This document shows, one piece after another, positions 1 through 38,498 of a stretch of DNA of 38,498 nt. The position numbers and the translations under genes are program-made. Numbering within the stretch: the first letter of the stretch is position 1; every line of letters starts with the position of its first letter. A model generated the notes under the pieces. The model was not told where the DNA came from. It searched no databases and saw only the letters and a program-made list of their open reading frames with translations. Source of the stretch: Micrococcales bacterium (GTDB taxonomy: Bacteria; Actinomycetota; Actinomycetes; Actinomycetales; WQXJ01); assembly GCA_009784895.1 (NCBI GenBank), contig WQXJ01000020.1, positions 1 through 38,498 of the forward strand, given 5' to 3'.

Positions 1-165
1 AAGGCCCTGAGGCACTTGTTGATCCGGATGTTGACGGGGCAACGATGTGCCGTGCCTCTGCCGGCGACCACGATGCCGTACACAACTGCTGGAGTTATCC
101 ACAGCCCATGGCGTGACGCGTCTTGGCCGGGCAAGCTGGATGGATGAGCGCTCGCCGACCTCGGC
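1..165. other. Gene-free window edge with a single DnaA-box-like 9-mer
   Basis: I recognise no gene here. The plus-strand frame beginning at base 3 stays open to a stop near 112 and could be the tail of a gene lying left of the window, but its translation resembles nothing I know. The 9-mer TTATCCACA at 95-103 is a perfect match to the DnaA-box consensus. No second box is nearby, so it is not evidence for an origin. Confidence 0.3.
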
Positions 166-549
166 TCACTTGGGGCTGAGCACCGTGATGCCGAGCGCTT
201 GGCAGGCCTCGATCATTCGCATGTCGTAGGTGACAATGGCGTCGGCATTGAGATCGATCGCAGCGGCGATGTGCAGGGCGTCAAGGCTGCGCAGGGTTGG
301 ATGCGGCAGCAGCGCTGCCTGCCGGTAGGTCGAACGGTCAGGTGTGGCCAGATCGAAAAGTGCGAGGATCGCGGCCACGTCGCCGCCGGAAGCACCGACC
401 CGGACCGCGACGCGGCCCAATTCGGTCTCCAACAAATCACTGGAGACTGTCTGGTGCTTTGGATCGCCGAGTTCAGCAATGAGCGCAGCGCTTTCCGGCT
501 CAGATACCAGAAGTTTCACCGCAGCCGAGCTGTCGACGTAGCGTCGCAT
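166..549 (-). CDS. vapC: PIN-domain toxin, VapC family
   Basis: This 127-residue protein is a likely type II toxin. The VapC family are Mg-dependent RNases that cut tRNA or rRNA when freed from their antitoxin. The PIN acidic residues are visible: Asp6 in YVDSSA, Glu41 or Glu43 in LLETELGR, Asp90 in SLDALH and Asp109 in TYDMR. Length is normal for the family. The ATG shares one base with the TGA of the upstream antitoxin gene (TGATG), so the two are translated as a coupled pair. A second, unrelated-looking VapBC pair lies at 17.0-17.7 kb. The exact RNA target cannot be read from the sequence. Confidence 0.88.
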   Translation of the reverse strand: MRRYVDSSAAVKLLVSEPESAALIAELGDPKHQTVSSDLLETELGRVAVRVGASGGDVAAILALFDLATPDRSTYRQAALLPHPTLRSLDALHIAAAIDLNADAIVTYDMRMIEACQALGITVLSPK

Positions 550-803
550 CAGATTCGGTCCGCCCGCAGCTCATCGAGGATCTCTAAGGCCGGTGTGTCG
601 CCGGCCGGGTGGAGTGGAAAACCGTCAAATCCGCGTCTGGTGGCCGGCCGGGTGATGGGCAGGCGCGTCGGTTGTGACGCCGGAGTAAGCGATCCGATTG
701 GCGTCCCGTTGCTCGTCAAAGTGAACGACTCCCCAGCTCGGAGCCGTCGCATGATGTCTGCCGAGCTATTACGCAGTTCACGCTGCGAGATCACCGTCGT
801 CAT
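549..803 (-). CDS. vapB: Phd/YefM-type antitoxin of the VapBC pair
   Basis: This 84-residue protein fits a Phd/YefM antitoxin. The N-terminal half (SQRELRN, then GESFTLTSNGTPIGSL) has the usual DNA-binding and dimerising pattern. The C-terminal half is the expected toxin-wrapping tail. The frame is open upstream to 926, but I chose ATG 803 because the family start (M-TTVISQREL) falls there and a 15-bp palindrome lies just upstream. Its stop overlaps the toxin start by one base. Antitoxin and toxin normally bind together to their own operator to autoregulate. Confidence 0.82.
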   Translation of the reverse strand: MTTVISQRELRNSSADIMRRLRAGESFTLTSNGTPIGSLTPASQPTRLPITRPATRRGFDGFPLHPAGDTPALEILDELRADRI

Positions 804-827
804 GACGCTAGCGTAGCACAGTGCTAC
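804..827 (-). promoter_or_regulatory. vapBC operator palindrome and probable leaderless promoter
   Basis: GTAGCACAGTGCTAC at 813-827 is a perfect 7-bp inverted repeat around one central base, 9 nt upstream of the vapB ATG. On the minus strand TACGCT (814-809) fits the actinobacterial -10 pattern TANNNT. It ends six bases before the ATG, which would put the transcript start at or next to the start codon. The palindrome overlaps this -10, as expected for an autoregulatory VapBC operator. I see no convincing -35. Confidence 0.5.
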
Positions 828-889
828 CGGCCAGTCTGATCCCTTGGTGGACTGCCAAACGTATCCGCGAGCCGTGCTGGATTCAGTGG

Positions 890-1246
890 TCAGTCGTTGG
901 TGAGCGCGTTGCCGCTGGCGTCGCACTGCATGACCCGCTGGTAGGCCGACAGTTCAGTTTTGACGTCCTTAGACGGATCGGACTGCAACAGTTTGAATTG
1001 CAGCCGGCAATACTCCTGCCGCTCTGTTTGGCAGTCGGGAGTGAACGGCTGGCCGGTTTGCCCGCAGCCATTTTTGACCGCTTGGGACAGGGCGCTCCTG
1101 ACCTGGTCCAAGCTGACATCCTCGGCCTGACTGCAGGCGGCCAGCAGTAGCGCCGCGGCCGCCAGCGCCAAGCCGCGCCGAACCGCCAGGGGCACTGTTC
1201 CAGCACCCCTGGCGAGCGGTTTTTGGTCTTGACGGTCCCCGGACAC
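890..1246 (-). CDS. Small secreted lipoprotein of unknown function
   Basis: This encodes 118 residues from a GTG at 1246. A lipoprotein signal is clear: arginines, a hydrophobic run, then the lipobox LLAAC with Cys38 as the lipidated residue. An internal GTG at 1195 would give a more typical short signal peptide (MPLAVRRG), so the true start may be there. The mature part, about 80 residues, is polar and contains several Cys (CGQTGQPF, CQTERQEYC, MQCD), which could form disulfides outside the cell. I do not recognise the family. It lies downstream of the DUF4870 gene on the same strand with a 20-nt gap. Confidence 0.65.
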   Translation of the reverse strand: MSGDRQDQKPLARGAGTVPLAVRRGLALAAAALLLAACSQAEDVSLDQVRSALSQAVKNGCGQTGQPFTPDCQTERQEYCRLQFKLLQSDPSKDVKTELSAYQRVMQCDASGNALTND

Positions 1247-1266
1247 TGCGGACGGTGGGACCGGGT

Positions 1267-1854
1267 TTACTTGATGATCCGGAGGCTGATCGGATACCGG
1301 TAGGCCGTGCCCTTGTTGGCTGCCATGGCGCCCATGATGCCAAAGACCAGATTAGCGACAAAAATGGCGGGAAGCAGAATCCACATAACGAAAAAGAGAG
1401 GCGGGAAGATCAAGATGAGAAGGAACGAGACTATGCCAGCCGCAACAAAAGCAATGGCCACCGTGATCTGGAAGTTCAGGGCTTCTTTGGCTTGGTCATC
1501 GACAAAGCGACTCCGGGCTTTGAAAACTAGCCAGATGATCAGCGGGGCCACAAAGTTAGAGGGAATTCCGCCAGCGTGGGCCAGAGTGGCCCAAAGCCGT
1601 TCTTCGTCTGGCCGCAGCGGCGGAGCCTGACCAGCAGGCACACCAGGCGGTGGGTACTGCCCACCCTGCGGCGGGTAGGGCTGACCGGGCGGCGGCCCTT
1701 GGGGCGCAGGCGGCGGGTAGCCGGGCGCACCCTGTGGCGGGTACTGCCCACCAGGTGGTGGTCCCTGCGGCGGAGGCGGCGGCCCCTGCGGCGGCGGCCC
1801 CTGGGGAGGTGGCCCCTGCGGCGGAGGCGGCGGTGCCGGTGGGATGTTTGACAT
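1267..1854 (-). CDS. Proline-rich DUF4870 membrane protein
   Basis: This 195-residue protein has two parts. Residues 1 to about 80 are a low-complexity cytoplasmic tail of PPPQG/PPQG repeats, and the matching DNA at about 1640-1850 is internally repetitive. Residues 82-195 are a DUF4870 domain with the family's usual opening (DEERLWATLAHAGG), the segment FVDDQAKEALNFQ and about three membrane spans. GGAG lies six bases before the ATG. DUF4870 proteins are common small membrane proteins without an assigned function. The Pro/Gln tail is typical of actinobacterial versions and probably mediates protein contacts (inference). Confidence 0.85.
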   Translation of the reverse strand: MSNIPPAPPPPPQGPPPQGPPPQGPPPPPQGPPPGGQYPPQGAPGYPPPAPQGPPPGQPYPPQGGQYPPPGVPAGQAPPLRPDEERLWATLAHAGGIPSNFVAPLIIWLVFKARSRFVDDQAKEALNFQITVAIAFVAAGIVSFLLILIFPPLFFVMWILLPAIFVANLVFGIMGAMAANKGTAYRYPISLRIIK

Positions 1855-1941
1855 TGGATGCTCCTTGCGACTCTTCGGGCTAACCCCAGGAGCCTAACGC
1901 CAATGCAGGCCCCGGGTCTAGCAACCTGGTTGATCAGACGG

Positions 1942-4758
1942 CTACCTGAGACCGTGGCGCAGGCGGCTGGCCTGCTCCTGGGTAGCAAATTGGCGGTAAC
2001 GCGGCAAGAACTTGTCCCAGTCAATGGCGTGGGCGTCGATCTCCGGGCCGTCAATGCAGGCGTGTTTACGCACCAGCCGGTCACCTTCGATTACGGGCAC
2101 CATACAGGCCCCGCACATGCCTGTGGCGTCAACCATAATCGAGTTCAGCGAGGCCACAGTCTTGACCTCAAAACCCCTGGTCAAGTCGGCCACCGCCCGC
2201 ATCATCACAGCCGGCCCAATGGCGATGACTTCGCCGATGCCGGCGCCTGAGCCAGTCTTGGCCGCCTTCAGTAGGTCTTCGAGTGGGTTGGTGACGAAAC
2301 CCTCGACCCCGAAGGAGCCGTCATTGGTGGTGTAGATGACCTCAAGCAGATCACCGAATTCGGCCCGTAGCGATTCGATTCGTTCTTCTGCTCCATCCCA
2401 GAACATCAGATCCTTGGTTCTGAAACCGGCGATTAGCACGCAGTGGTTACCCAGCCGCAGGTGTTCGCGCAAAATCGGGTAGACGGGAGGAAGACCCAGA
2501 CCACCGGCCACAAACACGACTCGGTCAGCGTCGTAGCGGTGCAGCTGCGACGGCTGGCCCAAGGGACCGGCCACCCCAGCCGCCGTTTCGCCCACCGCCA
2601 AGGCGTTGATCTGGTGCGAAGAGGTGCCAACCGCCTGGACCACCAAAGTGATGGTGCCAGCCTGGGCATCCCAATCGGCCAGGGTCAGCGGTATCAGCTC
2701 GCCGACTTCTGCCACCGGCAGCAGCCGGACAAACTGTCCAGCCTGGGCTGCCGCCGCGATCACCGGCGCGTGAATGACCAGCTCCTCGATGCCCTCAGAC
2801 AAATGGGTTTTGGCCAGGACAACCGCCCTGGCGGCACCGGTCTGGGAGTAGCGCCCGGCACTGGCCACCATGGCCTTGACCTGATCCAGCTCCAACTCCG
2901 GTAGGGCCTGGATCTCGCGGGCGGCACTTTGACCATCGCCGGCCGCCAAAATGGCGGTCGAACCGCCCCGCGCGGCATCGCCACCGGTGTAGACACCGGG
3001 AACTGAGGTTTCCTGCGACCCGTCGGCTTCCAGTTCGATTGAACCCCAGCTGGACACGGCCAAGCGCGGTTCAGAGTCCTTGATGATGGGGTTGGCTGAG
3101 TTACCTAAGGCCATGATCACCAGGTCAGTTGGCATATAGGTGGTCTCACCTGTGGCCACTGGCCGCCGCCGGCCAGAATCATCGGGTTCACCCAGCTCCA
3201 TGATGCCAACCGTGGCCCCGGTCACAAACGAAGTCGCCTCGTCGCCATGGAACTCAGTCGGCGCGCGCAGCGTCGCCACTATGACGCCTTCTTCGATGGC
3301 GTGTTCAAGTTCCTCGACCCTGGCCGGCATCTCGGCTTTGGTGCGGCGGTAGACAATCTGAACGTGGCCGCCCAGCCGGCGGGCGGTGCGGGCCGCATCC
3401 ATAGCGGTGTTGCCACCGCCAATCACCATGATCTCTTTACCGGCTACGGCCGGCAAAGGTGTCTCGGTGTCATCGCTGGCCGCGCCCATCAAATTGACCC
3501 GGGTCAAGAACTCATTGGCAGACATCACGCCAACCAGGTGTTCGCCCGGCACGTTCATGAACTTGGGCAGCCCGGCGCCGGAACCAACAAAGATCTTCCA
3601 AAAACCGGCCTGGGCCAATTGCTCCAGGGTGGCGGTCTTGCCCACCACAAAGTTGGTCACAAACCGCCCACCGAGCAGGCGGATCTTCTCAACGACATCG
3701 TCGATCAGGGCGTTGGGCAAACGGAACTCGGGGATGCCGTAGCGCAGCACGCCGCCCAGTTCGTGGAAGGCCTCGAATACCGTCACCGGGAAACCGTCGC
3801 GGGCCAGTAGGTAGGCCGCGATCAAACCGGATGGACCCGAACCGACAATGCCGACAGGCGGTTTGGTGGCGACCTGCCACGGGTCGGAGACACCGGCGAA
3901 ACGCTCGGCGTTGGCGTTGGGGTGGACCTGCTTGTCCCATTCAGCTAAGAACCATTCGACCTGACCAATGGTCATGGCGGTCTTATGCAAGCAAACGCCC
4001 TGGCACTGTAGTTCTTGCGGGCAAACCCGGCCGGTCACATTGGGCAGCGGATTGGCCTGCTCAAGCATTTTGACCGCCTGGTCAAACCGGCCCTCGCCAA
4101 TTAGCCCAAACATCTCCGGAATGTCAATTTTGACCGGGCAACCCCCCACCGGGTCGCGTTTGCCGGTAATCAGCTCGCCAATGACGCAGTTCTTTTCAGC
4201 GCATTGTTTGTCCCGCAGCGCCTCTAGCCACACGAACAGCTCGCATTCACGCAGCGTGAAACCTAGGGCCTGGTAACCCAAGTAGCCGGTGTTGACCAGG
4301 GATGAATCCTTGACCCGTTCTTCCGGTGGGCGGATGTAGGGCGGAATGGCGTTATTGGCCGGCCACTGCTCGCTTAGTCCATCGAACATGGGGTAGCGGT
4401 CAGATAGGTGGCTATCCAAACCCCGGATAAAGGCCCGTTTCTTGCCCACCGGCAAATTCCACAAGAACCGCAGCATGACGGTCGCGACATCGCCGCCAGC
4501 CAGCAGCATGTCCCAGATCCGCAAGGTCAGTTCCTTGGAAATGTCGCGCTGCTTGAACTCCCAAGCCACCGCCGCCATGCCCTGCTCCAGGAAGACATTG
4601 CGGAAAGCCCGCGGCTCAACGGCCAGAGCCTGTTCCAGCACCGTCACCTGGTTGCGGAATTGGCGCACCTGCGGGCTGGCACCGAGCTCGTCCAGCGCCG
4701 CCCGGTCAGCCTCAAGCTCGGCCCGGGCTGTTTCCCAGCGTTGAATCTGGTCGCTCAC
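1942..4758 (-). CDS. Fused NfnB-NfnA NADPH:ferredoxin oxidoreductase with extra N-terminal domain
   Basis: This 938-residue flavoprotein combines two Nfn subunits. Residues 1 to about 175 are a helical region not found in ordinary NfnB/GltD. Next come cysteines for two 4Fe-4S clusters (CAEKNC near 186-191, GGCPVKIDIPE near 205, CPQELQCQGVC near 246-256), the FAD site GIVGSGPSG (303-311) and the second dinucleotide site VIGGGNTAMDAA (445-456). From about 640 there is a ferredoxin-reductase-like NfnA half ending in a 2Fe-2S motif (GMCGAC near 880, a further Cys near 901). Nfn enzymes bifurcate electrons between NADPH, NADH and ferredoxin. I chose GTG 4758 because GGAG lies 8 nt upstream and the start forms a GTGA overlap with the PFOR stop. 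It should pass PFOR-derived electrons to NADP. A ferredoxin-dependent sulfide dehydrogenase or GltA-like role is less likely. Confidence 0.85.
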   Translation of the reverse strand: MSDQIQRWETARAELEADRAALDELGASPQVRQFRNQVTVLEQALAVEPRAFRNVFLEQGMAAVAWEFKQRDISKELTLRIWDMLLAGGDVATVMLRFLWNLPVGKKRAFIRGLDSHLSDRYPMFDGLSEQWPANNAIPPYIRPPEERVKDSSLVNTGYLGYQALGFTLRECELFVWLEALRDKQCAEKNCVIGELITGKRDPVGGCPVKIDIPEMFGLIGEGRFDQAVKMLEQANPLPNVTGRVCPQELQCQGVCLHKTAMTIGQVEWFLAEWDKQVHPNANAERFAGVSDPWQVATKPPVGIVGSGPSGLIAAYLLARDGFPVTVFEAFHELGGVLRYGIPEFRLPNALIDDVVEKIRLLGGRFVTNFVVGKTATLEQLAQAGFWKIFVGSGAGLPKFMNVPGEHLVGVMSANEFLTRVNLMGAASDDTETPLPAVAGKEIMVIGGGNTAMDAARTARRLGGHVQIVYRRTKAEMPARVEELEHAIEEGVIVATLRAPTEFHGDEATSFVTGATVGIMELGEPDDSGRRRPVATGETTYMPTDLVIMALGNSANPIIKDSEPRLAVSSWGSIELEADGSQETSVPGVYTGGDAARGGSTAILAAGDGQSAAREIQALPELELDQVKAMVASAGRYSQTGAARAVVLAKTHLSEGIEELVIHAPVIAAAAQAGQFVRLLPVAEVGELIPLTLADWDAQAGTITLVVQAVGTSSHQINALAVGETAAGVAGPLGQPSQLHRYDADRVVFVAGGLGLPPVYPILREHLRLGNHCVLIAGFRTKDLMFWDGAEERIESLRAEFGDLLEVIYTTNDGSFGVEGFVTNPLEDLLKAAKTGSGAGIGEVIAIGPAVMMRAVADLTRGFEVKTVASLNSIMVDATGMCGACMVPVIEGDRLVRKHACIDGPEIDAHAIDWDKFLPRYRQFATQEQASRLRHGLR

Positions 4759-7700
4759 TGGATGATCTCCGCATCGCAATTGGCTTTGACCCGCTTGATA
4801 CGCCGCGCCATTTCTGCGTCGATCACCACCGAGTCGATTGCGCCTTCAATCATTCGGCCCACTATTTGCGGTGCACCGTCGACCAAAATGGTGGTCTTCT
4901 CGAATAGCGCTGGCAGCTCCTGGTAGCAGGTGGCGCAGTCGTTGCATTTGGGCAGGTCAGCCGGATCGAGCCAAACCGGGTAGTCGCATGGGCTGGTCCC
5001 GTCCGATGCCGGTGCCTCAGCGCCCGGGCCAGGGCCAGCTGGTGCGGCTTGGGCGGGGCTGCCAACCCCGATCGAGGCGGCTAGCCCAGTAGTTGGAGCG
5101 GCCGAGGAAGTGGCCAGGTCAGCCATGGCCGCCGCGATCTGGTCGAGCGACTGCTCGCGCGCGTCCAAGGCCTCGCTGTACTGGGCCTCAAGGGCTTTGA
5201 CATGGGCCAGGTGCTCGGCGTTGGCCAGGGCTTGGTCGCGTCCGGCCAGCAGCCGCAGCGTCAACCAGAAGCGCTTACGTTCCTCAACCAACTCGACCAT
5301 GGCTTCCGAAACCGCCACTTTGATCAGCCGTTGGCGCTTGTCGGTCGAGTAGATGAAGGCCACTTTGCCCAAGCGCTGGTCCGGCGGCAGTTCGATGAAT
5401 TCGGCCAGCGGAATGGCCTGTTCTTCGACCTCAGGGCGCAGTTTGGAGAACTGTTTGGCGAAGCGGATCTCACCTAAGGCGAAATCGGCCGGAGTCAAAG
5501 GCGCTTCGAGTAGCTGGGTCTTGCCCTCAGCATCGACATGCTGGATGTTGTGGCTGGCCCAGATCTGGTCCATAGCCGGGTTGCCGTCCAGGGACAACCG
5601 CTCCGGCAACGACTCGCCACGGGCCGGGTCGTGCACAAACATTGGCGCCATCCGCGATTCGACCGCGATCCGGCCGCGCTCGGCTGAGAGTTCCTCGCTG
5701 AAGCCGTTCTCCGTACCGCACGGGGTGAAGAGCTGGATCACTCCGGCGCCGCCTTGGTAGGCCAACAAACCGGCCGCGGCGGCAAAGAAGTGGCTGTGCA
5801 GAGCCGAACAAGTGGCGGCGACATAAACCGAAGGATGGAACAGGGCGATCAGCCCAAGCTCCTTGCGGGCCTCACGTTTGCCAGCATGAGCCTTGCCATA
5901 ACGAGCCAGGTCGGCATCTTGACCGGTGTAGCTAGCGGTCGAGGCCTGGCCACCAGTGTTGGAGTAACCACCGGTGTCCAGCACCACCGTCTTGATCGGA
6001 ACACCGTTAGCCAAGACCCGCGACAAGGCACCAAAGCCAATGTCATAGGCGGCACCGTCACCACTCATTGACACCAAGGCTGGCATCAGGGCCGCCTCGG
6101 CCGGGGTGAAGTCACGCCAATCCAATGTCGCCAGGGCGGCGGCCAGGTCCGGGGTGTAGGCGTCATCTAGCTCCGCCGCAGCCAGGCGGGTGGCCCTGAC
6201 CTCACCGACCAATTGGCTGGCCAAACCCTCGTAGATGCCGGCCGCCAGCGGCTGGGCGTCTTGGAACAGCGAATTCACCCACGGGTCGGGGTAGGGGTTG
6301 AACGGCATGGTCGAGGCGTAAACCGAAGAACAGCCGGTCGAATTGGCGTAGACCACCGGAGCCGGGCCGGCACCTGTGGGGCCGGCCTCGTAGTTGAACA
6401 AACACCGATCCAAGGTTTCGATCAGATTGGCGATGCGCTCAGCCCGCCCGGCTTGGTCAGCCTCCAGCCCATCAAGCTTGGCCTTGAGCTGATCAATCAG
6501 CTCGGTCAGCTTGGCCACATGCTGGCCGCGTTGGGCCTTGCCTTGGGCGTGGCAAATGGTTGAAATCAGGTGAATCGGTGTGACCTCACCACAACCACGG
6601 CAAGCCCCGTGGCCGCCGGTCATCGAATAGTAGGCCGTGTGGTCCAACAGCAGCCGCTTGAAGTCGCCCTCTTCCAGAGCCCCGGCCGTGAAGCGCTGCG
6701 GCGTATTGGGCAGGGCCGTCATCGCTTCGAAGCGAGCCTGGATCAAGTCAAGGATCGAGCCATCCTGGTCCACAGTGTGCAACACCCCTGGGCCACAAAC
6801 GTCAACGCATTGCATACAGCCGGTGCACTTCCAAGGATCGACTACCACCGAAAGCAGGCCACCGCTGCCGGCCCGCTCCTTCTCCATGGCATCGAAGAAC
6901 GGCCTGGTCCGGGCGACCGGGAAGGCGGCCAAGTGTTCGACCAGAGCATCGATGTGCTTGGCGATAAGTTGATCATCACCCAAGGCGCTGGCCGCCGGAC
7001 GCAAAATCTCAGGCCAAGTGCCGGCATCGGGCGTCTCCAGCAGCAGACGGCGCGCCTCCGCGCCCCAGGCGGGTACCAGGCCATCAAGCTTGGTCCTTTG
7101 GGCCGGCGGCGGCGCGATCGCGGCGATGGCGCTGGTTAGCAGGTCATGCAGCTCATGAACCGTGTTAGGGATGGCCGTATCAGGGCAAGCAATGGCGCAT
7201 TCGAGGCAGCCGGTACAGCCTTCAGGCGTGAATAGCGGCACCTCGCGGCGGAAAATGCCTTTATCTTTGCCGGCGCCAGTGGCCGGTGGCATAAACAACC
7301 CGGTGCCAGGAAGTACCGGGGTTTCGGCAATGGTGCCCTCTTTGAAAGGCGTGCCAACAGCAGTGTTGAAGTAGTCCGGGTCAAACAAGGCCTGAGGGCG
7401 CACCGCCGTGGCGGACAGAGACATGGCCGCACTCAAGGCCACAGTGCGCTGTTGGCGGCGCTCAGTGGCGGATTCAGCCGTCACCAGCTCGTCGTAGTTG
7501 ACCCGCTCGGTGGCCTCGCTGGCCGCTTCGATTACGGCCATATTGGAGTCGACAATGGCCTTGCCTTTGCGGCCAAACTTGTGGTCAATCTCGTGGCGAA
7601 CTTTGTCCATGACCTTGTCCAACGAACCGGCCTGTTCCAGAACCGCATCGACGTGACCAGCAATGGCACCAACGAAGGCGATGCCCATCATGCGGGTTTG

Positions 7701-9764
7701 CAGGGCCGGATCCGGCGCCAATCGCCTGGCCACCTTGAAGGCGTCCACGACGTAGAAGTGGATATTGCGTTCCTTGATGGTGCGCCGGGCGTATTCCGGC
7801 AGCGACGCCCAAACCTCGGCTGGGCTTTGCGATGCCTGCAGGATGAAGGTGCCGTCCCTGACTAGACCCTTCAGCGGGTTGGTGTGGATAAACACCTGAT
7901 GGTCGGGCGAGACCACCACTTCAACATCTTCGAGCTCGTTGTTGGTCAAAAAGACCGGCTCCGGCGAAAGCGTGATGTAGTAGTTGGTGGCGGCACCCGA
8001 TTTCTCTGACCCGTATTTAGGGGCCGACTTAGAGCGCATACCCAGCACACCAGAGAGCACATCGGTCAGCAACTTGCCGGTTGCAATGGTGCCGTAGCCG
8101 CCAACCGAATGGAAGCGGATACGCAAGGCCTCGGGTGGCAGAATCGGTGGGTTTTCGCCAGTGGTTAGGGCCATGGCGGCTGTTTCTGGATAGGCCTGGC
8201 GCATTTGCTCTTGGATCTCAGCCTGCAAGCCGGTCGGGTTCTCGGAGAAGAACTGTGAACCGAGGTAGATCAGCGGCGCCAGGTCGTCATTGGTCATGGC
8301 CTCAAAAGCAGCCACAATGTGGCGCGGTTGAACATCATGACCGCCCAAACCAAAAATGCCGGTGGTTAGCTGGGGTGCGGCCGCGATTGGCGGAATGCCT
8401 GGGTAGCGCGCCTGGCTGGCCTGGTGGTTGGAAGAGGCTTTGAACAGGGCCTGGGAGACCAGGCGGGTTAGGGCCGTGTCGTCGGAACGCTCCAACACCA
8501 TGACGGCCTTGGCCCCCTTGACGGCCTCGACCAGCTCGGCCTCGGGGAAGGGCTGAAGCAGCTTGACCGAAACCACCCCGACCTTCTGGCCTTGGCCGCG
8601 CAGATAGGTCACCACGGCCCGGATGTCCTCAGTGATCGAACCCATGGCCACCATGATGTAGTCGGCATCTTCACAGTCATAGGTCATAACCGGGGCATAG
8701 CTACGGCCAGTCATACCGTTGTATTCAGCCATGGCAGCGCGCACCAGGCTGGGCACGGCGGCGGCGAAGTGGGTGCGGTGGTCGGCCGAGCCAGCCTGGA
8801 AGTCGGGCTGGTTTTGGACCGGGCCGGTTAGGCCAGGGTTGTTCGGATCAACCAGGGCCGGCACCAATTGCCGCGTGCCCTTGGTCCAGGCGTTGACCCA
8901 CTGGCGGCGGAAGGGCTGGCGCAACTCTTTAGGCACCCAAGGTAGAGCTTTGGCGATAAGGGCCGCATCGGCATCGGCCTCAATGGCTTCGCCGTTGGCC
9001 GCCAGGTAACCGCGCAAGGCCTCCAGGTCCGATGGCGGGAAGTCGCCGGCGTGACGGTCCAACCAGGCGTCCAAGGCCCAGGCGCGGCCCTTAGCGCCAA
9101 ACAGCACCTCTTGGGCCTTGGTGGGGCAGGCGATGCGGGAGGCCGGGTCGCCCAAATACTCCTTCAACAAGGCCGGTTCAGGCAGCCGGGCTTCGCACAT
9201 GACGTGGCTGGTGGCGAAGCCGTCCATGGCGTTGGCCACGGGAATCAGCGACAAGGCGGAAGTCTTGTAGGCGATCGCGGCCAGGTCAGCCGTCTCTTCT
9301 GGGTCGGAGCCAAACAAGATGGTGTAGCCGGCCGGCAGTAAGGCGTAGACATCGTCATGTCCAGCCATGACGTTAAGGGAGTGTTTTGACACCACCCGGG
9401 CGGCCACCTGCAGCACAAAGCCGCCAATGCGCTTGCCAGCCGTGACGTAATGCGATTCCAGAGCGTACAAAATGCCCTGGCTGGAAGAGGCGTTGGAAAT
9501 GTAGTTCCCACCGGTCAGGGCCGCGCCCAAGGCGCCGGACTGAGCTGAATGCTCACCTTCAGCCTCGACGAAGAAGGCGTGTTTGCCCCAGACGTTGAGC
9601 TGTCCCTCCGCTCTGGCCGCCTCGAAGGTCTCCGAAATCTCGGTCGAAGGTGTGATGGGGTAGCCAATCACACCACCGCAAACATGGGCCATGACATGAC
9701 TGATAGCGCCATTGCCGTTGATTACCTGTCGCGTACCTGGATATTTAGGCTGGTTGGATGTCAC
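4755..9764 (-). CDS. nifJ: Pyruvate:ferredoxin oxidoreductase, extended single-chain form
   Basis: This 1669-residue PFOR should convert pyruvate and CoA to acetyl-CoA, CO2 and reduced ferredoxin. In order: the pyrimidine-binding domain with YPITPSTE (35-42), a transketolase-C-like domain (about 355-490), a gamma domain (IRFHSVGGYG, 548-557), a two-cluster ferredoxin domain (Cys850/853/856/860 and Cys980/983/986/990), then the TPP domain with ACRGCGE (1054-1060), TGCSS (1143-1147), GDGAAYDIG (1235-1243) and YSNTGGQAS. Usual length is about 1170-1200. The excess includes a charged coiled-coil insert at about 1075-1120, inside the proximal-cluster ligand region, and a linker plus extra Cys-rich domain at 1590-1669 (Cys1607/1610/1613 and 1663). 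The start is GTG with GGAAG upstream. It forms an operon with the Nfn fusion. Another 2-oxoacid is possible as substrate. Confidence 0.9.
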   Translation of the reverse strand: MTSNQPKYPGTRQVINGNGAISHVMAHVCGGVIGYPITPSTEISETFEAARAEGQLNVWGKHAFFVEAEGEHSAQSGALGAALTGGNYISNASSSQGILYALESHYVTAGKRIGGFVLQVAARVVSKHSLNVMAGHDDVYALLPAGYTILFGSDPEETADLAAIAYKTSALSLIPVANAMDGFATSHVMCEARLPEPALLKEYLGDPASRIACPTKAQEVLFGAKGRAWALDAWLDRHAGDFPPSDLEALRGYLAANGEAIEADADAALIAKALPWVPKELRQPFRRQWVNAWTKGTRQLVPALVDPNNPGLTGPVQNQPDFQAGSADHRTHFAAAVPSLVRAAMAEYNGMTGRSYAPVMTYDCEDADYIMVAMGSITEDIRAVVTYLRGQGQKVGVVSVKLLQPFPEAELVEAVKGAKAVMVLERSDDTALTRLVSQALFKASSNHQASQARYPGIPPIAAAPQLTTGIFGLGGHDVQPRHIVAAFEAMTNDDLAPLIYLGSQFFSENPTGLQAEIQEQMRQAYPETAAMALTTGENPPILPPEALRIRFHSVGGYGTIATGKLLTDVLSGVLGMRSKSAPKYGSEKSGAATNYYITLSPEPVFLTNNELEDVEVVVSPDHQVFIHTNPLKGLVRDGTFILQASQSPAEVWASLPEYARRTIKERNIHFYVVDAFKVARRLAPDPALQTRMMGIAFVGAIAGHVDAVLEQAGSLDKVMDKVRHEIDHKFGRKGKAIVDSNMAVIEAASEATERVNYDELVTAESATERRQQRTVALSAAMSLSATAVRPQALFDPDYFNTAVGTPFKEGTIAETPVLPGTGLFMPPATGAGKDKGIFRREVPLFTPEGCTGCLECAIACPDTAIPNTVHELHDLLTSAIAAIAPPPAQRTKLDGLVPAWGAEARRLLLETPDAGTWPEILRPAASALGDDQLIAKHIDALVEHLAAFPVARTRPFFDAMEKERAGSGGLLSVVVDPWKCTGCMQCVDVCGPGVLHTVDQDGSILDLIQARFEAMTALPNTPQRFTAGALEEGDFKRLLLDHTAYYSMTGGHGACRGCGEVTPIHLISTICHAQGKAQRGQHVAKLTELIDQLKAKLDGLEADQAGRAERIANLIETLDRCLFNYEAGPTGAGPAPVVYANSTGCSSVYASTMPFNPYPDPWVNSLFQDAQPLAAGIYEGLASQLVGEVRATRLAAAELDDAYTPDLAAALATLDWRDFTPAEAALMPALVSMSGDGAAYDIGFGALSRVLANGVPIKTVVLDTGGYSNTGGQASTASYTGQDADLARYGKAHAGKREARKELGLIALFHPSVYVAATCSALHSHFFAAAAGLLAYQGGAGVIQLFTPCGTENGFSEELSAERGRIAVESRMAPMFVHDPARGESLPERLSLDGNPAMDQIWASHNIQHVDAEGKTQLLEAPLTPADFALGEIRFAKQFSKLRPEVEEQAIPLAEFIELPPDQRLGKVAFIYSTDKRQRLIKVAVSEAMVELVEERKRFWLTLRLLAGRDQALANAEHLAHVKALEAQYSEALDAREQSLDQIAAAMADLATSSAAPTTGLAASIGVGSPAQAAPAGPGPGAEAPASDGTSPCDYPVWLDPADLPKCNDCATCYQELPALFEKTTILVDGAPQIVGRMIEGAIDSVVIDAEMARRIKRVKANCDAEIIQ

Positions 9765-9833
9765 GTTGCACTTCCACTGTCGCTTCGGGGGGTCGCAGGA
9801 CGGGGGTGAGACCGTCTCTGGCCGGGATGGGTT

Positions 9834-9858
9834 GGGTAGACAATACCCGTCTAGTCAA
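9834..9858 (-). promoter_or_regulatory. Possible PFOR operon control site
   Basis: Two interlocked inverted repeats lie 70-90 bases upstream of the PFOR start: GGGTA-N5-TACCC (9834-9848) and TAGAC-N7-GTCTA (9837-9853). On the minus strand TTGACT (9858-9853) abuts them and could be a -35, but the expected -10 position is poor (CCAACC). A repressor or redox regulator bound here would block polymerase. No Rex-type site was found. Confidence 0.25.
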
Positions 9859-10051
9859 GGTCCGCCGTACCATTTGTCGCCGTGCGGCGATCCTGAGACC
9901 ACTCGGGCCGGCCGGAGCCAGGCCTGATTGTCCTTCCGTTCCCATCAAAACGGTCCTGCTTTATCTCCCCTAGAGGTTGTTGGGCAGCGCCAAGCGCCGC
10001 CACAATCATGGGACGTTTTCATCCTACGTATTTCTGCGGCCTTCAGACAGT

Positions 10052-10101
10052 GTCACAAGGCCTAGGCGGGCTGTTACCGCCGTCTCCTAGGCCACTGACA
10101 G
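10052..10101. terminator. Long inverted repeat after the phosphate operon
   Basis: The arms TGTCA / TGACA enclose GGCCTAGG (10060-10067) and CCTAGGCC (10087-10094), with CGG/CCG pairing further in and a 7-nt apical loop. Read on the minus strand it starts about 40 bases past the stop of the 10142-10603 gene, so it probably terminates the DUF47-PiT-lipoprotein transcript. There is no clear U-tract on that strand. The gene-free stretch 9765-10141 holds this hairpin, the candidate PFOR control site and nothing else I can support. Confidence 0.45.
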
Positions 10102-10141
10102 GGGTTTTGGCTTGGAGTGAACTACCGTTTGGGCCCGGGGG

Positions 10142-10603
10142 TTACTGGCAGCGGGCTTGTTGGTCTTGGTCAATGGCGGTCAGGGCCTCGGCAAAGCCGG
10201 GGTAGTCGGTGCCGGTTACCGGGATTGAGTCATTGGCGGCCTTAACCATCGAGTCAAGGTCCCGCACTATCTGGGACCACTGCCTGGTCAGCTCCGGTGG
10301 GGCCAGGTCGCGCAACTCGGTATAGACCTCAAGGGCCTTGGCCAACTCTTCTGTGTTGTCGGCCGACTCAAGGGCATTGATGTCAATGCCTGGATCGGCC
10401 TTGATGGCGCGGCAATAGGCGGCTTCGTCGAAACCCTCATCATGGCCGCAAGCGGTCAACGGTCCAAGACTCAGGCCAGCCAGTCCAATCAGGCTGGCAG
10501 CAACCGCTAACCGCCTGGCGCGACTGTTTCCGCCCAGCTGGGTATCGGGCGCGGGCAGGTCTGACCGGACGGTCCGGCACGGGCCGCCCCTCAGTCGCTG
10601 CAC
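10142..10603 (-). CDS. Lipoprotein downstream of PiT, unknown function
   Basis: Using the GTG at 10603 this encodes 153 residues. That GTG shares a base with the TAG of the PiT gene (TAGTG) and has a GGGGTGG just upstream, so translation is probably coupled. The frame is open to 10723, but that would mean a long overlap with PiT. A long charged N-region is followed by a hydrophobic segment and lipobox LTAC (Cys52). The mature domain, about 100 residues, is acidic and helical (EELAKALEVYTELRDLAPPE, IVRDLDSMVKAANDS), similar in style to small actinobacterial surface lipoproteins. Its link to phosphate uptake is by position only. Confidence 0.65.
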   Translation of the reverse strand: MQRLRGGPCRTVRSDLPAPDTQLGGNSRARRLAVAASLIGLAGLSLGPLTACGHDEGFDEAAYCRAIKADPGIDINALESADNTEELAKALEVYTELRDLAPPELTRQWSQIVRDLDSMVKAANDSIPVTGTDYPGFAEALTAIDQDQQARCQ

Positions 10604-11682
10604 TAGGCCACCCCAAGCCAAGCTTGCAGGCCGTGCAGGGCAAAAAAGGCCAGCGCCCCAGCCGTGCCGGCGGCCGGGAAAGTGATGATCCAAGCGCCAA
10701 CGATGTTCTTGGCCACCCCCCACCGCACAGCCGAAAGCCGGCGGGTGGCGCCAACGCCCATAATGGCGCTGGTGATGGTGTGGGTGGTGGAAATTGGGGC
10801 CTGGAAAACGAAGGCCGTGGTGTAAAGGACCGAGGCCGCCACGGTTTCAGCCGCGAAACCGCGCACCGGGTCAAGTTCGATGATTTTGCGCCCAAGTGTC
10901 CGCATAATGCGCCAGCCGCCGGCGTAAGTGCCAAGCGAAATGGCGGCCGCCGCCAGCAATTTGATCCACAGCGGGATGTCGCTACCTGGCGCGATCCAAC
11001 CGATGGTCAAACCGGCCATGAACATCACACCCATAGTCTTTTGGGCGTCCTGCAAGCCGTGGCCAAGGGCCATAGCCCCAGCTGAAACAATCTGCAGGTG
11101 GCGGAAGCGGCGGGTGGTTTTGGACGGGTTGGACCGGCGGAACAACCACATCAGTCCTACCATCAGGGCAAAGGCCAACGAGAAACCGACCACCGGCGAT
11201 ATCACCATGGGGATCAGCACTTTGGAGCCAATTTTGGCCCAGTGAATGGTGACGGCGGCATCGGGGGTGTTGCCGGTGTTGAAAAAAACCATCGCCGCCA
11301 AGCCAGAACCTGTCAGCCCGCCAATCAGCGCATGCGAACTGGATGAGGGCAGGCCCTTCCACCAGGTGATCAAATTCCAGGCAATCGCCCCAACCAGGCC
11401 GCCCAGCACAATGAAGAGGGCCTCGCCAACGTGGCCGTTGTCTTTCAGGCCGTTCAGGTCGACTGTGTCGGCAATGGTTTTGGCCACCCCGGTGCCTAAT
11501 AGCGCTCCAACCAGGTTCATCAGGGCGGCCATTGACAAGGCCACCCGGGGCGTCAGGGCTCGGGTCGAAACCGCCGTAGCGATGGCGTTGGCCGCGTCGT
11601 GGAAACCGTTGGTGAAGTCAAAGGCCAACGCCAAAACCATGACGGCCAGGGCAATGACCACCAAAACGGTCGAAGTGGCCAC
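10603..11682 (-). CDS. pit: PiT-family inorganic phosphate transporter
   Basis: This 359-residue polytopic membrane protein is a low-affinity phosphate (metal-phosphate):proton symporter of the PiT family. The family signature occurs twice: FDFTNGFHDAANAIATAVSTRAL (residues about 22-44) and, in the C-terminal half, FQAPISTTHTITSAIMGVGATRR. About ten hydrophobic spans are visible, with a cytoplasmic loop containing HLQIVSAGAMALGHGLQDAQK. The start is GTG, four bases after the stop of the DUF47 gene, a normal arrangement for PiT and its accessory protein. Length is typical for bacterial PitA. Confidence 0.92.
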   Translation of the reverse strand: MATSTVLVVIALAVMVLALAFDFTNGFHDAANAIATAVSTRALTPRVALSMAALMNLVGALLGTGVAKTIADTVDLNGLKDNGHVGEALFIVLGGLVGAIAWNLITWWKGLPSSSSHALIGGLTGSGLAAMVFFNTGNTPDAAVTIHWAKIGSKVLIPMVISPVVGFSLAFALMVGLMWLFRRSNPSKTTRRFRHLQIVSAGAMALGHGLQDAQKTMGVMFMAGLTIGWIAPGSDIPLWIKLLAAAAISLGTYAGGWRIMRTLGRKIIELDPVRGFAAETVAASVLYTTAFVFQAPISTTHTITSAIMGVGATRRLSAVRWGVAKNIVGAWIITFPAAGTAGALAFFALHGLQAWLGVA

Positions 11683-11686
11683 AGCC

Positions 11687-12307
11687 CTATGATTCCTTCA
11701 GACAGATCGTCTCGACTATGTTGGCCACCCGTTCGAAGGCGTCAGCCGCCGCCTCTAGGGTCTCGATCAGCTCTTTGAGCTTCATGATCAAAATCGGGTC
11801 AGTTTCGGTCTCAAAAAGGTCTGCCACCAGCGCTCGGTAGGCCCGGTCGGCCTGGTTTTCCAGCCGGTTGATCTCGACCCAGTAGTCGCTTAGGCCTTGC
11901 ATCGACTCCAAGTTGGGCATGGTCTCAGCTGTCAGTTCGGCCGCCCGTTGCAGAATCTTGATCTGTTTGCCGATCTTGCGCGGGATTTGGTGAATCCGGT
12001 AAAGCACAATCAGGTCGGCCGCTTCCTCCATGTAGTCCATGCAGGTGTCCAGCGCGCTGGCCAGCTCATACATGTCATCCCGGTCGAATGGCGTAACAAA
12101 AGTAGAGTTCAGGCGGCGGATAATGGCATGGGCGGCGTCATCGGCGTGATGCTCAATCTCGCGGACCTGGGCGGCCAGGTCGACCCGTTCGTCGAAGTCT
12201 GCTTCCACCATTTCGCGCAGGGCCTCGGCCCCGGCTACTAGGTGCTTGGCCTGCTCCGCGAACATGCCAAAGAAGCCAATGTCTTTGGGGGTGATTCGGA
12301 ATCGCAC
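11687..12307 (-). CDS. DUF47 PiT accessory protein (PhoU-like)
   Basis: This 206-residue all-helical cytoplasmic protein of the DUF47 family (distant PhoU relatives) typically sits next to PiT and modulates its activity. The opening MRFRITPKDIGFFGMFAEQA is the family's usual N-terminus. Acidic helices such as DFDERVDLAAQVREIEHHAD and the DRDDMYELASALD segment carry the conserved D/E residues expected to bind metal. It is the first gene of a three-gene operon with PiT and a lipoprotein. Upstream lies a 354-bp region shared with the divergent gene at 12662 that holds several strong hairpins. Confidence 0.9.
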   Translation of the reverse strand: MRFRITPKDIGFFGMFAEQAKHLVAGAEALREMVEADFDERVDLAAQVREIEHHADDAAHAIIRRLNSTFVTPFDRDDMYELASALDTCMDYMEEAADLIVLYRIHQIPRKIGKQIKILQRAAELTAETMPNLESMQGLSDYWVEINRLENQADRAYRALVADLFETETDPILIMKLKELIETLEAAADAFERVANIVETICLKES

Positions 12308-12344
12308 CGCTTACTCCAATGCCACAGAGATGGACCGACTGCCC

Positions 12345-12366
12345 GCACCGGCGCCCAGGCCGGTGC
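12345..12366. other. 8-bp hairpin upstream of the DUF47 gene
   Basis: GCACCGGC and GCCGGTGC form a perfect 8-bp stem around the 6-nt loop GCCCAG. It lies 38 bases upstream of the DUF47 start on its leader side, next to the larger structured element at 12383-12459. It may be part of a 5' UTR regulatory structure. There is no U-tract. Confidence 0.45.
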
Positions 12367-12382
12367 TAGGAGAAGCTTAGTA

Positions 12383-12459
12383 CCGGATCGCGGAGCGCCA
12401 GTCGGCGCGAAGGCCGCTCGTAGCGGCTTGTTTTGGAGCCCGGGGCTTCCGCGATCCGG
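12383..12459. other. Cloverleaf-like structured element
   Basis: The perfect 12-bp arms CCGGATCGCGGA (12383-12394) and TCCGCGATCCGG (12448-12459) enclose three further hairpins: GCGCC-AGTC-GGCGC (12395-12408), GCCGCT-CGT-AGCGGC (about 12413-12427) and AGCCC-G-GGGCT (about 12437-12447). The result would be a four-way junction in DNA or RNA. It lacks a tRNA T-loop and acceptor end, so it is not a tRNA. It could be a leader element of the DUF47-PiT operon, a small RNA or a compact mobile repeat. The remaining bases of 12308-12661 hold small hairpins only. Confidence 0.55.
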
Positions 12460-12598
12460 CACAAACCACACTAGGGCATTTTGCTGGCGGCCGGGTCACG
12501 GGCAGCGGGTCCTACCAATTCGGGACCTTGGGGTTGAATAGAACTAGGCCTGCAGGGCGATGGCGTCGCCTGGTCCGGGCGGTAAAGTCACCTAGACA

Positions 12599-12615
12599 AA
12601 GCCGCCAGACGGCTT
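12599..12615. promoter_or_regulatory. Inverted repeat upstream of the 12662 gene
   Basis: AAGCCG-N5-CGGCTT is a perfect 6-bp inverted repeat 47 bases before the ATG at 12662. Spacing and size fit an operator for a dimeric regulator, but no promoter boxes are clear around it. A CTGCAG site (12550-12555), the expected target of the nearby restriction system, lies upstream. Confidence 0.25.
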
Positions 12616-12661
12616 CAGACGTGTTTGACCGTCGGTGAACAGAAACGAGAGAACGGATCAG

Positions 12662-13432
12662 ATGTACCGCTACATCAGGTTGGCCGCCACCGCCGTGGCT
12701 GGCGGCGCCGCACCGCTTGGGCTCTACCTGGGCGAGGTACCCAGCTGGGTCCTGATCGGGTTGTTGGCCCTGGTTTTTGTTCTCGGATGGCCTGAACTGG
12801 CGGCGCTGCCCCAACCGCTCAGTGCCCGGCTGGTCCTAACCGCGGCGGCGGCCCTGTCGGTTGGCCTGGCGGCCTTTTGGAGCAGTTCGTCGATGGCGGC
12901 CACGGCCGTGCTGGTAGCGCTGGGGGTCGGTTTTCCACTGGCTGTAGTGCGGGAGTTGGCTCGGCCTTTACCCAGGCCAGGCTTGATCAGGTCGCTGACT
13001 GGCACCAGCGCTGGCCTGGTCTTGGTGACCCTGGCCGGCACCTACTTTGGGGTCGAAGGTGGTCCTGACCAGCCCTGGGTTTTGGCCCTAGTCGGAACGG
13101 CTGGGCTGGCCGCGGCCTGCCTGGTGCTGATGGTTGGTTTACCGTTTGATCGACGTTTCAGCTGGGTGCCCTTGGCCTCGCTGTTTTTGGCACTGGCAGC
13201 CGGCTTTGGCGCCGGCTGGGGCACGACCTTGCTAGTCGGTGAGGTCACTTGGTGGCTGGGTGGAGCTGTTGGGGCTAGCTGCGCCCTGGCCCCTGGATTC
13301 TTGACCCTGTGGTTGGCCAGCTGGCCAGCGCGGACTTGGGCAGTGAGGCCTTCCCTGCGTGACGCCGCGCTGATTACCTTGCCAGGCGTGGTGGCAGCGC
13401 TGCCGGTCTGGGCAGCCGGACTGATCCACTAG
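12662..13432 (+). CDS. Polytopic membrane protein of unknown function
   Basis: This encodes 256 residues from ATG 12662. An in-frame GTG at 12635 lacks a ribosome site, while GGA precedes the ATG. The protein is almost entirely hydrophobic, with about eight spans separated by very short loops (for example GEVPSWVLIGLLALVFVLG and ALVGTAGLAAACLVLMVGL). No catalytic or transport motif is recognisable. It is followed 70 bases later by the restriction-modification genes but has vertical-looking codon use like the chromosomal genes. I cannot assign a function. Confidence 0.7.
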   Translation: MYRYIRLAATAVAGGAAPLGLYLGEVPSWVLIGLLALVFVLGWPELAALPQPLSARLVLTAAAALSVGLAAFWSSSSMAATAVLVALGVGFPLAVVRELARPLPRPGLIRSLTGTSAGLVLVTLAGTYFGVEGGPDQPWVLALVGTAGLAAACLVLMVGLPFDRRFSWVPLASLFLALAAGFGAGWGTTLLVGEVTWWLGGAVGASCALAPGFLTLWLASWPARTWAVRPSLRDAALITLPGVVAALPVWAAGLIH

Positions 13433-13501
13433 TCCCTGCCTGCGGCCGGGCCAAGGCCGTGGCTCCCGAGCGTGTCAGTGCCGCCCATTAGGCTTGAATT
13501 C

Positions 13502-15004
13502 ATGGTTGAAGGTCTGCTCCAGCAAGCTGAGCGGGTGAGGGTCGAGTCGACGCTTGGCCTTGATTCAGTCGCCCAGACTGCACAGGGCCAATACTTCACC
13601 CCCGGCGGGGCTGCCGCATTGATCGCCGATCTGCCAAAGCTGCCACGGGACTCTCTGTTGAAGGTGCTAGATCCCGGCGCAGGGTCAGGCATTTTGACCG
13701 CCGCAGTGGTGGATCGCGTCTGCCGGGAACGTTATGGCGGCAAGGTTGAGGTGACGGCTGTGGAGTGTGACCAGTCGTTGCTGCCCGCCTTGCAGCGCAC
13801 CGCCGAAATGTGCGAGCAGTGGGGCCTGGATCACCACACCAAAGTCACAGTCAAGGTCGTGTGCGGCGATGTGGTTTTGCTGCAAACAGGTTTGGACGCC
13901 GAGCTTGGCTTGGACTTTGACCTGGTGGTGATGAACCCGCCGTACAAGAAACTCGGTTCGTCATCCTGGCAACGCAAGGCTCTAGAGCCCCTGGGCTGGG
14001 AATCCCCGAACCTGTACTCGGCTTTCCTAGCACTCGGGGTCGACTCCATGCGCGATGGCGGTCAACTGGTTGCCATCACACCGCGCTCATTCTTCAACGG
14101 CCCTTATTTCAGTCAGTTCCGCAAGCGTCTGCTACGCCAGGTGACGTTCAACCGGCTTCATACCTATGAATCGCGTTCCACGGTCTTTGCCGACACCGGC
14201 GTGCTTCAGGAAAACGTGGCCTTCTCTGCCACCAAGGGTGGGTTACACGGCGATGTCGTTATCACCTCCTCTCATGGCCACATCGACGAAATCACCTCCC
14301 GAGTGATCACTTACGGCGAGCTGGTTTTGCCGGACGATCCGGAGGAGTTCATTCGGATCACCACAGATGATGCGGACGATGACGCGGTGCACAGGTTCGC
14401 CTCCCTACCGGCGTCGCTGTTGGCCCTGGATCTGAAAGTGTCAACTGGCAAGGTGGTGGACTTCCGCGCCAGAGACAACCTTCACGATTCCCCACAGCCG
14501 GGCAGCCTTCCGCTGGTTTATCCGGGGAATCTGCGCAATGGCCAGGTCGAGTGGCCACGACAGATCGGCAAAGCCCAAGCGTTCTGCCTACTTGGTGACC
14601 ACGACCGCAAAGCACTGTTGCCATACGGCTACTACGTGCTGGTGAAGCGCTTCTCCTCCAAAGAGGAACGCCGCCGTGTCGTCGCAGCGATATGGGATCC
14701 AACTCGCTACCAAGCCAAGGAGGTGGCTTTTGAAAACCACCTCAATGTCTTCCACGCGGGCGGTGTCGGGCTGGACCGCGAGCTAGCTTGGGGATTGTGT
14801 CTCTGGCTGAACTCCTCGGTCGTGGATCGCTACTTCCGCACTTTCTCCGGCCACACCCAGGTCAATGCCACTGATCTGCGGTCGTTGAGCTACCCCGACG
14901 AAGCAACCCTGCGCCGCCTCGGACGCACCGTCGACTTCCTTCCTGCCCAAGATGATCTGGACCAGCTGATCGAAGACCACGCATGGAGGCAAGTGGCCGC
15001 ATGA
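13502..15004 (+). CDS. PstI/BsuBI-type adenine-N6 DNA methyltransferase
   Basis: This roughly 500-residue enzyme should methylate adenine in the target of its partner nuclease, probably CTGCAG. It has GQYFTPGGAAALI at the N-terminus, SAM-binding motif I DPGAGSGIL (about 57-65) and the catalytic NPPY motif (145-148) in the gamma-type order, followed by a target-recognition half. ATG 13502 is my preferred start. A GTG at 13472 in the same frame is possible, and neither has a strong ribosome site. Its TGA overlaps the ATG of the endonuclease gene (ATGA), the classic R-M pair arrangement. The sequence looks somewhat less GC-rich than its neighbours, as expected for an acquired module. Confidence 0.88.
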   Translation: MVEGLLQQAERVRVESTLGLDSVAQTAQGQYFTPGGAAALIADLPKLPRDSLLKVLDPGAGSGILTAAVVDRVCRERYGGKVEVTAVECDQSLLPALQRTAEMCEQWGLDHHTKVTVKVVCGDVVLLQTGLDAELGLDFDLVVMNPPYKKLGSSSWQRKALEPLGWESPNLYSAFLALGVDSMRDGGQLVAITPRSFFNGPYFSQFRKRLLRQVTFNRLHTYESRSTVFADTGVLQENVAFSATKGGLHGDVVITSSHGHIDEITSRVITYGELVLPDDPEEFIRITTDDADDDAVHRFASLPASLLALDLKVSTGKVVDFRARDNLHDSPQPGSLPLVYPGNLRNGQVEWPRQIGKAQAFCLLGDHDRKALLPYGYYVLVKRFSSKEERRRVVAAIWDPTRYQAKEVAFENHLNVFHAGGVGLDRELAWGLCLWLNSSVVDRYFRTFSGHTQVNATDLRSLSYPDEATLRRLGRTVDFLPAQDDLDQLIEDHAWRQVAA

Positions 15005-15960
15005 ACGACGATGCCGCGGCTCTGGTCGACGAGGCTCGCATTGCTCTTGAAAACCTCGGTTTTGACGCCGAGCGGTCTAATGAACGTTCGGCTCTGGTGC
15101 TGCTGTCCCTATTGCGGCTACGACCCGGCAAACCCTGGTCAGACCTGGAGTCTCCAATGCTGGGGACCAGAGCGATTATGGACTGGATTAGGGATCAGTA
15201 CGGCGTAGAGTACGCGCCGAACAGCCGTGAGACTATCCGTCGGTTCACTTTGCACCAGTTCGTTGACGCTGGGCTGGTCGAGGAGAATCCTGACCATCCG
15301 AGCCGTCCCATCAACTCTCCCAAGTGGTGCTACCGAATTCGTGCCGAGGCGCTTGGTCTCCTCCGGGCCTACGAAACTGACCACTTCGATGGATTGTTGA
15401 CGGACTATCTGAAGACCTCACCGGGCTTGGTGGCGCAGTACGCCTCGCAGCGGGAGATGACCCGCATACCGGTGGTGCTGCCGGATGGAAGCCCGGTGAC
15501 GTTGAGCCCTGGCGGACAGAACGAACTCATCAAGCAGATGATCGACGACTTCTGCGCTTACTACGCTCCCGGCGGTCGGGTGCTGTATGTCGGCGACGCG
15601 GACGAGAAATGGGCGGTCTTTCACGAAAACGAACTCACCGCTCTTGGCGTGGAGGTAAACAAGCACGGCAAAATGCCCGACCTTGTGGTTCACCTGCCAG
15701 AAAGGAACTGGCTCCTTCTGCTTGAGGCGGCTGCCAGCCATGGCCCTGTCGATGGTCAACGGCACTCTGAGTTGTTGTCGATGTTCGGCAGCTCGACAGC
15801 TGGCCTGGTCTACGTCTCCTGCTTCCCCTCCCGCGCCATCATGCGCAAGTATCTGACGCAGATCGCTTGGGAAACGGAGGTCTGGTGCGCCGACGACCCA
15901 ACTCACCTCATCCACTTCAACGGTGAACGCTTCCTCGGCCCCTACGAGGAAGAACAATGA
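15001..15960 (+). CDS. BsuBI/PstI-family type II restriction endonuclease
   Basis: This 319-residue nuclease is expected to cleave unmethylated CTGCAG. The C-terminal third carries the family signature: MPDLVVH (225-231), then WLLLLEAAASHGPVD (237-251), which supplies a PD-(D/E)XK-like core with Asp227 and Glu242, then RKYLTQIAWETEVW (282-295) and the ending HLIHFNGERFLGPYE. The N-terminal half should hold DNA recognition and a winged-helix-like region. ATG 15001 overlaps the methylase stop and has GGAGG 11 nt upstream. A second ATG at 14983 is less likely. Intact CTGCAG sites occur in the window (1131, 11092, 12550), so the host depends on the methylase for protection. Confidence 0.9.
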   Translation: MNDDAAALVDEARIALENLGFDAERSNERSALVLLSLLRLRPGKPWSDLESPMLGTRAIMDWIRDQYGVEYAPNSRETIRRFTLHQFVDAGLVEENPDHPSRPINSPKWCYRIRAEALGLLRAYETDHFDGLLTDYLKTSPGLVAQYASQREMTRIPVVLPDGSPVTLSPGGQNELIKQMIDDFCAYYAPGGRVLYVGDADEKWAVFHENELTALGVEVNKHGKMPDLVVHLPERNWLLLLEAAASHGPVDGQRHSELLSMFGSSTAGLVYVSCFPSRAIMRKYLTQIAWETEVWCADDPTHLIHFNGERFLGPYEEEQ

Positions 15961-16073
15961 CAGGCGGCTTCGAGGCGTTCATTCCAAATGGGCGGGACGC
16001 CCGGCAACCCAAACCAATAGGGGTTGGCTCAACCTGCCCTCGCGTGATCATTGTGTTCACCAATCGCTACTGA
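15957..16073 (+). CDS. Small ORF coupled to the endonuclease gene, possibly a remnant
   Basis: An ATG overlapping the endonuclease stop (ATGA) opens a 38-codon frame with a plausible start context but no recognisable domain (it begins MTGGFEAFIP and ends VIIVFTNRY). It may be a third, short R-M cluster protein, a truncated gene or chance. From 16074 to 16228 I see no gene. This gap would mark the right edge of the acquired R-M module. Confidence 0.25.
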   Translation: MTGGFEAFIPNGRDARQPKPIGVGSTCPRVIIVFTNRY

Positions 16074-16228
16074 TGTACTCCTTCCCAGAAACCGGGGCCG
16101 GCATTCCTGAGGAGCTTCGGGCCAATAGTCGGGAAACCGAATGCTGGAGATGAGGTAGGGGTTCTTTATCGCTTGGCGGAAGGACCCGAAACGGTTTTGC
16201 AAGAATCAGCAGGAACCAGACGGTTACC

Positions 16229-16348
16229 ATGGCAGGCGTGAGTTGGGTCGGATGGCTGGGAGTAGCCCTAGTGGTAGTGGCGCTGGGCTGCGCCGCGGCA
16301 GTGACGGCCTGGCGACTGAGCCGGTCTAACCAGGACCGGTCCAATTGA
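16229..16348 (+). CDS. 39-residue single-span membrane protein
   Basis: This short gene begins at an ATG (MAGVSWVGWLG), contains one strongly hydrophobic span (VALVVVALGCAAAVTAW) and ends in a basic/polar tail (RLSRSNQDRSN). A stop-start overlap TTGA couples it to the nitrobindin-like gene, which has only a TTG start and no ribosome site of its own. That coupling is the main evidence that the small gene is translated. The function is unknown, and a membrane anchor or partner for the next protein is possible. Confidence 0.55.
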   Translation: MAGVSWVGWLGVALVVVALGCAAAVTAWRLSRSNQDRSN

Positions 16349-16863
16349 GTTTCGACTTGTCTGTGGCCCGGGATCTGCCGCCAGAGCTCTACCCTCTGAG
16401 CTGGTTGATTGGCCGCTGGCAAGGCACAGGACGGGTGTCGTACCAAGGGATCGAAGACAGCGGCATCGACCAAGTCATCAGCTTCAGCCACAGCGGCGGG
16501 CCCTACCTGGCCTACAGCGCCACCACCCACCTGGATGAACCAGCCGGTGGTCAGCTATGGCATGAGGAAACCGGCTTTTGGCGACTCACACCTGGCCAAA
16601 CCCAGGCTGACCCGCCTTTCGAACTTGAGGTTCTGCTGGCCGATCCGGCCGGCTCGCTGTCTCTTTACTTAGGTCAGGTCAACGGGCAACGGATCGACTT
16701 GGCCAGCGATGCCATCATGCGCACAGCCAGCGCGGCCGAATACTCTGCCGCCGCCCGCTTGTACGGACTAGTCGAATCAGATCTGCTTTGGGCCTGGGAC
16801 GTGGCCGCCTTGGGCCAGCCGCTGGCCAGCTACATCTCAGCCCGCCTGGCCCGCCAGGACTAA
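16345..16863 (+). CDS. Nitrobindin-like FABP-family protein (heme ligand apparently replaced)
   Basis: This 172-residue, ten-stranded beta-barrel protein belongs to the THAP4/nitrobindin (DUF1794) family, cytosolic heme proteins that bind or isomerise NO-derived species. The family signature GxWxGxG is present as IGRWQGTG (residues 22-29). The C-terminus AALGQPLASYISARLAR matches the mycobacterial pattern AVGQPLxxHLAAxL, but the residue at the usual heme-ligating His is Tyr163. No other His is nearby, so heme binding may be by Tyr or lost. The start is TTG, overlapping the upstream 39-residue gene. A non-heme lipocalin-like role is the alternative. Confidence 0.8.
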   Translation: MSFDLSVARDLPPELYPLSWLIGRWQGTGRVSYQGIEDSGIDQVISFSHSGGPYLAYSATTHLDEPAGGQLWHEETGFWRLTPGQTQADPPFELEVLLADPAGSLSLYLGQVNGQRIDLASDAIMRTASAAEYSAAARLYGLVESDLLWAWDVAALGQPLASYISARLARQD

Positions 16864-16989
16864 TCCTGCCAAAGCCCGGTCTCGCTGCGTATGTACAGGT
16901 CAGACCCCCAATCCCCGCGAGGTCGAGGTTTGGCATAAGAGCTGGGCCAGCAGATCGAGGGATTATGCCAAAGCTCAGCCTCGCGCCGG
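16864..16989. repeat. Cluster of three REP-like repeats
   Basis: Three copies of a 20-25 nt element with core TGCCAAAGCYCRGYCTCGC lie between two genes: 16864-16889 on plus, 16915-16942 on minus and 16961-16989 on plus. The first two form an imperfect stem and could terminate the nitrobindin transcript. The third sits just before the vapBC promoter. Two more copies occur at 28419-28504. Alternating orientation and purely intergenic location resemble REP/BIME elements. Confidence 0.6.
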
Positions 16990-17003
16990 ATGGGGGCTTG
17001 ACT

Positions 17004-17009
17004 TAGGGT
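17004..17009 (+). promoter_or_regulatory. Probable -10 of a leaderless vapBC transcript
   Basis: TAGGGT fits TANNNT and ends six bases before the ATG at 17016, the same geometry as at the other vapB (814-809) and the DUF2516 gene (17860-17865). No clear ribosome site precedes the start, and no good -35 is visible. Confidence 0.4.
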
Positions 17010-17015
17010 TGGGGC

Positions 17016-17285
17016 ATGGAAGTTTCGGTCAGCCAGTTCCGTGCCCAGCTCAAAGACCACTTGGCCAAGGTCAAGGAGGGCGAAACCATTGTCATCACCG
17101 AGCGGGGCGTGCCAGTAGCCCGGCTAGTTGGAGTCGAAGGCGCCGGATTGCTGGAACAGCTCGAGCGTGATGGCTTGATCACGGCTCCAAGCGCTGAGCG
17201 GGCGCCGGCCCCCGAAATAACCGGTGCCAGGCCAACCGCCTCTGGTTCTGGAGTCTCCGGCCTACTCAAGCGGCTGCGCAGGTAG
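17016..17285 (+). CDS. vapB: Phd/YefM-type antitoxin
   Basis: This 89-residue antitoxin has the N-terminal half typical of Phd/YefM proteins (MEVSVSQFRAQLKDHLAKVKEG, then IVITERGVPVARLVG). That part binds operator DNA as a dimer. The C-terminal half is disordered and basic at its end (GLLKRLRR) and should neutralise the PIN toxin encoded 12 bases downstream. The ATG at 17016 follows a TANNNT box directly, suggesting a leaderless message. The pair is not close in sequence to the VapBC pair at 0.2-0.8 kb. Confidence 0.85.
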   Translation: MEVSVSQFRAQLKDHLAKVKEGETIVITERGVPVARLVGVEGAGLLEQLERDGLITAPSAERAPAPEITGARPTASGSGVSGLLKRLRR

Positions 17286-17297
17286 GGCGGGCCAAGC

Positions 17298-17738
17298 ATG
17301 ACTTTGGTCTACTTCGACACCTCGGCCCTGCTGAAACTGTGCCTGCCGGAGGCCGGCGGCACACTGGCCGCCAGGCTGTGGCACGGCGCCGATGCCGTGC
17401 TGACCAGCCGGATCAGTGATGTTGAGGGCCGCTGCGCCATCGCCGCTGGTCAACGCGCCGGACTAATCGACCCGGACACTGCCGCCCAGGCCCTAGAGCA
17501 TTGGCAAAGGCTTTGGGCCAGCCTTCACCTGGTCGAATACAGCCAGTTAGTGGCCCTCACGGCCGCTCAATTGACCGCCAACTATGCCTTGCGTGGCGGC
17601 GACGCCATCCAGGTGGCCAGTGCCCTTCAACTCGAACCGGCCCATTTGATTGTTTCCAGCTGGGACCGGTCTGTTAGCCAAACGGCAGCCGGGTTGGGGC
17701 TGACCGCCGTTCCAAACCCAGCTGCCATTGGCGGCTAG
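17298..17738 (+). CDS. vapC: PIN-domain toxin, VapC family
   Basis: This 146-residue PIN-domain RNase has all four expected acidic positions: Asp7 in YFDTSALLKL, Glu43 in SDVEGRCA, Asp102 in RGGDAIQVAS and Asp123 in SSWDRSVSQ. It should be held inactive by the antitoxin just upstream. The gap of 12 bases and shared strand make one operon. It is slightly longer than typical VapC because of an extended C-terminus. No target RNA can be inferred. Confidence 0.88.
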   Translation: MTLVYFDTSALLKLCLPEAGGTLAARLWHGADAVLTSRISDVEGRCAIAAGQRAGLIDPDTAAQALEHWQRLWASLHLVEYSQLVALTAAQLTANYALRGGDAIQVASALQLEPAHLIVSSWDRSVSQTAAGLGLTAVPNPAAIGG

Positions 17739-17766
17739 AGTCGCGGCCGCGTCAAATCCGGCGACC

Positions 17767-17797
17767 GGTCATGACCAAGTCAGCGCCTCGCGCTGAC
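17767..17797. promoter_or_regulatory. Two adjacent palindromes downstream of vapC
   Basis: GGTCATGACC (17767-17776) is a perfect 10-bp palindrome. Two bases later GTCAGCGC-CTC-GCGCTGAC (17779-17797) forms an 8-bp stem with a 3-nt loop. They lie after the vapC stop and before the DUF2516 promoter. The second could be a terminator without a U-tract, the first an operator. Confidence 0.4.
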
Positions 17798-17859
17798 CAT
17801 GGCAAACGCGCCAGACTGCCGCATCATAGATGATTGCACCGGGCCAATCGCCAGTGCCT

Positions 17860-17865
17860 TAGGCT
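17860..17865 (+). promoter_or_regulatory. Probable -10 of the DUF2516-dtd transcript
   Basis: TAGGCT fits TANNNT and ends six bases before the GTG at 17872, implying a leaderless message. A possible TTGCAC at 17834-17839 is 20 bases away, too far for a standard -35. Confidence 0.35.
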
Positions 17866-17871
17866 GTTGGG

Positions 17872-18204
17872 GTGCCTGTGATCTCCGGACTAGTTGGCCT
17901 GCTCTACATGGCCTTTGCCGTGGTCGCCTTTGTGCTCGAAATCTGGGCCTTTGTCGTGGCCGTGCGGGCTCCAGCCGGCGCCTACCTGGCGGCCGGCAAA
18001 AGATCGAAGGGCCTATGGGTTGGCCTGACCGGCGCCGCCGCGCTGATCGGATTGAGCACGTTACCGCTAGCCGGGGCCGGCAACTTTGGCGGCCTGCTGT
18101 CGATCGCCGCCCTGGTGGTGGCCGGCGTTTTCCTGGCTGACGTGCGTCCGGCCGTTTCCGGGCGCCGGCCGCGGCCGCCCAAACGCCAGCAGGGCGGCTG
18201 GTGA
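17872..18204 (+). CDS. DUF2516 membrane protein
   Basis: This 110-residue membrane protein is of the actinobacterial DUF2516 family, with no known function. It has about three spans (GLVGLLYMAFAVVAFVLEIW, GLWVGLTGAAALIGL, LLSIAALVVAGVFLADV) and the family's conserved middle AGAYLAAGKRSKGLW-type segment and ending FLADVRP. The C-terminal tail is basic. The start is GTG with a TANNNT box six bases upstream. The stop is 2 nt before the dtd start, so the two are co-transcribed. Confidence 0.85.
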   Translation: MPVISGLVGLLYMAFAVVAFVLEIWAFVVAVRAPAGAYLAAGKRSKGLWVGLTGAAALIGLSTLPLAGAGNFGGLLSIAALVVAGVFLADVRPAVSGRRPRPPKRQQGGW

Positions 18205-18205
18205 G

Positions 18206-18631
18206 ATGCGCGCCGTCATCCAAAGAGCCGATGGCGCCCGCGTCGAGGTAGACGGCCGTCAGGTGGGCGGCTTCACCGGCCCCGGCCTGGTGGTGCTGCT
18301 CGGTATTACGCATGACGATGGCGAAGCCCAAGCCCAGGCCATGGCCCGCAAATGCGCTGAACTGCGTATCATGCGCCAAGAGGCCTCAGCTGCCGATCTA
18401 CTCGCCCCGGTCCTGCTGATCAGCCAATTCACGCTTTATGGCTCAACCAAAAAGGGCCGGCGGCCGTCCTGGGTGGCGGCGGCGCCCGGCCCGGTAGCCG
18501 AACCGCTGGTCGCACGGGTGGCCCAGCTGCTGGCCGAACGCGGCCTGCCGGTTCAAACCGGCGTTTTCGGAGCTGATATGCGCCTCGAATTGGCCAACGA
18601 CGGGCCAGTCACGGTCATAGTTGACACCTGA
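18206..18631 (+). CDS. dtd: D-aminoacyl-tRNA deacylase
   Basis: This 141-residue cytosolic homodimeric enzyme removes D-amino acids wrongly attached to tRNA. Both active-site motifs are intact: SQFTLY at 73-78 and the Gly-cisPro motif in NDGPVT at 131-136, which inserts across the dimer. The opening [17 protein letters not shown] and KKGRRPSW are also typical. I chose ATG 18206, immediately after the DUF2516 stop. The longer open frame upstream is overlap with that gene. Length is normal. Confidence 0.93.
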
Positions 18632-18780
18632 GGTCAGGGCCGGCACAGGGCAAAATGTTAGACTGCTGCGCCCTGGGCGAAACCGAACCGCCCTTGTGGC
18701 AGGCGATGACTAGGTTGATCGTGGGTGTGTCTACCATCCGGAGGCACCGGAAGGTTCCAGACCCAAGTGGGGGGAGCGGA

Positions 18781-21297
18781 ATGTTTGAGCGATTTACAGA
18801 TCGCGCGCGGCGTGTGATTGTGCTGGCCCAAGAGGAAGCCAGGCTACTCAATCACAACTACCTCGGCACCGAGCACATTCTGCTGGGCCTGATCCACGAG
18901 GGTGAAGGCGTGGCCGCCAAAGCGCTCGAGACCATGGGGATTTCGCTTGAGGCCGTGCGCGGGCAAGTCCAAGAGATCATCGGTGAAGGCCAGCAAGCCC
19001 CGGCCGGATCCCATATCCCCTTTACCCCCAGGGCCAAGAAGGTTCTGGAGCTGACACTGCGCGAAGCCCTGCAATTGGGTCACAACTACATTGGCACCGA
19101 ACACATCCTGCTGGGCCTGATCCGCGAAGGCGAGGGCGTGGCGGCACGGGTTCTGATCAAACTGGGGGCAGACCTGGGGCGAGTCCGCCAGCAGGTCATC
19201 GAGCTGCTCAGCGGCTATCAGGGCCGAGAGCAAATGGCCGGGACGGCGCCTTCCGAAGCCAGTCCGGCTAGCTCGGCGGTACTCGACCAATATGGTCGCA
19301 ACCTGACCGGGGCCGCCCGTGAAGGCAAGCTCGACCCGGTGATTGGCCGTGAGCAGGAGATTGAGCGGGTCATGCAGGTGCTGTCCCGGCGGACCAAAAA
19401 CAACCCGGTCCTAATTGGCGAACCGGGTGTCGGCAAAACCGCCATTGTTGAGGGTCTGGCCCAAGACATTGTTCGCGGCGATGTCCCAGAGACCCTTAAG
19501 GACAAGCAGCTTTACACCCTTGACCTGGGGTCATTGGTGGCCGGTTCGCGCTACCGGGGTGATTTCGAAGAGCGGCTGAAGAAAGTGCTCAAGGAGATCA
19601 GGACCCGCGGCGACATTATTCTGTTCATCGACGAAATCCACACACTGTTTGGCGCCGGCGCGGCTGAAGGCGCCATTGACGCCGCCTCGATCCTCAAGCC
19701 GATGCTGGCGCGTGGTGAGTTGCAGACCGTGGGCGCCACCACACTGGACGAATACCGCAAATACGTCGAAAAGGACCCGGCCTTGGAGCGGCGTTTCCAG
19801 CCCATCCAGGTCCAACAGCCAACTGTGGCCCATACCATTGAGATCCTGCGTGGCCTGCGCGACCGCTATGAGGCCCACCACCGGGTCTCTATCACCGACA
19901 GCGCCCTGTTGGCGGCGGCCAACTTGGCGGACCGTTACGTCAACGACCGCTACCTGCCGGACAAAGCCATCGACCTGGTTGACGAGGCCGGCGCCCGGCT
20001 GCGGATCAGGCGGATGACGGCGCCACCGGAACTACGGGAACTTGACGAGCAGATCGTGGCGACCAAACGCGACAAAGAAGCTGCCATTGACGCTCAGGAT
20101 TTCGAGAAGGCGGCCAAGTTACGCGACGATGAGAAGAATCTGGTTGAGGCTAGGGCTGAGCGTGAGAAAGCCTGGCGGGCCGGAGACCTAGACACGGTGG
20201 CGGAAGTCGATGATGAGCTAATCGCCGAAGTGCTGGCCATGTCGACCGGCATTCCAGTAATCAAACTGACCGAAGAAGAGTCCTCTCGCCTGCTCAACAT
20301 GGAAGACGAAATCCACAAGCGCGTGGTTGGCCAAGACGAGGCCATCAAGGCGCTGTCCCAGGCTATTCGCCGCACCCGGGCTGGGTTGAAGGATCCCAAG
20401 CGGCCAGGCGGTTCGTTTATTTTCGCCGGTCCCACCGGCGTGGGCAAAACCGAGTTGGCCAAAGCCCTGGCCGAGTTCCTGTTCGGTGACGAGGAAGCTT
20501 TGATTCAGCTGGACATGTCGGAGTTTTCCGAGCGCCATACGGTTTCGCGGCTGTTTGGTTCGCCGCCTGGTTACGTTGGCTACGAAGAGGGCGGTCAGCT
20601 GACAGAAAAGGTCCGGCGCAAACCATTCTCGGTGGTGCTATTCGACGAGGTCGAAAAGGCTCACGCCGATATCTTCAATTCCCTGCTCCAGATCCTGGAG
20701 GAAGGCAAACTAACCGACGCCCAAGGCCGCCTGGTCGATTTCAAGAACACGGTTGTCATCATGACCACCAACCTTGGTACCAAGGACATCGCCAAAGGTG
20801 TTATGACCGGTTTCCAGGCCGGCGGCGAACTGTCAACCGACTACGAGCGGATGAAAGCCAAGGTCACCGATGAGCTCAAACAGCACTTCCGGCCGGAGTT
20901 TTTGAACCGCGTTGACGACACAATTGTCTTCCCGCAATTGACCCAAGGGCAGATCGTCGAGATTGTCGACCTAATGATCGCCAAACTGGATGAGCGGCTA
21001 AAGGATCAGGGGATGACCATCACACTGACCGCGGCCGCCAAGCAGCTTCTGGCCGAGCGTGGTTATGACCCGGTTCTCGGTGCCCGCCCACTGCGCCGCG
21101 CCATCCAACGCGACATTGAGGATGTGCTTTCGGAAAAGATTCTGTTTGGCGAAATCAAAGCCGGCGAGCGGGTTGATGTCGATGCCACCGGCGAAGGTGT
21201 CCTGGGAGAGTTCTCTTTCGCTGGTCACCGCGATGAGGTCGCGACCGTGCCGGCGAGCGGCCCAATTAGTGAAGAAGATTTGCCTCCGGTCGACTGA
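18781..21297 (+). CDS. clpC: ClpC AAA+ unfoldase of the Clp protease
   Basis: This 838-residue Hsp100 chaperone feeds unfolded proteins to ClpP. It opens [20 protein letters not shown] and has a double Clp-N repeat ([10 protein letters not shown] occurs twice), first AAA module with Walker A GEPGVGKT (about 214) and [10 protein letters not shown] (about 281), UVR/M-domain ([24 protein letters not shown], about 430-455), then second AAA module with [11 protein letters not shown] (about 550) and [12 protein letters not shown] 18781 is chosen because GGGGAG precedes it and the family N-terminus starts there, although the frame is open to 18655. The 150-bp leader shows no clear ClgR or HspR box. 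Confidence 0.96.
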
Positions 21298-21321
21298 AGC
21301 CTTGCTATAGTCCAAACCTGA

Positions 21322-21359
21322 CGCCACCCTGACACCCACACCAACCACCCGGGGTGGCG
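21322..21359. terminator. Stem-loop between convergent clpC and MFS genes
   Basis: CGCCACCC (21322-21329) and GGGTGGCG (21352-21359) make an 8-bp GC stem with a 22-nt loop, 25 bases after the clpC stop. It may terminate clpC and, on the other strand, the sugar operon. There is no U-tract. The rest of 21360-21505 holds nothing I can support. Confidence 0.4.
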
Positions 21360-21505
21360 CGCAAGGGTCCAGCGGCATGTGCGGCTCCCCACAAGCCCCG
21401 CCGCTGGGCCCTTGCACTCATCTTTGGTGGGTTTGGCTTTTGGCCGATGCCGCGGTCTTGCCTTTGGCGGTGAAAGCGGCCCTGGCTGGGGCTGGTTTTA
21501 CTTGG

Positions 21506-22786
21506 CTAAGGTGCTGGCTTGTGCTCGGTTTTGGGCCGGCGCCAGGGGCCCGGTTGGCTTGAGACCAGGACGGCCAGCGCAACGGCCTGAAGGGCCACGG
21601 TCACCCCAATAAGTGCCGGGATTGAGTGTTGATAGAGCCAGCCGGCCAGGGTGCCACCAATGGCGGTGGCCAGACCAATTACGGCCGCGAAACGACCGTA
21701 GGCGGTGGCCCGTGATTTGGGCTGCGTGATCAGGTCTGCCACCGTCGCCCTGAGGGTGGCTTCTTGAAGGGCCATTGCCGCACCCCAGGCCGCCGCCCCT
21801 ACCGCCACTAGCCACAAACTGCCTCCAAAAGCCAATAACGGCACTATGGCGCTGAGCAGTGGCAACGCCACCAGCACCTTTGAGCCAAGGCGGTCATAGG
21901 CCAGGCCGGCCCCAAGAGCCACCACGGCGTCAACGCCCATAACCACGGCGTAGAGTACCGGCACCAGATTGGCAGCCAGCAGACCGCGGTCAACTAGGTG
22001 GAAGGCGATCAGGCCAAAGGTGGCGAAGCCGCAGACCGAAACGCCAGCGAACAAGGACAAGGCTACGAACTGGCGGGAGACTGGCGGCGCCGAGCCTGTG
22101 CTTGAACTTGGTGGATTCGAGCGCTCGGCCGGCGGCGCGCCTAACGGCGCCGGGCGGGCCGGCTGAGGCGGCTGCGGGTGGCTGGTTTCGACGTTCAGTT
22201 CAAATAGCTCAGGTTTGGGTGCCTTTAGGCGCAGCAGGCCCAGCCCGCCCACGGCCAGGGCACCGGGTACAACCAGCCACAGCAAGGCCGACGCGTACTG
22301 GCCGTCAGACAAAGTCAAGGCCAGCGCCACCGCCATCGGCCCAACCACGGCTCCAAACTGGTCGAATACCTTGTGCACAGCGAAACCCTTGCCCCGGCCG
22401 GTGGCGGCGGTGGCGTGAGCCAGCAGTGCGTCCTTGGCCGGTGAGCGGGCGGCTTTGCCCAAGCGTTCGGCCATGATTAGGGCGGCCGCCAAAGTCAAAG
22501 AGCCGGCCAAGCCCAGCAGCGGGATGGTCACGGCTGTGATCAGATACCCGGTCATGGCCCAGGCCCAATAGTGGCTGGACCTGTCGGCTAAGGGGCCGGA
22601 GACCAAGCGGAAGACCAAAGCGGCCGCTTCACCCACACCGGTGACCAAACCGACCACCAGGGCGGTGGCGCCTAGGTGGGCCAGCAGCGGCCCGGTGACC
22701 GAGCGCCCGCCCTGGTAGACCACGTCGCCCAGCAGGCTGACCACTCCGAAGGTGACAACAAAGCGCCAGGGCGAAATCCGGTTCAC
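21506..22786 (-). CDS. MFS transporter at the end of the sugar operon
   Basis: This 426-residue 12-span major facilitator has a GxLaDRxxxR-like loop (GPLADRSSHYWAWAMTGY) between spans 2 and 3, AERLGKAARSPAKDALLAH after span 4, and a Pro-rich central loop of about 45 residues between the two halves. I chose GTG 22786 because it forms a GTGA overlap with the stop of the upstream permease gene, although the frame extends to 22924. Being translationally coupled to an ABC importer and sugar enzymes, it may export an end product of that pathway. A drug-efflux role or second sugar uptake route is possible. Confidence 0.82.
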   Translation of the reverse strand: MNRISPWRFVVTFGVVSLLGDVVYQGGRSVTGPLLAHLGATALVVGLVTGVGEAAALVFRLVSGPLADRSSHYWAWAMTGYLITAVTIPLLGLAGSLTLAAALIMAERLGKAARSPAKDALLAHATAATGRGKGFAVHKVFDQFGAVVGPMAVALALTLSDGQYASALLWLVVPGALAVGGLGLLRLKAPKPELFELNVETSHPQPPQPARPAPLGAPPAERSNPPSSSTGSAPPVSRQFVALSLFAGVSVCGFATFGLIAFHLVDRGLLAANLVPVLYAVVMGVDAVVALGAGLAYDRLGSKVLVALPLLSAIVPLLAFGGSLWLVAVGAAAWGAAMALQEATLRATVADLITQPKSRATAYGRFAAVIGLATAIGGTLAGWLYQHSIPALIGVTVALQAVALAVLVSSQPGPWRRPKTEHKPAP

Positions 22787-23688
22787 TTGATTGAGCCGGC
22801 GGTTAGTCCGGAAACAAGCTTCTTCTCGATCAGCGCGAACAGGATGATAACCGGCACAATTGCCACGATCGAGACGGCGAAAACGTACTCCCATTTGGTT
22901 TGGTACTGCCCAACGAAAGACCACAAGGCCACCGACAGCGGCTTGAGCCGGTCGGTCGACAAGATCACTAACGAGGCGGCGAACTCATTCCAGGCTGCCA
23001 CAAAGGTGAAGATCACGGCCGTGACGATGCCCGGCCAGATCAAAGGCAGGTTGATGCGCCACAACACCGTCCAGTTCGAGGCGCCGTCCAGTTTGGCGGC
23101 CTCATCGACTTCTTTGGGTATCGAGGCGAAGAAGGAGTGCATGATCCAAGTGCCGAACGACATGTTGAAGGCGGCGTTGATCAGGATCATGGCTATCCAG
23201 GTGTCGGATAGGCCTAGGTTGAAAAACTCGCGGAATAGCCCAGCAATTAGCACCGCTGGCTGAAGCATCTGGGTCAGTAGAACCAGGAAAAGGAAGGCCA
23301 GGCGTCCGGGGAAACGGTATTTGGCTGTGTAGTAGGCCGCCGGCAAGGCCACGGCCAGCGTTAGCAGCGTGGCGCAGACCGAAATCACCACGGTGGACAG
23401 CAAGTTCCACGGCAGCGGTGTCTCATTGGTCGACCACATATTGACGAAATTTTCCGGCACATAGGTTTGAGGCAAGAAGGTCGGTGGCGTCCGGTTGTTC
23501 TCAGCCGCCGTTTTCAGCGCGCCTAGCAGCATGATGACGTAGGGGAACAGGAAAACCAGGGCAACCACAATGGCGCCAACTACCCGCAGCCAGACCGATC
23601 CAGGTTGTGTCACCGAGGTGTAACGGCGCGAGCGCCGCGGGCCCTTGGTTGAGGCCAAAGGCTGCGGGGTTGTGCTGACGGCGGCCAT
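22783..23688 (-). CDS. CUT1-type sugar ABC permease (MalG-like)
   Basis: This 301-residue inner-membrane permease has six spans and the ATPase-contacting EAA loop EAAKLDGASNWTVLWRINLPLIWP. The ending IEKKLVSGLTAGSIK is typical of MalG-type proteins. It pairs with the MalF-like permease just upstream, whose TAA overlaps this ATG by one base. The carbohydrate cannot be read from sequence. No binding protein or ATPase is encoded nearby, so these must be supplied from elsewhere, perhaps by a shared MsiK-like ATPase. Confidence 0.92.
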   Translation of the reverse strand: MAAVSTTPQPLASTKGPRRSRRYTSVTQPGSVWLRVVGAIVVALVFLFPYVIMLLGALKTAAENNRTPPTFLPQTYVPENFVNMWSTNETPLPWNLLSTVVISVCATLLTLAVALPAAYYTAKYRFPGRLAFLFLVLLTQMLQPAVLIAGLFREFFNLGLSDTWIAMILINAAFNMSFGTWIMHSFFASIPKEVDEAAKLDGASNWTVLWRINLPLIWPGIVTAVIFTFVAAWNEFAASLVILSTDRLKPLSVALWSFVGQYQTKWEYVFAVSIVAIVPVIILFALIEKKLVSGLTAGSIK

Positions 23689-24665
23689 TACTCGTCAACC
23701 CCTCTCAACGGCTTCACTACCAGCATGTATACAGCGATGATGGCAATCACAATGCCAAGGTTGAGCACCGATAGGGCACTGGCAACGTCTATGCGCTGGT
23801 TGGTCTGCAGGATCTTGAACATCATGGTGGTGGTCGTATCGGCGTCGTAGCCGGGGATCGATCCGGTGATGACTTTCAAGATTGGGAAAGAGTTGAAAAC
23901 GTTGATGATGTTGATAATGGTGGCCGCTGCCAGGGCCGGCCGGAGCTGCGGTAACACCACCATGAAATAGTTCCTAACAGAACCGGCGCCATCGACTTTG
24001 GCTGCCTCCAACACGTCCTGTCCTATCGACTGGGTGCCGGCCAGGATGGTGTAGGTGGTAAAGGGTAGCGAAACGAAGATCGCAATCAAGATGGCGATGG
24101 TGAAGGCCGGTCCCGGTGTTTTGGTGAAACCAAAGTCGCCTTTGGAAAACGGTGCCAGGAAACCGATGTACTTCGAGGCCCGGGCCAGCCAGTCGTTGAC
24201 CAAACCGTAGTTCGGCTGGACCGTGAAGTAGATCACCATAGTTGTCATCAGAACCGAGCTGGCCCAAGGGATGATGACTATCAGCCGCAGCAACCGCCGG
24301 CCGGGGAAGGCTTTGTTCAAGAAGTTGGCCAGTATCAACGAGATCAAAATGGTCCCAACCACCACGGCCACCACCCACAGCATGGTCCGCGCCAGCACTT
24401 GAAGCACCGGTGTGCGCTCAAACAGCAGAGCGTAATTGTCGAACCCGGCCGGCCCTTGGTCAACTCCAGCCTTGGAGATCTTGCGGGTCGAGTTGTAGAT
24501 CATGTAGCCGGCCGGAAACAAGACCACCCCGAAAATCAGGATGATGCCCGGCGCCAACCAAATCAATGCCACCCAGGGGCGTTTTTGCCCGGCCTTGCGC
24601 TTCGGTGTCTTGGGCTTTGACACGGTCAAATTGACCGATCTGTCGACGCCGCTGGCCGCGCTCAT
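23688..24665 (-). CDS. CUT1-type sugar ABC permease (MalF-like)
   Basis: This 325-residue partner permease starts with a basic cytoplasmic tail (KPKTPKRKAGQKRPW), then six to seven spans and the EAA loop EAAKVDGAGSVRNYFMVVLPQLRP. Its ATG overlaps the aldolase stop (ATGA), and its own stop overlaps the next permease start. With that protein it should form the channel of a carbohydrate importer whose substrate feeds the isomerase, kinase and aldolase encoded upstream. Confidence 0.92.
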   Translation of the reverse strand: MSAASGVDRSVNLTVSKPKTPKRKAGQKRPWVALIWLAPGIILIFGVVLFPAGYMIYNSTRKISKAGVDQGPAGFDNYALLFERTPVLQVLARTMLWVVAVVVGTILISLILANFLNKAFPGRRLLRLIVIIPWASSVLMTTMVIYFTVQPNYGLVNDWLARASKYIGFLAPFSKGDFGFTKTPGPAFTIAILIAIFVSLPFTTYTILAGTQSIGQDVLEAAKVDGAGSVRNYFMVVLPQLRPALAAATIINIINVFNSFPILKVITGSIPGYDADTTTTMMFKILQTNQRIDVASALSVLNLGIVIAIIAVYMLVVKPLRGVDE

Positions 24666-25507
24666 GGCTTTACGCCCCCAGCCAACAAGCCGATTAGTCC
24701 GGCCACCACCTGGGCGACTGCTCTGCGAGCCGGTCCAAGGTATTTGCGCGTGTTGACCATGGCTGGATTGTTGGCCAAGGTGGCGCGAATCGATTCGGTC
24801 AAGGTCTGGTTGAGCAAGGTGCCAATGTTGATCTTGGTTAACCCGGCTGTTACGGCCTTGGCCAGATCGGCATCGGCCACACCCGAAGAGCCATGCAAAA
24901 CCAGCGGCACCGGCACTTTTGCCCGCAGCGCCGCGATCAGGTCGAAGTCGAGTGCGGCGGTCCGCCTGGTCATGCCGTGGGATGAGCCAACCGCCACGGC
25001 CAGGGCGTCAACGCCGGTGGCCTCGACAAAGGCGGCGGCCTGTTCTGGGTCTGTGCGGGCGCCGGGCGCGTGCACACCATCCTTGCCGCCAATCTCACCC
25101 AACTCGGCCTCGACCGAAACGCCGCGCCGGTGGCACATCGCCACTACGGCGGCAGTTGAGGCCCGGTTGGCCTGATCTGACAGCGTCGAAGCGTCGAACA
25201 TAACCGAATCGATGCCCAGGTCAAGGGCCTCGGCTACCAGGCTTGGTTCAGTCGCGTGGTCCAAGTTGACGCCAATTGGCTGCTCGGATTGCCTGGCCAG
25301 GGCCAGGCTGGCACTGGCGATGGGCGCCAGCGAGCCGTGGTACAACACGCAGTTTTGGCTGATTTGGAGAATTGTGGGCCGGCCGGCCATTTCGGCACCT
25401 TCGACTATGGCCTCAGCCAGTTCCAGCTGAATTACGTTGAAGGCGCCGATGCCGGCTCTCGTCTTGGCCGCGTCAGTGACCAAGTCGATAACACGGGCTT
25501 GGGTCAC
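24662..25507 (-). CDS. Class II (zinc) fructose/tagatose-bisphosphate-type aldolase
   Basis: This 281-residue TIM-barrel aldolase has metal and substrate motifs NLDHA (81-85), AELGEIGGKDG (134-144), VGSSHG (173-178) and LHGSSG (204-209), with His84, His177 and His205 as likely zinc ligands. It is closest in look to GatY/KbaY/AgaY and FBA. It should split a phosphorylated ketose (or analogue) into dihydroxyacetone phosphate and an aldehyde. The start is GTG, overlapping the SIS gene stop (GTGA). The substrate is not fixed: tagatose-, fructose- or sulfofructose-type phosphates all fit the gene context. Confidence 0.88.
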   Translation of the reverse strand: MTQARVIDLVTDAAKTRAGIGAFNVIQLELAEAIVEGAEMAGRPTILQISQNCVLYHGSLAPIASASLALARQSEQPIGVNLDHATEPSLVAEALDLGIDSVMFDASTLSDQANRASTAAVVAMCHRRGVSVEAELGEIGGKDGVHAPGARTDPEQAAAFVEATGVDALAVAVGSSHGMTRRTAALDFDLIAALRAKVPVPLVLHGSSGVADADLAKAVTAGLTKINIGTLLNQTLTESIRATLANNPAMVNTRKYLGPARRAVAQVVAGLIGLLAGGVKP

Positions 25508-26430
25508 TGCCCTGCCGCCTCACCGCGGTTGACTTCGAGCACGACCGAGCGGCTGAGGTGACGTGGCCGGTCCGGGTCCATGCCTCTGACCAGTGCCCTT
25601 TCCACTGCCAGGCGCTGGGCCACGACCAGAGCCGCCATCGGATCAAACCTGGGGGCAATCCAACTGGCACCAGTCTCGCGGACCTGTTGCTCCAGGCCGG
25701 CCGGGGCCGGGCCAAACATCCAGACCAGGCGGCCCGGTTGGGCAATCGAGATGGGCCCGTGGCGGTATTCCATGGCCCGGTACGACTCAGCCCAACCCTG
25801 TGAGGCCTCACGCATCTTCAGGGCCGCCTCATGCGCTATACCAATGGTCCAGCCCTGCCCCAGATAGGCGACTTGGTCAGCCACTAGCCAGTTGGTGTTG
25901 AGCGGATGCTGGACCGCCTGTTCCGCCTGGCTGATCGGCTTTTCCAGGTCCTCGCCAAGATGCGCCCTGAGCAGGGCCAGCGTGGAGGTGGCGAATCTAG
26001 TCTGGACAACGGATTGCTCGTCGGCAAAACCCAGGTCTACTACCTGGTCGACCCCTTGGGCAATGGGAGAGTCGACCACGCCCAAAATGGCCACAGACCG
26101 GGCGGTGGCTTGGGGTTTGGCCAGGGCAGCGGCCACCTCGCTGGTGGTGCCAGAACGCGAAATGGCAACAACGCAGTCGTAGTCACGGTGGGACCGGTAG
26201 CTTGAGGCGGCGAAGGCGTCAGTCACGCCGTGTCCGGCGCTTTCGCGTTTGTAGGCATAAGCCATGGCCATGAACCAGCTGGTACCGCAGCCAATCACGG
26301 CGACGCGTTCGCCACGCTGAGGCAGTTTGGCCGCCTCATCCGGCGCCTGCTCAGCCGCTCTGGTCCAGCATTCGGGCTGAGAGCCGATTTCGACGGTGAC
26401 GTGGGGCGGGTTTGAGCTGAATTGTGGCAT
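25504..26430 (-). CDS. SIS-domain sugar isomerase/deaminase-like protein
   Basis: This 308-residue cytosolic protein has two sugar-isomerase (SIS) domains. The first shows VIGCGTSW (45-52) and ISRSGTTSEV (90-99), the phosphosugar-binding Ser/Thr loop. The second includes IAHEAALKMREASQGWAESY and YRHGP. It resembles AgaS, FrlB and the isomerase half of GlmS without the glutaminase domain. Likely chemistry is aldose-ketose isomerisation or removal of an amine-linked group from a sugar phosphate. It is the first gene of the overlapping operon and is preceded by the direct repeats at 26503-26539. Confidence 0.88.
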   Translation of the reverse strand: MPQFSSNPPHVTVEIGSQPECWTRAAEQAPDEAAKLPQRGERVAVIGCGTSWFMAMAYAYKRESAGHGVTDAFAASSYRSHRDYDCVVAISRSGTTSEVAAALAKPQATARSVAILGVVDSPIAQGVDQVVDLGFADEQSVVQTRFATSTLALLRAHLGEDLEKPISQAEQAVQHPLNTNWLVADQVAYLGQGWTIGIAHEAALKMREASQGWAESYRAMEYRHGPISIAQPGRLVWMFGPAPAGLEQQVRETGASWIAPRFDPMAALVVAQRLAVERALVRGMDPDRPRHLSRSVVLEVNRGEAAGQ

Positions 26431-26502
26431 TGCCTTCCCTCGTTGGTCGGTGACGCTTATCCCCAGCCTAGGGCACTGGTGCTGGGCCCTGGCGCATGAT
26501 TA

Positions 26503-26539
26503 TGCACGTTCAACCACGAAGCGTGCAAGTTCAATCACG
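26503..26539. promoter_or_regulatory. Tandem 16-nt direct repeats, probable DeoR operator
   Basis: TGCACGTTCAACCACG (26503-26518) and TGCAAGTTCAATCACG (26524-26539) differ at two positions and are 21 bp apart, two helical turns. They lie 73 bases upstream of the SIS start, and the second reaches over the stop of the ROK gene. DeoR-family repressors often bind direct repeats, and one is encoded nearby at 27582. Confidence 0.55.
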
Positions 26540-27466
26540 CGCCGTTGCCGTCGCGTCACGGTCTCTAGCCAGCAAAGCCGCACCAACTACCCCGGCCCAG
26601 GAGCCGAGCTGGGCCGTGACGACATTGGCAGGTTTGATAAAGCTGAAATTGGCGGCTAGTTGGTCAGCGATGGGACGGATCAGGGCGTCACCGGCCTGGG
26701 CCAGGCCGCCCCCTATGACAATCCGGTCGGGATCAAGAATGCGCGCCAGCCAGCACATCGCCTGAGACAGGTAGCTGCGAGCCTGGTCCCAAATCTCCGC
26801 GGCCTGGCTGTGGCCGGCCTCAGCTAGGTGACGGACCTGTTCGGCATCAATCGACCGGCTGTCGACCCCAGCCAGGCGGGCGTAGAGCCGGGCGATGCCG
26901 GCGGCAGAAGCGACGCGCTCGAGACAGCCGGTTTGGCCACAGGAGCAAGGCTCGTCACAACCCGGCATAGGCAAGTGGCCAACCTCTAAGGCGGCGCCGT
27001 GGGCTCCGCGATACGGCCTACCACGTTGCACTAGGGCTGCGGCGATCCCAGTACCGATGGGCACAACTAGTACGGTCTGAGCTCCCTTGCCCGCCCCCAG
27101 GCGGGCCTCGGCCACTCCACCGGCTGTGACATCGTGGCTTAGAACCACCTCGGGGCCAAGTTGCTGGCTCAAAGAGGCGGCCAGCGGCAAATCGCGCCAA
27201 CCTAAGTTGGCTGAGAAAACGGCTACGCCAGCCTGGTCGTCAACCAGACCGGGCACGGCCAGGCCAACCGGGCCACTGTCATAGTCATAGTCACTTCGGG
27301 CCCGGGCGATCAGGCTGGCCAGTAGTTCGGTGACACGGTCGATCACCGTCTCGAAACCATTAGCAGCGTGAGTGTCGATGCGTTCTTGCCACACCCTGTG
27401 ACCATCCCCATCTACTAGCGCGCCCTTGGCATATGTACCACCAAGGTCCACCGCCGGGGTGATCAT
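26531..27466 (-). CDS. ROK-family sugar kinase
   Basis: This 311-residue kinase phosphorylates a hexose or derivative with ATP. It has the ATP-binding DLGGTYAKG (7-15), catalytic Asp112 in LSHDVTAGG, phosphate-binding IGTGIAAA, the ROK signature EVGH (161-164) and the zinc motif CSCGQTGC (174-181). It has no N-terminal winged helix, so it is an enzyme rather than a ROK repressor. GGAGGT sits 7 nt before the ATG. It is separated from the isomerase operon by about 100 bp with its own control repeats, and it is divergent from the DeoR gene. Confidence 0.9.
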   Translation of the reverse strand: MITPAVDLGGTYAKGALVDGDGHRVWQERIDTHAANGFETVIDRVTELLASLIARARSDYDYDSGPVGLAVPGLVDDQAGVAVFSANLGWRDLPLAASLSQQLGPEVVLSHDVTAGGVAEARLGAGKGAQTVLVVPIGTGIAAALVQRGRPYRGAHGAALEVGHLPMPGCDEPCSCGQTGCLERVASAAGIARLYARLAGVDSRSIDAEQVRHLAEAGHSQAAEIWDQARSYLSQAMCWLARILDPDRIVIGGGLAQAGDALIRPIADQLAANFSFIKPANVVTAQLGSWAGVVGAALLARDRDATATARD

Positions 27467-27581
27467 GGTCGGTTACCTCCTTGAGCCGCCGCTAGACCAG
27501 GAGCATACCCGCGTGCGCGAATCTGCTCACTTTACGTAGGATAGAGCACAGTTGATCTCTGAGCGTAGGAGGGTTTTGGCC

Positions 27582-28370
27582 GTGGACCGTCACGAACGCC
27601 TTAGCGCCTTGCTTCAGATTCTGGCCGAACGCGGCAAGATCGGGGTTGACCAGGCAGTTAAGGAATTGGGTGCTTCGGCTGCGACCATTCGACGTGACCT
27701 GACTCTTCTCCAGGAGCAGAATCTGGCGGCCCGGACGCATGGTGGCGCCGTGGCCACATCGGTCAGCTATGACCTGCCTTTGCGCTTCAAGACATCACGT
27801 TTCGCCAGCCAAAAAGCGGCCATCGGCAAGCTGGCCGCCGCCATGGTCAGGCCCGGGCAGGTGGTCGCCCTCAATGGCGGTACCACCACGTTGGAGGTGG
27901 GCCGCTGCCTAGCGACGCGTCCGGATTTGGCCGGGCAAGTCCACACCGCTCCGGTAACCGTGGTCACAAACGCCGTCAATGTGGCCTCTGAACTCTTGGT
28001 TAGGCCCCACCTCAAAGTAGTTGTCACCGGCGGCGTGGTCCGTGCGAAGTCCTTCGAGCTGTTTGGCCCGTTGGCCTCATCGGTGATTGAACAGCTGTCC
28101 TTGGATCTTGTCTTCCTCGGTGTCGACGGTCTTGACCCCGATTTTGGCGCTTCGGCTCATTCAGACGCCGAGGCCAAGACCAACGCCGAATTGGCCCAGG
28201 CCGCGGCCAGGCGGGTGGTGGTGGCCGATTCATCAAAAATGGCGGTCAAGGCTTTCGCCCGGATCTGCCCTGTTGGCGATCTTGACGCCATCATTACCGA
28301 TCAAGGCATTGATCCTGTCGTCAAACGTCGTTTCGAAGACGCCAACGTCAAGGTCCATCTGGCCGCCTGA
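27582..28370 (+). CDS. DeoR-family transcriptional repressor
   Basis: This 262-residue regulator has an N-terminal winged helix-turn-helix (DRHERLSALLQILAERGKIG, then VKELGASAATIRRDLTLL and RTHGGAV) and a C-terminal sugar-phosphate sensing domain with NGGTTTLEV, TNAVNVASEL, GGVVRAKSFE, FLGVDGL and VADSSKM. GTG 27582 is the start: AGGAGGG lies 8 nt upstream and the family N-terminus begins there, although the frame opens earlier at a TTG (27552). It is transcribed away from the ROK kinase and very likely represses the whole carbohydrate locus until a phosphorylated intermediate accumulates. Confidence 0.92.
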   Translation: MDRHERLSALLQILAERGKIGVDQAVKELGASAATIRRDLTLLQEQNLAARTHGGAVATSVSYDLPLRFKTSRFASQKAAIGKLAAAMVRPGQVVALNGGTTTLEVGRCLATRPDLAGQVHTAPVTVVTNAVNVASELLVRPHLKVVVTGGVVRAKSFELFGPLASSVIEQLSLDLVFLGVDGLDPDFGASAHSDAEAKTNAELAQAAARRVVVADSSKMAVKAFARICPVGDLDAIITDQGIDPVVKRRFEDANVKVHLAA

Positions 28371-28405
28371 CCTGACCCAACCCGACCTGACCCGGCCCGA
28401 CCCGA
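28366..28405. repeat. Pentanucleotide tandem repeat after the DeoR gene
   Basis: Eight units of CCTGA, CCCGA or close variants run in register from 28366 to 28405, starting over the DeoR stop codon. A copy-number change would alter only the 3' end and terminator spacing. It may be replication slippage in GC-rich DNA. Confidence 0.6.
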
Positions 28406-28418
28406 CCTCCCCTTTTGT

Positions 28419-28504
28419 CGCGAGACCGAGCTTTCGCAGACTGTTGTACAAGCCCGGAACCATAGTTGTACAAGTTATGCCAAAGCTCAATCTGGCGAGA
28501 TCGG
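28419..28504. repeat. Facing pair of REP-like repeats with two TTGTACAA palindromes
   Basis: A minus-strand copy (28419-28442) and a plus-strand copy (28474-28504) of the element seen at 16.9 kb form the outer arms. Inside, TTGTACAA occurs at 28444-28451 and 28466-28473, 22 bp apart. The whole folds into an imperfect stem of more than 30 bp around a 14-nt loop. It lies between convergent genes and covers the amrS stop, so it can act as a two-way terminator. It has no clear T-run. Confidence 0.6.
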
Positions 28505-29551
28505 GGCTGGTCGTTGGGCGGTGACTGACCAAAGGCCGGGAGTGGCGGCGGCGCAAGCTGGGCAGCGACCGATCGGGTCGAGCCGGTTGGCCAACAACCC
28601 AAAACCACTGCGCACTATCAGGTCCTGACCGCAGCTGGAACAGGCAGTGGTCGACCCATCAGGGTCGACCACATTGCCGGTGTAGACATGATTCATACCG
28701 GCGTCCAGGGCCATTTGTCTGGCCCGGCGCAGCGTCGAGGTGGGTGTGCGTTTCCTGTCTCGCATCCGGTGGGCCGGGTGGAAGGCAGTGAAATGCAGCG
28801 GCACATCTGGGCCGAGTTCGCCGGCGACCCATTCCACCAACCGCCCTACCTCGGTCTCGGAATCGTTTAGGCCCGGGACCAGCAGAGTGGTGATCTCAAC
28901 CCAAACATCGGTCTGACGCACCAGGTAAACCAGAGTGTCTTGGACCACCTCAAGCCGCCCACCGGTGACCTTGCGGTAGAAAGAGGCGTCAAGCGACTTC
29001 AGGTCGACGTTGACCGCGTCCATGGCGCTGAAGAAATCGGCTCGCGCTTCGGCGCAGATGTAGCCGGCCGTCACCGCCACGTTGACCAGTCCACGCTGGC
29101 GGCAGGCCTGGGCTGTGTCGATGGCGTATTCAGCGAAGATAATCGGATCGTTGTAGGTGTAGGCCACACCAGCCGCCCCGGCCTGCCGCGCCATCGTGGC
29201 AATCTGGCCCGGTGTGGCCGAGCTGGACAAGGCCGCTACATCGCGCGCTGTCGAAGTGGACCAGTTTTGGCAGAACTTGCAGGCCAGGTTGCATCCGGCC
29301 GTGCCAAATGACAGCACCGTCGAGCCGGGCAACACGTGGTAAAGAGGTTTCTTCTCGATCGGATCAAGGGCAAATCCGGTCGACCGGCCGTAGGTCGCCA
29401 AAACCATGTGACCGTCATGGTTTTGCCGCACAAAACAAAAACCGTGTTGACCTGGACGCAGGTGGCAATGCCTGGGGCACAAATCGCAGGCGACGCGTCC
29501 GTCATCGGCCAAATGCCAGTACCCGGCCTCAACCCCACCCGGTCTGGTCAC
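28487..29551 (-). CDS. amrS: AmmeMemoRadiSam system radical SAM enzyme
   Basis: This 354-residue radical SAM protein resembles the pyruvate formate-lyase activase group. The cluster-binding motif is CNLACKFC (Cys87, 91, 94). An N-terminal Cys set (CDLCPRHC, then GFC) and a C-terminal zinc-ribbon-like pair (CSSCG, CPAC) are also present, as in the AmrS family. GTG 29551 is chosen because it overlaps the AMMECR1 gene stop (GTGA). The frame upstream belongs to that gene. It should cleave SAM to a 5'-deoxyadenosyl radical, but the substrate is unknown. It is always found with AMMECR1 and MEMO proteins, as here. Confidence 0.9.
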   Translation of the reverse strand: MTRPGGVEAGYWHLADDGRVACDLCPRHCHLRPGQHGFCFVRQNHDGHMVLATYGRSTGFALDPIEKKPLYHVLPGSTVLSFGTAGCNLACKFCQNWSTSTARDVAALSSSATPGQIATMARQAGAAGVAYTYNDPIIFAEYAIDTAQACRQRGLVNVAVTAGYICAEARADFFSAMDAVNVDLKSLDASFYRKVTGGRLEVVQDTLVYLVRQTDVWVEITTLLVPGLNDSETEVGRLVEWVAGELGPDVPLHFTAFHPAHRMRDRKRTPTSTLRRARQMALDAGMNHVYTGNVVDPDGSTTACSSCGQDLIVRSGFGLLANRLDPIGRCPACAAATPGLWSVTAQRPAPISPD

Positions 29552-30096
29552 TCGTGGAAGGCCTCGACCTTGTAGCGCTGGATTTCGACATCCTGCCAGT
29601 GGTCGGGCGGCAGGCCGGCTTTGGCCATTAGGTGGGTGACAAATTCCTCTGGGGTAGGCAGCTGATCCCAGACCTGCGGCAAGAAGGTCGCCCGGTGCCA
29701 ACCTGAGCGCAGAATAACGCCGTCAATTCCCGGCCTGAGCTGCTCTAACGCATCCGTCCTGGAGGTGAAGCTAACCGGTTCAGGGGCGGATAGGACCGAC
29801 ACCTCGACCTGGACCCGCTCGAATTCGGTGGCGCTAAGCGGGCGGAAGCGCGGGTCGTGGAAGGCCGCAGCGACGGCGTTTTCGCGGACGTCCTGTCCCA
29901 GCGGACGGTGAGCCTCAAGCGAACCGATGCAACCGCGCAGATCGCCGTCAAGGTTCAACGTGACAAAGCTGGCGCCTTTTTGCTTGAGCCAACTTGGGCT
30001 GGGCGGCGGGCCGGTGGGCCGGCCCAAGGCCCGGCCGATGGCGTCCCTCGCCACCGCCACTAGAACCTCGCCTGTGTTAGGGGGCGGGTCAGGCAT
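29548..30096 (-). CDS. amrA: AMMECR1-family protein of the AmmeMemoRadiSam system
   Basis: This 182-residue protein has the conserved AMMECR1 motif LRGCIGS (53-59), whose Cys is nearly invariant, plus DPRFRPL (81-87) and the ending VEIQRYKVEAF. The family spans bacteria, archaea and humans without an established activity. Its start overlaps the MEMO-like gene by 8 nt, and its stop overlaps the radical SAM start, so all three are translated together. The conserved Cys suggests it may carry or receive a group made by AmrS (inference). Confidence 0.92.
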   Translation of the reverse strand: MPDPPPNTGEVLVAVARDAIGRALGRPTGPPPSPSWLKQKGASFVTLNLDGDLRGCIGSLEAHRPLGQDVRENAVAAAFHDPRFRPLSATEFERVQVEVSVLSAPEPVSFTSRTDALEQLRPGIDGVILRSGWHRATFLPQVWDQLPTPEEFVTHLMAKAGLPPDHWQDVEIQRYKVEAFHE

Positions 30097-30925
30097 GGGC
30101 CACCCCCGCCGTCAGCGGGTCGAAGTCAGGCAACTCGAGGTTGAGCGGGTCGAAGCGAACGCAGGCGTAACCGACAACCTGGCGTTTGTCTCCGGCAGTG
30201 TCACCGGAGTTGGCCGCGCCCACCAAGGTGGCTTGGAGGTCGTGGCGCTGGGCCGCCAGCAGTAGCCCGTTGACCGGACGGGCGCCGCAGGCCAGTTCCG
30301 GCGGCAGGGTTGGGTCAAGCCTAAGAATGCGGTCAATAGTCATCTGGTCGAAACGCTGAGCCCGCTCATAGCGGTGATAATGCGACAAGTCCGAGCTGAC
30401 CACGACCAGAGTTTCCGGTCCACCCCAGACCTCGTCCAGCACGGCTGCCACCACTTCAGGTCCGGCGCTGCCTACAGCCAGGGGCAAAACCTTGGCATCT
30501 GGCAAGGTGCGCTGAATAAAGGGTAGATGTACCTCAAGCGAGTGCTCCTGGGCGTGGACCTCGGGCAGGGTCTCTACCAACGGCAGCCCGGTGACCGCGG
30601 CCACACCTTCGACCCAGACCTCGACATCGCCAAGCGGAGTAGCCAGGGCGTCTACACCTGGCAGCCCGAGCCCAGGGCAGGCGACTCGGTGGCAGGGGCC
30701 CAGTAGCACAACCTGTTTGATCGGTGGCTGGGCGGCGAAAAGGCAGGCGTAGCCAAGCGCAGCGATGGCACCTGAGTATTGATAACCAGCGTGCGGCACA
30801 ATCATCGCTTTTGGGGCCGCGCCAGGGTCCCTAGCGTGGGCCAACAGCGTGTCAACCTGCTCGGCCAACCGCATCGGTGAGTTGGGATAGAACAGACCGG
30901 CCACGGCGGCGGGACGAACCGACAT
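30089..30925 (-). CDS. amrB: MEMO1-family protein of the AmmeMemoRadiSam system
   Basis: This 278-residue protein is homologous to human MEMO1, which resembles metal-dependent aromatic-ring dioxygenases and binds iron or copper. The ligands expected from MEMO1 are kept: His45 in VPHAGYQYSG, His79 in LGPCHR and Cys213 in LACGARPVNG. The segments EHSLEVHLPF (127-136) and VSSDLSHYH are also typical. A very good ribosome site (GGGAGGT) precedes the ATG. It is the first gene of the three-gene amr operon, divergent from the catabolic cluster that starts at 31.0 kb. Confidence 0.92.
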   Translation of the reverse strand: MSVRPAAVAGLFYPNSPMRLAEQVDTLLAHARDPGAAPKAMIVPHAGYQYSGAIAALGYACLFAAQPPIKQVVLLGPCHRVACPGLGLPGVDALATPLGDVEVWVEGVAAVTGLPLVETLPEVHAQEHSLEVHLPFIQRTLPDAKVLPLAVGSAGPEVVAAVLDEVWGGPETLVVVSSDLSHYHRYERAQRFDQMTIDRILRLDPTLPPELACGARPVNGLLLAAQRHDLQATLVGAANSGDTAGDKRQVVGYACVRFDPLNLELPDFDPLTAGVAHA

Positions 30926-31030
30926 CTAGCGCACCTCCCTTGGACAAGAGTCTAGGACCGGAGTCAATACGCTAGAGGCCTAAGTCAGCACTTTTGCCAA
31001 TAGTCGAGGCGGTCAGGGCGCCAGGCGGAA

Positions 31031-31077
31031 TTGTCCCCTTTCGTCCCCTTGACTGGGCAGCGGTGCCGTTCTAACGT
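31031..31077 (+). promoter_or_regulatory. Promoter of the toroid-hydrolase-ABC cluster
   Basis: TTGACT (31049-31054) and TAACGT (31072-31077) are separated by exactly 17 bases. Just upstream and overlapping the -35 is a tandem 10-mer, TTGTCCCCTT / TCGTCCCCTT (31031-31050), a possible activator or repressor site. The transcript would carry a leader of about 100 nt containing a TCCGC/GCGGA hairpin near 31096-31117. Confidence 0.6.
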
Positions 31078-31182
31078 GACGGCGAAGTTAGCAGTTTCCG
31101 CGGCGCCGCGAATGCGGAGGCATTGAGGCTTGTCACCTGCGTCTGCGAGACTTTTGGCAGGGTTCTTTCGAAGGGAAGCAGC

Positions 31183-32262
31183 ATGGCAAGTGGAGGGCCG
31201 CACCCGGACATCGCCAGCATGGTGGAGCGCCTAGAGGCTGCAAGGTCGCGGGGCGCTAAATGGATTGTCAGCCGAATTGGGGATGACGGCCAACCGGTCG
31301 GTGCCGACCGGGTCAACACCTACTACCGCGTGCCCTGGGCGCTGCAAATAACCGGCCACGTTGCGCCCGCCGCTGCGGCCATGGCCTGGATTGAGCGCCA
31401 TGCTTTGACCAGCGAAGGCGATTTGCGGCCAGGGGCCGCTCAGAAAAACTGGAGCTATCCCGCGGAGTGGACCAATGGTTCGGCCAGCTACCCACTGTCA
31501 AATCTGGCCTACGGCGCTTGGCTGCTTGAGCGCTACGACACCGCCGGGGCCATTATGCAAACCCTGGCCAGCGACTTTCAGGATCCGGCCAGCGGCGGTG
31601 GCTACATCGAGCGGCCCGAATGCCGCTCGACCGGCCGCCAGGACATTCTCTGTACTGCACAGATCGGGCTGACCGCCTTGTTGACTGGTCGCCGGGAAAT
31701 GGCAGAGGCGGCCTTCGGGTGGTTTGAGCGTCTTTGGGCCTTGCAGCCTAAGCTGCCAAACCGGCTCTACCTCTCCACGATTGGGCCTGACCTGGCGGTT
31801 GATCCGCCTAAGGGTAAGGAATTCGGCTACTGGCTCGATATAGACAAACCGCGCCAGGCCTTCTTCAATCCGGGCCTTGGCGCGGCCTTTATGGGGCGCT
31901 ACGCCATGGCCACTGGCTCCACCAGCGCTGTTGAGATTGGCCGCGGGTTGTTGGACGTGGCCAGGCGGGCTCATGAGTCCAAATATGACTACAACGACAC
32001 CGTCCACGTGGGCAAATTCGCCTGGGGCGCCGGCGTCATGATGGACGTGGAACCGGACGAATCTCATCTGGCCGATGCCATGCGCTTGGGGCAGTGGTTC
32101 CTCGACTGCCAGCTTGAAGACGGACGCTGGAACCCGACCAAGTTCCTGGTCCCCGAACCGGGCGACACCGACGCGCTATGGAAAACCGGTGAGCATATCC
32201 TGCTCATGACAATTCTCGATATGGCGTTGGCCGCCTGGCCGCGCGGAACCTTTGGCAACTAG
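31183..32262 (+). CDS. Alpha/alpha-toroid-like protein, function unknown
   Basis: This 359-residue soluble protein is rich in Trp and made of repeated helix pairs, resembling (alpha/alpha)6 barrels of terpene cyclases, epimerases or unsaturated-uronyl hydrolases. A QxxDGxW-like motif occurs as QLEDGRWNP (310-318), and SGGGYIERPECR and DYNDTVHVGKFAWG look like pocket loops. There is no signal peptide, so it should act in the cytosol. ATG 31183 follows AAGGGA, and the frame is open to 31123. It heads a cluster with a small SCP2-like protein, a hydrolase and an ABC importer. I cannot name its reaction, and its fold is my guess from pattern. Confidence 0.6.
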   Translation: MASGGPHPDIASMVERLEAARSRGAKWIVSRIGDDGQPVGADRVNTYYRVPWALQITGHVAPAAAAMAWIERHALTSEGDLRPGAAQKNWSYPAEWTNGSASYPLSNLAYGAWLLERYDTAGAIMQTLASDFQDPASGGGYIERPECRSTGRQDILCTAQIGLTALLTGRREMAEAAFGWFERLWALQPKLPNRLYLSTIGPDLAVDPPKGKEFGYWLDIDKPRQAFFNPGLGAAFMGRYAMATGSTSAVEIGRGLLDVARRAHESKYDYNDTVHVGKFAWGAGVMMDVEPDESHLADAMRLGQWFLDCQLEDGRWNPTKFLVPEPGDTDALWKTGEHILLMTILDMALAAWPRGTFGN

Positions 32263-32282
32263 GAAAAGTGGGGGCAACTGAG

Positions 32283-32675
32283 ATGAAGGTGACGGTCTCT
32301 CCCGAGGGGCTGCGGGCAGCGCTCAATGACGATGGCGAGTTCCGCCTGCAAGCCCGCTATTGGGACGGGGCGCTGCAGCTGCAATTCGGTGACGACGTCT
32401 ATGTTCTGCGACTTGAGCAAGGCGAGGTGGTCGGGGTCGAAGATAGTCCTCTAGATGGCACTGCGCGATGCGAAGTCATCGTCAGCGCCCCGGTGGCTGA
32501 TTGGTATGAGTTCCTTCAACCAATCCCGCGCCCGCTTTACCACGAGCTCTACCCGGCGATGTGGCATCACGGATTCGAACTGAAGGGCGACGATGACTAC
32601 GTCTGGACCTACTACGCCGCGTTGCGCCGGGCCTGTGAAATGTTGCGCGACCTAGCATCGATTGAGGAGGGCTAG
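32283..32675 (+). CDS. Small protein, possibly SCP2-like, function unknown
   Basis: This 130-residue cytosolic protein has N-terminal beta-strand alternation (FRLQARYWDGALQLQFGDDVYVLRL), then an acidic middle and a C-terminal helical part (YVWTYYAALRRACEMLRDLASIEE). The order of features (EVVGVEDSPLDGTARCEVIVSAPVADWYEFL) is reminiscent of SCP2-type hydrophobic-ligand carriers, but this is a weak resemblance. ATG 32283 has GGGGG upstream, and an alternative GTG at 32268 exists. It sits between the toroid and hydrolase genes with 20 and 1 base gaps, so the three are surely co-expressed. Confidence 0.55.
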   Translation: MKVTVSPEGLRAALNDDGEFRLQARYWDGALQLQFGDDVYVLRLEQGEVVGVEDSPLDGTARCEVIVSAPVADWYEFLQPIPRPLYHELYPAMWHHGFELKGDDDYVWTYYAALRRACEMLRDLASIEEG

Positions 32676-32676
32676 T

Positions 32677-33540
32677 ATGGCCCGCATTTGTGGCGAAATC
32701 ACCGGCCGATATGTCTACTTGACAGTGCAAGGGGTCGAATACCGCGTCTACTTCGAGGAGGCAGGTCAAGGCCTGCCGGTCTTGTGCTTCCACACGGCAG
32801 GCTCGGACGGCCGCCAGTGGCGACACCTGCTGGAAGACCCCGCGTTGCTGGACGAATTCCGTTTCGTAGCGCCTGATCTGCCCTTCCACGGCAAATCGCT
32901 GCCGCCTACTTCCGAGGCCTGGTGGTCGCGACGCTATTCGCTGAACGAAGCTTTCCTACTGGATTTCGTCAAGGAGCTGGCCGCCGCGCTGGAGCTTGAC
33001 GGTGGCGTCTACATAGGCTGCTCGATGGGCGGGCATCTGGCGCCGGATATCGCCTTGCACCTGCCGGGTTTGTTCCGGGCGGCGCTGGCCATTCAAGGCG
33101 GCCTGGCCACCCACGACCCAGAACCGTTCAACAAATACCTCTCGCACCCTCGCACTTCGAACGAATCCAAGGCCGCCTTGATGCTTGGTCAAACCTCACC
33201 GCGCAGCCCCGAGGCCCTGCGACGCGAGACCGGCTGGGTTTACGCCCAGGGCGGGCCTCAGGTTTTCCAAGGCGACCTCGACTACTACCTTGGCGAGCAC
33301 GACATCAGCCAAACCGCCAAGGACATCGACACCACCAAGACTGAGGTCCACGTCTTAGCCGGTGTTTACGACTGGTCCGCCACGCCCGAGCGGGCCAGGG
33401 GCCTGGCTGAGGCGACACCTGGCGCCACCTACACCTGCATGGAAGGACTGGGCCATTTCCCAATGTCTGAGAGCCCGGATGAGTTCAAGCGGTACGTCAT
33501 ACCGCTTTTGCGGCGGATCGCCCAGGACCAAGGCCAATGA
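32677..33540 (+). CDS. Alpha/beta-fold hydrolase
   Basis: This 287-residue alpha/beta hydrolase has a full catalytic triad: nucleophile Ser116 in GCSMGG (114-119), Asp232 in GVYDWS and His260 in GLGHFPM. The oxyanion-hole loop is HTAGSDGRQW (39-48). A cap region (about 150-215) carries the substrate pocket. It looks like the MhpC/esterase or lactonase branch. GGAGGG precedes ATG 32677, and a TTG at 32662 is disfavoured. It should hydrolyse an ester, lactone or C-C bond in the product of the toroid protein or of the imported compound (inference). Confidence 0.85.
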   Translation: MARICGEITGRYVYLTVQGVEYRVYFEEAGQGLPVLCFHTAGSDGRQWRHLLEDPALLDEFRFVAPDLPFHGKSLPPTSEAWWSRRYSLNEAFLLDFVKELAAALELDGGVYIGCSMGGHLAPDIALHLPGLFRAALAIQGGLATHDPEPFNKYLSHPRTSNESKAALMLGQTSPRSPEALRRETGWVYAQGGPQVFQGDLDYYLGEHDISQTAKDIDTTKTEVHVLAGVYDWSATPERARGLAEATPGATYTCMEGLGHFPMSESPDEFKRYVIPLLRRIAQDQGQ

Positions 33541-33682
33541 CGTGGCGCTTGTCCGGCCGGTGTTGGCTCAAGGTCGACTTGAACACAATTGGACCGTTTT
33601 GACTTCTGAATATGCGGCACCACCTAACTGAATAGTTTCGGCAATTTGCCTAAAAAACCTTGCGAAAGGAACAGATTCGATT

Positions 33683-34759
33683 ATGAGTACATTCCGATTC
33701 CGGCGCAGCGGCGCGCTGGCAGCCTTTGTTGCAGCAAGCTGCCTGGTCTTGGTTGGTTGCGCCTCGGACTCTAAGGACAGCCCGGCGACGCCTGCCGACA
33801 AAACCGCAGAGGCGGCCGGCGACGATATGGTCACAGGTCCTGGTGGCCCAATAGAAGGCAAGACCGTCTACTACGTCGCCTGCAGCGACCAGAATCAATG
33901 GTGCCGCGCCTACAACAATCTGCTGGTCAAGGGCCTGGAGGATAAGGGCGTCAAGGTCACGTACCTGCAAGACCCCTACGACCCGGTTCTACAGGTCCAA
34001 CACCTCAACCAGGCCATCTCACAACAGCCTGACGCAATCATTCTGCTGGCCAGCGACGCCCGCGCGGTTATCCCGGGTCTGGCCAAGGCCCAACAGGCCG
34101 GCATCCCGGTTGTCAACGTGATTGGCCCCACAGTGCCGGAATCTGATGAGTATTACGCGGCCTCGATTGTGGTCAACCACGACGAGCTTGGCGCCAACGC
34201 CGCCACCTTGATGATCCAAGGTCTCCAAGAAGAGGGCATTGAAAGCGGGAACGTCATCGCTATCACCGGCGCCTCAGTCCAACCCGAAGTCGCCGTGCGC
34301 ATGGACGGCTTCAAGCGGGTTCTGGCCGAGCACCCGGAATATGAGCTAGTTGAAGAACAAGACGGCGCTTGGGATCAGGTCAAGACCGCCACCATCGCCC
34401 AGCAGCTTTTCGCCAAATACGCTGATAAGGGCGGGATTGTTGGAGCCTACGGTATGGCCGACCACCAGGCCGCCGGCATCATCCAGTCAGCCCAGCAGGC
34501 CGGTCTGAAGGTCGGCGTGGCCGAGGGCGGCCTGATCGTTGTTGGGTCCAACTGCTTCAAAGTTGGCATTGACAACATTGAGAAAGGTCTGGCCTACGGC
34601 ACCTCGCCTCAGGCGGCCGGCGCGGAAGCTGAGTTCACTTTGCCACTGCTGGAGAAGTTCTTGTCCGGTGAAGCCATCCCGCGGGAGTCTTTGACCACCG
34701 AACCGCCAATCACCAAAGACAACGTCGAAGAATGGAAGGAAAGGTGCAGTGTGGCCTAG
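33683..34759 (+). CDS. Ribose-type ABC solute-binding lipoprotein
   Basis: This 358-residue extracellular binding protein is anchored by a lipid. It has a signal peptide ending in lipobox LVGC with Cys26, then a periplasmic-binding-protein type 1 (ribose/galactose) fold starting at KTVYYVACSDQNQWCRAYNNL, with typical segments DAIILLASDARAVIPGL, IPVVNVIGP and GNVIAITGASVQPEVAVRMDGF. It delivers a substrate to the permeases encoded downstream. The ligand cannot be fixed. Within the 142-base leader two CTGAATA copies lie 22 bp apart (33606-33612, 33628-33634), a possible separate control site. No strong promoter was seen. Confidence 0.9.
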   Translation: MSTFRFRRSGALAAFVAASCLVLVGCASDSKDSPATPADKTAEAAGDDMVTGPGGPIEGKTVYYVACSDQNQWCRAYNNLLVKGLEDKGVKVTYLQDPYDPVLQVQHLNQAISQQPDAIILLASDARAVIPGLAKAQQAGIPVVNVIGPTVPESDEYYAASIVVNHDELGANAATLMIQGLQEEGIESGNVIAITGASVQPEVAVRMDGFKRVLAEHPEYELVEEQDGAWDQVKTATIAQQLFAKYADKGGIVGAYGMADHQAAGIIQSAQQAGLKVGVAEGGLIVVGSNCFKVGIDNIEKGLAYGTSPQAAGAEAEFTLPLLEKFLSGEAIPRESLTTEPPITKDNVEEWKERCSVA

Positions 34760-34816
34760 CCGCGCCACCTTTCACCGTTTCCCCCTTGCGACCCTAGAGG
34801 CCTAAGAGGCGGCGAA

Positions 34817-36367
34817 ATGAATCAGACCGAGCAGGCGGCCCCCGCCGTTGAGGTTCGCGGTGCCACCAAGACCTATGGGCCAATCGTGGCATTGGACGAC
34901 GTGTCGTTCACGCTTCGACCCGGCGGGGCACACGCCCTGCTCGGCCACAATGGCGCCGGCAAAAGCACGCTTGTCAACGTGCTCTCCGGCGTTGTCACGC
35001 CTGATCGGGGTGAGGTGTTGCTCGACGGCAAAGTAGTCGAGCTGCGCTCACCCCGCCAGGCCCAAGCGGCTGGGATAGCCGTGGTAGCCCAGGAGCTGAG
35101 CGTGGTGCCCACGCTGACCGTGCATGAAAACATTCTCCTGGGAAAGGTCGGCGCCGGCGTCTCAGGCTCCGGCTCGATTGACCGGGATCAGGTGCGGGCA
35201 CTATTGGCGCGACTCGGCCTGGCCGGTGTTAGCCCAGAGACAATGGTCGAAGACCTTTCGATGGGCGAACGCCAGCTGATCGAAATTGCGCGCGCACTTA
35301 GTCGCAACGCTCGGGTGCTAATCCTCGACGAACCGACAGCGTCTCTGGCGGATCGAGAGATCCAGCGGGTATTTGGCGCCGTGCGGGAGGTCATTGCCGA
35401 AGGCCGCAGCGTTGTCTTTGTGACCCACCGGCTTGGTGAGGTGCTGGACTTGTGCACCCGCGTGACAGTCATGCGCGATGGCGCGGTCACCATCACGCGC
35501 GATGTGGCCGGACTTGACCGGGACTCGATTGTCCAGCTCATGCTGGGTGATGTGGCCGCCCGGACCGAGGTTGCCAGGGCCGATGCCGCCGGCCGCGAAG
35601 GTTTGGTTGACATTGAGGGCCTGACCGTTCCCGGCCACGTTGATAACTTCTCTTTGCAGGCCAAACGCGGGCAAATAGTCGGGATTGCTGGACAGGTCGG
35701 CTCGGGCGCCAGCGAGGTGGTGCGGGCCCTGGCCGGACTGGTGCCAGACGCCCGCGGCCAGGTAAGGGTTGGCAGAAAGCCTTTGCGACCAGGCGCACCG
35801 GGCCGCTCGCTTAAAGCCGGTGTTGTCTTCGCCTCGAATGACCGCAAGTCCGAGGGCCTCTTCCTTGACCAGTCAATCGCCCGCAACCTGGTAGCGACCC
35901 GGCTCAGAGCTGCCTCCAAAGGCGGGATCTTGAGTTCGAAGAGAATCAAGGCCACCTCACAACGGCTGATTGACCTGATCAGCATTGAGCGCAGTCGCCT
36001 GCCGCAGCCAGCCGCCACGTTATCTGGAGGCAATCAGCAAAAGGTCTTCTTGGGGCGCTGTCTGGACCGTGAAGATGCTGAACTAATGCTGTTCGATGAA
36101 CCGACCCGAGGCGTTGATGTGGGCGGACGGGTCGAAATCCACAACCTCATTCGCCACGCCGCCTCGGCCGGTAACGCTGTGGTTTTCGTTTCAACCGACC
36201 ACGAGGAGGTGCTCGACCTGGCCGACACGGTGGTGACCATGTTTGCCGGCCGGGTCACGCGGGTGGCGCGCAGCGCTGACATGACCTCCGCCATGCTGCT
36301 GGGTGATATGACCCATGGCTCTGCCGACCAGGCCGGCCAGGGGGCAGAGGTGGGCCAGACGACATGA
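34817..36367 (+). CDS. Ribose-type ABC ATPase with two nucleotide-binding domains
   Basis: This 516-residue cytosolic ATPase of the RbsA/MglA (CUT2) type has a first domain with Walker A GHNGAGKST (43-51), signature LSMGERQLIEIARAL and Walker B VLILDEPTASL. The second domain has the variant Walker A GQVGSGASE that is usual for this family, then LSGGNQQKVFLGRCL and LMLFDEPTRGVDVGG. It powers the importer together with the two permeases. The stop overlaps the first permease start (ATGA), and GAGGCGG precedes the ATG. Confidence 0.95.
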   Translation: MNQTEQAAPAVEVRGATKTYGPIVALDDVSFTLRPGGAHALLGHNGAGKSTLVNVLSGVVTPDRGEVLLDGKVVELRSPRQAQAAGIAVVAQELSVVPTLTVHENILLGKVGAGVSGSGSIDRDQVRALLARLGLAGVSPETMVEDLSMGERQLIEIARALSRNARVLILDEPTASLADREIQRVFGAVREVIAEGRSVVFVTHRLGEVLDLCTRVTVMRDGAVTITRDVAGLDRDSIVQLMLGDVAARTEVARADAAGREGLVDIEGLTVPGHVDNFSLQAKRGQIVGIAGQVGSGASEVVRALAGLVPDARGQVRVGRKPLRPGAPGRSLKAGVVFASNDRKSEGLFLDQSIARNLVATRLRAASKGGILSSKRIKATSQRLIDLISIERSRLPQPAATLSGGNQQKVFLGRCLDREDAELMLFDEPTRGVDVGGRVEIHNLIRHAASAGNAVVFVSTDHEEVLDLADTVVTMFAGRVTRVARSADMTSAMLLGDMTHGSADQAGQGAEVGQTT

Positions 36368-37329
36368 CCAGCCTGCCGATGGCACAACGACTGCGCCAGA
36401 CCAAGCCAGCCACCTGGGCGCTGGGAATTTTCGCCTCCATGCTGGCCGTGGTGCTGGTGGCCGGCGCTGTCACGACTGAGGGCTACTTGACCGCCTCCAA
36501 CTTCAAGGCCATTTTGACCTCGACCGCCTTCGTGGGCATTGTGGCTGTTGGCGCCACCGTCATCATGATCTCTGGCAGCCAGTTTTCTTTGTCCCTGGGC
36601 ATCACTGTGGCTGTGACTTCGATCCTGTTCCTATTCGCCCTGCGCTCCGGCATTATCGTGGCGATGATCGTGACGCTGGTTGTGGGCATCGTGGTCTTCG
36701 CCCTTCAGGGCTTCATCATTGGCGGAGTTGGAGCCAACCCAATCATCGTCACCATTGGTGCCGCCGCCCTGCAAGAAGGCATCACCACCTCACGGATCGC
36801 CGGCAACATTACGCCACCGGCCGGCGTTAGCATCGACTTCCTCGCCACCACAGTAGGCGGCGTGCCAGTGTCGATCTTCGTCTTTTTCGCGGTCGCCTTG
36901 ATCGTCGAGCTATTCATGCGGCGAACCCGTTGGGGCCGGCAAATCTATCTGATGGGCGAAAACATGGAGGCGGCCCGGGCAGCCGGCCTACCCACCGCCT
37001 CGTTGACCACCTTGGGCTTCATTATTGCCGGGGCCTGCGTGTCGATTGCCGGCATCTTGGTGGCCGGCTTCAATCAGAACTCCAACCTGGCCACCCAAGG
37101 CACATTCACCTTCGACGCCATTGCCGCAGTATTAGTTGGAGGCAACGCTGTCACCGGCGGTTACGGCTCTGTCGGGCGTACCGTCATTGGCGCCATCATT
37201 ATTGCGGCGGTCTCCGACATGCTGCTGCTGCGCGGTGCCTCCACTGGTGTCCAGGTGCTGGTCAAGGGCGTGATTGTGGTCCTGGTGGTGGTGTTTGTAC
37301 AGATGACACGGCGCGGAAGGAGGGCCTGA
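36364..37329 (+). CDS. Ribose-type ABC permease 1
   Basis: This 321-residue RbsC-like permease has about nine to ten hydrophobic spans. Family features include FVGIVAVGATVIMISGSQFSLSLG, GVGANPIIVTIGAAALQEG, RTRWGRQIYLMGENMEAARAAGL (the ATPase-contacting loop) and FDAIAAVLVGGNAVTGGYGSV. ATG 36364 overlaps the ATPase gene stop. It forms the channel as a heterodimer with the next permease, whose start is 2 bases after this stop. A long alternative open frame crosses its second half but is coding shadow. Confidence 0.93.
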   Translation: MTSLPMAQRLRQTKPATWALGIFASMLAVVLVAGAVTTEGYLTASNFKAILTSTAFVGIVAVGATVIMISGSQFSLSLGITVAVTSILFLFALRSGIIVAMIVTLVVGIVVFALQGFIIGGVGANPIIVTIGAAALQEGITTSRIAGNITPPAGVSIDFLATTVGGVPVSIFVFFAVALIVELFMRRTRWGRQIYLMGENMEAARAAGLPTASLTTLGFIIAGACVSIAGILVAGFNQNSNLATQGTFTFDAIAAVLVGGNAVTGGYGSVGRTVIGAIIIAAVSDMLLLRGASTGVQVLVKGVIVVLVVVFVQMTRRGRRA

Positions 37330-37331
37330 GC

Positions 37332-38372
37332 ATGAGCGCGAGCACTGACACCGCCTCGTCCAGCCCTGCCCGCCGGGCGCCCCTGGCCCGGCGCGTACGG
37401 ATGCTGATGCCGTATGTCCTCTTGGCCATAATGCTGGTTGCCTTCTTCACCCTGCCCAGGCTGACCGGCAGATCGGCCACCAGCTTCAACATCTACAACT
37501 CGTTGCAGGTCTGGGCCTCAGTTGGCCTGCTAGCGCTGGGTGTTGGACTGACGATGATTGCCGGGGAATTCGACCTGGGTTCGCTTGGTGTCTATGCCGT
37601 CAGTGGCATGATCGCCGTCAAGGTCGGTGAACACGGTGCCCTGCTCGGCATTTTAGCCGCCATTGGAGTTGGTCTACTGGTGGGTCTGGTCCAAGGAGTG
37701 CTGGTAGCCCGGTTACGCATCAACTCAATGCCCGTGACCTTGGGTTTCTTCATCGCGCTGCTGGGCACCACCCAGGCCCTGTCTAACTCGATGAGTGTCT
37801 CGTTTTCCAACCTTGGCGCCGGTATGGCGCTCGACGCTGCCAAGCTTGTCTTCTTCTCGTGGCGGTCGATTATCGCCATCGCCCTATTCGCGGCGGTGAT
37901 CGTGGCAATGCGCTACACCCGTTTTGGGCGCGAAGTTAGGGCTGTGGGCGGCGACCGCCGGGCCAGCCGCATCGTTGGGGTCGAGGTCGACCGGGTCCTG
38001 ATCAGCGTCTTCGTCATTTCTGGGTTGTGTTCCGCCGTCGGTGGCTCGCTCCTGGCATACTCACTAGCCACGGCCATGCCCAACCCCGGCCTGACTCCCT
38101 TGACCTTTGCCGTAACGGCCGTCCTGATTGGCGGGGTCAGCCTGGTTGGCGGCTCCGGCTCAGCCTTGGGCGTGGCGCTCGGTGCGTTCACGCTGAGCCT
38201 GCTGAAAGAGCTCTTCTCCGTTATGGCAGCGCCGGACTACTACGAGGCGATTGTCCGCGGCGCGCTGCTGGTCGTGGCCACTATTATCGCCGCCCCCGCC
38301 CTGGTCTCCTGGTGGAAATCAGTGCGAGCACCACGGGTTGGCCGCCAGCCGCTGGGCTCGGCCAAGCTCTAG
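37332..38372 (+). CDS. Ribose-type ABC permease 2
   Basis: This 346-residue RbsC-like permease begins with a Ser/Ala/Arg-rich cytoplasmic tail (MSASTDTASSSPARRAPLARR) and then about ten spans. The sensor/coupling loop is RYTRFGREVRAVGGDRRASRIVG, and FAVTAVLIGGVSLVGGSGSALGVALGAF is typical of the family. ATG 37332 has GGAGG upstream. The open frame reaching back to 36930 overlaps the other permease and is not used. Its TAG lies three bases from the stop of the convergent aldehyde dehydrogenase gene. Confidence 0.93.
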   Translation: MSASTDTASSSPARRAPLARRVRMLMPYVLLAIMLVAFFTLPRLTGRSATSFNIYNSLQVWASVGLLALGVGLTMIAGEFDLGSLGVYAVSGMIAVKVGEHGALLGILAAIGVGLLVGLVQGVLVARLRINSMPVTLGFFIALLGTTQALSNSMSVSFSNLGAGMALDAAKLVFFSWRSIIAIALFAAVIVAMRYTRFGREVRAVGGDRRASRIVGVEVDRVLISVFVISGLCSAVGGSLLAYSLATAMPNPGLTPLTFAVTAVLIGGVSLVGGSGSALGVALGAFTLSLLKELFSVMAAPDYYEAIVRGALLVVATIIAAPALVSWWKSVRAPRVGRQPLGSAKL

Positions 38373-38375
38373 CAC

Positions 38376-38498
38376 CTAGGACCAGGGGTCTGGGGTCAGG
38401 GTGTACTTGGTTTCCAGGTATTCGCCGATGCCCTCAAACCCGCCTTCGCGTCCCAGGCCGGAGGCTTTCCAGCCACCGAAGGGCGCCGCGGCGTTTGA
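38376..38498 (-). CDS. Aldehyde dehydrogenase, C-terminal fragment (runs off the window)
   Basis: Only the last 40 codons are in the window. They read as the typical end of an NAD(P)-dependent aldehyde dehydrogenase: [16 protein letters not shown], then [11 protein letters not shown]. The family motif here is PFGG-K-SG-GRE. The gene continues beyond 38498, so the active-site residues and substrate are unseen. It could take an aldehyde from the adjacent catabolic cluster, but it is convergent with it, so co-regulation is uncertain. Confidence 0.88.

Follow-up and report, generated by a model that had tools for sequence, protein, structure and literature searches.

How are the two genes at this locus related: do a fused Nfn and the PFOR encoded next to it share a pathway only, or do they form one module from pyruvate to NADPH? 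The locus lies in the window, by which we mean the whole stretch of DNA analysed, 38,498 nucleotides of contig WQXJ01000020.1 from a Micrococcales bacterium. Its features are as follows.

4755..9764, minus strand: divergent PFOR of unusual length (1669 aa), carrying the usual TPP motifs and the ligand sets of three clusters
4758..4985, minus strand: PFOR C-terminal single [4Fe-4S] ferredoxin-like domain with C1607, C1610, C1613 and C1663
4755..4758, minus strand: GTGA, the 4-nt overlap of PFOR stop and Nfn start
1942..4758, minus strand: Nfn in one chain (Pattern C), 938 aa from a GTG start codon, matched end to end by NF009415 over its cut-off
4213..4758, minus strand: N-terminal helical domain of Nfn, residues ~1-182, conserved in 69 aligned sequences
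4210..4212, minus strand: Asp183 codon, where NfnL/GltA-type proteins have the first Cys of the distal cluster (alignment)
3904..4212, minus strand: Fer4_20-like two-cluster region (Pfam, alignment)
2905..3861, minus strand: NfnL FAD/NADP(H) domain with GSGPSG, GGGNTAMD and YRRxxxEMPAR (Pyr_redox_2, alignment)
1945..2841, minus strand: NfnS part, comprising the FAD/NAD(H) domain and, at D877, C882, C885 and C901, the [2Fe-2S] site (DHODB_Fe-S_bind over its cut-off, alignment)

A fused Nfn of a known type

A sequence-only reading had placed the Nfn gene at 1942-4758 and left the strand unstated. These limits are correct, and the coding frame is on the minus strand (4758..1942); the plus-strand frame over the same interval is riddled with stops. 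An alternative earlier start, a TTG at 4779, is possible. The chain consists of about 182 helical residues followed by an NfnL part and then an NfnS part. Pfam matches it with Fer4_20, Pyr_redox_2 and DHODB_Fe-S_bind, which puts both Nfn subunits in a single chain, L ahead of S, confirming what that reading had said of the two subunits; NAD_binding_1 on the NfnS part falls slightly under its Pfam cut-off. The flavin and NADP motifs are present in all seven family rows of the comparison alignment, and the attributes of an Nfn S domain (FAD, an NAD(H) site and an Asp-ligated [2Fe-2S] cluster) are found in the aligned S domain and its D877, C882, C885 and C901.

The NCBIfam model NF009415 (PRK12779) matches the chain at 1555.5 bits (cut-off 1519) over profile positions 7-943 of 944. 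The N-terminal part had been described as new and of unknown family. It belongs to no Pfam family, but NF009415, a curated family, models the whole chain, and Liang 2019 (PMC6405883) has already reported the fused 'Pattern C' Nfn and its ~200 extra residues. The idea of a new domain family was dropped on both counts. The protein has the marks of Pattern C (a single chain with ~200 extra residues that ends in the NfnS part), and Pattern C and NF009415/PRK12779 are probably the same grouping. NF009415 carries the NCBIfam name glutamate synthase/polyprenylphenol hydroxylase, which was rejected as a function because the S part aligns with NfnS and bears the Asp-Cys3 motif of the Nfn [2Fe-2S] site.

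Among Pfam matches to the first ~180 residues none passes its cut-off, the sole one listed being a chance-level MerR (E 0.14). The AlphaFold2 model of this part is almost entirely helix, as had been supposed for its ~175 residues, with a mean pLDDT of 79.1 and a pTM of 0.64; it is weak near model residues 41-56. A Foldseek search of the PDB gave 15 matches at E <= 10 and none at E <= 0.001, the best having E 4.3. With VIA, 22 of 85 chains reach Z >= 2 and none Z >= 5, and the top match has Z 4.5 over 43 residues at an rmsd of 5.1. This lack of a significant PDB fold match does not show that the fold is new. A tblastn search of PLSDB plasmids with the domain found zero matches at E 0.001.

A divergent PFOR with a ferredoxin-like tail

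In the PFOR chain, POR_N, PFOR_II and POR exceed their Pfam cut-offs, and the motifs YPITPS, AAR, GDG and YSNTGG align with three canonical PFORs, as do the cluster cysteines. Against the PFOR equivalog TIGR02176 the chain scores 390 bits, with a cut-off of 911.35, and three of its relatives score 381-421 bits. Judging by its motifs, it may work like PFOR though it lies outside the equivalog; the substrate is presumably pyruvate, TIGR02176 being the pyruvate model and missed by far.

All four tail cysteines are kept in 90 of 90 rows. Fer4_15 matches the tail over residues 10-76 at 19.0 bits (E 0.0024), missing its cut-off of 22.4. The tail model has a pLDDT of 94.5, and its two best PDB folds are both ferredoxins, namely, 1iqz (prob 0.98, TM 0.60, E 0.16) and 1siz (prob 0.92, TM 0.52, E 0.20). 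The tail does resemble a ferredoxin domain, which fits direct electron transfer. It also appears specific, since canonical PFORs over the cut-off are present in 158 of 210 genomes in the order of genome G585 and the tail is absent from all three canonical PFORs read. No report of it was found in the open-licence literature searched.

Linkage and co-occurrence of PFOR and Nfn

The scan covered the best 80 of 274 relatives. In 79 of these 80 loci, which come from two phyla, PFOR is co-oriented with Nfn and lies immediately upstream of it. In the 80th (L092) Nfn is unlinked, and a tail-bearing PFOR is found elsewhere in the same genome. From the window's own order, 20 of the 22 other Nfn genomes were used (G442 and G451 were not included), 19 with upstream DNA; locus L021 begins inside the Nfn gene and hence has none. 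PFOR is immediately upstream in 19 of these 19. Nine of the 80 scan loci share contigs with same-order loci and were taken out before the 91- and 90-row counts, in which partial genes are scored as gaps; with shared contigs counted once, PFOR is upstream in 89 of 90 loci.

The Nfn start GTG (4758..4756) overlaps the PFOR stop TGA (4757..4755), the 4-nt overlap that had been noted from the sequence. The exact overlap recurs in 49 of the 79 scan loci where PFOR is linked and in 16 of the 19 same-order loci (9 loci are common to both sets), and is therefore no local accident. In loci that lack it the start was picked by a script, and some odd gaps (-118, -175, -184) are probably due to wrong starts.

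Across genomes, the tail-bearing PFOR occurs in 35 of 507, and all 35 also have the fused Nfn, itself found in 37. Among the 297 genomes of the window's order, Nfn and the tail are found in the same 23. All 12 tail genomes in the order of G585 fall within the 14 of 210 that have Nfn; the remaining two, G613 and G632, give no tail match, and a broken assembly is likely there, though unproven, because their Nfn matches miss the N-terminal part. Nfn and tail are on separate contigs in G451, G494, G585, G781 and G782. Absence in these profile searches is not absolute, since the best 2-3 candidates per genome were scored with the Nfn and TIGR02176 models, and up to 19-27 with the tail, at cut-offs of E 1e-150 and 1e-8.

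The coupling of Nfn to PFOR put forward by the sequence-only reading is thus borne out across two phyla by adjacency and reciprocal co-occurrence, and a functional pairing of the two is strongly supported. Chance or local linkage was set aside because of the adjacency across phyla and the co-occurrence. Contact between Nfn and PFOR, a docking role of the N-terminal domain, and the direction of the reaction are inferences. Holders of the fused Nfn include Actinomycetota, which are the window's nearest relatives, Rhodopseudomonas, Rhodopila, Blastochloris and Chromatiaceae, which are purple phototrophs, and genomes titled Accumulibacter or Propionivibrio.

The identity matrices of PFOR and Nfn are correlated (r = 0.94 over 73 pairs), as is also expected under plain co-inheritance of linked genes. 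Among the placements listed for the two trees (64 rows), L078/L089 and L103 are placed differently. Domain-wise co-variation of the Nfn N-terminal domain with the PFOR tail, in an exploratory test of 50 uncorrected cells with no species-tree control, is 0.20 and not singled out, the maximum of 0.46 belonging to another pair. The median net charge is -4 for the tail and -3 for the N-terminal core; both are mostly acidic, so a simple charge pairing is not seen. In locus L063 both genes are in one frame, and the read-through was aligned with single-part rows; tail rows have 7-25% identity to the first row.

Iron-sulfur sites and Asp183

The presumed distal cluster ligands of the Nfn chain are D183, C186, C191 and C256, and the presumed proximal ones C207, C246, C252 and E268. 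This division of the Fer4_20 ligands is modelled on dihydropyrimidine dehydrogenase, which we take to apply here. E268 corresponds, counted from match ends, to E126 of P. furiosus NfnL, given as a [4Fe-4S] ligand in the available text of PMC9503767. Ligand sites for the two clusters of an Nfn L domain are present, the proximal Glu among them (E268 falling on E126), but the distal set begins with Asp where Cys is usual, and the distal cluster may be of another type. Position 183 is Asp in 91 of 91 family rows, and its equivalent is Cys in four of four NfnL/GltA-type comparison sequences. The Haliovirga sequence in the comparison is a GltA without an adjoining NfnS. The scan patterns for relatives contained [LI]RDKQC, which includes Asp183; the Asp is also present in 50 of 50 relatives not selected through it (19 order rows and 31 scan rows). 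The proximal-cluster and [2Fe-2S] ligands counted are present in 87-91 of 91 rows, the remainder being gaps. The presumed distal cluster is taken as the ferredoxin port of Nfn. No report of Asp at its first ligand position in Nfn was found in the open-licence literature searched.

A proposed pyruvate-to-NADPH module

Chances seem evenly balanced that the two genes constitute one dedicated module, a bifurcating-type (here confurcating) bacterial pyruvate:NADP+ oxidoreductase. PFOR would oxidise pyruvate, and its tethered single-cluster ferredoxin-like domain would take over the exit role for electrons, replacing free ferredoxin. The domain would pass electrons straight to Nfn at its modified distal cluster, and the Nfn N-terminal domain together with the C191-C207 loop would help keep PFOR in place. 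The net reaction would be pyruvate + CoA + NADH + 2 NADP+ -> acetyl-CoA + CO2 + NAD+ + 2 NADPH. A ferredoxin-independent complex, with a tethered ferredoxin on PFOR, an Asp-ligated distal cluster and a helical docking domain on Nfn, and electrons channelled outside the ferredoxin pool, is a serious candidate whose chance we put a little short of even.

An operon with co-inheritance can also reflect a shared pathway via free ferredoxin. PFOR and Nfn would then be pathway partners only, the operon would balance their amounts, and the tail would be without partner specificity. Canonical PFOR and Nfn do operate through free ferredoxin, a free pool is likely in this genome because it has another ferredoxin-linked enzyme, indolepyruvate oxidoreductase-like, and the L092 genome has PFOR and Nfn unlinked. 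However, such a partnership leaves unexplained why the ferredoxin-like tail is found only alongside this Nfn and why the Nfn electron port is altered in 91 of 91 sequences; we consider it unlikely, if with an appreciable chance. The proposed module could instead run in reverse, as an NADPH-driven pyruvate synthase that bifurcates 2 NADPH + NAD+ for the reductive carboxylation of acetyl-CoA in acetate assimilators. PFOR and Nfn are both reversible, and many holders are in phototroph genera or titled Accumulibacter or Propionivibrio. The direction cannot be read from sequence, but the window's closest relatives are Actinomycetota, in which an oxidative fermentative role is probably the likelier, and neither a PFL nor an [FeFe]-hydrogenase match was found in the genome; reversal looks improbable.

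There is also a slight chance that the Nfn part is non-bifurcating, its altered distal cluster making it simply a reductase of NADP+ or NAD+ that is linked to PFOR. According to the available text of PMC9973337, some Nfn homologues do not bifurcate, and in that of PMC9503767 one altered Fe-S ligand uncouples the Nfn branches, although that ligand is proximal, not distal. Against this, no counted ligand of the proximal or [2Fe-2S] cluster is replaced (present in 87-91 of 91 rows, otherwise gaps), the flavin and NADP motifs occur in seven aligned rows, and the S half would be superfluous in a plain reductase.

Relation to known systems

The window's Nfn resembles Pattern C of PMC6405883 (Mobiluncus curtisii type) in its one chain, ~200 extra residues, C-terminal NfnS, and presence in Actinobacteria and Proteobacteria. 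In the available text of that paper the extra residues are not tied to PFOR and a distal-ligand change is unmentioned; the legend of its Figure 2, on gene neighbourhoods, names PFOR, and a PFOR beside some nfn gene is thus in print. Pattern C is termed uncharacterised, and its M. curtisii member is basal in one Nfn tree, in the parts available of PMC6405883 and PMC6085437. The fused Nfn itself is already known; the PFOR pairing, the tail and Asp183 are what was found here.

P. furiosus NfnI (NfnAB/NfnSL; PDB 5jca) shares with the fused Nfn the L and S domains, the cofactor sites, the [2Fe-2S] Asp ligand and the Glu ligand of the proximal [4Fe-4S] cluster (its E126 matching E268 of the fused chain). 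It differs in its two subunits, the absence of an N-terminal domain and the use of free ferredoxin. Its first distal-cluster ligand is Cys, where the fused Nfn here has Asp. Pattern B Nfn (AadN of R. palustris, C. autoethanogenum Nfn) is likewise fused, but in the order S then L (B. finegoldii alignment) and without the N-terminal helical domain. The available text of PMC9973337 links Pattern B AadN to benzoyl-CoA reductase.

Canonical PFOR (TIGR02176; PDB 6cin, 1b0p) has the same TPP and catalytic motifs and the same three [4Fe-4S] ligand sets. The PFOR here is about 440-500 aa longer, with insertions and the extra ferredoxin-like tail, and scores far under the TIGR02176 cut-off. In Euglena pyruvate:NADP+ oxidoreductase, PFOR and a domain resembling cytochrome P450 reductase are joined in one chain. 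A route from pyruvate to NADPH that bypasses free ferredoxin would be the same net idea, whereas the partner here is a separate Nfn chain; a Euglena-type fusion is not seen, none of the 15 Pfam families listed for the PFOR being a flavodoxin or a FAD domain of the P450-reductase type. In Propionibacterium, the available text of PMC7650540 has PFOR co-transcribed with Nfn-like genes, postulates a PFOR/Nfn-like complex, and reports crippled growth of the PFOR knockout. The same text describes PFOR flanked by two separate genes and proposes quinol oxidation, in contrast to the single-chain Nfn and tailed PFOR of the window.

The PFOR pairing supplies Pattern C Nfn with a concrete partner and reaction. 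The natural occurrence of Asp instead of Cys at the ferredoxin port, together with a tethered donor, offers a handle on cluster ligation and partner choice in bifurcation. If electrons are indeed channelled, Actinomycetota, purple phototroph genera and relatives of Accumulibacter would have a self-contained pyruvate-to-NADPH enzyme, and such a module, if true, would be of use for metabolic models and NADPH supply.

The gene pair

Two adjoining genes carry the system:

4758..1942, minus strand: single-chain Nfn, GTG start
9764..4755, minus strand: PFOR, 1669 aa, directly upstream of Nfn

The TGA stop of PFOR and the GTG start of Nfn share the bases GTGA, the four-base overlap described in the sequence-only reading. 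That reading also placed both Nfn subunits in one chain, and indeed Fer4_20, Pyr_redox_2 and DHODB_Fe-S_bind (Pfam) all score above cut-off in it. The L and S parts of P. furiosus NfnI (5jca) are among the best solved relatives, matching residues 211-624 and 654-936 (TTG-started frame). The N-terminal sequence had been called helical and of unknown family. It is helical in the structure model, and residues 1 to ~180 match no Pfam family above cut-off. However, NF009415 (NCBIfam) spans the GTG-started chain end to end (1555.5 bits; cut-off 1519), so the N-terminal part is a regular component of an already known, functionally uncharacterised family.

'New', as the sequence-only reading called the N-terminal domain, was too strong, since fused Nfn is already known and PFOR has been published beside some nfn gene. 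In the account of Liang et al. (2019; PMC6405883), 'Pattern C' fused Nfn occurs in Actinobacteria and in Alpha- and Gammaproteobacteria, is about 200 residues longer with the S part C-terminal, and is described there as not characterised in its properties; according to the legend of the gene-neighbourhood figure, PFOR is one of the genes that lie near nfn. In the Nfn tree of Poudel et al. (2018; PMC6085437), the M. curtisii protein branches at the base.

Distribution and pairing

NF009415 is rare: at E <= 1e-150 it is found in 1 of 296 genomes across the window's phylum, the window's own, and in 23 of 297 of its order, the own genome counted. A GTDB genome scan with an 18-row alignment of the N-terminal domain gave 274 encoded relatives. 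The best 80 of the 274 come from genomes titled Cellulomonas, Actinotalea, Propionibacteriaceae, Bifidobacteriaceae, Rhodopseudomonas, Rhodopila, Rhodoplanes, Blastochloris, Aliiruegeria, Accumulibacter, Propionivibrio, Rhodoferax and Chromatiaceae, among others. In 79 of these 80 loci the same long type of PFOR lies immediately upstream of Nfn on the same strand, and in 49 of the 79 the two genes overlap by exactly 4 nt. Among 20 stretches fetched from the same order, PFOR is upstream in all 19 that have upstream DNA (4-nt overlap in 16). The two sets share nine loci; with these counted once, PFOR and Nfn are linked in 89 of 90. The remaining locus, L092 from a Candidatus Thiosymbion ectosymbiont (genome G585), is a natural unlinked case with Nfn on G585:C14 and a tail-bearing PFOR on G585:C1; this genome thus retains the pair though unlinked.

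The PFOR tail, sought with a 53-row alignment at E <= 1e-8, is found in 23 of 297 genomes of the window's order, the identical 23 that have Nfn. In the order of G585, Nfn is found in 14 of 210 genomes and the tail in 12, all within the 14; in the two with Nfn and no detected tail (G613, G632) the Nfn match lacks the N-terminal part. Canonical PFOR is above cut-off in 158 of these 210 genomes, and some PFOR match is present at E <= 1e-60 in 184. In the 507 genomes of both orders, the tail is found in 35, Nfn in 37 and both in 35, absences not being absolute because only a few candidates were scored per genome. Two PFOR types lie close together on one contig, G612:C62, which has a canonical PFOR (3406-6924), the tail of the paired PFOR (14418-14642) and Nfn (from 14829).

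The PFOR and Nfn trees (64 pairs) agree for most of the groups listed, with L078/L089 and L103 placed differently, and the identity matrices correlate at 0.94 (73 pairs). These results fit joint inheritance, although linked genes would be expected to show the same anyway. The window's pair is long-branched (0.48 and 0.50), yet the counted ligands are kept. Loci L061 and L082, from bins titled Proteobacteria and Actinomycetes with the common sample label BP9, have a near-identical gene pair (branches 0.02-0.03), so one bin is probably misassigned.

The PFOR tail and the electron port of Nfn

PFOR retains the catalytic motifs and three cluster ligand sets. It scores 390 bits against TIGR02176 (three relatives, 381-421; cut-off 911). 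Aligned to 6cin it has insertions, and ~285 residues follow position 1384, compared with ~62 in 6cin. The last 76 residues hold CxxCxxC...C, all four Cys being kept in 90/90 rows. The Fer4_15 match of this tail is weak (E 0.0024; 19.0 bits, cut-off 22.4). Its structure model is confident (pLDDT 94.5, pTM 0.81), and the two closest PDB folds are the ferredoxins 1iqz (probability 0.98) and 1siz (0.92), at E values of only 0.16 and 0.20. The tail is absent from all three canonical PFORs examined from the order of G585.

Four NfnL/GltA-type proteins (L124-L127: two encoded next to NfnS, a Pattern B fusion, and a GltA on its own) all have the motif RC-x2-C-x4-C-x3-C, whereas the present family has RD-x2-C-x4-C, a longer loop, and C. 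Asp183 is found in 91/91 rows, including 50/50 relatives chosen without an Asp-containing pattern. By analogy with dihydropyrimidine dehydrogenase, we take its position to be that of the first distal-cluster ligand, which makes Asp183 a putative ligand of that cluster. The proximal-cluster Glu is kept: E268 aligns with E126 of P. furiosus NfnL and is present in 90/90 rows having a residue. The [2Fe-2S] ligands D877, C882, C885 and C901 are kept in every row having a residue.

The N-terminal domain is well conserved, with 33 invariant columns in 69 rows over residues 4-192, a range that takes in the first cluster ligands. It is fused to Nfn in all the best 80 of 274 loci, as far as contigs extend. 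PDB fold searches gave no significant match. In domain-wise co-variation (50 uncorrected cells) its pairing with the PFOR tail is not favoured (0.20), the maximum (0.46) being between its first 45 residues and the two-cluster region of PFOR. We infer that the domain may serve in docking.

Genome context

Neither PFL nor [FeFe]-hydrogenase has a match in this genome of 2.36 Mb (111 contigs, 96.5% complete). The genome has two E2-type 2-oxoacid dehydrogenase matches and a second 2-oxoacid:ferredoxin oxidoreductase (L132, G000:C7, 2-2049; PF01558 match) that looks like the indolepyruvate (IorA/IorB) type. Hence pyruvate may have other routes besides the pair, and the cell probably has free ferredoxin. 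A phenylacetate-CoA ligase-like gene lies beside this second oxidoreductase, names there being by eye save for the PF01558 match.

Elsewhere in the window, overlapping Memo-like, AMMECR1 and radical SAM genes lie in a row (28487-30925, minus), a trio with no known function to our knowledge. An Eco57I-type methylase and a BsuBI/PstI restriction endonuclease form a restriction-modification pair (13472-15960, plus). A PIN-domain gene preceded by a small antitoxin-looking gene without a Pfam match (166-836, minus) is probably a toxin-antitoxin pair.

Proposed electron path

With the parts present and the genes paired, pyruvate would most likely be oxidised at the TPP of PFOR. Electrons would then cross the three PFOR clusters, enter the tethered ferredoxin domain and move on to Nfn, first to its Asp-modified distal cluster, next to its Glu-ligated proximal cluster and finally to L-FAD. 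There they would meet electrons from NADH, delivered via S-FAD and the [2Fe-2S] cluster, and NADP+ would be reduced. PFOR and Nfn would be in contact and electrons channelled between them; the direction is likewise one we infer, and the reverse is quite possible in acetate-using phototrophs. The distal cluster of NfnL is described as the site through which ferredoxin gets electrons (PMC9503767). For Propionibacterium, co-transcription and a PFOR knockout led to the proposal of a PFOR/Nfn-like complex; unlike the present case, that proposal involves separate genes and quinol oxidation (PMC7650540).

The built-in ferredoxin domain of PFOR and the invariant Asp at the Nfn electron port are the two features for which literature searches found no published report. 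Together with a pairing that is near-invariant across two phyla, they make a testable mechanism.
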